Virus record (IMG/VR): IMGVR_UViG_3300020034_000045
Location: 1-38,823 of that record
Origin: a virus
Strand: one strand, 5' to 3'
Length of the DNA stretch: 38,823 bases
Positions within the stretch are counted from its first letter, which is position 1; every line of letters begins with the position of its first letter. A program made the translations under genes and the position numbers. Below the pieces are notes generated by a model. It was given only the letters and a program-made list of their open reading frames with translations, was not told the origin of the DNA and ran no database searches. Positions 1-38,823 of the stretch are shown in pieces.

Positions 1-2
1 CA

Positions 3-98
3 TTCATTCGCATTGCCACCAAATTAGGCAATACCCCCTTACTCGACGATTTCAATAGCAAAATAACCCGGAAAATGCTAGTAATCACAGGCATTTAG
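3..98 (+). CDS. 3' end of an upstream gene (partial)
   Basis: Frame 3 is open from the window edge to TAG at 96-98 and encodes about 31 residues ending in LVITGI. It would end 9 nt before the next start, the spacing expected of an operon neighbour. The other two forward frames also stop inside the first 60 bases, so the choice rests on length and composition alone. This stretch is more A+T-rich than what follows. No family can be named from so short a tail. Confidence 0.3.
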   Translation, partial: FIRIATKLGNTPLLDDFNSKITRKMLVITGI

Positions 99-107
99 GG
101 GATTGTC

Positions 108-833
108 ATGGCTCAATTCGGAACCTATGGGATCGCTCCAGCCGACATGGAGGCGCGCGGCTCGACCGCTGCGTTCCGCCGACGCCAGGCATCCGCCTCG
201 CGCTGTCTCTCCAGCGCGTCGCAGGCACTGGTCGGGTTTGAGTCTGGATCGCATGTATTCGGCCTGACCAAAGGCCAGTTTTCGATGATCGACATCGCGG
301 CGGCGGTCCTGGCCAAGACCGGTCCGGCGGATGTGACTGTTTGGACCTGGTGTGTCGCCGAATACGAGGTCGCGGCGCTGACGGCGTTCATGAACGATCG
401 TCGAGTCACGAGCTTACGAATGGTCATGGACTGGGCCGGCGCCCAAAGGGATATGCCGATCGTCGCCGAGCTACAGGAAAGGTTCGGGATCGATTGCGTG
501 AGGGTCACCAAAACCCACGCCAAGATTGTCACGGTTTCGACCGAATGTGGCTGGCGGGTAGTCATCCGAGGCTCGATGAACCTGAACGCGAACCCACGAT
601 TTGAGCAGTTCGATGTTTCGGATGACGCGGCGATCTTCGGTGTCGTCGACGACATGATGACCGAGATGTGGGCGCGGGGAAAGCCGCTCCCGGTACGAAG
701 AATGGCGCACTCGGACGCGCTGAACTTGCTGGCCGCCGATGACGTTCGGGATGCACCGCCAACCTGGATGCCGGCCGCCGCTGGAAACTGGTGGAACAAT
801 GAAGGGCCGAAAGCCGATCGCCCCGGCAAGTAA
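108..833 (+). CDS. phospholipase D-like domain protein
   Basis: A 241-residue protein of phospholipase D-like type. The sequence shows H137-A-K139 followed by GSMNLN at 155-160, the arrangement of an HKD half-site (HxK, then GSxN). The Asp expected a few residues after the Lys is replaced (Ser/Thr region 144-145), so hydrolase activity is doubtful. Only one half-site is present, so an active enzyme would have to dimerise. Such proteins are often found beside phage terminase genes; their role there is not established. ATG 108 is preceded by AGGGG at 97-101. The 3' end overlaps the terminase small subunit by 35 nt, implying co-translation. The PLD-like assignment is fairly secure, the function unknown. 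Confidence 0.7.
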   Translation: MAQFGTYGIAPADMEARGSTAAFRRRQASASRCLSSASQALVGFESGSHVFGLTKGQFSMIDIAAAVLAKTGPADVTVWTWCVAEYEVAALTAFMNDRRVTSLRMVMDWAGAQRDMPIVAELQERFGIDCVRVTKTHAKIVTVSTECGWRVVIRGSMNLNANPRFEQFDVSDDAAIFGVVDDMMTEMWARGKPLPVRRMAHSDALNLLAADDVRDAPPTWMPAAAGNWWNNEGPKADRPGK

Positions 834-1269
834 CGTCGTCGCCGGACCTTTTTCCGGTGTCGGGTTGACCGAGCCGGAGTGGATCACGGAATATCCCGAC
901 GATGAATGGGGCGAAGCCGCCGCGGCGCTGGCGTCCGAGCGGTGGCATGCCATCGTCTCGGATATGACCAGGTTGGGCACTCTTGGCCCGGAAAACGCCG
1001 GCGCACTGGAAATCCTCTCGGTTCATTACGCCCGCTGGCGACTGGCTGAGGCGCATATCGCGAAGCACGGGCCGGTTGTTCCGGCTCCTCGGACGGGAAC
1101 GCCAATGCAAAACCCGTATCTGTCGATCGCCAACGGCGCGGCGGAGCGCGTGTTGAAGTTGGAGGCGGAACTCGGGTTGCCGCCGTCGATGCGTGGACGC
1201 GTGACCCGCGCGCCAGCCAGAAAAACCACCGGAACATCGGCGGACAGGTTTCTTGGCGCAAAAGCGTAA
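799..1269 (+). CDS. terminase small subunit, P27 family
   Basis: This 156-residue protein resembles P27-type small terminase subunits, which recognise phage DNA and recruit the large subunit for packaging. Diagnostic features are the N-terminal MKGRKP, a helical middle around ARWRLAEAHI, and the C-terminal block NPYLSIANGAAERVLKLEAE followed by GLPPSMRGRV, which matches the family's conserved NP...ELGLtPxSR region. ATG 799 is chosen because the protein then begins with the family-typical MKGRKP; an upstream in-frame start at 739 would add 20 unrelated residues. It overlaps the PLD-like gene by 35 nt and lies upstream of the large subunit, as expected. Confidence 0.85.
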   Translation: MKGRKPIAPASNVVAGPFSGVGLTEPEWITEYPDDEWGEAAAALASERWHAIVSDMTRLGTLGPENAGALEILSVHYARWRLAEAHIAKHGPVVPAPRTGTPMQNPYLSIANGAAERVLKLEAELGLPPSMRGRVTRAPARKTTGTSADRFLGAKA

Positions 1270-1300
1270 CGCGGACACGTCTATGCCGCGCGGGGAGTTA

Positions 1301-1441
1301 ATGAATTTGCCCGGGACCGTGCATTTCGGCGTTTTCGGGTCGCGACATTATCCGAACATCACCGTCGTCAGTCGCAAAATCGGCGTCGCAACGATTGTCT
1401 GCCGATGGTGCGTTGGTGAGGGCGAAGGCCCGGTTGCGTAG
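1301..1441 (+). pseudogene. short SLOG/DUF2493-like N-terminal fragment
   Basis: The 46-residue reading frame starts MNLPGTVHFGVFGSRHYPN. The FGSRHYPNxxVVSRKI block looks like the first strand and loop of SLOG/DUF2493 nucleotide-binding proteins (GSRxxP...V...I), but the rest of that fold is missing. In the +1 frame, sequence from about 1395 to TGA 1491-1493 reads as a plausible basic C terminus (SADGALVRAKARLRSLQGHR...). That frame ends in an ATGA overlap with the gene at 1490, as genuine genes do here. The simplest reading is a frameshifted or recombined small gene spanning about 1301-1493. A GGAG at 1294-1297 lies unusually close to the ATG. Family assignment is tentative. Confidence 0.35.
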
Positions 1442-1489
1442 CCTGCAAGGGCACCGGGAAAATGTGGATCGGAACCTAAGAGGCGCGCG

Positions 1490-1762
1490 ATGAGTAATCC
1501 CAATGCGATCCTGGAGCGTTTCGAAGCGGCTCCCAAAGTGATGCCAGACGATACTCACATCCAACAAATCGTGGTCACATACGAAGGTAAAATACTTGGC
1601 CCGTTCACTGACACGAACGAAGCCGTGGCGTGGTGCATCGCGAAGTTGGGCGTTGGCGGCTGGAGCATCGAGATGATGGAGTCTCCCGCCACAGCCTACC
1701 GTTGGCGGCCTGGGCCGGACGCGACAAAAAATCCGTCAGTTGGCCGAGCGAACCAACAGTGA
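1490..1762 (+). CDS. hypothetical protein, 90 aa
   Basis: A small protein of unrecognised family. Residues 25-60 read as a compact alpha/beta segment (QQIVVTYEGKILGPFTDTNE, then an Ala/Trp helix), and the C terminus is polar. The ATG follows GAGG at 1480-1483 with 6 nt spacing. The stop and the next start share a base (TGATG at 1760-1764), so it is co-translated with the MerR-like protein. Its place between the terminase subunits suggests a packaging-region accessory role, but nothing in the sequence proves that. Confidence 0.6.
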   Translation: MSNPNAILERFEAAPKVMPDDTHIQQIVVTYEGKILGPFTDTNEAVAWCIAKLGVGGWSIEMMESPATAYRWRPGPDATKNPSVGRANQQ

Positions 1763-2127
1763 TGCCGGATGCTTTCGTTACCCATGATGAGATTCATGTT
1801 CACGACGGGCCCCACTGGTGGCCCGAAGAGGTTATAACACGTAAAGAATTCTGCACCCGCGTTGGTCTTAATGAGGCCGCCGTGAGGATTCTCAACTATC
1901 GAGGCGCCATTCGCATAGCCCGTCCAACAAGCAGAACGGCAGAATGCCTCATCCCCACGTCAGAGGTTCGCAGAGGGGAGATCGCCGCGCAGTTGACTGG
2001 GTTGGGGATTTCTCTGGCGCGAACAATTCAAGCGCTGGCTTCCGGCCAACTTCGTGATGACGGTACCTTTATTTGCGTGTTTGACGATGTGGTTGTGGCA
2101 TGCGCGCCGAGACTTGATGAAGCGTAA
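1762..2127 (+). CDS. MerR-like helix-turn-helix small protein
   Basis: A 121-residue protein with a MerR-type winged-helix pattern. ITRKEFCTRVGLNEAAVRIL gives the helix-turn-helix. It is followed by a YRGAIRIARPTSRTAECLIP wing and the RRGEIAAQLTGLGISLARTI helix, where MerR family members have the GxSL(x)xI block. No metal or drug sensor domain follows, so it is a stand-alone DNA-binding module, as in excisionase-like or terminase-associated HTH proteins. The ATG at 1762 overlaps the preceding stop by one base. The 3' end overlaps the large terminase start by 11 nt. A packaging or regulatory role is inferred from position only. Confidence 0.6.
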   Translation: MPDAFVTHDEIHVHDGPHWWPEEVITRKEFCTRVGLNEAAVRILNYRGAIRIARPTSRTAECLIPTSEVRRGEIAAQLTGLGISLARTIQALASGQLRDDGTFICVFDDVVVACAPRLDEA

Positions 2128-3922
2128 ATACGATCCAATCCAGGATCCCGCCTCGGCGTGGGCCGAGGATGTGGTCGATGGGCGTGTGGTATCCGGCCAC
2201 CTGATGCGGCTGGCCTGCGAGCGGCACCTGCGGGACATCATTGACGGTCCGAAACGCGGGCTGCACTGGCGTCCTGAGAAGGCTGAGCACGCTCTGGCGT
2301 TTTTTCCCGCGTGCCTGAGCGTTACGGCCGGCGCCAAGGTCGGCGAACCGTTTAATTTACCAAGTTGGACCGCGCTGGGTGTGGGTTCGATTTACGGCTG
2401 GATGCGCGCCAACGGTCGGCGCCGGTACCGTCACGTTTGGTGGGAATTCGGCAAGGGTCAGGTGAAAACGCCAACGATGGCCGCGATCGGCCTTTATACC
2501 ATGGGTTGGTGCGACATCCCGCGATCCGAGGTGTATGCGATCGCGAAGGATCGAAACCAGGCCAACGTGCTTTTCGGTGACGCGGTGGCGATGTGTCAGG
2601 CGCCGATCCCCGGCCGCGATGATGAAACGCTGGAGAGCGGCGGGAAAGTGTTGATCCGTGGCACTGGTCAAATGGCCTGGATGATCGAGCACCCAGAGAC
2701 CGGTTCGTTGTTTCGCGCACTGGCCGGCGATGAGCGGGTCAGTGGGCCGAGACCTTCTCTCGTGATCGGCGATGAAATTCATGAATGGCGCACTGGTGGG
2801 CCGATCGAAACGTGGCAAGCCGCAATCGCGAAGATGCCCGGCGACGCGATGATGATCCTGGGCACCAACACGCCGGCTGCGGATCAACCTGTGGGGACCG
2901 AGTATTCAGAAGTTTACCAGGAGATCTTGCGCGGCGAAGCGAAAGATGACACCGCGTTCGCGTTGATCGCCCGAACCGATCCAGACGACGATCCGATGAA
3001 TGATGAATCGGTCTGGCTGAAATCCCTTCCGTGCCTTGACATCACGTTTCCGATTGAGAACGTGCGCGGTGAGGTTGAGGCGTCAAAACACCGAATGGCG
3101 AAGGCTTTGGCGACCAAGCGCCTCTACTTCGGCATTCCGGTCGGCGTCGCCGAATACTGGATCGACCTGGACGCATGGGAATCGGTGCAGGGTATCGTCG
3201 ACCTCAATGAATTCCGAGGGCGCCGTTGTTGGTTGAGCCTCGATCTTTCGCGCAAGAACGATTTGACCGCACTCGGGATCGGCTTTGAGGGCGACGACGG
3301 AAAACTGCACGCGGCCGTCCGGTATTGGAGACCGTCCGAGAAGATAGCTGAGGCGGCCAAGTCAGATCACGGACAGTATGTCGAATGGTCTCAACCTACG
3401 GATGACCCACGCGGACCAATTCTGAACGCGATCCCGGGCTCGACGGTCGAGTACGCATTCGTGGCTGAGGAAGTTCGCCGGATATGTAGTGAATTTGATG
3501 TTGAGATGATGGCGATCGATCCCGCCTTCAACACGGATTTCCGCAAAGCCTGCGAGAATATGAATTTCGACGTGTGGATTTGGACGCCGGACAATGATTA
3601 TGGATCAGGCCTGAAAATGGTCATCCATGGCCAGGGCGTTCAAGGTATGAATTCCGAGAAGATGCTCTGGATGCCTCGCTCGCTCGGCCAACTTGAGGAC
3701 CGAATCCTTAAGCGCGAGATTGTGATTGATGATTCCCCGCTGACGAAGTGGTGTTCCGGAAACGCCGCGATCAGACCTGACAGGCAAGGCAACCGATACT
3801 TCGAAAAGAAGCGGCAGCGTGGGCGGATTGATGGGCTGACCGTGCTGGCGATGTTGGCCGGTGCGGCGGAATCGGAACTGGGCGGCCAAGTCACCTCGGA
3901 AGTCCAGCTATTCTTCGCCTGA
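2117..3922 (+). CDS. terL: terminase large subunit
   Basis: The packaging motor: an ATPase that pumps DNA into the prohead, with a C-terminal nuclease that cuts concatemers. At 601 residues it is typical of the Terminase_1/HK97-type family. The Walker A position is EFGKGQVKTP (residues about 110-119); Val occupies a place where Gly or Asn is usual before the Lys. Walker B is LVIGDEIHEW with D219-E220. The RNase H-like nuclease carries acidic residues in LSLDLSRKNDLTA (D376), MMAIDPAF (D468) and GRIDGLT (D572). ATG 2117 gives the natural start MKRKYDP; the frame is open further upstream to 2054 but that part overlaps the MerR-like gene. It overlaps that gene by 11 nt. Confidence 0.95.
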   Translation: MKRKYDPIQDPASAWAEDVVDGRVVSGHLMRLACERHLRDIIDGPKRGLHWRPEKAEHALAFFPACLSVTAGAKVGEPFNLPSWTALGVGSIYGWMRANGRRRYRHVWWEFGKGQVKTPTMAAIGLYTMGWCDIPRSEVYAIAKDRNQANVLFGDAVAMCQAPIPGRDDETLESGGKVLIRGTGQMAWMIEHPETGSLFRALAGDERVSGPRPSLVIGDEIHEWRTGGPIETWQAAIAKMPGDAMMILGTNTPAADQPVGTEYSEVYQEILRGEAKDDTAFALIARTDPDDDPMNDESVWLKSLPCLDITFPIENVRGEVEASKHRMAKALATKRLYFGIPVGVAEYWIDLDAWESVQGIVDLNEFRGRRCWLSLDLSRKNDLTALGIGFEGDDGKLHAAVRYWRPSEKIAEAAKSDHGQYVEWSQPTDDPRGPILNAIPGSTVEYAFVAEEVRRICSEFDVEMMAIDPAFNTDFRKACENMNFDVWIWTPDNDYGSGLKMVIHGQGVQGMNSEKMLWMPRSLGQLEDRILKREIVIDDSPLTKWCSGNAAIRPDRQGNRYFEKKRQRGRIDGLTVLAMLAGAAESELGGQVTSEVQLFFA

Positions 3923-3957
3923 CCTCATCGGCTACCACCTTCAACCGGTAACGCACC

Positions 3958-4041
3958 ATGAACCGAGCCTATTCCCTCCTTGAAATAAAGGCGGTGGATG
4001 AAGACGCCCGGATCATAACTGGAATCGCGACCACGCCATGA
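3958..4041 (+). pseudogene. stranded N terminus of a prohead protease
   Basis: ATG 3958 opens a 27-residue frame, MNRAYSLLEIKAVDEDARII followed by TGIATTP, ending in TGA 4039-4041. This strongly resembles the first strands of S78-family prohead proteases (LEIKxVDE..RxIxGIATTP). It does not continue into the protease, which lies in another frame and has its own different N terminus from 4038. The stop overlaps that ATG (ATGA), so the fragment may still be translated and couple initiation of the next gene. It reads as the left edge of an old recombination between two protease genes. No strong ribosome binding site precedes it. Confidence 0.5.
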
Positions 4042-6065
4042 CATTGCAATTCCGCACGGTCCCTGCGGATATCACCATACTTGGTGATCATGAAGTCTTG
4101 ATCAGGATGACCACAAACCAACGTGCAAGGGATGGACACGTTCTTCCGCCTGAGGCTTGCATTCTCGAGAACTACCGCAAGAATCCAATCCAACTCTGGC
4201 GGCATGACTCCGGCGAGCCCGTTGGGACGAATTCCGAAATCAAAGTCGATAAGTCAGGCATCAACGCCAAGACGACGTTTGCGCCAACAGGCATTTCCGC
4301 GACCGCCGACAAGGTGCGGGGACTGGTAAAGTCAGGCGTCGTTCGGGGTGTCTCTATCGGTTTTGAGATTCTTGAGGCGGAACCCATCGATCCGAAGCGT
4401 CCCTATGCGGGACTCCGCGCCTCAAAATGGGAGCTTTATGAATGCTCGTTTGTATCGGTACCGTCCGATACGAGCGCGATGGTTATGGAGCGCGATGCGG
4501 CGCTCAATGACGAATCTATAGACCTGGACACATTGGCCGCGAAAGGCCGCGAAATTGTCAAGGCTAAAATAACCACCCCTCCCGGTGCCACGGGAACTCG
4601 AAGAACTCCCGTCAGGGCCCAGGAGGGCCACCACAAAATGGCAAAGAAGACTTATGCGGAACAGATTTCCGCGTTCGAAGCGACGCGCCAGGCGAAGTCA
4701 GCGCGTATGGACGAAATCATGAGCGCATCGGCTGAGTCCGGCGAAACGCTGGATGCGGCCCAGAGTGAGGAATACGACGGTCTCGAAGGCGAGTTGAAGC
4801 AGATCGACGAGCACCTGGTTCGGCTGCGGAAGCAGGAAAGGGTCAACGCGGCCAACGCGACCTCTGTCGATGATGCCACCGATCCTGGCCGCGCCAGCAA
4901 TGTCCGGTCCGGCGTCGCTGCCACCGCGAAGGGCCCGCCACTACCCAAGGGCACCGGGTTTACTCGCTTCGCGATCGCGATGGCGCGTTCCCGCGGCGAC
5001 CTGATGCAGGCGCGCGAGATTGCCAAACAGTGGCAGGACACACCTGAAGTCGAACAGGTTGTGAATATGTTCGTGCGTAACGGCACCACTGACATCGAGT
5101 TTGTGACCCGGGCCGGGATCGCGGCGGGCAACACCAGCGATACCACCTGGGCCGCGCCCCTGATCAACTACAACATCATGGCGCAGGAATTCATTGAGTT
5201 CCTTCGTCCGCTGACGATCATCGGCCGGATCCCGAATTTCCGGCGCGTGCCGTTCAACGTCAAAATGCCCCGCGGCACCGGCGGATCAACGGTGAACTGG
5301 GTTGGCGAGGGCGCCCCGAAGCCGGTCAGCGCGCTCGCGTTTGACACCGTGTCGCTGACCTGGGCCAAGGTTGCCGGCATCGTAGTGCTGACCGACGAAC
5401 TGGTGCGGTTTTCGAGCCCGTCCGCTGAAGCGATCGTTCGTGACGACCTTGCAGCCGCCATCGCCGCGTTCCTCGATATTCAGTTCGTGGACCCGACCAA
5501 GGCCGCGGTGACCGGTGTATCGCCGGCCTCGATCACGAACGGCGTTACGCCGATCACCGCGACCGGTGCGACGCCGGATGCGTTGAGGGCCGACCTGAAA
5601 ACGCTGCTTCAGTCCTTCGCCGCGAACAACATCGGACTTACCGGCTCGGTGTTCATCATGACGGCCCAACAGGCAGTCGCGATCTCTCTGATGCGGAATT
5701 CCCTTGGTCAACCGGAGTTCCCCGGCGTGACGATCGAGGGCGGGACGCTGAACGGCATCCCGATCGTGGCATCCGAGGCGGTCCCGGGCACCGGTGGGTC
5801 GCCGACCGATGGCAGCCTGATCATTCTGGCCAAGCCGTCTGAAATCCTGCTTGCCGACGAAGGTGGAGTCACGATCGATGCCAGTCGTGAGGCATCGCTG
5901 CAGATGGATGGGGCTCCGGACAGCCCGGCGACGGCGAGCACGGTTTCTGTTTCGTTGTGGCAGAATAACATGGTTGGGCTCAGATGTGAACGCTGGATTA
6001 ACTGGGTTAAACGCCGCAGTACAGCCGTCGGATTTATTCAATACACCAAGTATGCTGACTCTTGA
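4038..6065 (+). CDS. prohead protease-major capsid protein fusion
   Basis: One 675-residue frame joins two proteins that are usually separate. Residues 1-160 are an S78 (HK97-type) prohead protease: H56 in LWRHDS and S106 in VVRGVSIGF match the catalytic His and Ser, and E135 in WELYECSFVSVP is a candidate third residue. Residues about 201-280 are a charged, coiled-coil delta/scaffold domain. Residues about 310-675 are an HK97-fold major capsid protein, ending with the characteristic VGLRCERWINWVKRR block. In the family the protease removes the delta domain during head maturation. A strong internal ribosome binding site before M201 could also give free capsid protein. ATG 4038 overlaps the previous fragment by 4 nt. 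Confidence 0.92.
   Translation: MTLQFRTVPADITILGDHEVLIRMTTNQRARDGHVLPPEACILENYRKNPIQLWRHDSGEPVGTNSEIKVDKSGINAKTTFAPTGISATADKVRGLVKSGVVRGVSIGFEILEAEPIDPKRPYAGLRASKWELYECSFVSVPSDTSAMVMERDAALNDESIDLDTLAAKGREIVKAKITTPPGATGTRRTPVRAQEGHHKMAKKTYAEQISAFEATRQAKSARMDEIMSASAESGETLDAAQSEEYDGLEGELKQIDEHLVRLRKQERVNAANATSVDDATDPGRASNVRSGVAATAKGPPLPKGTGFTRFAIAMARSRGDLMQAREIAKQWQDTPEVEQVVNMFVRNGTTDIEFVTRAGIAAGNTSDTTWAAPLINYNIMAQEFIEFLRPLTIIGRIPNFRRVPFNVKMPRGTGGSTVNWVGEGAPKPVSALAFDTVSLTWAKVAGIVVLTDELVRFSSPSAEAIVRDDLAAAIAAFLDIQFVDPTKAAVTGVSPASITNGVTPITATGATPDALRADLKTLLQSFAANNIGLTGSVFIMTAQQAVAISLMRNSLGQPEFPGVTIEGGTLNGIPIVASEAVPGTGGSPTDGSLIILAKPSEILLADEGGVTIDASREASLQMDGAPDSPATASTVSVSLWQNNMVGLRCERWINWVKRRSTAVGFIQYTKYADS
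4621..4626 (+). promoter_or_regulatory. internal Shine-Dalgarno for free capsid protein
   Basis: AGGAGG at 4621-4626 lies 11 nt upstream of the in-frame ATG 4638 (Met201, MAKKTYAEQ). That is where a stand-alone capsid precursor with its delta domain would start. Translation from here would give a 475-residue capsid protein, in excess over the fusion. The spacing is slightly long. The motif is the full consensus, much stronger than anything before 4038. Confidence 0.6.
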
Positions 6066-6106
6066 TACTTAGACGTTCTACGTGGCTTGATTTAACCCAA
6101 ATCACG

Positions 6107-6176
6107 GAGTAGAAACCAGCGTGCGCCTAGGCTGATCCCCGAAAACCCGTTCCTAGCGGGCTGGCGCACACTACTC
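6107..6176 (+). ncRNA. nested three-stem RNA structure after the capsid gene
   Basis: Three nested pairings can be read directly: GAGTAG 6107-6112 with CTACTC 6171-6176; GTGCGCC 6121-6127 with GGCGCAC 6163-6169; and CCCG 6146-6149 with CGGG 6157-6160, a hairpin extendable by one G-T pair. It fills most of the 138-nt gap between the capsid stop and the endonuclease. No T tract follows, so it is not an ordinary terminator. It could stabilise capsid mRNA, control the endonuclease, or be part of a mobile-element boundary. Confidence 0.45.
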
Positions 6177-6203
6177 TTTCTAGGGTCCCGATAGGAGGGG
6201 ATT

Positions 6204-7085
6204 TTGATTTACATTTATGCGTTGCTTTGCCCAAAGACTGACGAAATTCGCTATATTGGAAAGTGCAAAAATCCAGCAACACGTTTGGCCGCGCATATTT
6301 CCAAAGCTCGAACCGGTCAGACGAAACATCATTGCGCGAATTGGGTAGCGAGTCTTCTGAGGGATCAATTGTCCCCGGTTATGGTGATAGTAGATACGCT
6401 ACCTAACGATGCAGACTGGCAGAGTGCTGAGATGGCCGCGATACGCCTGCACCGAGAATCTGGCCATCGGTTGACGAATACGACGTCTGGTGGCGACGGG
6501 TTTCATGATGTTCATCCTGACGTGCTGGTAAAGCGAGGCAAAAGTCGCAGTCGCTTTCTAAGCGATCCGGAGAATAAAGCCAGGCACCTGGCGATGTGCC
6601 GAGAAGTCCAGGCAAAACCAGAGGTAAAGCAGAAACACAAAGAATCGGTTGAGGCGCACTGGGCAGACCCATGCAGACGGGACGCTATGTTGGCGAGCAT
6701 GAGGACGCCGCAGGCGATAAAGAATAGGTCCGCTGCCGCAAAGAACCGTCATTTAGACCCTGAATTCGCCGCCGCTCATCAGCAACGCATGCGCGATCTG
6801 ATGTTAAGGCCCGGCCGTCTTGAGCAAATCCTGGCTGCTGGAATGAAGGGTAGAACGGACCCTGAAGTGCAGGTTCGAAGAATTGCCGCGATGAAAGCGG
6901 CACATCAGACGGACGAAGTAAAAGCTAAAATGAGATTGGTCGGCGCCGAGATTGGCGCCCGTCCGGAAGTGAAGGCGGCAAGGTCAGCAGCATCCGCCAG
7001 GAACTGGGCCGACCCAGATTTTAAGGCGCGGGTGTCCGCCGCGATATCCGCTGGCAAAACGCGGCGGCGCGCGGAACGCTCATAA
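6204..7085 (+). CDS. GIY-YIG homing endonuclease
   Basis: A 293-residue endonuclease of GIY-YIG type, which makes breaks that spread its own gene. The motif is split IYALL (3-7) and RYIGK (16-20), with R27, E76 and N92 (LTNTTSGGDGF) in the positions of the other catalytic and structural residues. Residues 110-290 are basic, helical repeats with DPE-type turns (SDPENK, ADPCRR, LDPEFA, TDPEVQ, ADPDFK). They resemble NUMOD3-like DNA-binding repeats. The start is TTG 6204, supported by AGGAGGGG at 6193-6200. It is a free-standing insertion between capsid and portal genes and appears more A+T-rich than its neighbours. Confidence 0.85.
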   Translation: MIYIYALLCPKTDEIRYIGKCKNPATRLAAHISKARTGQTKHHCANWVASLLRDQLSPVMVIVDTLPNDADWQSAEMAAIRLHRESGHRLTNTTSGGDGFHDVHPDVLVKRGKSRSRFLSDPENKARHLAMCREVQAKPEVKQKHKESVEAHWADPCRRDAMLASMRTPQAIKNRSAAAKNRHLDPEFAAAHQQRMRDLMLRPGRLEQILAAGMKGRTDPEVQVRRIAAMKAAHQTDEVKAKMRLVGAEIGARPEVKAARSAASARNWADPDFKARVSAAISAGKTRRRAERS

Positions 7086-7104
7086 CAATGGAGGGAGTAT
7101 CCCC

Positions 7105-7392
7105 ATGCCGAGAATGATCGTGAAGTCCCGTCATTTGCGGCGGTACGGCAAAGATGTCCTGGTCGAGGGTCGGCAGTTCGAGGCCACGGAAAAGGACGCT
7201 CGCTTCTTTCGCAAGGCAAAATGGGCGGAAGATGCGCCAATTCCTCCGGCCCGGCCGCAACGCGCTGAGGTTAAGGTCGAACCGCCGCCCGCAACCAGGA
7301 CGCGGGTTGTCAATCCGAACGTCGCAACCGAGAGCGCGCCAACGCCGCTGCCCGGTGAGTACGCTCGTCGGGACATGCGCGCGGTAGAATAA
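7105..7392 (+). CDS. small head-region protein, 95 aa
   Basis: An unassigned 95-residue protein. The N-terminal half is basic, and its layout (VKSRHLRRYGKDVLVEGRQF, then ATEKDARFFRKAKWAED) recalls short phage proteins that follow capsid genes, with a small beta barrel and the pattern 'G..y.v....A..l...gkA'. The C-terminal half is a Pro/Arg-rich, probably disordered tail. GGAGGG at 7090-7095 precedes ATG 7105. It ends 2 nt before the portal start. A head-decoration or connector role is possible from position, but unproven. Confidence 0.6.
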   Translation: MPRMIVKSRHLRRYGKDVLVEGRQFEATEKDARFFRKAKWAEDAPIPPARPQRAEVKVEPPPATRTRVVNPNVATESAPTPLPGEYARRDMRAVE

Positions 7393-7394
7393 GC

Positions 7395-8780
7395 GTGAAA
7401 CTCCTCGGCTTCGAAATCTTCCGATCCAAAGCGGCCCCGCAAAACCTGTCGCCGCCATCACTGATGGGCGGCGGCGGTGGCGGCGGATGGTTTCCGATCA
7501 TCCACGAGCCCTTCACCGGCGCGTGGCAGCGGAACATGGAGATCCGGGCCGAGACGACGATCACTTACAGTGCGGTCTATTCGTGTGTGACGCTGATCGC
7601 GTCCGACATCGCGAAGGTTCGGCTCAGGCTCGTTCAACAGGATGCCAACGGCATCTGGTCCGAGACGACGTCATCGGCGTTTTCTCCCGTGCTACGTAAG
7701 CCGAATCGCTATCAAAATCGGATCAAATTCATCGAGCAATGGATCGTATCCAAGCTGCTCCATGGCAACACGTACGTCCTGAAGGAGCGAGACAATCGCG
7801 GCGTTGTCGTCGCGATGTACATCCTCGATCCGCTGATGACGAAGCCGCTCGTCGGCGGTGACGGCTCGGTCTACTACCAGATCAACCGGGACAAATTGGC
7901 CGGCGTCGAGGAAAATTCCATCATCGTGCCGGCGAGCGAGATCATCCACGACACGATGGTTCCGCTGTATCATGCTCTCTGTGGCGTCTCGCCCCTGACC
8001 GCTTCGGGTATGGCAGTCGCGCAAGGCCTGAGCATCCAACGGCACTCGGCAAAATTCTTCCACAACGGCGCGAACCCCGGTGGCATTCTGACCGCGCCAG
8101 GACAGATCAGTCCGGAGCAAGTCGCATCCATCAAGACCCAGTGGCAACAGAACTATTCCGGCGACAACGTCGGTCGGGTCGCCGTGCTTGGCAACGGCCT
8201 GACTTACGCAGCGATGAGTGTGAACGCGGTCGACGCGCAGCTCATCGAGCAATTGAAGTGGACTGCCGAGACGGTGTGCTCGTGCTTCCACGTGCCGCCC
8301 TACATGATCGGCATCGGCACCATGCCGACGTACAACAACATCGAGGCGCTCAACCAGCAGTACTACACTCAGTGCCTTCAGGGCCTCATTGAGTCGGTCG
8401 AATTGTGTCTTGATGAGGGTCTTGGCCTGACGGATGTGCAAGGCCAGACATATGGGACAGAGTTCGATCTGGACGATCTATTGAGGATGGACACACTCGG
8501 AAAGGTCGAGGCTGCCGCCAAAGCGACCGGCGCTGGCATTATGAAGATCGATGAAGCGCGCAAGAAATTTGATCTTGCCCCCACTGAGGGTGGGGACGCC
8601 TGTTATCTTCAGGAGCAAAATTATAGCCTCTCGGCTCTCGCCAAGCGCGACGCGTTGGAAAATCCGTTTGGCGCAAAGACCCCCGCCACCCAAACGCCAT
8701 CAACCGCGAACGACAATGCCGCAGCTCGCGCCGCCGCCGTGACGCGAAGCTGGGAAAGGGCCATGGCAGGTGGAGCATGA
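7395..8780 (+). CDS. portal protein, HK97 family
   Basis: The dodecameric ring at the capsid vertex through which DNA passes. At 461 residues it is of normal length for HK97/lambda-type siphovirus portals. Recognisable blocks are TYSAVYSCVTLIASDIAKV near the N terminus, the stem/clip region with NPGGILTAPGQIS, and CSCFHVPPYMIGIG followed by YNNIEALNQQYYTQCLQGLI, a strongly conserved portal signature. It begins at GTG 7395, 2 nt after the previous stop, with no clear Shine-Dalgarno, so coupling is likely. A Gly-rich run (residues about 25-31) is unusual. The portal lies downstream of the capsid gene, opposite to the common terL-portal-protease-capsid order. Confidence 0.95.
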   Translation: MKLLGFEIFRSKAAPQNLSPPSLMGGGGGGGWFPIIHEPFTGAWQRNMEIRAETTITYSAVYSCVTLIASDIAKVRLRLVQQDANGIWSETTSSAFSPVLRKPNRYQNRIKFIEQWIVSKLLHGNTYVLKERDNRGVVVAMYILDPLMTKPLVGGDGSVYYQINRDKLAGVEENSIIVPASEIIHDTMVPLYHALCGVSPLTASGMAVAQGLSIQRHSAKFFHNGANPGGILTAPGQISPEQVASIKTQWQQNYSGDNVGRVAVLGNGLTYAAMSVNAVDAQLIEQLKWTAETVCSCFHVPPYMIGIGTMPTYNNIEALNQQYYTQCLQGLIESVELCLDEGLGLTDVQGQTYGTEFDLDDLLRMDTLGKVEAAAKATGAGIMKIDEARKKFDLAPTEGGDACYLQEQNYSLSALAKRDALENPFGAKTPATQTPSTANDNAAARAAAVTRSWERAMAGGA

Positions 8781-10530
8781 TCCCGTCGCGGATGCCCTTG
8801 TCAACGGCGCGAAAGCCTATATCGACGCCATTTTGGCGCCGATGCTTCAACGGTTGGCCGAGGCCGAAGCGCGGATTGTAGTTCTGACGGAACGCGGCAG
8901 CGGTGTTCGTAGCGCAATTCGAGCGCAGAGCGGTAATCTCGTTCTGGTCATGGTCGACGGGCAGCTTTTTGATGTTGGGCCGATCAACGGACGCGACGGC
9001 ACGGACATCGACATGTCAGCGCTGAACGAGACTATCGACGCGCGAATTGCCGCTGCGATGCCGAATGAGGTTGATCCCGCTATCGTCGTTGAAGCGTTGC
9101 GAGCCGATACCTCTGATCGGATCCAGGGATGGATCTGGGATGCTGTAGGAGAACTTCCGCAGGCCGAACCAGGCCCTCCCGGCGACTCACCCGACCCCGA
9201 GATGATTCGCGGGATGATCGTTACCGAATTGGCCACGATGCCGAAACCGGAAGACGGGAAGCCCGGCCGGAACGCCGACCCCGCCGAAGTCGCTGAAATT
9301 CTGCGTTCTCAAATCGAGGCCCCACTCATCCAGCGTGTTGCGGAAGCGATCGCCGGGATACCCGAGGTGGAGCAACCGAAAAAGATCGATCCGGCCGAGA
9401 TAGAGGCGATGGTCGACGCCAAGGTTAAGTGCGCTGTCGCCGCGTTACCGTTGGCAGAACCAGGAAAGCCTGGCGAGCCGCCGAGCGAAGAAGTGGTGCG
9501 GTCCATTGTGATTGAGGAAGTCGCTAAAATGCCAGCGCCGGTGGACGGTGTGAGTCCCACTCCCGCTGCGGTCGCCGCGATCCTGAAAACCGAAATTGAG
9601 CCAGTCCTACGAACGCTGACCGCCGAACTGGTTGCCGCGATCCCAACCGCCGAACCGCACCGCAACGTCGATCCCGCCGAAACTGAGCGGCTGGTGGTGG
9701 CCGAAGTGACCCGTCAAATGGCGGCGCGGCCCGTTCCCCGGGATGGTCATGATGCGAAGCCCGAAGACATTGAGCGCGCCGTCGTCGCCGAGTTTGAGCG
9801 AGTTGTGCCGGGACTTGTGGCGCGAGATGTTCTTGCCGCGACCGAAGTGGCCGCGGCGGAAATCTTCGAAACAATCACCGCGACCGTGTCGCGCTCCATC
9901 AAGGATGGCATTGCAGCAATCCCGACGCCTCGCGACGGTGACAGCGTGACGGTGGATGACGTGCGTCCGATGTTGGAAGAATTGGTGTCCCGCGCCGTGG
10001 AGGCGTTCCCGAAACCCCGTGACGGGGTTGGCCTGGCTGGCGGGGTGATCAATCGTGATGGCGACCTGGTTGTCACATTGTCGCATGGCGAAATGCTCGA
10101 TTTGGGGCGCGTCGTCGGCAGGGACGTCGATATGGCTGAGGTTGCCCGGTTGATCGCGGAAGAGGTGACGAAAATCAGGGTCCCTCGCGACGGCACAGAC
10201 GGCTTTGGCTTCGACGACATGACTTTCGAGCACGACGGCGAGCGCGGTTTCACACTTCGCTTCACCCGCGGCGATCTGGTCAAGGAATTCGCATTCTCGA
10301 TCCCGGTGCCGATTGATCGCGGGGTCTACAAGGACGGGACAGCTTACGCTCGGGGCGACGGCGTTACCTTCGGCGGGCATTATTGGATCGCTCAGGTGGA
10401 TACCGCCGAAAAGCCCGAGGTCAGCCGCGATTGGCGGCAAGCCATGCGCCGCGCTCGGGACGGCAAGAACACGGAGAGCGTGAAGTATCTGCCTCAGGTG
10501 AAGATCGAGAAGGCGCCGGAGACCACATGA
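8770..10530 (+). CDS. repeat-rich fibrous structural protein with CBM5/12-like C terminus
   Basis: A 586-residue protein built of repeats. Helical segments starting DPAE(I/V)... of 20-35 residues alternate with Pro/Gly loops ending in PxPxDG (PKPEDG 158-163, PAPVDG 255-260, PVPRDG 321-326, PTPRDG 385-390, PKPRDG 414-419) or collagen-like AEPGPPGD. Two beta blocks share the pattern G(N/D)LVxx..DG or HG..(F/L)D(V/L)G, at 55-75 and 430-450. Residues 516-557 (GVYKDGTAYARGDGVTFGGH, then YW and W555) match CBM5/12-type carbohydrate-binding domains. It is probably an elongated trimeric fibre: head fibre, neck whisker or decoration. GTG 8770 overlaps the portal by 11 nt. Confidence 0.7.
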   Translation: MEHDPVADALVNGAKAYIDAILAPMLQRLAEAEARIVVLTERGSGVRSAIRAQSGNLVLVMVDGQLFDVGPINGRDGTDIDMSALNETIDARIAAAMPNEVDPAIVVEALRADTSDRIQGWIWDAVGELPQAEPGPPGDSPDPEMIRGMIVTELATMPKPEDGKPGRNADPAEVAEILRSQIEAPLIQRVAEAIAGIPEVEQPKKIDPAEIEAMVDAKVKCAVAALPLAEPGKPGEPPSEEVVRSIVIEEVAKMPAPVDGVSPTPAAVAAILKTEIEPVLRTLTAELVAAIPTAEPHRNVDPAETERLVVAEVTRQMAARPVPRDGHDAKPEDIERAVVAEFERVVPGLVARDVLAATEVAAAEIFETITATVSRSIKDGIAAIPTPRDGDSVTVDDVRPMLEELVSRAVEAFPKPRDGVGLAGGVINRDGDLVVTLSHGEMLDLGRVVGRDVDMAEVARLIAEEVTKIRVPRDGTDGFGFDDMTFEHDGERGFTLRFTRGDLVKEFAFSIPVPIDRGVYKDGTAYARGDGVTFGGHYWIAQVDTAEKPEVSRDWRQAMRRARDGKNTESVKYLPQVKIEKAPETT

Positions 10531-11180
10531 GCGCCGCGCTGCGCCAGGCCGAGGCCCCTGATTGGTGGCCAGACTGGGCCGGCGAGTCGGTCGCGATCGT
10601 CGCTTCGGGCCCGTCGACGAAAAAGTCCGGTGTCAAGCAATTGCGCGGCCGGCTTCGGATCATCGCGATCAAGGAGAATTTCGACCTCTGCCCATGGGCC
10701 GACGTTGTTTACGGATGCGATGGCGCCTGGTGGAAGAATCGGATCGGCCTTCGCGATTTCTGCGGTCTAAAAATATCGCACGATAAGACCTTGCGGACGG
10801 ATTATCCCGACATCAAGACGATCGAAATCGACGTGAAGCGAGACGAAATGCTCACTGGCCAGCCTGGATTTTTGGGCTCGGGCGGTAATTCCGGGTTTCA
10901 GGCGGTCAACCTGGCGGTTCAGTTCGGTGTCTCGCGCATTCTGCTGGTCGGGTTCGATATGCACGACCGGAGCGGTGTTCATTGGTACGGACGCAACAAC
11001 GGGCCGGGTCGGAACAATCCGAACGAGGACAATTTCCGCCGGTGGCGCGCGGCGTTCGTTCGGGCGTCGGTTCGGCTGAAAGAGTTGGGCGTTTCGGTGG
11101 TGAACGCGTCGCAAATCAGCGATTTACAGTGCTTTCCGAAGATGTCGATCGAGCGCGTGATTGAAGAGTGGCGCATCTGA
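10527..11180 (+). CDS. DUF115/MptE-like, putative glycosyl- or sialyltransferase fold protein
   Basis: A 217-residue Rossmann-like protein. The N terminus VAIVASGPSTKK is a nucleotide-binding loop. LGSGGNSGFQAVNLAVQFGV followed by RILLVGFDMH is the GGxxAxxAxxLAxxxGxxxIxLxGxD pattern of DUF115/MptE-like proteins and related GT42 sialyltransferases. HWYG and the C-terminal VVNASQISDLQCFPK complete a pattern seen in other phage homologues. It opens the sugar cassette with an ATGA overlap after the fibrous protein. A transferase acting on a nucleotide-activated sugar is likely, but the substrate cannot be read. Confidence 0.65.
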   Translation: MSAALRQAEAPDWWPDWAGESVAIVASGPSTKKSGVKQLRGRLRIIAIKENFDLCPWADVVYGCDGAWWKNRIGLRDFCGLKISHDKTLRTDYPDIKTIEIDVKRDEMLTGQPGFLGSGGNSGFQAVNLAVQFGVSRILLVGFDMHDRSGVHWYGRNNGPGRNNPNEDNFRRWRAAFVRASVRLKELGVSVVNASQISDLQCFPKMSIERVIEEWRI

Positions 11181-11887
11181 TGGATCGTTCGATCTGGATC
11201 GGTTTCGACCCGAGAGAGGCCGCGGCGTTTGCTGTGGCCAGGCATTCCATCATCCGGCGCATGGCGGTGCGGCTACCGACCTTTGGTCTGGTGCTTAGTC
11301 ACCTCCGCGCGAAGGGGCTTTACACGCGCCCGACCGTGCTGCGCGACGTCGCTATGTGGGACACGATCAGCGACGCGCCGATGAGCACGTGGCATTCAAA
11401 TGCGCGATTTCTGGTTCCGCACCTGGCAAAAGACGGGTGGGCGCTGTTCTGTGATGGCGACGTTCTGGCGAGAGCGGACGTCAGTCGTATTTTCGATGGG
11501 CTCGACCCCAGCAAGGCGATCTACTGCGTGAAACATCGGCACGAGCCAACCGACGAAATCAAGATGGACGGACAAATTCAGACTCGTTACGCGCGCAAGA
11601 ACTGGTCATCCGTGGCAGTTTGGAACGTTGGCCACGACGCGAACAAGGCGCTGACCGTTGATGTGGTGAACTCAGTTCCGGGCCGCGACCTGCACCGGTT
11701 CTTTTGGCTCGACGACGATCTGATTGGCGAATTACCGCCGGAGTGGAACTTTCTGGTGGGCGTCACTGATGCGGCGGTCGCCCCGAAGATCGCCCATTTC
11801 ACGGAGGGCACCCCGGATATGCCTGGGTACGAAAACGTACCATTCGCTGACGAGTGGCGTGCGGAACTGGCTCGGTGGGCCGCATGA
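11180..11887 (+). CDS. glycosyltransferase, GT8-like (GT-A fold)
   Basis: A 235-residue GT-A-type glycosyltransferase. The metal-binding DxD is D92-G-D94 in WALFCDGDVLARADVSRIFD. Downstream are SVAVWNVGHDAN and FFWLDDDLIGELPPEWNFLV, followed by KIAHFTEG, the His-containing block that closes the active site in GT8-type enzymes. It probably transfers one sugar from a nucleotide sugar. ATG 11180 shares its A with the preceding TGA (TGATG); an in-frame GTG at 11168 is an alternative. It ends with an ATGA overlap to a small membrane protein. Confidence 0.75.
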   Translation: MDRSIWIGFDPREAAAFAVARHSIIRRMAVRLPTFGLVLSHLRAKGLYTRPTVLRDVAMWDTISDAPMSTWHSNARFLVPHLAKDGWALFCDGDVLARADVSRIFDGLDPSKAIYCVKHRHEPTDEIKMDGQIQTRYARKNWSSVAVWNVGHDANKALTVDVVNSVPGRDLHRFFWLDDDLIGELPPEWNFLVGVTDAAVAPKIAHFTEGTPDMPGYENVPFADEWRAELARWAA

Positions 11888-12018
11888 AAAAGCCGTCCGG
11901 CCCAATCACCTATTCGGTCGAAAGCGGCGCAAATGTTTTTCCGGGCATGCTTTGGAGTATGGCCGCGGCGATGATCTTCGTCGCTGTCATCGCGGGAATC
12001 CATTTTGGGTTACGGTGA
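11884..12018 (+). CDS. single-pass membrane microprotein, 44 aa
   Basis: A short gene with both ends overlapping its neighbours: ATGA with the glycosyltransferase before it, and 14 nt with the one after it. The product has a polar, charged N terminus (MKKPSGPITY) and one strongly hydrophobic helix, GMLWSMAAAMIFVAVIAGIH, near residues 20-41. It could anchor or recruit the neighbouring transferases at the inner membrane. A holin role is less likely because no lysis genes are nearby. No family recognised. Confidence 0.5.
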   Translation: MKKPSGPITYSVESGANVFPGMLWSMAAAMIFVAVIAGIHFGLR

Positions 12019-12799
12019 CTCCCTGCTTGGCTCCGGCATGGCCCGCGGCGCAGCGTCGCGCGGCAAACGGATCGCCTTCGGTGACGGCCGCACGATCTCA
12101 TGGGACCAACACTGCGGCTTGATTTACCAGGGCAATCCCAACCTCGCCCCGCCCGGCAGCGAGGGCACTCGCGACATCGAATGGATCGACTACCGCAAGG
12201 GCAATCGGCAGTACAACACCCACGATCGCGCCGCGAACCGTTGGATTTGGAACATGGACTTCCGGGCGGTTCCGGGCGAAATGTTCTTCGACCGGCAAGA
12301 ACTGCTTTGGGCCGAGCGGCAGCAAAAGGGCTTCGTGCTGATCGAGCCGAACGTGCCGACCTGGAAGTCGTCCGCGGCAAACAAGCGTTGGCCGGCCGAG
12401 CGGTATGATGAAGTTGCCCGTGCGCTTCGGGCCGAGAGTTATGACACCGTCCAGTTTGTCTACCCGAGCGCTGCGCACCGATCGTCGTTCGCCCGAGCCG
12501 TTAAGCCGTCGAACATCCGCTACGCGCTTGCGGCGCTGGCCCGCGCCGCGCTTTACATCGGGCCGGAGGGCGGCCTGCATCACGGCGCGGCGGCGGTTGG
12601 CGTTCCGGCGGTCGTTCTGTTCGGAGGCTTCATTCCGCCCACTGTGACCGGATACCAGACACACACGAACCTAACCGGTGGCGCTGACGCTTGCGGTTCG
12701 CTGAGCGCCTGTGACCACTGCCGGGCGGCGATGGATGCGATATCGGTCGACGATGTGCTGGATGCCGCGCTTGGATATTTGAAGGACAGCGGCGCATGA
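12005..12799 (+). CDS. glycosyltransferase family 9 (heptosyltransferase-like, GT-B)
   Basis: A 264-residue protein with the C-terminal half of a GT9 fold. VLIEPNV (111-117) and NKRWPAERYDEVARAL form the nucleotide-sugar region. IRYALAALARAALYIGPEGG and LHHGAAAVGVPAVVLFGG (191-208) are the family's donor-binding signature. The N terminus GYGDSLLGSGMARGAA is the acceptor-side Gly-rich strand. GT9 enzymes usually add heptose to lipopolysaccharide; here the acceptor is unknown. A Cys-rich end (ACGSLSACDHC) is notable. The start is TTG 12005 by conservation of LGYGD; CTG 11984 or ATT 12002 are alternatives. Confidence 0.75.
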   Translation: MGYGDSLLGSGMARGAASRGKRIAFGDGRTISWDQHCGLIYQGNPNLAPPGSEGTRDIEWIDYRKGNRQYNTHDRAANRWIWNMDFRAVPGEMFFDRQELLWAERQQKGFVLIEPNVPTWKSSAANKRWPAERYDEVARALRAESYDTVQFVYPSAAHRSSFARAVKPSNIRYALAALARAALYIGPEGGLHHGAAAVGVPAVVLFGGFIPPTVTGYQTHTNLTGGADACGSLSACDHCRAAMDAISVDDVLDAALGYLKDSGA

Positions 12800-13365
12800 T
12801 CAAAGACGAACACGGGATGCAGCGCCGCGTCGCCGGGTACCACGACATCCGAATGGACGGCATGACCGACCTCGTGATTCGCGCCCGTGACGCATCGGTG
12901 TTCGATATTGGCTGCAACCGCGGCCTCGTGGCGTTCGAGATGGCGAACAACGGCGCGCGGCTGGTCCATGGCTGTGACAATTACTTGGAGGGCATCGCGA
13001 CGGCCCGCCATCTGTTCGCGGACATGCGGCACGTCAAAAGCCGGTTCGAGGCGGTTGATTTGACCGAGGGGCCATCAGCGTTGAGCGTGTTCGACGAAAA
13101 GCAATACGACATCGTCCTGATGCTCGCGACGTACCACAAGATCAAGCGCATCATGCCCGCCGATCGCCTGTCCGACCTGATGAAGCACTTCGGCCGGATG
13201 ACCCGGCAATACTTCGGTTGGCGAGCCACATCCGACAAACCGGATGAGAACGACCTGGAAATCGTGGCGCTTGACCGGGACATGGGGGCCGCCGGGCTCG
13301 TCAGAATCCACACCTCCTACATCTCGCGGCAACTAGGCGTTGCCGCAATCTGGGGGCGAAACTAA
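12796..13365 (+). CDS. SAM-dependent methyltransferase, class I
   Basis: A 189-residue methyltransferase. Motif I is VFDIGCNRGLVAFEMANNGA (residues about 35-54), motif II is the acidic VHGCDN at the end of strand 2, and YDIVLMLATYHKI is motif IV. The C terminus has the expected beta strands (VRIHTSYISRQLGVAAIWGR). It overlaps the glycosyltransferase by 4 nt (ATGA) and the next methyltransferase by 1 nt (TAATG). The neighbourhood suggests a sugar or glycolipid substrate rather than DNA, and no DNA-methylase motif is present. Confidence 0.8.
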   Translation: MIKDEHGMQRRVAGYHDIRMDGMTDLVIRARDASVFDIGCNRGLVAFEMANNGARLVHGCDNYLEGIATARHLFADMRHVKSRFEAVDLTEGPSALSVFDEKQYDIVLMLATYHKIKRIMPADRLSDLMKHFGRMTRQYFGWRATSDKPDENDLEIVALDRDMGAAGLVRIHTSYISRQLGVAAIWGRN

Positions 13366-13943
13366 TGCCCTACCGCACCAACGCCCTACAGGTTGATGCC
13401 GAGATCGCGCGCTTCGCCGAAATCCTGAGCGCCGAGGGCGTGCGGTCCTATCTCGAGATCGGGTCGAAATTCGGCGGCTCCCTCTGGCGCGTCGCGACCA
13501 CGCTACCGGCCGGATCGCGCATCGTGTCGGTCGATCTGCCGCGCGGGACGAAGGCCTGGCCCCAAAGCGAGCCGTCGCTGAAAGCGTGCATCGCCGAATT
13601 GTGTCGGCTTGGGTATGACGCTCAGGTAATTTGGGGTGACAGCACAGATCCGGATGTGATCGGGCAGGTTCGGCGGCGCGGCCCGTATGACGCAGCCCTG
13701 ATCGACGGCGATCACCGCCTGCCCGGGCTCACGCTGGACTGGCAAAACTACGGGCCCATGGCGCGGATCGTGGGCTTTCACGACATCTCCTGGCGTCGCG
13801 CACCGGAGTGGGTCGGGACGCGGATCGACGTTCCGGAATGGTGGAACGAACACAAGTCCGCCTATCGCCATGAGGAAATCAGGTTGTGCCCGACCGGGAA
13901 AAATAACGGGATCGGCGTTCTTTATTTTGGAGATAAGCTGTGA
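13365..13943 (+). CDS. SAM-dependent methyltransferase, CmcI/Methyltransf_24-like
   Basis: A second, unrelated class I methyltransferase of 192 residues. YLEIGSKFGGSLWRVATTLP is motif I, RIVSVDLPRG strand 2, and YDAALIDGDHRLPGLTLDWQ the IDGDHxxxxxxxDW block typical of CmcI/Methyltransf_24 enzymes. GFHDISW follows as a probable metal-binding or catalytic loop. Such enzymes commonly O-methylate small molecules or sugars. It overlaps its neighbours by 1 nt (TAATG) and 4 nt (GTGA). Fold confident, substrate unknown. Confidence 0.78.
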   Translation: MPYRTNALQVDAEIARFAEILSAEGVRSYLEIGSKFGGSLWRVATTLPAGSRIVSVDLPRGTKAWPQSEPSLKACIAELCRLGYDAQVIWGDSTDPDVIGQVRRRGPYDAALIDGDHRLPGLTLDWQNYGPMARIVGFHDISWRRAPEWVGTRIDVPEWWNEHKSAYRHEEIRLCPTGKNNGIGVLYFGDKL

Positions 13944-14233
13944 CGATGATCATGCAGGTTGATACTTACGATGATTTCAAGGTTTTGGTGAACGAGATGA
14001 GTTGTCGGAAAACGCGAACCGTAATGTATGCTCAAGGCGGCTGCATTCTGGCGGCTTTCATTGGCGATAAGATGATCCAGGTCAATCCTTACAACATAGA
14101 GACTATGAACGGCGGTAATGAGCCGACTCAATTGGTTACCGACTTTCCTGAGCGAGTTGTAGTGTCTTTCCGCCCTTTGTTTTGGTTAAGCACGGACGCG
14201 TCAGGACTGACCGGAGGTCCGGCGACTTGGTGA
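13940..14233 (+). CDS. hypothetical protein, 97 aa
   Basis: A small alpha/beta protein of no recognised family, with beta strands such as TRTVMYAQGGCILAAFIGDK and a Trp-containing C terminus. GTG 13940 overlaps the previous stop (GTGA); in-frame ATGs follow at 13946 and 13952. It shares a base with the next start (TGATG). From about here to 16620 the sequence looks richer in A+T than the flanks, consistent with recent acquisition together with the endonuclease. Confidence 0.55.
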   Translation: MTMIMQVDTYDDFKVLVNEMSCRKTRTVMYAQGGCILAAFIGDKMIQVNPYNIETMNGGNEPTQLVTDFPERVVVSFRPLFWLSTDASGLTGGPATW

Positions 14234-14886
14234 TGCACGCCCCCGCCAGGGAAGCGCTTATCGGTGAACTTGAGCATTATGTCTCTCGAATTGCCTGCAT
14301 GCGAGCAACCCTGGACATCGTTGACCGCCTGGCCGCCGACGGTATCTCGGGTGATTTTGTAGAATGTGGCGTTCTTCGCGGCGGCCATATGCTTCTGTCT
14401 AAGGTCTACATTGAGCGGGCGGGGTTACCTTCCAGGCGGTATTGGCTGTTCGATACCTTCGATGGAATGCCGGAGCCCGGACCTCTGGACGTGAAGCACA
14501 ACGGCGAACACGCCTCCGTCAGTAAGACGAAAAAAGGTCCCGACTGGTGCAGAGCTACGCTGGACACCGTAAGGGATAATTTTGACAAACATTCGACGCT
14601 CGACGATTCGGTGGTGTTCGTAAAAGGGATGGTCGAAACAACACTCAATGAGTCGGGCCGGGATATTCCCGAGCGGATCGCTTTCCTTCGTCTGGATACG
14701 GATTTCTATGCGTCGACGAAAGCTGAGATGGATGTGCTTTATCCGCGCCTTGTTCCTGGTGGCATACTCGTAGTTGATGACTATGGATTTTGGCGCGGTT
14801 CCAAGATAGCCATTGACGAGTATTTTGGTTTTGCGCCGGAATTCGAGATGATTGATTTTTCGGCAAGAATGCTGGTAAAGCGATAA
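14233..14886 (+). CDS. TylF/MycF-family O-methyltransferase
   Basis: A 217-residue protein of the macrocin O-methyltransferase (TylF) family, metal-dependent enzymes that methylate sugar hydroxyls. GDFVECGVLRGGHMLL is the SAM-binding loop (E44-C-G), YWLFDTFDGMPEP the second conserved block, IAFLRLDTDFYASTKAEMDV the metal-binding D155-x-D157 region, and GGILVVDDYGFW (D182-D183) supplies the remaining ligands. All key acidic residues are present. This is the strongest hint that the cassette builds methylated sugars. ATG 14233 overlaps the previous stop by one base; the frame is open upstream to 14182. Confidence 0.88.
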   Translation: MHAPAREALIGELEHYVSRIACMRATLDIVDRLAADGISGDFVECGVLRGGHMLLSKVYIERAGLPSRRYWLFDTFDGMPEPGPLDVKHNGEHASVSKTKKGPDWCRATLDTVRDNFDKHSTLDDSVVFVKGMVETTLNESGRDIPERIAFLRLDTDFYASTKAEMDVLYPRLVPGGILVVDDYGFWRGSKIAIDEYFGFAPEFEMIDFSARMLVKR

Positions 14887-14899
14887 TGCGAACCGTCCC

Positions 14900-15010
14900 A
14901 TGGCGCTCCTGATCTGCACGTTCCTTTGGGGAGACAAATATTCTCCGGAATACGTGAACAGACTGGCGGCTGCACGATACCACAAATACTCGTTGCGTTG
15001 TGCTGAATAA
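14900..15010 (+). pseudogene. truncated glycosyltransferase N terminus
   Basis: ATG 14900 opens a 36-residue frame, MALLICTFLWGDKYSPEYVN and so on, ending at TAA 15008-15010. It aligns by eye with the start of the intact glycosyltransferase at 15978: LLICTFLWGDKYSPEYVNRL against LHISTWIWGEKYGQFYIDRL. It is therefore the left stump of a related gene, cut off shortly before the endonuclease at 15092. The DNA sequences are clearly diverged, so this is not a recent target duplication. It may still be translated. Confidence 0.6.
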
Positions 15011-15024
15011 AATACGATAAAAGC

Positions 15025-15061
15025 GAGCCGCCGACGGCGCTGGAAACACCGCCGGCGGCTC
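15025..15061 (+). other. GC-rich RNA hairpin
   Basis: GAGCCGCCG 15025-15033 pairs perfectly with CGGCGGCTC 15053-15061 around a 19-nt loop that can pair further inside. No T tract follows, so intrinsic termination is doubtful. It lies between the truncated glycosyltransferase stump and the endonuclease, and may damp or insulate endonuclease expression or mark the left edge of the insertion. Confidence 0.5.
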
Positions 15062-15091
15062 TGACCATACGAACCTGGATGATAGGCTGAA

Positions 15092-16009
15092 ATGGCTAAA
15101 CACCCTTTATCAAGAAACGCGCCTGGATTCTATCTCTATGAAATCCTGGTGGGCGGCATAGTCCGATATATCGGCAAGGGATGCGGCGAACGAGCGAAGG
15201 AACATGAGAGGACCGCCCGTCGGATAATTGAATTGCGTAAGGCCGGAAAGTCCGTCAAAACATCGCGATTCTATAATCGATTGGCGAAGGCAATTTCCGC
15301 CGGTTCTTCGATTAAGATAGCGATCCGTGGAATATGGGACGTTGAGACCGTCGCGAAAGATGAAGAGCGGAAAGCTATAGCTTCCGCCCCGAGAAACCAA
15401 TTGTGGAATACATTACCTGGAGGTGAAGGTTTCGACTCCGCCTTTATTAAAAAGCTTTGGAATGACCCAGCCTATCGAGACAAAATGACCTTGTCGTCAA
15501 GGACCCGTTGGACGAACCCGGAATATAGAGCGGCCATGACCGCGGTCATGAATTCTCCAGAGCGTCGAATTCACATGAGCCAAGTTTTGACGGAGGCGCT
15601 TTCTGATCCGGCGGTCAGAGGTAAGATGTCGGCCAGAAAGGTCGAGGCTTGGAAAATCGCGTCAGGGCGAAAAAGAATGATGAACGGCTTGGCGCTCTCT
15701 CACGCTAATCCGAAGAACCGAGAAAGATCGCGGCGCCGACTCATTGAAATGTGGGCCGACCCGGAGCGTCGCGCGGCCAGTGTCGCGAAATTCAGGAAGT
15801 TTTACTCATCCCCCGAAGGTCGCGCTGCGCACGCAAAACGAAGATCAGACGAACAAACGCCGGAGCGTCGTCAAAAGACCAGTGAACATCAAAAGAAGTT
15901 GTGGAGTGATCCGATATATAAGGAAGCCCAGCTTTCCGCGCGTGCTCAGGCAAAAGCAATGAAACAGAGGCTTGCGAATGCTGCACATATCAACGTGGAT
16001 TTGGGGTGA
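15092..16009 (+). CDS. GIY-YIG homing endonuclease (second copy)
   Basis: A 305-residue GIY-YIG endonuclease, related in design but not closely similar to the one at 6204. GFYLYEI (12-18) and RYIGKG (25-30) are the split motif, with R34, E91 and N106 (LWNTLPGGEGF) as conserved residues. Residues 115-295 are basic repeats with (W/S)xDP(E/A)xR turns: WNDPAYRDKM, WTNPEYRAAM, LSDPAVRGKM, WADPERRAAS, WSDPIYKEAQ. They resemble NUMOD3-like DNA-binding units. Its last 11 codons are the first codons of the next glycosyltransferase in another frame; that gene supplies its stop. The sequence looks more A+T-rich than the flanks. Confidence 0.85.
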   Translation: MAKHPLSRNAPGFYLYEILVGGIVRYIGKGCGERAKEHERTARRIIELRKAGKSVKTSRFYNRLAKAISAGSSIKIAIRGIWDVETVAKDEERKAIASAPRNQLWNTLPGGEGFDSAFIKKLWNDPAYRDKMTLSSRTRWTNPEYRAAMTAVMNSPERRIHMSQVLTEALSDPAVRGKMSARKVEAWKIASGRKRMMNGLALSHANPKNRERSRRRLIEMWADPERRAASVAKFRKFYSSPEGRAAHAKRRSDEQTPERRQKTSEHQKKLWSDPIYKEAQLSARAQAKAMKQRLANAAHINVDLG

Positions 16010-16619
16010 GAAGTATGGGCAGTTCTATATCGACCGACTAATTGCTGGCGTTAGTCGAAATGTGCGACAGCCACACACTTTCCATGTCTTCGAGCCGGAA
16101 CCTGCCGACAAATATCTTACGGATATGCCTGGATGCCTGCCGCGCTTACGGAGTTGGTCTCCGTCTTGGCAAAAGAAGCATGGAATTGAACGCGGAGAAC
16201 GTCTGGTGACGTTGGATCTGGATTTGATTGTGACGGGTCCGCTTGATGACTTATTCGACCGCCCAGAACCGTTTCTAATCCTTCTTGGAGCAAATGCTTC
16301 AAATAAGAATCCATACAACGGTTCAGTGCAGATGTTACGCGCTGGATATCGCCCGGATGTTTGGTCAGACTTCAACGTCGTAACGTTACAGCAAAGTCCT
16401 AAGCATGAATTTTATGACGACCAGGGTTGGTTGTGGTATCGAATCCCGAATGTGGCAGGGTGGACGGTCGGCGCCGCGTCAGGTGTTTACGCCTTCAAGA
16501 AACCGGGTTGGCCAAAGGGTGACGCGTTGCCTGTTGGCGCTCGACTGGTAGCCTTCCCTGGGCACCGCGATCCTTCGCAATTCACGAATATACCGTGGAT
16601 TGCGGAGCACTGGCGTTGA
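15978..16619 (+). CDS. glycosyltransferase, GT8-like (GT-A fold)
   Basis: A 213-residue protein. The N terminus MLHISTWIWGEKYGQFYIDR is the first nucleotide-sugar strand. RLVTLDLDLIVTGPLDDLFD holds the DxD motif in the 'vylDlDvlv.g.l..lf' setting of GT8-type enzymes, and PGHRDPSQF near the C terminus resembles the closing metal-ligand block. ATG 15978 is preceded by GAGG at 15967-15970, which lies inside the endonuclease gene, so the two overlap by 32 nt. The TGA overlaps a TTG start of the next gene. A related truncated start lies upstream of the endonuclease. Confidence 0.7.
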   Translation: MLHISTWIWGEKYGQFYIDRLIAGVSRNVRQPHTFHVFEPEPADKYLTDMPGCLPRLRSWSPSWQKKHGIERGERLVTLDLDLIVTGPLDDLFDRPEPFLILLGANASNKNPYNGSVQMLRAGYRPDVWSDFNVVTLQQSPKHEFYDDQGWLWYRIPNVAGWTVGAASGVYAFKKPGWPKGDALPVGARLVAFPGHRDPSQFTNIPWIAEHWR

Positions 16620-17677
16620 TCGATCCGGCTTGTGTTGTTTTCTTCATTCCGGGCCATCTGAAAAAGTTCAAGCTGGATCTGTTCAATCGGATCGGATCGT
16701 CAATCGAAAGGGTTGGCGGACGCGTTGTTCGTGGTGATTTTGGTGAGTTGGCTAAGGCTTCGCTCGATCGGACGCCAATTGTCGGATGCACGCCAGAACT
16801 GAGGCCGTTGATCGACGAGTGGATATCCGAAAGGCGGGGCTGGATATATTGGGACCGCGGCTATGCGCGCCGGGTGTTCGCAACCTGGTTGCCGCGCGGA
16901 GAGAATGGCGGGCACTACCGTTTCCACGTCAACAGCTATCAGCTTCAGGTAATTCGCAACTTTCCCGACGACCGCTGGCGAGCACTAAAAACCGACGTCA
17001 CCCCCTGGCGCAAGAACGGCAGGCACATCGTCATCGCGGCGCCGACCAAAACGTACTCCGCGTTCCACCGGATCGAAGGCTGGACGGACCGCACCATCGC
17101 CGCTCTTGCGCTCGTGACGGATCGCCAGATCGTAATCCGCGACAAGGAAAGTCGGCGACCACTACAGGCTGACCTCGAAGGCGCGCACGCTTTGGTCGCG
17201 CACGGCTCCATCGCCGCAGTTGAGGCCGCGATCTGCGGGTGTCCCGTATTCGTTCATCCCGACAGCGCGGCGTCGCTGATTGGCCTGACTGACCTGGCGC
17301 GGATCGAGGCGCCAATTTGTCCGGATAGACAAACATGGCTCAACGCCCTGGCTTACAGTCAGTTCAACGAATCCGAACTTGTCGACGGAACCCCGAAAAC
17401 AATGGATGCGCGCCTGGGCCGAGCGTCACCTTGTAAAATAGAAGTGTTGGAGCGTGACAATGCAAGTAATTGGCGCCGTCCTGGTTGCGACAACGATATT
17501 GTCAGGTGTTGGCATCGTGCTGTTGCGCGTCGTCGGGGTGCATTAGGTCGTCGTCAGGCTCGTAGCGCCGCGGTGACGTCACCAACGAAGGGATCCAGCG
17601 ATGACCCTCCGCGCCATCCCGAGGGCCTTCGTTACAAAAGCGATCCCGCGTGGCGGGGTGGTGCCGCCATCCACTGA
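16616..17677 (+). CDS. GT-B glycosyltransferase with probable C-terminal frameshift
   Basis: The start TTG 16616 (MIDPACVVFFIPGH) overlaps the previous stop. About 257 residues read as a GT-B/capsule-type glycosyltransferase: HALVAHGSIAAVEAAICGCP followed by VFVHPDSAASLIGLTDLARI resembles the donor-binding region of KpsC/KpsS- and GT9-like enzymes. After ELVDGT (17381-17392) the frame becomes Arg-rich, unlike its neighbours, and overruns two small genes to 17677. One base less in CCCC (17391-17394) or AAAA (17396-17399) would give a natural end, KQWMRAWAERHLVK, stopping at TAG 17439-17441, just before the next ribosome binding site. The real product therefore probably ends at 17441. Confidence 0.65.
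   Translation: MIDPACVVFFIPGHLKKFKLDLFNRIGSSIERVGGRVVRGDFGELAKASLDRTPIVGCTPELRPLIDEWISERRGWIYWDRGYARRVFATWLPRGENGGHYRFHVNSYQLQVIRNFPDDRWRALKTDVTPWRKNGRHIVIAAPTKTYSAFHRIEGWTDRTIAALALVTDRQIVIRDKESRRPLQADLEGAHALVAHGSIAAVEAAICGCPVFVHPDSAASLIGLTDLARIEAPICPDRQTWLNALAYSQFNESELVDGTPKTMDARLGRASPCKIEVLERDNASNWRRPGCDNDIVRCWHRAVARRRGALGRRQARSAAVTSPTKGSSDDPPRHPEGLRYKSDPAWRGGAAIH
17460..17546 (+). CDS. hydrophobic microprotein, 28 aa
   Basis: MQVIGAVLVATTILSGVGIV followed by LLRVVGVH is almost entirely one transmembrane helix. A good Shine-Dalgarno (GGAG 17449-17452) lies 7 nt before ATG 17460. It starts 18 nt after the corrected end of the preceding glycosyltransferase. It is the second single-helix microprotein in the sugar cassette. 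A membrane tether or small regulator is possible; no family recognised. Confidence 0.45.
   Translation: MQVIGAVLVATTILSGVGIVLLRVVGVH
17572..17583. repeat. 12-bp perfect palindrome
   Basis: GGTGACGTCACC is a perfect inverted repeat in the 54-nt gap before the 62-aa gene. It could be a protein-binding site or a short RNA stem. It may also be chance in G+C-rich DNA. Confidence 0.3.
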
Positions 17678-17789
17678 CGGTACGCCGATTGGCCTTCTTT
17701 TGGTGCTGACAAAGTCCAGCGCAGCTCCAGCGCCGACATTGAGCGGAACACCCATCGGACTCCTCCTGGTTTTAACAAAGGCATCCTGA
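17601..17789 (+). CDS. 62-aa protein with doubled GTPIGLLLVLTK motif
   Basis: A small protein with a basic N terminus (MTLRAIPRAFVTKAIPRGG) and two exact copies of GTPIGLLLVLTK at residues 28-39 and 49-60, followed by SS and AS. The two copies use different synonymous codons at 10 of 12 positions, so the amino acids are conserved while the DNA has diverged. This is strong evidence that the frame is real and the motif matters. Each copy is hydrophobic and could form a short strand or membrane-inserting segment. A GGGA lies about 8 nt before ATG 17601. It ends one base before the TTG start of the next gene. Unknown function. Confidence 0.65.
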   Translation: MTLRAIPRAFVTKAIPRGGVVPPSTDGTPIGLLLVLTKSSAAPAPTLSGTPIGLLLVLTKAS

Positions 17790-17790
17790 A

Positions 17791-18582
17791 TTGGCAGACA
17801 ACGTTGCGATCACCGCCGGATCGGGAACCACCATCGCGGCGGATGACGTCGCCGGTGTGCTGCACCAGCGCGTCAAGACCACCTGGGGACCGGACGGCAC
17901 CGCCAACGACACCGACGTCGCCACCGGCAAACCCTTCCCGATCCAGGTTCGCAGCGCGACCGGCCTGATCCCGCTCGGCGAGCCGACCGACGCTAAATCC
18001 ATCGCCACAGACACGACTTCTGCCAGCGCTATTTCAATCTGGAAACAGATCAGCGCGTCCGTTCAGGCGGCAGCGGCGTCGCTGGCGGGGACGCTGACCG
18101 TGACCGGCGCTGGCGGCGGCGGGGCGGTGACCGTCGCGGATGGGGCGGACGTGACGCTCGGCGCGAAGGCTGATGCGAAATCGACCGCGACCGACACCAC
18201 ATCGATATCGGCGATGTCCGTTTGGAAGCAAATCAGCGCTTCCGTACAGGCCATCGCGACTTCCATCGCCGCCACGCTTACGACAAAGCCGGCGAGTGTC
18301 ACGCTCGTGACTCTGACTGTCAAAACGGTTACCACCGGCGGGACCGCAGTCACGGCATTGACGGCGGGACAACGCGCGGCGGGTGGGTGGATCAAAAATC
18401 CCGAGACTGCGACGGAAAATTTAGGCATCAATGAAATTGGAACCGCCAGCGGAACCTCGTCGAGCGGCGACACGACGTTCATAGTGCCAGGCATCACATA
18501 CACGCTCGCGCCATCAGGCAACGCGGTTTCGGTCATTTCCGCGGACGGCTCACACCCCTTTAGCGGAATGGGATACACCTGA
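17791..18582 (+). CDS. phage structural protein with repeated DAKSxATDTTS module
   Basis: A 263-residue Ala/Thr/Gly-rich protein. The opening MADNVAITAGSGTTIAADDV is common in phage virion-associated proteins. A module of about 33 residues occurs twice, at about 66-98 and 127-159 (DAKSxATDTTSxSxxSxWKQ, then ISASVQA), and again in the next gene. It looks like a helix between beta segments. The C-terminal part (AGQRAAGGWIKNPETATENL and so on) resembles a small beta-sandwich used in virion surface proteins. The TTG 17791 start is one base after the previous stop. It is probably a decoration or tail-associated protein. Confidence 0.6.
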   Translation: MADNVAITAGSGTTIAADDVAGVLHQRVKTTWGPDGTANDTDVATGKPFPIQVRSATGLIPLGEPTDAKSIATDTTSASAISIWKQISASVQAAAASLAGTLTVTGAGGGGAVTVADGADVTLGAKADAKSTATDTTSISAMSVWKQISASVQAIATSIAATLTTKPASVTLVTLTVKTVTTGGTAVTALTAGQRAAGGWIKNPETATENLGINEIGTASGTSSSGDTTFIVPGITYTLAPSGNAVSVISADGSHPFSGMGYT

Positions 18583-19916
18583 TGACGAAACGTCTCGTCT
18601 GGGCGCTGGCTGGGTCTCTGTGCGCCGGCGGCGCTCTGGCACAACCGGCGGTGCAGCCGATCAGCGGCACCGTCACGGTAGCGGGCTTCACCGCGGCATC
18701 GGTTGGGACGCCGATCGCGGTTACGTCAAGCGGCGTGACCGGCACGTTGCCCGCCGGGGCCACTGTCATCGCCAGCAACGTGGGTGCGCTCAACACCGCC
18801 TATTGTGCTCTTGGCGCTTCGGCAACGACCTCGCATCAGCCCATTCCGCCAGGTGGATGGTTCGCCTTCGCGCGCGGCGCGGCGACTCAACTGACCTGCA
18901 TTACCAGCACGAGCACGACCACGGTCAATATGGTTGGCGGCGCGGGGTTACCCGCGGGCTCTGGTGGGGGCGCGGGTGGATCAGGCGGGGGTAGCGCAGT
19001 CACATCGGTAGATGGTGGTATCGTCACCCAGGGAGCCGTCGCGGATGCGGCCTACACCTCCGGCAGCGGCACCGTCATCGCGATCCTGAAGGGCATCTAC
19101 ACCAAAGTAGCGGCAGCGCTGTCGGTCACGCAATCGGGCACGTGGACCGTGCAGCCGGGCAATACCGCGAACACCACGGCATGGAAGACGGACGGGAGCG
19201 CGGTCACGCAGCCGACCAGCGCCGCGGACGGGTCAAGTGTCACGCTCGGTGCCAAAGCGGACGCGAAGTCCACCGCGACCGACACAACCTCAATCACGAT
19301 CATGTCGGTCCTTAAGCAGGTTTCGGCGTCGGTACAGGCGGCGGCGGCATCGCTCGTGACCATCGCGACCAATTCTGGCTCTCCGATCCCCACGCAGGCT
19401 GGTGTAGGGGTCAACATCGGCAATATTGGCGGTATCGACGCGCCCGGTGCGACCATAACCGGGCAGCCGGTGCTCACCGGCGGCCGGGCCCAGAGTGCCC
19501 CGCCGACAGCGACCACCGACGGCAAGGCGATACCGGCCGGGTACACCCTCGACGGCAAGGCAATCACGGCGCCCTACGCCAACCCGGAGAACTACGTTTC
19601 GGGCGTCATCACGTCGGCGATGACCGGCACCACGAGCACATCGCTCGTCGCGGCGCCCGCTGCTGGGCTGCGCAACTACATCACGGCGTGCACGTTCTCG
19701 AACTCCCACGCGACCGTCGGGACGGACATTATCCTACAGGATGGTAGCGGCGGCACGGCGATTTGGAATGTCCCGGCAGCGGCACTTTACGGCGGCGCAC
19801 ACATCGTCTTCCCAACGCCGCTGCGCCAGCCGACGACGGCGACCGCGCTTTATGTCGCGAACGTGACGACCGGGGCCAGCACCAAGGTGGCGTGCTCAGG
19901 ATACAAAGGGGTCTAA
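18582..19916 (+). CDS. signal-peptide-bearing structural-type protein
   Basis: A 444-residue protein beginning with a classical Sec signal peptide (MTKRLVWALAGSLCAGGALA, cleavage after ALA). Beyond it are low-complexity beta segments, a Gly-rich linker (residues about 126-138), the SVTQSGTWTVQPGNTANTTA element widespread in phage virion proteins, and one DAKSTATDTTSITIMSVLKQ module (about 225-245) matching the previous gene. The C terminus (350-444) is a beta-rich domain with two Cys. ATG 18582 shares its A with the previous TGA. An export signal on a virion-like protein is odd: either it is secreted or displayed on the host, or it is a domain-shuffled structural protein. Confidence 0.6.
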   Translation: MTKRLVWALAGSLCAGGALAQPAVQPISGTVTVAGFTAASVGTPIAVTSSGVTGTLPAGATVIASNVGALNTAYCALGASATTSHQPIPPGGWFAFARGAATQLTCITSTSTTTVNMVGGAGLPAGSGGGAGGSGGGSAVTSVDGGIVTQGAVADAAYTSGSGTVIAILKGIYTKVAAALSVTQSGTWTVQPGNTANTTAWKTDGSAVTQPTSAADGSSVTLGAKADAKSTATDTTSITIMSVLKQVSASVQAAAASLVTIATNSGSPIPTQAGVGVNIGNIGGIDAPGATITGQPVLTGGRAQSAPPTATTDGKAIPAGYTLDGKAITAPYANPENYVSGVITSAMTGTTSTSLVAAPAAGLRNYITACTFSNSHATVGTDIILQDGSGGTAIWNVPAAALYGGAHIVFPTPLRQPTTATALYVANVTTGASTKVACSGYKGV

Positions 19917-19917
19917 G

Positions 19918-20472
19918 ATGATGCGCAAACGCATGGGATTTTTCAGAAGCGCGGCATTCACGGCCGCTCTGTTGTTTGGCCTGACAAACGCCGGCTCGGC
20001 CTTCGCGGTCACCAATTTTCTCTGGGGCGGCGTCGGATCCGTCATCACCCTTTGCACGACGGAACTTAATTCGCTCGCGTCAGGCTCGGGTTCCGCCGCG
20101 TGCCCAGAGGTCGACAATACCTCGGCCGCGTTCCAGATCGGGCGGGTGCATCTCCATCTCGCGTCGAACTCTCTCGCGTTCGTGGCGGGGTCGTATGTCA
20201 AAGTGTTCTTCCTGCCGTCCAACGCGGGCAGCACCTACCCGACTTACACGAGCGGCGCGTCATACAAGCTCGCGGAGAGCAATTACCTCGTCGCCACGAT
20301 CTTTCTGAACCCGGCGACGCAATCGGCGAACGTCGTGGACGAGTGGCTGGACGGGGTGTTCATACCGGCGGGAAAGTTCAAGGCGGTCCTGGTCTACGTC
20401 GGCGGCGGCGCCAGCACGTGGCCCGCGTCCGGCAATACCCTCGATATCTTCCCGACGCCCTCGCAGTACTGA
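19918..20472 (+). CDS. putative secreted protein with signal peptide, 184 aa
   Basis: The N terminus MMRKRMGFFRSAAFTAALLF with GLTNAGSAFA is a Sec signal peptide with an AFA cleavage site. The mature part (about 154 residues) is beta-rich with two Cys (C45, C62), suggesting a disulphide-bonded sandwich. RVHLHLASNSLAFVAGSYVK and the C-terminal FKAVLVYVGGGASTWP recall jelly-roll binding modules, but no family can be named. It starts 1 nt after the previous stop; AAAGGGG (19906-19912) is a possible ribosome binding site. It is the second exported product in a row. Confidence 0.55.
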   Translation: MMRKRMGFFRSAAFTAALLFGLTNAGSAFAVTNFLWGGVGSVITLCTTELNSLASGSGSAACPEVDNTSAAFQIGRVHLHLASNSLAFVAGSYVKVFFLPSNAGSTYPTYTSGASYKLAESNYLVATIFLNPATQSANVVDEWLDGVFIPAGKFKAVLVYVGGGASTWPASGNTLDIFPTPSQY

Positions 20473-20475
20473 GCC

Positions 20476-21399
20476 ATGCTGTATCCTGGTCGCCAGGGGC
20501 TTCGCTCCCCGTCGCAATTGTCACCGGAGAGCCAACTTAATTCAGGGATGCGGGGCCGCGCCCGCGTAAACTACAACGATCCGATCAATGCTGGGCTCAC
20601 GGGCTACTGGCCCATGGACGGCGGGACACTTTCGGGAACGCTGTTGGCGGATGTTTCCAGCCTCGGCAACAACGGGACGCTGGTCGCGTCCCCACCGCTG
20701 GTCCAGGGGAGGATCGGTCAGGCTCTGTCATTCAACGGGTCAACCCAGTACGTGCTGACAACGGCGCCGTGTGTGATGAATAATTTCAGCTTTTCAGCAT
20801 GGATATTCCCAAACTCTCTGACTGGCTTTCCGACCGTTGTTTCCGGCAGCGTCAATCTCGCGATCGATGTTGATATTAATAGTAACGGAACAATTCGGCT
20901 TATAAGAGAGAACACCGCTTTGGTCGCGACCTCAACCGGAGCCGTTGCTTCTGGGCAATGGAACCACGTCGGCATTTCGTTTAACGAGCTTGGCGATTAT
21001 TTGTTTTGCATCAACGGCGCGATAGAGCCATTTACCGCGACGGGAGGGAGTAGTTTCATAACGAGTGGCACGATTGCCATTGGCGTGAACGGTGACGATG
21101 GTGCATTCGACGCGGCGTTCTTCAACGGTCTGATAGACGATGTGCGTTATTGGACAAACCGAGCGCTATCCGGTGCTGATCATCTTCGGACTTTTCGTGA
21201 CACCAGCGGAAATCTTGGCCTTCTCACACCGGTTCGGTCGGTGTCCGGCGTAAGCGCGGCCCCTCCCGCTCCTACCGGGAAACACATGACGCCGCTTCTC
21301 GGCGCCGGCGGCATGATAGCCATCAAGGCCGCGCACATGGCCGAGACAAATCCAAGGCCAACACGGCGAGAGTTTTTGGCTCTAAAAGGAAAGCGTTGA
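20476..21399 (+). CDS. LamG/concanavalin A-like lectin domain protein
   Basis: A 307-residue protein. Residues about 40-235 form a Laminin G/concanavalin A-like jelly roll, used to bind or recognise glycans: GLTGYWPMDGG, GRIGQALSFNGSTQYV, NNFSFSAWIFP, GQWNHVGISFN and FFNGLIDDVRYWTNRALS are the usual strand blocks of this family in order. The last 60 residues are Pro-rich, then basic, without a recognised domain. ATG 20476 is 3 nt after the previous stop; ATG 20548 is a possible later start. It is flanked by exported proteins and a glycosidase. It may be a virion adhesin. Confidence 0.75.
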   Translation: MLYPGRQGLRSPSQLSPESQLNSGMRGRARVNYNDPINAGLTGYWPMDGGTLSGTLLADVSSLGNNGTLVASPPLVQGRIGQALSFNGSTQYVLTTAPCVMNNFSFSAWIFPNSLTGFPTVVSGSVNLAIDVDINSNGTIRLIRENTALVATSTGAVASGQWNHVGISFNELGDYLFCINGAIEPFTATGGSSFITSGTIAIGVNGDDGAFDAAFFNGLIDDVRYWTNRALSGADHLRTFRDTSGNLGLLTPVRSVSGVSAAPPAPTGKHMTPLLGAGGMIAIKAAHMAETNPRPTRREFLALKGKR

Positions 21400-21401
21400 G
21401 C

Positions 21402-23123
21402 ATGTTAAGAAGGGCGTTGCTCGCGGCTTGCTGCGCTCTCGGCGTGTCGTCTGCTGGTGCATGGTTCCCTCACGGCGTGGTCCCCCCGCCCCCGTTAACG
21501 TTCCCGTTGTCGTACTACGCGACATTCGCCAACGGCCCGCCGGCGGTTTCGTCGTTTTTCCCGGTGGCCGTGTGGCACCAATTGCCGTATGTTAATTTCG
21601 GGTATTCGGGAGGATACACGACCCTGGCCGACGCGGCTGCCGCCGCCAACATCAACATTTTCGACACCATTCTTGGCTGGCCAAACGGTTTCGGAACCGA
21701 CAACGGTGAACTGGCGGCAACGAAAAACGCCGGCATCTACCTGATGGGCGGGAAGTTCGTCGACTATTCGAGCGGGGTGTCGGCGGGTTCGGTCAACTCC
21801 ATTCAGGCGCTCATCGCCTCTGTGCCCGGATCGGCTCGGACCGTGATCGGTTACTCTCTTGGGGACGAGCCATCCTGCGGGGCGTCGGCGGGCGATACCG
21901 GGCACATAGCAACGGAGGTGGCCGCCGTCCAGGCATACGATGCCACGCGTCTGATCGCGGTCAACTTCGGCTATTTCCTGATCGACAACACGGTGGGATG
22001 CCCGAGCGAATACACCGCCGCGACGGCCGCGCTGACGCACAATTCGTACGACGCATACCCGATGTCTCAACCACCCTCGCAGACCGCGTGCCTCAACAAC
22101 GGCGTGAATGTGCAGAGTGACTTTATCTCAACTCCTAATGACTGCATCTGGACCGCGGGACTGGGGATCCAAAACCTCAAAGCATACGCTCCCACGAAGC
22201 CCGTGTGGGGTTTCGCGGAAGTCGGCTCTAATACCTTCGGGGACTCCGTGAACTATAACGGCCCAATTCAGACAACGACTGTTTCTGGGTCAAATGTATT
22301 GGTTAATGCCAGCCCGGCTCCGGGGTCAGGAAAGACCCTTTTCACGTCGGCCTGGGTCGGCCTCACCCTGGCGGGAAACGGGAACATCTCCCCGGGCGCG
22401 ACTGTCGTCAGCGTCTCAGACAGTACGCATTTGGTAATGAGCGCCAACGCAGTGAGCAGTGGCACCGCCGCTAATACTTATCTCACGGGTGGCGAGAACG
22501 GAGGCGGGTGCCGGACCAATAACCTGTGTAACCCTTTCGGGCACCAATTCCGCGCCACGCCCGCGAGCGTGAACGGCCAGGTCTGGAACATGGTCATCTC
22601 GGGCGCGCTGGGCATCATCTGGTTCTGCCATGACACGGCCAGCCACTCCTTCTGCCTGGGCGACGCGGCTGGCGGCGCCGCCGCTCAGGTATCGCGGATC
22701 AACATCACCTACATTGGCGGTAAGCTGGCGGCTCACGCGCCTAAGCTGAACGCCACGGAGGTCGGCGCATGTTCGATGCAGAACCTGAATTTCACCATAT
22801 CCAGCTCATGCACCAATGGAAGCCTGACCATGGCGACGGCGGATCCCGCGCTGCCGGGGCTGGCCATGCTCAAATCCTTGAACGGCAAGCACTACCTGTT
22901 CGCGATGTCCGATCGAAACAGTGCTTCGGGGGCCGCGATGACGTTCACTTTAGCCGGACTGGCCGGGCAAACCGCCACTGTCATCGACGACAGCAACACG
23001 CAGTATGACAACGCGCACAACAACGTGGGCGCGACGTTCACACTGAATGGCTCGGGAGCGTTCACCGATACGTTTGGGGCGAACGGCAATCATTACCAAG
23101 TCAGGGTCTACGAAATCCAATGA
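21402..23123 (+). CDS. putative secreted clan GH-A-like glycoside hydrolase
   Basis: A signal peptide (MLRRALLAACCALGVSSAGA) precedes a TIM-barrel-like domain. TVIGYSLGDEPSCG carries an Asp-Glu-Pro after a strand (E156), the place of the acid/base Glu after beta 4 in clan GH-A. KPVWGFAEVGS (E273) fits the nucleophile after beta 7. VWNMVISGALGIIWFCHD fits beta 8. Between beta 7 and 8 sits an inserted beta domain (residues about 287-362) of a kind common in phage tail proteins (GNISPGATVVSVSDSTHLVM). The C-terminal beta domain (about 450-573) resembles those trailing glycosidases. TTG 21396 is an alternative start nearer the Shine-Dalgarno AAGGA (21386-21390). Substrate unknown. Confidence 0.65.
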   Translation: MLRRALLAACCALGVSSAGAWFPHGVVPPPPLTFPLSYYATFANGPPAVSSFFPVAVWHQLPYVNFGYSGGYTTLADAAAAANINIFDTILGWPNGFGTDNGELAATKNAGIYLMGGKFVDYSSGVSAGSVNSIQALIASVPGSARTVIGYSLGDEPSCGASAGDTGHIATEVAAVQAYDATRLIAVNFGYFLIDNTVGCPSEYTAATAALTHNSYDAYPMSQPPSQTACLNNGVNVQSDFISTPNDCIWTAGLGIQNLKAYAPTKPVWGFAEVGSNTFGDSVNYNGPIQTTTVSGSNVLVNASPAPGSGKTLFTSAWVGLTLAGNGNISPGATVVSVSDSTHLVMSANAVSSGTAANTYLTGGENGGGCRTNNLCNPFGHQFRATPASVNGQVWNMVISGALGIIWFCHDTASHSFCLGDAAGGAAAQVSRINITYIGGKLAAHAPKLNATEVGACSMQNLNFTISSSCTNGSLTMATADPALPGLAMLKSLNGKHYLFAMSDRNSASGAAMTFTLAGLAGQTATVIDDSNTQYDNAHNNVGATFTLNGSGAFTDTFGANGNHYQVRVYEIQ

Positions 23124-23749
23124 CCTCGTCCATCCTCACCGTCACCGTCCCGGCCGCGACGCATGATCTGACCACGATCGAAACGATGAAGGACGAACTC
23201 GAAATCACCGGCACCGCGTTGGATAGCAAACTTTACCGCTGGATCAGCGAAACGAGCGGGTTCATCAAGGATTATTGCGGTCGAGTATTTGCCGAGGAAA
23301 CTCTGTCTGTGCTGTGGCGAGGTGTATATTTACGCTCAGGGAGCGACGGTCCCGCGCCTCTCATCTTTCCTCGCCGACCTCTTTCGTCTATCACGAGTGT
23401 TGCGGTGGATGACGCTGTCTTAACCGCCAACGAATACGAATTCGACACGGCAACCGCCATGCTCTGGCGCCTTTCCAGTGATTGCCGAATCAATTGGTGC
23501 GCGCGGAAGATCGTAGTTGTTGGCGTGGGCGGATTTCCGCTTTTGGATGGGCTGCCGTACGGCGTTGAATCTGCCTGCATCGAGAAGATCAAACACCGCC
23601 TTGCCGCGGGTGGTCGCGACCCGAACCTTAAGATGCAGGAAATCCCCGGCGAACTGGTGCAACAGTGGTGGGTTGCGGGGGGTAATGAAGCGGGCGTCTC
23701 GGCGGAGATACGGGCGATGTTGGATCCGCATCGCGAGATCGTGGTTTGA
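23120..23749 (+). CDS. head-tail connector protein, HK97 gp6-like
   Basis: A 209-residue head-tail connector (adaptor) that docks under the portal. The N-terminal helices fit the family pattern: TTIETMKDELEITGTALDSK, then LYRWISETSGFIKDYCGRVF. FPRRPLSSITSVAVDD and EYEFDTATAMLWRLS are the typical inserted beta region (P..PI.sv.sV..dg..l...dY.vd...G.l..l). The C-terminal ACIEKIKHRLAAGGRDPNLK helix is standard. It starts with an ATGA overlap to the glycosidase. It is separated from its portal partner by 14 kb of other genes. Confidence 0.85.
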   Translation: MTSSILTVTVPAATHDLTTIETMKDELEITGTALDSKLYRWISETSGFIKDYCGRVFAEETLSVLWRGVYLRSGSDGPAPLIFPRRPLSSITSVAVDDAVLTANEYEFDTATAMLWRLSSDCRINWCARKIVVVGVGGFPLLDGLPYGVESACIEKIKHRLAAGGRDPNLKMQEIPGELVQQWWVAGGNEAGVSAEIRAMLDPHREIVV

Positions 23750-23991
23750 GTAAGTTTGCTTGGCGCTTGCTGACGTTGATGGACAGGCTGAACGATCTCT
23801 TTCAGGTCCTGCGCGCACCGTTCTCGTGGCAACGACTGGAGAACGGCCCGGTCTGGAAACGGTATGAAAACGACATTACCGGTCAGCGCTACTCCGTTTG
23901 GTGCGGCGGTGGATATCAGCCGTTTCCGGACGGGTGGTTGCGGTCTGGTGATGTCGTTTACGGGCGGTTTGGTCGGGAGGTGGTGGTTTAA
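23746..23991 (+). CDS. hypothetical protein, 81 aa
   Basis: A small protein with an amphipathic N-terminal helix (AWRLLTLMDRLNDLFQVLRA) and a Trp/Tyr/Gly-rich beta half (RYSVWCGGGYQPFPDGWLRS). It starts at TTG 23746, overlapping the previous stop (TTGA), and ends TAATG with the next gene. Position among connector genes suggests a head-tail joining role; no family recognised. Confidence 0.5.
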   Translation: MSKFAWRLLTLMDRLNDLFQVLRAPFSWQRLENGPVWKRYENDITGQRYSVWCGGGYQPFPDGWLRSGDVVYGRFGREVVV

Positions 23992-24209
23992 TGTCTGGAC
24001 GACCGATGGGCGACGCGCGCCAGGATGGGGCGCCCATCCTCGTGCGGACAAGCAATGGATTCGCGACGGCCCAACTTGAAGCGGAGCGGCGCACGATGGA
24101 CTTGTTGTCCACCGCGCTTCAGGAAGTGCAAAAGTTGCAATCCACGCTTGATGCGCTGCGGCATGAACAGGCGCGGGCTCACGAAATCCTGGATCGCATC
24201 AAAGGATGA
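23991..24209 (+). CDS. small coiled-coil protein, 72 aa
   Basis: A flexible 20-residue N terminus is followed by a single long helix with heptad spacing (LLSTALQEVQKLQSTLDALR), predicted coiled coil. Overlaps of 1 nt (TAATG) and 4 nt (ATGA) show co-translation with the head closure group. The function may be assembly or bridging; no family recognised. Confidence 0.5.
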   Translation: MSGRPMGDARQDGAPILVRTSNGFATAQLEAERRTMDLLSTALQEVQKLQSTLDALRHEQARAHEILDRIKG

Positions 24210-24550
24210 CCGGCACCGCCGAAGCCGCGGCCATCGCCGCGATGCGCCGTCAGCGCGGGAGCGAGGTCACGCTGCGACGGTTGGTTAGCGGGGGTGCTCC
24301 GATCGACACTTTGGTTGTTGCCGTCATCAGGGAATTCGCGCCACAGGAAATCGCCAACGGCATCATCCAGGGCGACCGCCGCGCGACTATCAGCGATGAC
24401 GCGATCGCCGCGGCGGCATGGCCCGGACCACCGCGCAAGGGCGATCAGATCATTCAGGATGGCCGTAAATACACGCTCGTAAGCGACCCGAACACGGTCA
24501 AGATGGGCGAGGCCGTGTTGAGCCACCGGATGCAAATCAGGGGCGGGTAA
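24206..24550 (+). CDS. head closure protein, SPP1 gp16/HK97 gp7-like
   Basis: A 114-residue protein with the layout of head closure (stopper) proteins. It has an R-G-x-x-V-T-L-R-R start (RGSEVTLRRLV), a central ANGIIQGDRRATISDD block, and the C-terminal barrel PRKGDQIIQDGRKYTLV...HRMQIRGG, which matches 'P..GD.i...g..Y.v......RG'. It acts after the connector to hold packaged DNA and receive the tail. It overlaps both neighbours (ATGA, TAATG). Confidence 0.75.
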   Translation: MTGTAEAAAIAAMRRQRGSEVTLRRLVSGGAPIDTLVVAVIREFAPQEIANGIIQGDRRATISDDAIAAAAWPGPPRKGDQIIQDGRKYTLVSDPNTVKMGEAVLSHRMQIRGG

Positions 24551-25242
24551 TGACCACCAACCCGTTCACCCCCGCCCGCATCGCCGCTTTGACCGAACGC
24601 ATCCACGTCACCACACGCGAGCAGATCATCGACCTGACCGTCTCGCGCTCGATCAAAAATCAGGCCGCGATTCAGGCTGCGTTCGGGCACGAAGCGCCGA
24701 TCGAGCGGTTCGTGGACGGGCAGCCGAACAAACCGTTGAGCCAGGTCAATCCGGCCGGATTCACGCTCACGCGGTTCGAACTGCTCACGAACGTCGTCGA
24801 CGAGGCGATCAAAGCTCTTGTCCTGGCGTCTCCCGTGGGGCCAGCGAAGGGCGGGCACTACCGAGACGATCACTGGCTCTTTGTAAATGGCCAACGGAGA
24901 GACTTTGGCATTGAAGGGTCGACTGTAATACTCGCGGCGAACGACAACGTAATTATTGTGAATCTGAGGCCGTACTCGAGGAAAATCGAAGGCGGCGCCC
25001 GCGAACGTTTCCGCGGCAGGATGACCAACCGCCGCCCCGGCCTCTCCGTGCAGGCCCCCAACGGCGTTTACGAAATCACTGCCCGAGACCTGCAACGCCG
25101 GTTCGGCAACGTGGCATCGATCCGGTTCGCCTATCGCGGGCTGGTCGGCGCGCCATCGCCAGCCGGCCGCGCGCGCCAGGATCGCTATCCGGCCTTGGAG
25201 ATCTCAGCGAGAGGCGAAGGTTCCGCTCGTCTCGCAGCGTGA
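24550..25242 (+). CDS. tail-completion region protein, 230 aa (unassigned)
   Basis: Lies where siphoviruses encode HK97 gp10-type tail-completion or neck proteins, between head closure and tail terminator. It has a long helix-rich N-terminal half (PFTPARIAALTERIHVTTRE; RFELLTNVVDEAIKALVLAS) and a central beta region (HYRDDHWLFVNGQ, VIIVNLRPYSRKIEGG). The latter resembles the minor-head/neck pattern of an exposed Y.dsh.v.vng strand followed by y...iE. The C terminus is basic. The assignment is by position and weak motifs. It overlaps the head closure gene by 1 nt. Confidence 0.55.
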   Translation: MTTNPFTPARIAALTERIHVTTREQIIDLTVSRSIKNQAAIQAAFGHEAPIERFVDGQPNKPLSQVNPAGFTLTRFELLTNVVDEAIKALVLASPVGPAKGGHYRDDHWLFVNGQRRDFGIEGSTVILAANDNVIIVNLRPYSRKIEGGARERFRGRMTNRRPGLSVQAPNGVYEITARDLQRRFGNVASIRFAYRGLVGAPSPAGRARQDRYPALEISARGEGSARLAA

Positions 25243-25294
25243 TGCGCACCCTCGAAATCACCGCTCGCGCGTAATCCACCAACAGGAGTCCATC

Positions 25295-25639
25295 ATGGCC
25301 ATCAACCTGAAATACCGGGTCGCGTCCGCGCGCACCGAGCCCTGCACCGTGGATGCGACGCTGGACGGCAAGACGGTCACCGCGACGGTCGAACGTCTCG
25401 TGCTCGATCTGGTGTCGGAGGACGGTGCCCACGGCTACAGGCAACCCCTTCCGGCGGTGGATACGGCAGGGCTTGCCGCGCAGGTGGCGACTTTTCGCAC
25501 CAGCGCTGAGGTGGTGGTGACGATCGATGTGGGGGCCCTGACCGAAGCGAAGCGTGCCGGGGTAAGCCTGCCGCCGGTTCATGTGCCGACGGCCAGCCTC
25601 CCGCCAATTGAGAAAGACGCCAAAACTATCGCGCCGTAA
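25295..25639 (+). CDS. hypothetical tail-region protein, 114 aa
   Basis: A small beta-strand-rich protein (AINLKYRVASARTEPCTVDA and so on) ending in a Pro-rich tail. ATG 25295 has AGGAG at 25283-25287 with 7 nt spacing. It is the first gene in a while not overlapping its predecessor; the 52-nt gap holds only a 10-codon frame from 25242. Probably a neck or tail accessory protein; no family recognised. Confidence 0.55.
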   Translation: MAINLKYRVASARTEPCTVDATLDGKTVTATVERLVLDLVSEDGAHGYRQPLPAVDTAGLAAQVATFRTSAEVVVTIDVGALTEAKRAGVSLPPVHVPTASLPPIEKDAKTIAP

Positions 25640-25645
25640 CCACCA

Positions 25646-26077
25646 ATGCTCGCACCCGCCGCGACCGCGATCCGCGCGTACATCGAGGCCAACTACACCG
25701 CGCTCCCGATCCGCTGGCAAAACGAGGGGTGGGGTGACGATAATCCTCAGGACGCGGGCGAACCGTTCATCGAGATCGAGATCATCGGCGGCCGCAATTC
25801 GATCCAGTCATTCAGCAGCCCGGGTAATAGACTGTTCATTCATCCGGGCATCGTCAGATTTTACATTTTCAGCCCATGGAATGCCGGAATGATCGCCGCG
25901 ATGGCGACATCCGATGCGCTCGCCGCGTTCATGGAGCGGAAAGAGTTTGGTCAGGCGACGGGGCAGACGATCCGGACGCTGGACTTCTCTTGTTACGACG
26001 ATGTGGCAAGTGAAGAGTCGGGGAATTACACGGTCTTACTTTCGAGCGTGGGTTTTGAGTACTATTATACCAACTAA
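25646..26077 (+). CDS. tail terminator/completion-like protein (DUF4128-like)
   Basis: A 143-residue protein with the layout of siphoviral tail terminators (lambda gpU-like; DUF4128-type), which cap the tail tube and join it to the head. The N-terminal helix AATAIRAYIEANY leads to LPIRWQNEGW, then FIEIEIIGG, GNRLFIHPGIVRFYIFSPWN (the 'r..G.~~v.v..p.~~G' block), a helix with MATSDALAAFMERKE and a final strand pair ending YYYTN. It lies immediately before the tail tube, as expected. Confidence 0.7.
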   Translation: MLAPAATAIRAYIEANYTALPIRWQNEGWGDDNPQDAGEPFIEIEIIGGRNSIQSFSSPGNRLFIHPGIVRFYIFSPWNAGMIAAMATSDALAAFMERKEFGQATGQTIRTLDFSCYDDVASEESGNYTVLLSSVGFEYYYTN

Positions 26078-26099
26078 AACGAAGTAATACCACGAAATC

Positions 26100-26114
26100 T
26101 CGGGCTCGTCCCGA
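26100..26114 (+). other. short hairpin before tail tube gene
   Basis: TCGGG 26100-26104 pairs with CCCGA 26110-26114 over a 5-nt loop, in the 90-nt leader of the tail tube gene. Too short to be a terminator; possibly an mRNA structure. Confidence 0.3.
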
Positions 26115-26167
26115 CTGCCCACCGCGCCCTTCGGCAAGGCTCCACCTACAACTTCAGGAGTAACGCC

Positions 26168-27415
26168 GTGGTTTATTCCGCGCAAAGTTCTGTTGTCACC
26201 GCGTACAAAGTCCAGTCAGGCCTCGGCACCCAGGCAACCGGCTCCGGCGGCACCGTCCTGCGTCTGTCTGGTGGCGCCGGCGGCAGGCTGACCAAAGCCG
26301 CGACCGAGTCCAACGAAGTCCGCAGCGATGGTATGCGCGTGCGTGGTCGGCACGGGACGCAGAAGACGACCGGCCAGTGGGCGCACGAGGTCTCGATCGG
26401 CTCCATGGAACCGATCATTGAAGCGATCATGCGCGACACCTGGTCGGCGGCTGATCTGGCGATTACCCAGGCGACGACGTTCGGCGGCTCGGCTGCAGCG
26501 ACTTCGGTCACGACGACCACCAGCACGATTGTCGCCGCGGCCGGCTCCTGGATCCTGCAAGGGTTGCGCGTCGGCGATATCATCCGGGCAACGACCCTCG
26601 CCGATGCGGCGAACAACAGCAAAAATCTTCGCATCACGGCCTTGACAGCGCTGATTATCACCGTGGCGGAAACGTTGGTTCTGAACGCCACGCCAGATAC
26701 CACTTTCACGATCACGCGCCCTGGTAAGAAGCTGACCCAGTCCGGAACGCTCGTGAAACGATACTTCACGATCGATGAGTATGAAACGGACTTGGATTTG
26801 TCCGAGATCATGACTGATTTTGTCTGGGGCTCGATGCGCTTCGGCATGCAGACCAACGGCCTGTTCACGGCCGACCCGGGCGGCATTGGGACTGGGCAAT
26901 TCCAGACCCTGGCGACTGGCACGTCCCCGCTCCTGACCTCACCGACGCTCTCGACCGGGATCCCGCTGTCTGTGGTTGACGCCACGATCCGGGTTAATGG
27001 AGTGGACGTGGTAGACCTGACCAGTCTGGACATCACGGTCGATATCACACCGATGGCGCCGGACGTGTTTGGGTCCGGCGCAATCAAGTACTCGCCTGAT
27101 GTGTTCACGGGGCAGATGGGTATTTCGATCAACTTCGGATGCCTCCGAAAAGACCTGCAGTTCATGAGTGATTTCGCGGCGGAAACGCCGTATTCGATCC
27201 ACCTGTCCGCGGTTGAGAATGAATCGGAACCGAAAGATTTTGTCGCACTCAATATCCAAAACTTCACGCTTGGCGGCGTCGACAAATCCGCGCCGAACAA
27301 GGCCGGAGGACCAAGAACGCAAACGGTGACTGTTCCGATGGCTCTGGTGGGCCAAAAAGGCGTGGTCAGCGGCTTCAATAATTCGATGATCGATTTTCAA
27401 TCGACGGCACCGTAA
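26168..27415 (+). CDS. tail tube protein
   Basis: At 415 residues this is a large phage tail tube (major tail) protein, whose hexamer rings stack into the tail. It resembles the Phage_TTP_12-type family of proteobacterial siphoviruses, with N-terminal VVTAYKVQSGLGTQATGSGG and TESNEVRSDGMRVRGRHGTQ, then SGTLVKRYFTIDEYETDLDL. The late block TVDITPMAPDVFGSGAIKYS closes the fold. Residues about 105-175 (Thr/Ala-rich) look like an inserted surface domain. The start is GTG 26168 with AGGAG 26156-26160. Hairpins lie on both sides of the gene, as often seen for highly expressed virion genes. Confidence 0.85.
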   Translation: MVYSAQSSVVTAYKVQSGLGTQATGSGGTVLRLSGGAGGRLTKAATESNEVRSDGMRVRGRHGTQKTTGQWAHEVSIGSMEPIIEAIMRDTWSAADLAITQATTFGGSAAATSVTTTTSTIVAAAGSWILQGLRVGDIIRATTLADAANNSKNLRITALTALIITVAETLVLNATPDTTFTITRPGKKLTQSGTLVKRYFTIDEYETDLDLSEIMTDFVWGSMRFGMQTNGLFTADPGGIGTGQFQTLATGTSPLLTSPTLSTGIPLSVVDATIRVNGVDVVDLTSLDITVDITPMAPDVFGSGAIKYSPDVFTGQMGISINFGCLRKDLQFMSDFAAETPYSIHLSAVENESEPKDFVALNIQNFTLGGVDKSAPNKAGGPRTQTVTVPMALVGQKGVVSGFNNSMIDFQSTAP

Positions 27416-27456
27416 CGAAATCCCGCCGATCACGGGACGACAAGGCTGCGCAGCCT

Positions 27457-27484
27457 GGCGGGGCGTGTATCGGCACGTCCCGCC
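27457..27484 (+). other. 11-bp hairpin downstream of tail tube gene
   Basis: GGCGGGGCGTG 27457-27467 pairs with CACGTCCCGCC 27474-27484 (one G-T pair) over the 6-nt loop TATCGG. A perfect 12-bp palindrome GGCTGCGCAGCC lies just upstream at 27444-27455. No T tract follows. The structure could block 3' exonucleases to stabilise tail tube mRNA or attenuate read-through into the chaperone genes. Confidence 0.55.
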
Positions 27485-27508
27485 GCAATCTCCCCGATAG
27501 GAGACCTC

Positions 27509-27949
27509 ATGTCAGACGCTTTCGATATCGACGAACTCAGATCTTCTGATACAGCCGAACTTAATATGGTGAAACCATCTGATGGAACCTTAAGCGGTTG
27601 GGTGTGGACCCTTGCCGGTCCGGGCCATCCCGCGACGATTGAGCAAGCCAATCAGGCCGCGCGACAATCCCTGCGCATCGCGAAGAAAAAAGAAGAGGCA
27701 GCGGTCAGCCGCAAGAAATGGATCGAGCCAGATCGGACGCCAGACGAAGTGCGTGAGGAAAACGCCAGAGCATTCGCCGCTCGCGTCTTGGGGTGGACCC
27801 CTGCGACAATCAAAGGAGAGATTTATCCATTCTCAACTGAGAATGTGGTGAAGCTGCTGCTCGATCCAAATTGCGGCCGGGTGTACGTCCAGCTTCTCGA
27901 ATACTTCGGCGCCGACGACTCTTTTATGGCTCGCTCCGGGAAGCCATAA
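27509..27949 (+). CDS. tail assembly chaperone (G-like)
   Basis: A 146-residue protein in the place of lambda gpG-type tail assembly chaperones, just after the tail tube and before the tape measure. The N terminus is compact (FDIDELRSSDTAELNMVKPS, GWVWTLAGPGHP) and a charged helix (RIAKKKEEAAVSRKKW) follows. WTPATIKGEIYPFSTENVVK and VQLLEYFGADDSF are family-typical of chaperones paired with large tube proteins. AGGAG at 27496-27500 precedes ATG 27509. Its end overlaps the next frame by 79 nt, the arrangement for a G/GT frameshift pair. Confidence 0.7.
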   Translation: MSDAFDIDELRSSDTAELNMVKPSDGTLSGWVWTLAGPGHPATIEQANQAARQSLRIAKKKEEAAVSRKKWIEPDRTPDEVREENARAFAARVLGWTPATIKGEIYPFSTENVVKLLLDPNCGRVYVQLLEYFGADDSFMARSGKP

Positions 27950-28323
27950 TCGACTTCGCGGGGCATGAATTCAGCCTGGACCTTCGCGAAGAAGGTGGCG
28001 GTACGGGTCGCGAAATCCTCACCGATCTGCTCCGGCGGGCCACGCTCAAGGGTGACGCAAAGAAGATCGACGAGCTTGAGGCGGACCTGTATGGCCCGCC
28101 GCTCCCCATCCCACTGGCGTACCTCTGGCGGACGTTCCTCCGCATCCGCCGACGCAAGGGTTCCAACGGATTCAGCGCCAACCCCATCGAATGGCCGGAC
28201 ATCGATGCGTTCTTGCGGAACTCACGGCTCGCTCTGGCGCCGTGGGAAATTGAGGTGGTCGAGGCTCTGGACGATTTGTTTCTGGCGGTGAATTCTGGAG
28301 TTGAGGTGAAGGGCGAGGATTAG
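27871..28323 (+). CDS. tail assembly chaperone, T-like downstream frame
   Basis: Open in the -1 frame relative to the preceding gene from 27871 (a TTG). Residues after about 18 (FYGSLREAIIDFAGHEFSLD) look genuine; the Arg-rich residues before them do not. The C-terminal half, with PLAYLWRTFLRIRRRKG, then ISW-like IEWPDIDAF and APWEIEVVEALDDLFL, has the 'YLw..f..l...R......pi.w.di..w.......l..wE...i..lD..yl' pattern of tail assembly chaperones. It is probably made as an extension of the upstream protein by -1 frameshifting between about 27900 and 27945, since no start codon with a ribosome binding site lies in the natural part. Confidence 0.65.
   Translation: MRPGVRPASRILRRRRLFYGSLREAIIDFAGHEFSLDLREEGGGTGREILTDLLRRATLKGDAKKIDELEADLYGPPLPIPLAYLWRTFLRIRRRKGSNGFSANPIEWPDIDAFLRNSRLALAPWEIEVVEALDDLFLAVNSGVEVKGED
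27920..27928 (+). other. candidate -1 frameshift site
   Basis: In the chaperone overlap the zero-frame codons TCT TTT ATG (27920-27928) let the TTT tRNA re-pair perfectly one base back, giving ...TTT TAT GGC in the downstream frame. It is not a canonical X XXY YYZ heptamer and no such heptamer occurs in the overlap, so the exact site is uncertain. Confidence 0.3.
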
Positions 28324-28343
28324 TTCAGTTGCCCGGATCATAT

Positions 28344-28628
28344 TCAGCGACGCCAGTGGTGATGTCCGCCACCATGGCCGTCCGCAACTGCTACCAAGAT
28401 GAACAACGGCAGCAGTATAATGGCGGCGGCAAGTCGCGTATGGTTGGCGCTTTCGGTTTGGGCCTGAATCTGCAAGCTCGGCACCTCCGCGCACGATAAC
28501 TGATATCCCGCCTGGCAGTATCGCACTGAATTGTTCAGGGCGGATTGGGTGGCTGGCGTGGCACATCCGGTCGCCATGGAAATCGCGGTAAGGCTGGCCA
28601 CGATCCGTATCGAATGGGTTATTTTCAT
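28344..28628 (-). CDS. small lipoprotein with C-terminal membrane helix
   Basis: A minus-strand, 94-residue protein. It has a lipoprotein signal (MKITHSIRIVASLTAISMAT, then G-C22; lipobox ATGC), a polar middle with two further Cys (38 and 46), a hydrophobic helix at about 66-82 (LAAAIILLPLFILVAVA), and a His-rich tail HGGGHHHWRR. CAGGAG lies 8 nt before its ATG. It follows the XRE gene by 20 nt in a two-gene operon. Phage-encoded small lipoproteins often modify the host envelope, for example superinfection exclusion; that role here is inference. Confidence 0.65.
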   Translation of the reverse strand: MKITHSIRIVASLTAISMATGCATPATQSALNNSVRYCQAGYQLSCAEVPSLQIQAQTESANHTRLAAAIILLPLFILVAVADGHGGGHHHWRR

Positions 28629-28648
28629 CGATGTGACTCCTGAAAGTA

Positions 28649-28885
28649 TTATCGCAATCGAACGCCGGGGCCTCCGGCTGGGCTCGCCTTGTCTTGATTT
28701 ATGATTTCCGCGCCACCGCCCTGCAAGGCGGCTTTGATCTTCCCCAGTGTGTCCGCGCGTGACTGGGTTGCGCCTCGCTCAATGTTCTTGATCGTAATCA
28801 CCGCCACGCCGGATTTCCCGGCGAGATCGTCCTGAGTCCACCCGAGAAGTGACCGGGCCGCTTTTATCTGTGCCGCCGTGATCAT
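28649..28885 (-). CDS. XRE-family HTH transcriptional regulator
   Basis: A 78-residue repressor-type protein on the minus strand. The opening MITAAQIKAARSLLGWTQDD followed by LAGKSGVAVITIKNIERG is a typical XRE/Cro helix-turn-helix, common in proteobacterial prophages. The last 20 residues are disordered. ATG 28885 coincides with the expected transcription start of the promoter just upstream, so the mRNA is likely leaderless, as for lambda cI from PRM. The frame stays open further upstream to 29107, but that part overlaps the tape measure gene and is unnatural. It probably represses its own promoter through the operator at 28899-28914. Confidence 0.82.
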   Translation of the reverse strand: MITAAQIKAARSLLGWTQDDLAGKSGVAVITIKNIERGATQSRADTLGKIKAALQGGGAEIINQDKASPAGGPGVRLR

Positions 28886-28891
28886 GGCGTG

Positions 28892-28920
28892 AATGTAGAC
28901 GAAAAGTTTATCGTTGTCAA
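28892..28920 (-). promoter_or_regulatory. sigma-70 promoter for the XRE-lipoprotein operon
   Basis: Read on the minus strand: TTGACA (28920-28915), a 17-nt spacer, TACATT (28897-28892). The -35 is full consensus and the -10 matches at 4 of 6. Transcription would begin about 28885, at the A of the XRE start codon. Confidence 0.7.
28899..28914 (-). promoter_or_regulatory. palindromic operator between -35 and -10
   Basis: ACGATAAACTTTTCGT is an imperfect dyad (ACGA.AA..TT.TCGT, 12 of 16 bases symmetrical) that fills the promoter spacer. A protein bound here would block RNA polymerase. The XRE product is the obvious candidate. Confidence 0.55.
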
Positions 28921-28944
28921 CCAAATTCGCCAGGAGGCTCACGC

Positions 28945-28989
28945 ATGATTGACGACGGGCTTGTCTGGACTGGCGGCGCGGGTGGCTGA
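28945..28989 (+). other. 14-codon leader frame before the tape measure gene
   Basis: A consensus AGGAGG at 28932-28937 is placed 7 nt before ATG 28945, which opens MIDDGLVWTGGAGG and stops at TGA 28987-28989. The natural start of the tape measure protein, GTG 28982, overlaps this stop in another frame and has no Shine-Dalgarno of its own. The leader may serve to couple translation, or it may be the remnant of a small gene. Confidence 0.4.
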
Positions 28990-31900
28990 CGAACAGATCG
29001 TTACCGAGTTGGTGGTTGACGGGTCTGGGGTTGACCAGGGCGTCGCGCAATACACCTCCGGCATGGGTCGCGCCGCCGCCGCGACGGATCAGGTTATTGC
29101 CGGTCAAGGTCGGCTTGAGGAATCAACAGGTAAGATCGCCCGCGCCTACAACAGCGCCATGGGGCAATTGGATCCTGTCTTTGCCGCCACACAACGGCTC
29201 AACAAAGAAACCAGCACGCTCGAATTGGCGGTGCGAGGTCTTAATCGTGAAGTGATGACCGGCGGCGTCCAGGCGGGCGCGCAATACGATAGTCAACTCG
29301 CAAAGTTGCAGGGGCGGATCGGGGAAGTCAGGGCCGCTACGGAGGGCTTGAGAACCGGCTCCCTGACCGCATCCGATGCGATGAAGACGTTGGGCGTCGG
29401 CGCGGATCGGCTCGGAACAGCGCACGCGGCGCTCGGCAAATCCACCAACGCCGCCAGCTTCGCCATGCGCGACCTCGGCATCCAGTCGATCGACGTGTTC
29501 CAGGGCCTCGCGACCGGCGCCCCGATCATGACGACGCTCATCCAGCAGGGCGCGCAGGTCGGCCAGGTGATGGCGACCAGTGGCGTCAGCATCAGCCAGA
29601 TGGGCACCGCGATCCGGGGCGCCTTGGGCAGCGCCCTCGCCTTCATAATCTCGCCGCTGGGTCTACTTATCACCGGCGCCGTCGCGGTCACCGGCGCCAT
29701 CGTGGCACTCGGCGTCGCGGCTGAATCCAACAGCACACGCCTGGCCAAGATGTCCCTCGCGGCCCGTGGCGTGCGCGACGACTTCGCGGCGATGACCGTG
29801 GAAGCCGAGGCCGCATCGAAAACGCTCGCCGCGACGACCGCGCTTAGCACGACAGACGCCAGGGCCATCACCTCGGCGCTGAACCAGGCGATGGACTTCC
29901 GCGGCAACCGCTCGACGATGGTCGAGCTTGGCAAGGACATCCAGGGCCTCGCCGCGATCATGGGTTCCGAAATTCCGGACGCTGCGAAGCGGTTCACTGA
30001 CGCGATGATGGACCCGGCCAAGGCGTCGGACGATCTGATCGGCAAAGTGAAGGGCTTCGACAAGCCGTTTGCCGATTACGTCAAGGGCTTGCAGTCGGCT
30101 GGGGATTCCAACGCGGCGTTCGTCGCTTTTCTCAACAAGTCGCGAGACGCGACAGTTGGCGCGACGAAGCCTCTGACCGAACTGGACGCGGCGACGCTTC
30201 GGTTAGAAAAGTCGTTCAACGGGGCCGTTGGGGCAGGCAAGAGCTTTACCCAATCGCTCGGCGAACCATTCGTGCAAATGGCGGCGGGTATTGAGAACGC
30301 TCTGGCGTCGGTGATCGAGAAACTACGTTCGCTCGGAAAAGCCTTTCCGGAAATAATGTCCCTGATCGGCACGGCGGCGATGCAGCTTCCGGGAGGGACA
30401 ATCACTGGGTTGGCGATCAAAGCCGGCGTTCAGGCCGGCGGTTCGCCCGCGCCAGAGCCTGGTATGGCCATCATCAAAGCCCCCGGGGGCGCTCAGTTCA
30501 CGGTCGCAGCCAGCGTCGCACCGGCCTTTCAGGGGTTGATCAACGAACTGGAAACTCGCGGTTACCTGATCAATCCAAGCGATATCAGCAGTTACCGCCC
30601 AGGATCCACGGTCGCGGGGACGGGCTCGCCAAGTGAACACTCAGCCGGCCGGGCGATCGACATCAATGCGTCTCGCAACCGCGTCGGTTCCGGCGGCGAT
30701 ATCCCGCCGGACGTCGCGCGCGAACTGGCGGCGAAGTACGGCATGGTATGGGGAGGCGACTTTCGCAATCCCGACCCGATGCACTTCGGTTTCGACGGCA
30801 AGCAGACCGTTCCGCAATACATCGACAACTCGAGACTCGCGACAAATGCCGGGCAGACGCAATACGAAAGTAGCGGCGTCATATCGCGACAGTTAGAGGA
30901 AAATACGCGCAAGCAGCAAATCGCCATGGCGGCCCTTAATGCGGAACAAGAAAAGTATAACAAGGCTGTAGGCTCCGGTGCGGACGCGCAGGCGATGGAC
31001 ACGGCGTCAGAGGCCGCCGCGCGTCAATTCGAGGTCCTTGTGAAGTTACAAGGTGAGCGTACGAACATCCTGACCACCCAACAGGCCGCCGCCAAAGAGT
31101 CAGAAAACACCCTCCGCCCGCTCGCCGCCGAGGCTGGTGCCGCGCGAGACCTGGCCGCGGCGTATGAGCACATGCGCCAGTTGGGCGAGGCGGCGGGCAC
31201 CGGGATCGATCGCAGCGCGTGGGCAACCGTCCAGGCGGGCAAGCTGGCCGAGCTGACCGTCCAGGCCAACGACAACGTCAGGGCGATCGATCTTCAGACG
31301 GCGGCCCAAAACCGCCTCACCCCGATCATCGAGAAGGGTGGGGTCGCGGCCGAGTTCGCGGCCAATCGCGAGAAGGCGCTGGAAGATGCGCGGAAAACGT
31401 CCCTGCCAAACACAGAGGAGCGCATCCGGCAGGTGGCCGCCGAGACGCTGGCGCTCAATGCCAGCACGCTGGCCAAGCGCGACAATCAGGCGGCGGCATC
31501 GGTCGCGGATTCAGAAAAACAACTGGAAAGGCTTCGGGTTGAGGCCGGTCTGATCGGCGCGACAACCGAGGAGCGGAATCGCGAACTGGCCGTGATGCAA
31601 AAGCGCCAGGAACTCGGGCTGAAGCTTGGCGATCAGGCGACGGACGAGCAGCAAAAGGCACTGAATGCCGCGCGCGCCGTCGCGGATTTGAGCACGCAAA
31701 TCCAGCAACAAACCCAGGCGTTGAACGAAGTCGGCAACATGGCCACTCAGGCGTTCCAGACGGTCGGCAACGCGATCACCCAGGCGTTCATCGGCGGGCA
31801 AGGCGCCGCGGTCAATTTCGGGAACGTGCTGCGCGGAGTGCTGACCCAAATCCTTCAGCAGATCACGCAATTGGCGATCATCAACCCGATTTTGAATTCG

Positions 31901-34297
31901 GTTATTGGCGGGACGAACCGGACCACGCTGGATCAGGTGTTGGGGGCGCTTGGGTCGTCGTCTGGGTCGGGCGGTGTGACGCTCACCAGTCCGGGTGGCG
32001 ACATTCTCGGCACGCTCAGCACGGGCGGCAGCGTGGTCTCCGGCACATCGAGCCTGCTCCAGGCGCTTGGCTACAAGGGGTTGGGTGAACAACTTGGTCT
32101 CACTGGCGAGGGCGGATTGCTCACGGGCCTGGGAGGGAAGCTCGGATTGACAGGTCCGAACGGGGTGCTCAGCGGCGCTGGAAGTAGCATCAACGGTGCG
32201 CTCGCGACGCCACTTTGGGGCAGTGGGGCCACAACCGCGACGGTCGGCACAGTCCTCGGCGCGGCCGGCGGCGGCTTCGCGGCGGGCAGCCTGGTGGGCA
32301 CCGGCGTGCAGGCGCTCACCGACAAGACGGGCCCGGGCCCGGAGATCGGTGCCGCGATCGGGACGGCGATCGGCATCGCCGCCGCTCCGTACACTGGCGG
32401 GCTCAGCCTTCTCGCTTCCGCCCTGATCGGCGGCGTCATCGGCGGCGCCGGCGGCGGACTCATCGGCCCCGGCCCCCAGAACGCCTACTCCGGCACAGAG
32501 GTCGCCTTGAACGACTACGGCCGCCTGACCATCGGCCAAACGCGCGGGCAACTCTTCGACGAAGGCAAAGAGCGCGACATCACGATCGGTGACGCGGACT
32601 CGATCAATAAATTCCTCGACAAGATCGACGTCAAAATCTCCTCGATCGGCAATCTGTATCAGGTCGGCCAAAACACGCCGGGCGGATATCAGGACCCGAC
32701 CAAGTTCGGCTCCCTCGCATCGGCCTTCCCTGATTTCCGGTTTCAATCGGCGTTCGACGACAAGGATCTGAACAAGTATCTGTCAAACAAGTCCTTCCCG
32801 GACTTCACTACGTTCGCGAACGAAATGTCCGAGTATACGCAGCTTGTCCGCGACATCATTCCCGTCCTGACGAAAACGAACGAGGTCACCGGCAGCACCA
32901 CCGATGCGATCAAAGTCATCAACGCCGCGTACGGTCCCGCCATCGCATCCGCGCAAAAATACGGCGTGTCGATCGACGCTCTGACCAAACATCAGGAAGA
33001 CGCGATCCAGGACATCTGGGAAGCGGCTCATAAGCAAATCTTCGCGTATGATCAGCAACTCAACATTCGTATCAACAACGCGACCGGCGAGAATCCGCTC
33101 GGCACACAGCTTTATGGGTTCGACATCCAGGCCACAAACGAGCGCGAGGCATTCACCAATCAGTTGGTTGGATTTTACGGCGATGCATACAAATCCACGC
33201 AGGAATACGCCGACCAAATGGCGTTGCTGGAAAAAGCACTTGGCGCGGAACGTGTCGCCATCCAGAAGCAATACAATGATCAGATGACCGCCGCGGCGAA
33301 GCATCTCGACCAGGCCACGCGTTCATACGATCTCCGCTACCAGTCCGCGTCCGCGCAAATAGGCAATGACCCAATTCAGCAGTTCAATGCGCAAATCACC
33401 TCGGTTGATGAAAATGCAAATCAGCAGCGTGCCGCGTTACACGATCAGATCGTTGCCGTCTATGGCGATACGGCGAACGCGAATGCGGAATATGCGGCGC
33501 GCATCGTCGGTCTTGACCGCGCTCTAAACGAAGAACGTCTCGCTCTACTGCAGCAGTTCAACGAAAAATTTGCTGATGGCATGAAGCATCTCGATCAGGC
33601 CACGCGTTCATACGATCTCCGCTACCAGTCCGCGTCCGCGCAAATAGGCAATGACCCGGCGCAACAGTTCAATGTGCAACTTGCCTCATTTGACGAAAAT
33701 GCGAGACAGCAACGCGACGCTCTGCACGATCAGATCACCGCTGTTTACGGCGAAGGGATTACTGGCGTCGCTGAATACAACCGCCGTATCATTGGCCTCG
33801 ACCGCGCCCTCGGCGAGGAGCGGCTTGCGCTGCAACAGCAATACAACGACAAGCTCGCTGCCACCGCGACTCAGACCGTTGTTTCGCTATCGAATTACGC
33901 GCTGAAACTCCAGACCGGCGCGGCGTCACCGCTCTCTCCGCAATCTCAACTTGAACTGGCGCAATCCCAGTTCAACGCGGTATCCGGTGCGGCGGGCGCG
34001 GGGAACATCAACAGCATCAATCAATTACCTGGATACGCGGACTCCCTGCTCTCCGCGTCCCGTGTGGTGAACGGATCGGGCGCGGCCTATGTCGCGACGT
34101 TCCAGCAGGTGCTCGACGCGCTGACCCGCGTGTCGCTGATCCCGCCGGACACGCTGACGTCATCCGTGGTGCAGGTCGAGTTTCGGACTCAGACGCAAAT
34201 TCTGGTCGCGTCCTTGGATGAATTAAAGACTGAGGTGAAGGGCCTTAGGCAACAGGTTCAACAGAATTCAGCGGCACCGGTCAGGAATGCGGCATGA
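28982..34297 (+). CDS. tape measure protein with embedded M15 peptidase
   Basis: A 1771-residue tail length-determining protein, the largest gene here. GTG 28982 gives MADEQIVTELVVDGSG, a natural start; TTG 28949 is in frame upstream. Hydrophobic segments lie near 213-250 and a Gly/Ala-rich one near 1090-1165, as in proteins that insert into the membrane at DNA entry. Residues about 505-605 are an M15 (VanY-type) D,D-peptidase: SSYRPG, SEHSAGRAIDIN (H553, D560) and DPMHFGF (H601) supply the zinc ligands, so it may open peptidoglycan during injection. Near the C terminus are tandem repeats of 95 residues (two close copies, one diverged). By the usual 0.15 nm per residue the tail would be about 265 nm. 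Confidence 0.9.
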   Translation: MADEQIVTELVVDGSGVDQGVAQYTSGMGRAAAATDQVIAGQGRLEESTGKIARAYNSAMGQLDPVFAATQRLNKETSTLELAVRGLNREVMTGGVQAGAQYDSQLAKLQGRIGEVRAATEGLRTGSLTASDAMKTLGVGADRLGTAHAALGKSTNAASFAMRDLGIQSIDVFQGLATGAPIMTTLIQQGAQVGQVMATSGVSISQMGTAIRGALGSALAFIISPLGLLITGAVAVTGAIVALGVAAESNSTRLAKMSLAARGVRDDFAAMTVEAEAASKTLAATTALSTTDARAITSALNQAMDFRGNRSTMVELGKDIQGLAAIMGSEIPDAAKRFTDAMMDPAKASDDLIGKVKGFDKPFADYVKGLQSAGDSNAAFVAFLNKSRDATVGATKPLTELDAATLRLEKSFNGAVGAGKSFTQSLGEPFVQMAAGIENALASVIEKLRSLGKAFPEIMSLIGTAAMQLPGGTITGLAIKAGVQAGGSPAPEPGMAIIKAPGGAQFTVAASVAPAFQGLINELETRGYLINPSDISSYRPGSTVAGTGSPSEHSAGRAIDINASRNRVGSGGDIPPDVARELAAKYGMVWGGDFRNPDPMHFGFDGKQTVPQYIDNSRLATNAGQTQYESSGVISRQLEENTRKQQIAMAALNAEQEKYNKAVGSGADAQAMDTASEAAARQFEVLVKLQGERTNILTTQQAAAKESENTLRPLAAEAGAARDLAAAYEHMRQLGEAAGTGIDRSAWATVQAGKLAELTVQANDNVRAIDLQTAAQNRLTPIIEKGGVAAEFAANREKALEDARKTSLPNTEERIRQVAAETLALNASTLAKRDNQAAASVADSEKQLERLRVEAGLIGATTEERNRELAVMQKRQELGLKLGDQATDEQQKALNAARAVADLSTQIQQQTQALNEVGNMATQAFQTVGNAITQAFIGGQGAAVNFGNVLRGVLTQILQQITQLAIINPILNSVIGGTNRTTLDQVLGALGSSSGSGGVTLTSPGGDILGTLSTGGSVVSGTSSLLQALGYKGLGEQLGLTGEGGLLTGLGGKLGLTGPNGVLSGAGSSINGALATPLWGSGATTATVGTVLGAAGGGFAAGSLVGTGVQALTDKTGPGPEIGAAIGTAIGIAAAPYTGGLSLLASALIGGVIGGAGGGLIGPGPQNAYSGTEVALNDYGRLTIGQTRGQLFDEGKERDITIGDADSINKFLDKIDVKISSIGNLYQVGQNTPGGYQDPTKFGSLASAFPDFRFQSAFDDKDLNKYLSNKSFPDFTTFANEMSEYTQLVRDIIPVLTKTNEVTGSTTDAIKVINAAYGPAIASAQKYGVSIDALTKHQEDAIQDIWEAAHKQIFAYDQQLNIRINNATGENPLGTQLYGFDIQATNEREAFTNQLVGFYGDAYKSTQEYADQMALLEKALGAERVAIQKQYNDQMTAAAKHLDQATRSYDLRYQSASAQIGNDPIQQFNAQITSVDENANQQRAALHDQIVAVYGDTANANAEYAARIVGLDRALNEERLALLQQFNEKFADGMKHLDQATRSYDLRYQSASAQIGNDPAQQFNVQLASFDENARQQRDALHDQITAVYGEGITGVAEYNRRIIGLDRALGEERLALQQQYNDKLAATATQTVVSLSNYALKLQTGAASPLSPQSQLELAQSQFNAVSGAAGAGNINSINQLPGYADSLLSASRVVNGSGAAYVATFQQVLDALTRVSLIPPDTLTSSVVQVEFRTQTQILVASLDELKTEVKGLRQQVQQNSAAPVRNAA
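33299..33657 (+). repeat. direct repeat inside the tape measure gene, 285-bp period
   Basis: Bases 33299-33372 recur at 33584-33657 with one visible mismatch in 74 (HLDQATRSYDLRYQSASAQI followed by GNDP). The surrounding 95 codons are also related but more diverged. A third, weaker copy precedes it (about 33030-33298). Such repeats change tail length by unequal recombination. Confidence 0.8.
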
Positions 34298-36645
34298 CGC
34301 TTCCCACTGACGGCATAAAAGGCAGTGCGCTTACGCATTTGACGAGCGGCTTTAATCCAGGCGCCGATTTTATAACGGTTACGCACGCCGGGAGTACTTT
34401 CAAAGCCTACACGTTAGATCTTGTTCGCGGCGTTCTTATCAGCCCCGGTGCGATCGGAGGAACAACCCCGGCGGCCGGGGGATTTACCACCCTCGGCGCG
34501 ACCACGAGCGTCATCTCCCCGAAGTTTGGATCGGCGGCGGCGGCTGGCCTGAACATCTCCCCCGGCGGAAACGGAACGACACTGACGTTCGGCGATCCCG
34601 GCTACGGGATTGGGACCATCGGCAGCATGACGTTCGCGGCTGGTGCCATGGCGATGAATATAAGCGGCACCTCCCAGGCTATTCGCTTCACTACAGGATC
34701 GAATGCAATGGCTCTTGCCGGAGCCATTACGCCGCTCATTTTCTCCGGAGCCAATCTTACGGGGACCGGATCAGGTTCCGTCGCATTGAACCGTATCTCC
34801 ATTGCGTCTGATACATCAAACCTGACTGGGGCGTCGGACGGCGCCGGGAAGTTGCTTGACCTGCAATGGAACGTCTCTGGCGCCGCGACTGGCGGCAGGG
34901 TCGGGCTGTGGGCTCAGATCAATGCGTCAAGTATGTCTAACGCCATCGAAATCAATCCGATCAACGCGATTATCATTGCTAACTCGGCAATGGGCGGTTC
35001 GTTCCTTCAGCCGTTCGCGACGGGCCTCACTGTTGGAGCCAGCGCCACAAATGTCGGAAACACGCTCAACGAAATAAACTACTGTGTGCTGGCGAGCGGG
35101 CAAGTCGGTGTTAAGGGTGGACTGCAAATCGCGATGGCTCGCGGCGACCTTTATCCAGGCGTCTCGGCGGACGCCGGGCTATTCTTCGCGAACTCGAATA
35201 TTGACGGCGTATCGCAAGGTATGGCGAATGTCATAGCACTAGGGAACACCGCTCAAGGCTTCCCCACGGGACCGACCGGTTCAGTTATTGGCATTTATCT
35301 TCAGGTCGCTGACCAGGGTTTCGCGAAACGCGATAAGTTTATTCCACCCGCCGGGTTCGCGGGTATCGACCTGCAGTACATGAACACGTCCATCGCCTCT
35401 GGGTACTCATTCAGAGGCGCGGGTTTCTACGTAGACGGCACAGGTCAGGTCCGCGCGGGTCAGGGTTTGGTGTTGGGACGTAGCGGAGCAAACTACACAA
35501 TCGATACACCTTCGACGTTCGCCGTCAATTCCGTCGCGGTCAATGTCCCAGGCGTTCCGGTTGTTATCTCCAGTGCCAGCCGTGGCAACTACTACCCGGG
35601 GGACATCATTAGCGGCACCGGGTCTCCCGCCGGTCAGTATCGGATAACGAATTGCAAGGTGGTGTCGTATGCGATCACGGCGGGCGGCTCCGGGGGTACC
35701 AACGGTGCCCAGGTCGTCACGCTGGTGGGTGGCACAGGATCCGGCGCGTCCTTCAATGTCACCGTCACCGGCGGCGTGATCACATCGGTTAATTCCATAG
35801 CGTCGGCGGGCAATTACACGCTACTGCCCGCCAACCTGAACGCGTGTCCCGTGTCAGGCGCGAGCCTGACCGGCGCGACTTTATCCGTGGGCATTGGCGC
35901 TCTGACGGTTGCCATCCTGGTGCCGGACGTCTTCGACACAAACATCACGGCGATTGATCCGGTCGGAGGTTCAGGCGTGGGCCTCTCTCTGACGGCGACC
36001 AATCAGGTGCGAAACACGATCTCAGTCGCGCCGCTTGGTGGGCAGGTCGTTGTTAACGGTACCGGGCCGCACCTGGATGTCCCGGGCCCGAAAGTCGCCG
36101 GGCGATTTTATGCTTCGCCGATCTCAGCGAATGCGGCAAATAGTGCACTTTCTTCAGCAAACCGATTGTTCGCGGTCCCATTCTTCGTCGGTAACCGTTC
36201 CACAGCGCTAACGTTATCCTTTGATATCGGGACGGGTATCGCGGGGGCGTGGAACGCGCGGATGGGAATCTACGCCGACGACGGCACCGGCAAACCAGGC
36301 GCACTCGTCGCTAACTCGGACGGCGGCATCATCGCGGTCGGCAGTGGCACCGTAACGGGCGTTCAGACCGTTACGATGAATGGCGCGACAGGCGTGCCTC
36401 TGTTGGGTTGGTACTGGCTTGCCTTCATGGCTGATACGACGGGTCAGTCCCTCTATTCGATCAGTAATTCCGGCGCGCTTTACACGAATACGCTGATTGG
36501 ACACACCAGCGCGAGCAATATGTTCAGCGGTAATCAGGTGACGGGATATTTCGCGGCGCAGACGTTCGGTGCGATGCCAGGAACATTCCCGGCCCCCTCA
36601 ATTCTGATCGCCAGTCCGAACCCTTATATCGCTGTGGGGTTCTGA
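34294..36645 (+). CDS. tail appendage/fibre-like protein
   Basis: A 783-residue, Gly/Ser/Thr-rich, beta-strand-rich protein overlapping the tape measure end (ATGA). The N terminus MTLPTDGIKGSALTHLTSGF is a likely attachment region. Residues about 50-400 read as repeated beta-helix-like strands (GGTTPAAGGFTTLGATTS and the like). Residues about 410-560 are Gly-rich beta modules resembling those in phage fibres. The last 180 residues (GRFYASPISANAANSALSSA, GAWNARMGIYADDGTGKPGA, GWYWLAFMADTTGQ) resemble a jelly-roll receptor-binding domain. A strong terminator follows. Probably a tail fibre or spike, and a candidate host-range determinant. Confidence 0.7.
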   Translation: MTLPTDGIKGSALTHLTSGFNPGADFITVTHAGSTFKAYTLDLVRGVLISPGAIGGTTPAAGGFTTLGATTSVISPKFGSAAAAGLNISPGGNGTTLTFGDPGYGIGTIGSMTFAAGAMAMNISGTSQAIRFTTGSNAMALAGAITPLIFSGANLTGTGSGSVALNRISIASDTSNLTGASDGAGKLLDLQWNVSGAATGGRVGLWAQINASSMSNAIEINPINAIIIANSAMGGSFLQPFATGLTVGASATNVGNTLNEINYCVLASGQVGVKGGLQIAMARGDLYPGVSADAGLFFANSNIDGVSQGMANVIALGNTAQGFPTGPTGSVIGIYLQVADQGFAKRDKFIPPAGFAGIDLQYMNTSIASGYSFRGAGFYVDGTGQVRAGQGLVLGRSGANYTIDTPSTFAVNSVAVNVPGVPVVISSASRGNYYPGDIISGTGSPAGQYRITNCKVVSYAITAGGSGGTNGAQVVTLVGGTGSGASFNVTVTGGVITSVNSIASAGNYTLLPANLNACPVSGASLTGATLSVGIGALTVAILVPDVFDTNITAIDPVGGSGVGLSLTATNQVRNTISVAPLGGQVVVNGTGPHLDVPGPKVAGRFYASPISANAANSALSSANRLFAVPFFVGNRSTALTLSFDIGTGIAGAWNARMGIYADDGTGKPGALVANSDGGIIAVGSGTVTGVQTVTMNGATGVPLLGWYWLAFMADTTGQSLYSISNSGALYTNTLIGHTSASNMFSGNQVTGYFAAQTFGAMPGTFPAPSILIASPNPYIAVGF

Positions 36646-36938
36646 ACCTCCCGCGCTGGTGCGGGTGTGAATCGGCCGTCTGATATTGCCGTGTCAACCA
36701 GATGGCCGATCGGTTTTTTATAGATCAGGCCACCATAAGGACAGGTTCCAGGAACGATACAGCCGCGAAACTTAGCACAAGCGTGTCCTCCGGCGGTCTG
36801 GCATTCGTCAGGCCATACGGACGCGGCCTTGGTTTCTGGTTCGGATCTTTTCGCCAAGACCAACCGCTCAGGCGCCACCGCCAGTGTCAGTGGCGCGAAA
36901 AAGCGTGCGATGCCCCTTCGGGTAACCCCGATGTCCAT
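36624..36938 (-). CDS. possible antisense small protein, Cys-containing
   Basis: On the minus strand, ATG 36938 has a GGGGAGGG about 9 nt upstream and opens a 104-residue frame, MDIGVTRRGIARFFAPLTLA and so on. It has four Cys in a 24-residue stretch (ECQTAGGHACAKFRGCIVPG, then TC). It would explain an otherwise unusually long gap. Against it: it contains the tail gene's terminator sequence and overlaps the tail gene end by 22 nt. No family recognised; it may be spurious. Confidence 0.25.
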   Translation of the reverse strand: MDIGVTRRGIARFFAPLTLAVAPERLVLAKRSEPETKAASVWPDECQTAGGHACAKFRGCIVPGTCPYGGLIYKKPIGHLVDTAISDGRFTPAPAREVQNPTAI

Positions 36939-36970
36939 TTTTTCATCCCTCCCCAAGACAAGGAACCCAG
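36646..36970 (+). other. 325-nt intergenic region
   Basis: Between the tail appendage stop and the next + gene. It holds an intrinsic terminator (36671-36719), a second perfect 7-bp stem (GCGCCAC 36872-36878 with GTGGCGC 36890-36896, 11-nt loop) and the possible minus-strand frame described separately. I see no convincing sigma-70 promoter on the + strand. Confidence 0.5.
36671..36719 (+). terminator. intrinsic terminator after the tail appendage gene
   Basis: ATCGGCCGTCTG 36671-36682 pairs with CAGATGGCCGAT 36699-36710 (one G-T pair) around a 16-nt loop, followed by CGG and TTTTTT. This is the clearest rho-independent terminator in the window. Confidence 0.75.
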
Positions 36971-37141
36971 ATGCCACAGACCGAACCTCCCGCGCAATCG
37001 GCGATCGTCACGTACGCCACGTCGCTGGGCCACAACCTCGCTTTGGCGATGGTCGAGAATGACCAGCTACGGACCGAGCGGGATGCGCTACGGGCTGAAC
37101 TCGCCGCAATTCGCCCCGTCTCTGAACCGGCAATCACCTAA
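36971..37141 (+). CDS. small coiled-coil protein, 56 aa
   Basis: ATG 36971 has AAGGAA at 36959-36964 with 6 nt spacing. The product starts MPQTEPPAQSAIVTYATSLG and continues as one charged helix (VENDQLRTERDALRAELAAI) with heptad spacing. It stops 5 nt before the next start, so it is in the same operon as the tail-tip gene. Possibly a tail accessory or chaperone; no family recognised. Confidence 0.55.
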   Translation: MPQTEPPAQSAIVTYATSLGHNLALAMVENDQLRTERDALRAELAAIRPVSEPAIT

Positions 37142-37146
37142 CCCCC

Positions 37147-38823
37147 ATGAGCGGCCTCCGCTCACTTCTCACCGAAACGCCGGAGTACCTGACCACCGAG
37201 TCTGGCCTCGCCATTTTCCTCGAAGGCACGATCCTTGGTCCCACGGCGCCCGACCGCCGCTTCATTCTCGTCGAGATCGAAGCCTACAAACCCGGCGGCG
37301 TGACGCTGACTCTGGATCAAGGCCACGGCACGCACCCACACGGCACGCTGGCGCAACTTGGCGGCGCGCTCGAGGCGACTGACACGATCCGGGCATCCGA
37401 CATCGGCTACCGCACCGCTCCGGCCGACGTGGGCGGCCCCGTGCCATACCCACCCCTGCTCAGCGACGCGCTCCAGATCGACAACAAGGTCTACCTGGAA
37501 GGTCCGCAGGCAGCCGTATCAGCGGCGTGGGGCAACGCCGTCCTCGCCAATCCAGATCGCTACTACGATTCGATCCCCGCCAGTTGGAACAGTGACGCGC
37601 GTCCGGTGCGCATTCTTACTGGCCTCAAGACCTGGGACCGGTGGCGACAATACTATGTGGACCCGCCGTACGACAGCCTGACCTTGATGTTCGCCGGCCG
37701 GGCGCGGCCGTGGTTCCTGTCCGAGACCGCTCTGACCATCCCGTTGCGCGACGCCAGCTATTGGCTGGACCGGGCCTATCAAACCGCCACCTATGGCGGG
37801 ACCGGGGGCTACGACGGGACTGTGGCACTGACCGGCAAGCCGATCCCGCGCACCCGCGGCGGGACGGCCCTGTACCCGGTCCTAAACGTCACGCCGACGT
37901 TGGTCGATCCGGTCAACCGTATCTACCAGTACAACGACGCTCGCGGGACCGTCGTCGCGCTCTACGAAGGCGGCGCCCTGACCATCACGTTCCAGAGCGA
38001 TACGACCAATTTGTATTCCGGCACGACCACCCCGGGGCAGTACAGGACCGACAATAGCCGCGGCCTCTTCCAACTCGGGTCCCCGCCCGCCCCGGCCTAC
38101 GCGATCACCGCCGATGTAACGGGCCAGTTCCCGGTCGCGGGCGCGATCACGACTACCGCCGCGATCGCTCGTTACATGATGACCGAGGATATGCTCCTGC
38201 CGTTGGCGAGCATCGATCTCGCGTCATTCACGGTCGCCGCCATAGCTTACCCCTACGTCGCCGGGATGTATTTCGACTCCAGCGCATCGCCGTCCGGGAT
38301 CGACGTCATCTCCGTCATGCTCGGCGGTTTCGGCGCCAGGCTGATCGCGCGACGAGACGGGACGCTCGCGGCGTTCGTGCTCCGCGCATTGACCGGTAGC
38401 GAAATGCCGGCGACTACGCTTGACGCATCCAACCTCGCGAGTCTTGTCTCTCGCCAGTTGCCCGCATCACTGGATCCTCCGCCATCCCGGTCCAGGTACC
38501 AATACGCGCGAAACTACACGATTCAAACGAGCGGCCTCAACACCGCGACGGCCACCGCCGCTCATATCCAGGCCATCGCACAGGCCGGGCAGGTAGCGGC
38601 GCGTTCCAGTAGCCCCGTGTTGATCGCGTACAGAAACCCAAACGATCGTGGGCCTATCTCCGGTGCGTTGCTGAAAGAGTCTGACGCGCAAGCTGTGGCG
38701 GACGCTGACCTCGCGCTGTGGGGCGTCCGGCGCCGTATTTACGACGCGTCAGTCCCGACCGAACTCGCGATGGACCTCGATATCGGCGACGTGGTCAGCC
38801 TGCGGTACGCGATGGACGACCTG
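37147..38823 (+). CDS. tail tip/baseplate hub-like protein (partial, runs off the window)
   Basis: ATG 37147 opens a frame with no stop for 559 codons to the window edge. The first ~190 residues form a beta-sandwich-like domain (GVTLTLDQGHGTHPHGT; VYLEGPQAAVSAAWGN). The next ~100 include VRILTGLKTWDRWRQYYVD and FAGRARPWFLSETALTIPLR with GKPIPRTRGGT, a pattern of tail proteins that cap the tube. QYRTDNSRGLFQLGSPPAPA followed by YAITADVTGQ is common to hub-type proteins, as is the late DLDIGDVVSLRYAMDD. It probably forms the tail tip or baseplate hub in place of lambda-type gpM/L/J. The assignment is by pattern and position. Confidence 0.6.
   Translation, partial: MSGLRSLLTETPEYLTTESGLAIFLEGTILGPTAPDRRFILVEIEAYKPGGVTLTLDQGHGTHPHGTLAQLGGALEATDTIRASDIGYRTAPADVGGPVPYPPLLSDALQIDNKVYLEGPQAAVSAAWGNAVLANPDRYYDSIPASWNSDARPVRILTGLKTWDRWRQYYVDPPYDSLTLMFAGRARPWFLSETALTIPLRDASYWLDRAYQTATYGGTGGYDGTVALTGKPIPRTRGGTALYPVLNVTPTLVDPVNRIYQYNDARGTVVALYEGGALTITFQSDTTNLYSGTTTPGQYRTDNSRGLFQLGSPPAPAYAITADVTGQFPVAGAITTTAAIARYMMTEDMLLPLASIDLASFTVAAIAYPYVAGMYFDSSASPSGIDVISVMLGGFGARLIARRDGTLAAFVLRALTGSEMPATTLDASNLASLVSRQLPASLDPPPSRSRYQYARNYTIQTSGLNTATATAAHIQAIAQAGQVAARSSSPVLIAYRNPNDRGPISGALLKESDAQAVADADLALWGVRRRIYDASVPTELAMDLDIGDVVSLRYAMDDL

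Follow-up and report, generated by a model that had tools for sequence, protein, structure and literature searches.

Phage genomes often carry homing endonucleases, and what keeps their expression down is, to our knowledge, poorly understood outside the T4-type phages. In that group, T4 I-TevI and segB and Aeh1 mobE use hairpins that sequester the ribosome-binding site (PMC2988022). In these T4-type cases leader RNA structure lowers translation of the homing endonuclease, as we propose for the module described here, but the T4-type hairpins were described gene by gene, are tied to late promoters, involve no antisense RNA, and none is shared between endonuclease families. A further case is the EcoRI restriction-modification system (reviewed in PMC3874152), in which a reverse promoter gives rise to an antisense RNA that restrains a DNA endonuclease gene; its architecture is another one, and it has no compact transferable leader. 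A third system is SymR of E. coli, which represses the synthesis of SymE and loses its −10 element when CATTCT is silently mutated (PMC1891008). This CATTCT corresponds to nucleotides 13-18 of symE, and the start of SymR to nucleotide 6. The E. coli SymE/SymR pair (RF01809), with a 77-nt antisense RNA from ORF nucleotide 6 and a −10 at nucleotides 13-18, thus has the geometry predicted for the module across its family; in both, the known or predicted RNA spans the start codon and the 5′ leader, with a 5′ stem from the anti-start-codon sequence followed by a terminator hairpin. The targets differ, that of SymR being an AbrB-fold RNA-acting toxin and that of the module a putative homing endonuclease. 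Antisense control of toxins and of plasmid replication is known, while such an RNA at homing endonuclease genes appears to be new: in the open-access literature no report was found that connects homing endonucleases with cis-antisense RNAs.

The locus was found in a 38.8-kb IMG/VR virus record, the whole of which is called the window below. Genes A to J around the endonuclease form a sugar-modification cassette, with a GT9-like gene, three methyltransferases including a TylF type, a glycosyltransferase (GT) and further genes. The core order A-B-C-D-GT-J is common to about 45 viral loci, with D mostly directly against GT, and the window departs from it between D and GT, where a small ORF, a TylF gene, a GT stump and an endonuclease are found. 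We consider it likely that a free-standing GIY-YIG endonuclease, with its own antisense-RNA control module, invaded this variable GT locus of a tailed phage. The genes concerned are as follows.

13365..13943, plus strand: gene D, methyltransferase (Methyltransf_24), by Pfam and synteny; last gene before GT in most syntenic phages.
14233..14886, plus strand: gene F, TylF-type O-methyltransferase (Pfam E 6.5e-41), between D and GT.
14900..14974, plus strand: GT stump, codons 1-25 of a glycosyltransferase since lost, by N-terminal GT matches; the frame continues to 15010, and codons 26-36 match no GT.
14975..15012, no strand: spacer from the stump to the endonuclease unit, about 38 nt including the last 11 codons of the frame.
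15092..16009, plus strand: putative GIY-YIG endonuclease, 305 aa; nuclease domain spanning roughly residues 10-112, followed by helical NUMOD-like repeats.
15978..16619, plus strand: intact GT, 213 aa, with 32 nt overlapped by the endonuclease.
16616..17677, plus strand: gene J, the next conserved ORF; the endonuclease stands directly before J in L097, L111 and L176.

The intact GT matches the PHROG 1962 glycosyltransferase (E 3e-6). For the small ORF E (13940-14233), which separates D from the TylF gene, neither Pfam nor PHROG gave a match. In L002 (7073-7738) and L095 (7868-8401) an additional distant GT (24-26% identity) lies within the same cassette, which therefore gains GTs.

The protein encoded at 15092-16009 was called a GIY-YIG endonuclease in the first-pass annotation, and this assignment holds for a GIY-YIG-type nuclease of putative activity, on the basis of invariant catalytic-type residues, the Pfam hits of its relatives and the predicted fold. 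Residues G12-x-Y14, Y26-x-G28, R34, E92 and N106 are invariant in four relatives, and the relatives L097 and L111 score above the Pfam cutoff for LEM-3_GIY-YIG (PF22945). The alignment profile matches PDB 9u75 (E 0.006), and the predicted fold matches the same GIY-YIG nuclease in Foldseek (probability 1.0, E 0.02). The window protein has catalytic-type residues in common with the LEM-3-type nucleases (PF22945), but it has diverged from them below detection and its C-terminus is a NUMOD-like repeat array. It gave no GIY-YIG Pfam hit; its sole Pfam match, to GerD (E 3e-9) at the start of the repeat tail, is most likely an artefact of repetitive or coiled-coil sequence. A single-sequence search of phages and viral contigs for related endonuclease loci returned none, and the relatives came only via synteny and leader. 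That the endonuclease takes its last codons and stop from the second gene was confirmed, with the stop (16007-16009) inside the GT gene starting at 15978 and an overlap of 32 nt.

Upstream of the endonuclease, a 36-codon frame is present at 14900-15010, which had been reported to resemble the start of the intact GT. BLASTP bears this out (11/23 identical, E = 1e-6), and against the GT N-termini of syntenic phages identity reaches at most 68% over 25 codons (E ~1e-7). W10, G11, K13 and Y14 of the stump are present in the GTs of 26/26 relatives, whereas codons 26-30 agree in 0. Given this sharp loss of match at codon 26, the GT-derived part is 25 codons and not 36. The start codon of the stump occupies the position of the GT start in the relatives, and L125 has the order D-F-GT, with gene F placed as in the window; we conclude that a GT once stood after gene F here.

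Endonuclease relatives (30-36% identity) were found only in the same GT locus. In L097, L111 and L176 the endonuclease lies between an intact GT and J, its end adjoining or overlapping the start of J; in a fourth relative, L093, it follows the GT and the contig end cuts the locus. Altogether the endonuclease is carried by 4 of about 45 syntenic loci and by the window, and its insertion points vary. Since an intact GT precedes the same endonuclease in three relatives and the stump is absent from the approximately 45 syntenic viral loci, the stump is the remnant of a displaced GT, which would formerly have preceded the unit. No endonuclease-free relative carries stump and intact GT side by side, and no intermediate on the path from intact GT to stump was seen among the relatives. 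The 38-nt spacer had no significant match in any fetched locus, and no C-terminal remnant of the lost GT was found in the window record.

How the GT was truncated can be read in two ways. It is quite possible, though we would not wager on it, that tandem GTs, or the order GT1-endonuclease-J, came first, followed by the gain of a second GT after the endonuclease and then by decay of GT1 through deletion up to the unit. The order GT-endonuclease-J in L097, L111 and L176 would be its starting point, and the additional GTs of L002 and L095 show that such gain takes place at this locus; against it, no relative with the order GT-endonuclease-GT was found, and the 3′ end of the endonuclease is fused to the second GT. 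Somewhat less probable, and in our judgement rather unlikely, is the proposal of the first-pass annotation that a homing endonuclease carried a diverged full-length GT in, left the old gene as a stump and so switched the sugar-modifying allele. Part of it stands: the stump and the intact GT belong to one family and have diverged from each other, the break adjoins the endonuclease unit, and the arrangement named as its refutation, both GT frames side by side in a relative free of the endonuclease, did not turn up. The GT allele has also diverged more than the flanking genes, since the window GT is 52% identical to that of the nearest relative, L086, as against 81-86% for the neighbours C and D, so the GT allele was probably exchanged. 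The transport by homing itself fits less well, as the unit stands before the intact GT in the window, unlike in L097, L111 and L176, where it stands after; a donor in which the endonuclease precedes the GT was not found, neither a target-site duplication nor any other repeat surrounds the unit, and 38 unmatched nt lie at the junction. The accompanying idea of endonuclease-driven antigenic-type switching was not upheld, the variability of the locus being all that speaks for it.

Whichever order of events may apply at the GT locus, the endonuclease, on our preferred reading, arrived with a control module of its own. Comparison of the window with L097 and L111 revealed a conserved hairpin just upstream of the endonuclease start codon, and the reverse strand of the 82 nt between stump and endonuclease matches a family of predicted antisense RNAs of about 75-85 nt. 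This element, which the first-pass annotation does not mention, is the more informative feature of the locus. The predicted elements in the window are as follows.

15013..15097, minus strand: predicted cis-antisense RNA gene; RNA 5′ end at about 15097 (endonuclease codon 2), spanning start codon and Shine-Dalgarno (SD) site and ending at the terminator.
15025..15061, minus strand: intrinsic terminator of the predicted antisense RNA; 17-bp stem with tail GCTTTTATCG, equal to hairpin H1 of the sense leader.
15065..15095, plus strand: start-codon stem, in which CCAT (15065-15068) pairs with ATGG (15092-15095) and encloses the SD hairpin; the stem is also in the antisense RNA.
15106..15111, minus strand: best candidate antisense −10, GATAAA (4/6), in endonuclease codons 5-7, with no good −35.

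A covariance model of 50 leaders, the window copy among them, matches 15013-15096 with 52 bits (E 9e-11). The antisense fold in the window reaches −44.1 kcal/mol with a z of −8.4, compared with −4.3 for the sense strand, and the minus-strand terminator at 15025..15061 is the only one found in 14900-15200. The sense leader also folds, with the start codon sequestered in the predicted mRNA structure. Judged by consensus, the antisense promoter of the window and of its nearest endonuclease relatives is weak (its −10 scores 4/6 at best and a −35 is lacking), so expression there may be low or host-specific.

The hairpin pattern matched 52 viral stretches, most of them followed by endonuclease-like ORFs that are unrelated in sequence and start with ATGGCT; among 31 distinct copies, 29 carry NTGGCT, the start codon lying outside that search pattern. 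A looser pattern, which does fix ATGGCT, was matched in at least 120 stretches of viral contigs and in 114 of bacterial genomes. For the 84 distinct downstream ORFs among the matches listed, the Pfam assignments, which overlap, were HNH_3 (24), HNH (15), HNH_5 (14), AP2 (11), NUMOD3 (9) and GIY-YIG (6), and the 25 most frequent PHROG hits of downstream ORFs were nearly all “HNH endonuclease” or other endonucleases. When 983 kb of loci picked regardless of the module were searched, each of the five full-length model matches lay ahead of an endonuclease ORF; among these matches L093 and L108 were new. Leader identity was 0.69 for homologous protein pairs and 0.67 for non-homologous ones, and the leaders of L140 (GIY-YIG) and L167 (HNH) share 87% identity, which extends through codon 6 and then stops. 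Because the module is common to HNH and GIY-YIG genes of unrelated sequence, it would have been passed between the endonucleases or kept as a common control cassette.

Among named phages, Rhizobium phage RHph_X2_25 carries the module at 54648-54728 of MW960032, with a “putative homing endonuclease” that follows the major capsid gene, and Rhizobium phage RHph_N3_2, accession MN988526, carries it at two HNH genes, with one further copy before a very short ORF. In the paralogous RHph_N3_2 copies leader and ORF diverge equally (0.71 each), leaving an avoidance of cross-talk unsupported in this case. The module was also found in Rhizobium phages RHph_Y25 and RHph_N2, Synechococcus phage Yong-M3-232 and Acinetobacter phage Acba_1. 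At least two copies are present in L201, L227, L233, L239 and L370 and in genomes G011, G005 and G007, often 1.5-21 kb apart, which is the expectation for prophages with several endonucleases. The contig L140, with its module-bearing GIY-YIG endonuclease, also contains an Rfam int-alpA RNA above the gathering score (5123-5189). In the bacterial stretches L296-L409 the module precedes many small unrelated ORFs, such as those of Sphingomonadales (MATDAPITGA...), Methylobacterium (MAIHHPTPPLGGG...) and Streptomyces (MAELHPSAP...); these small ORFs may be prophage genes or represent type I toxin-antitoxin loci.

Most of the leaders scanned gave no Rfam hit at all, and no Rfam family was matched at threshold. 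The matches below the gathering score centre on one leader, L183, which was hit by PtaRNA1 (RF01811) on the minus strand with E 1.9e-6, by the R1162-like plasmid antisense RNA (RF00043) with E 2e-5, including CUAACCA...SD...AUGGCU, and by symR at a sub-threshold score; the window itself scores 22 bits against R1162 (E 0.047, below the gathering score). In the reverse direction, the module covariance model does not recover symR at E 1 or better. The module spans SD and start codon from the opposite strand and has a stable predicted fold that ends in an intrinsic terminator, with a reverse promoter that is evident across the family and weak in the window; we suggest that it may work like the SymR/PtaRNA1 class, but as its Rfam matches stay sub-threshold we do not file it in those Rfam families. 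The sub-threshold matches on L183, with R1162 on the plus strand and the other two on the minus strand, prompted a test of the strand.

Across the 50 leaders, standard pairs fill 93.5% of cells, compared with 82.5% for shuffled and 29-42% for slid partners, and there are 61 double-change cells versus 15. The search patterns had fixed GAGCC, GGCTC, ACC and often ATGGCT, and with them five pairs of the outer stem and the stem at the start codon; the independent evidence therefore consists of the columns that they did not set and of the pattern-free copies. Outer-stem pairs 6-9, which were free of the search patterns, pair far above shuffles and covary strongly, and the pattern-free copies found by the model vary even at the “fixed” pairs and largely still pair. 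Three of these copies show compensatory change in the start-codon stem, where CCA/UGG is replaced by ACA/UGU in L239 and in Synechococcus phage Yong-M3-232, and by UCA/UGA in Acinetobacter phage Acba_1. The bias in wobble pairs, an 8:1 excess on the antisense side, points to that strand: G-U makes up 17% of pairs in the antisense fold and 3.5% in the sense fold, fixed stem columns contain 85 A-C (antisense G-U) against 10 G-U, and bacterial copies show the same bias (84 vs 14). Consistent with this, the antisense fold is the more stable one in 110/116 leaders, and the conserved TAAAATAAGC before hairpin H1 is the U-rich terminator tail read backwards.

On the reverse strand, TATAAT-like hexamers (at least 5/6) occur at ORF nucleotides 13-14 in 31/108 units, with 0-2 per position elsewhere, and TTGACA-like hexamers peak at nucleotides 36-37, which corresponds to a 17-bp spacer. 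The promoter hexamers are thus fixed at ORF nucleotides 13-19 and 36-42 across the family, and a joint promoter score of at least 8/12 is reached by 32/103 units versus 0-6 in shifted windows. From these positions the RNA start is predicted at ORF nucleotide ~6.

It is improbable, in our view, that the structure acts in the mRNA only, with leader hairpins hiding the SD site and start codon as in the T4 homing endonucleases and TAAAAT serving as a sense −10. The sense leader does fold with SD and start codon paired, and I-TevI, segB and Aeh1 mobE offer the precedent of hairpins over the ribosome-binding site (PMC2988022). But the wobble bias and the folding energies speak for the antisense strand, the sense strand lacks a conserved −35, the T4 hairpins have not been presented as one family in common, and the reverse promoter hexamers at fixed ORF positions with their 17-bp spacer have no sense-strand reason. 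Three related readings were dropped: a sense promoter plus leader in TAAAATAAGC, given the lack of a conserved −35 and the strand tests; a riboswitch-like exchange of strands in which H1 and the start codon compete, which the predicted antisense promoter makes needless; and the UAA/UGA after H1 as a stop for translational coupling, as hairpin length is not constant modulo 3.

On our reading the antisense RNA is the probable acting molecule. What the computations show is where the stump comes from and, for the module, how far it is conserved, on which strand it lies, how it folds and where its promoter sits across the family; transcription, the block of translation, the burst on entry and the sequence of events at the GT are inferred. 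A reverse promoter within the first ~14 endonuclease codons would start an RNA of about 85 nt at codon 2, which would run leftward across the start codon and SD site and stop at the hairpin terminator beside the GT stump. Being complementary to the leader and spanning SD and start codon, this RNA should block translation of the endonuclease by pairing with its mRNA leader, and the duplex would be exposed to decay, as for SymR/symE. Because this RNA would have its source in the element, cells in which the element is already present should be silenced and make little endonuclease, whereas a newly infected cell, which lacks the RNA, should see a burst.

More tentatively, a transferable antisense cassette, akin in design to type I antitoxins and to the copy-control RNAs of plasmids, might be the common control of many unrelated phage homing endonucleases, giving a burst in the naive cell and silence afterwards, with fast-changing loops setting mutual silencing. 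If true, a single antisense module before HNH and GIY-YIG genes would explain restraint for many homing endonucleases, and the recurrent N-terminus MA(D/E)xI(I/V/L) would be explained by its codons holding the reverse promoter. The module would then be a searchable signature for such endonuclease genes. It would tie selfish nucleases to toxin-antitoxin and plasmid regulation and turn the burst on entry into a directly testable idea.

As to the stump, it is very improbable that it is a short gene with a function of its own or one exon of a GT split by an intron, since, for all that its start codon is placed as in the relatives' GTs, Rfam gives no intron, the downstream GT is complete with no GT C-terminal remnant in the contig, and the frame ends in non-homologous codons. 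A group I/II intron at the locus was rejected on the same lack of an Rfam hit. Directly ahead of the stump, at 14886-14910 of the window, CGTCCCATGGCGCTC resembles the 3′ end of the relatives' D gene where it overlaps the GT start (CGTCCTGTGGCGCTC in L102), and is perhaps the relic of an earlier D-GT junction that genes E and F displaced.
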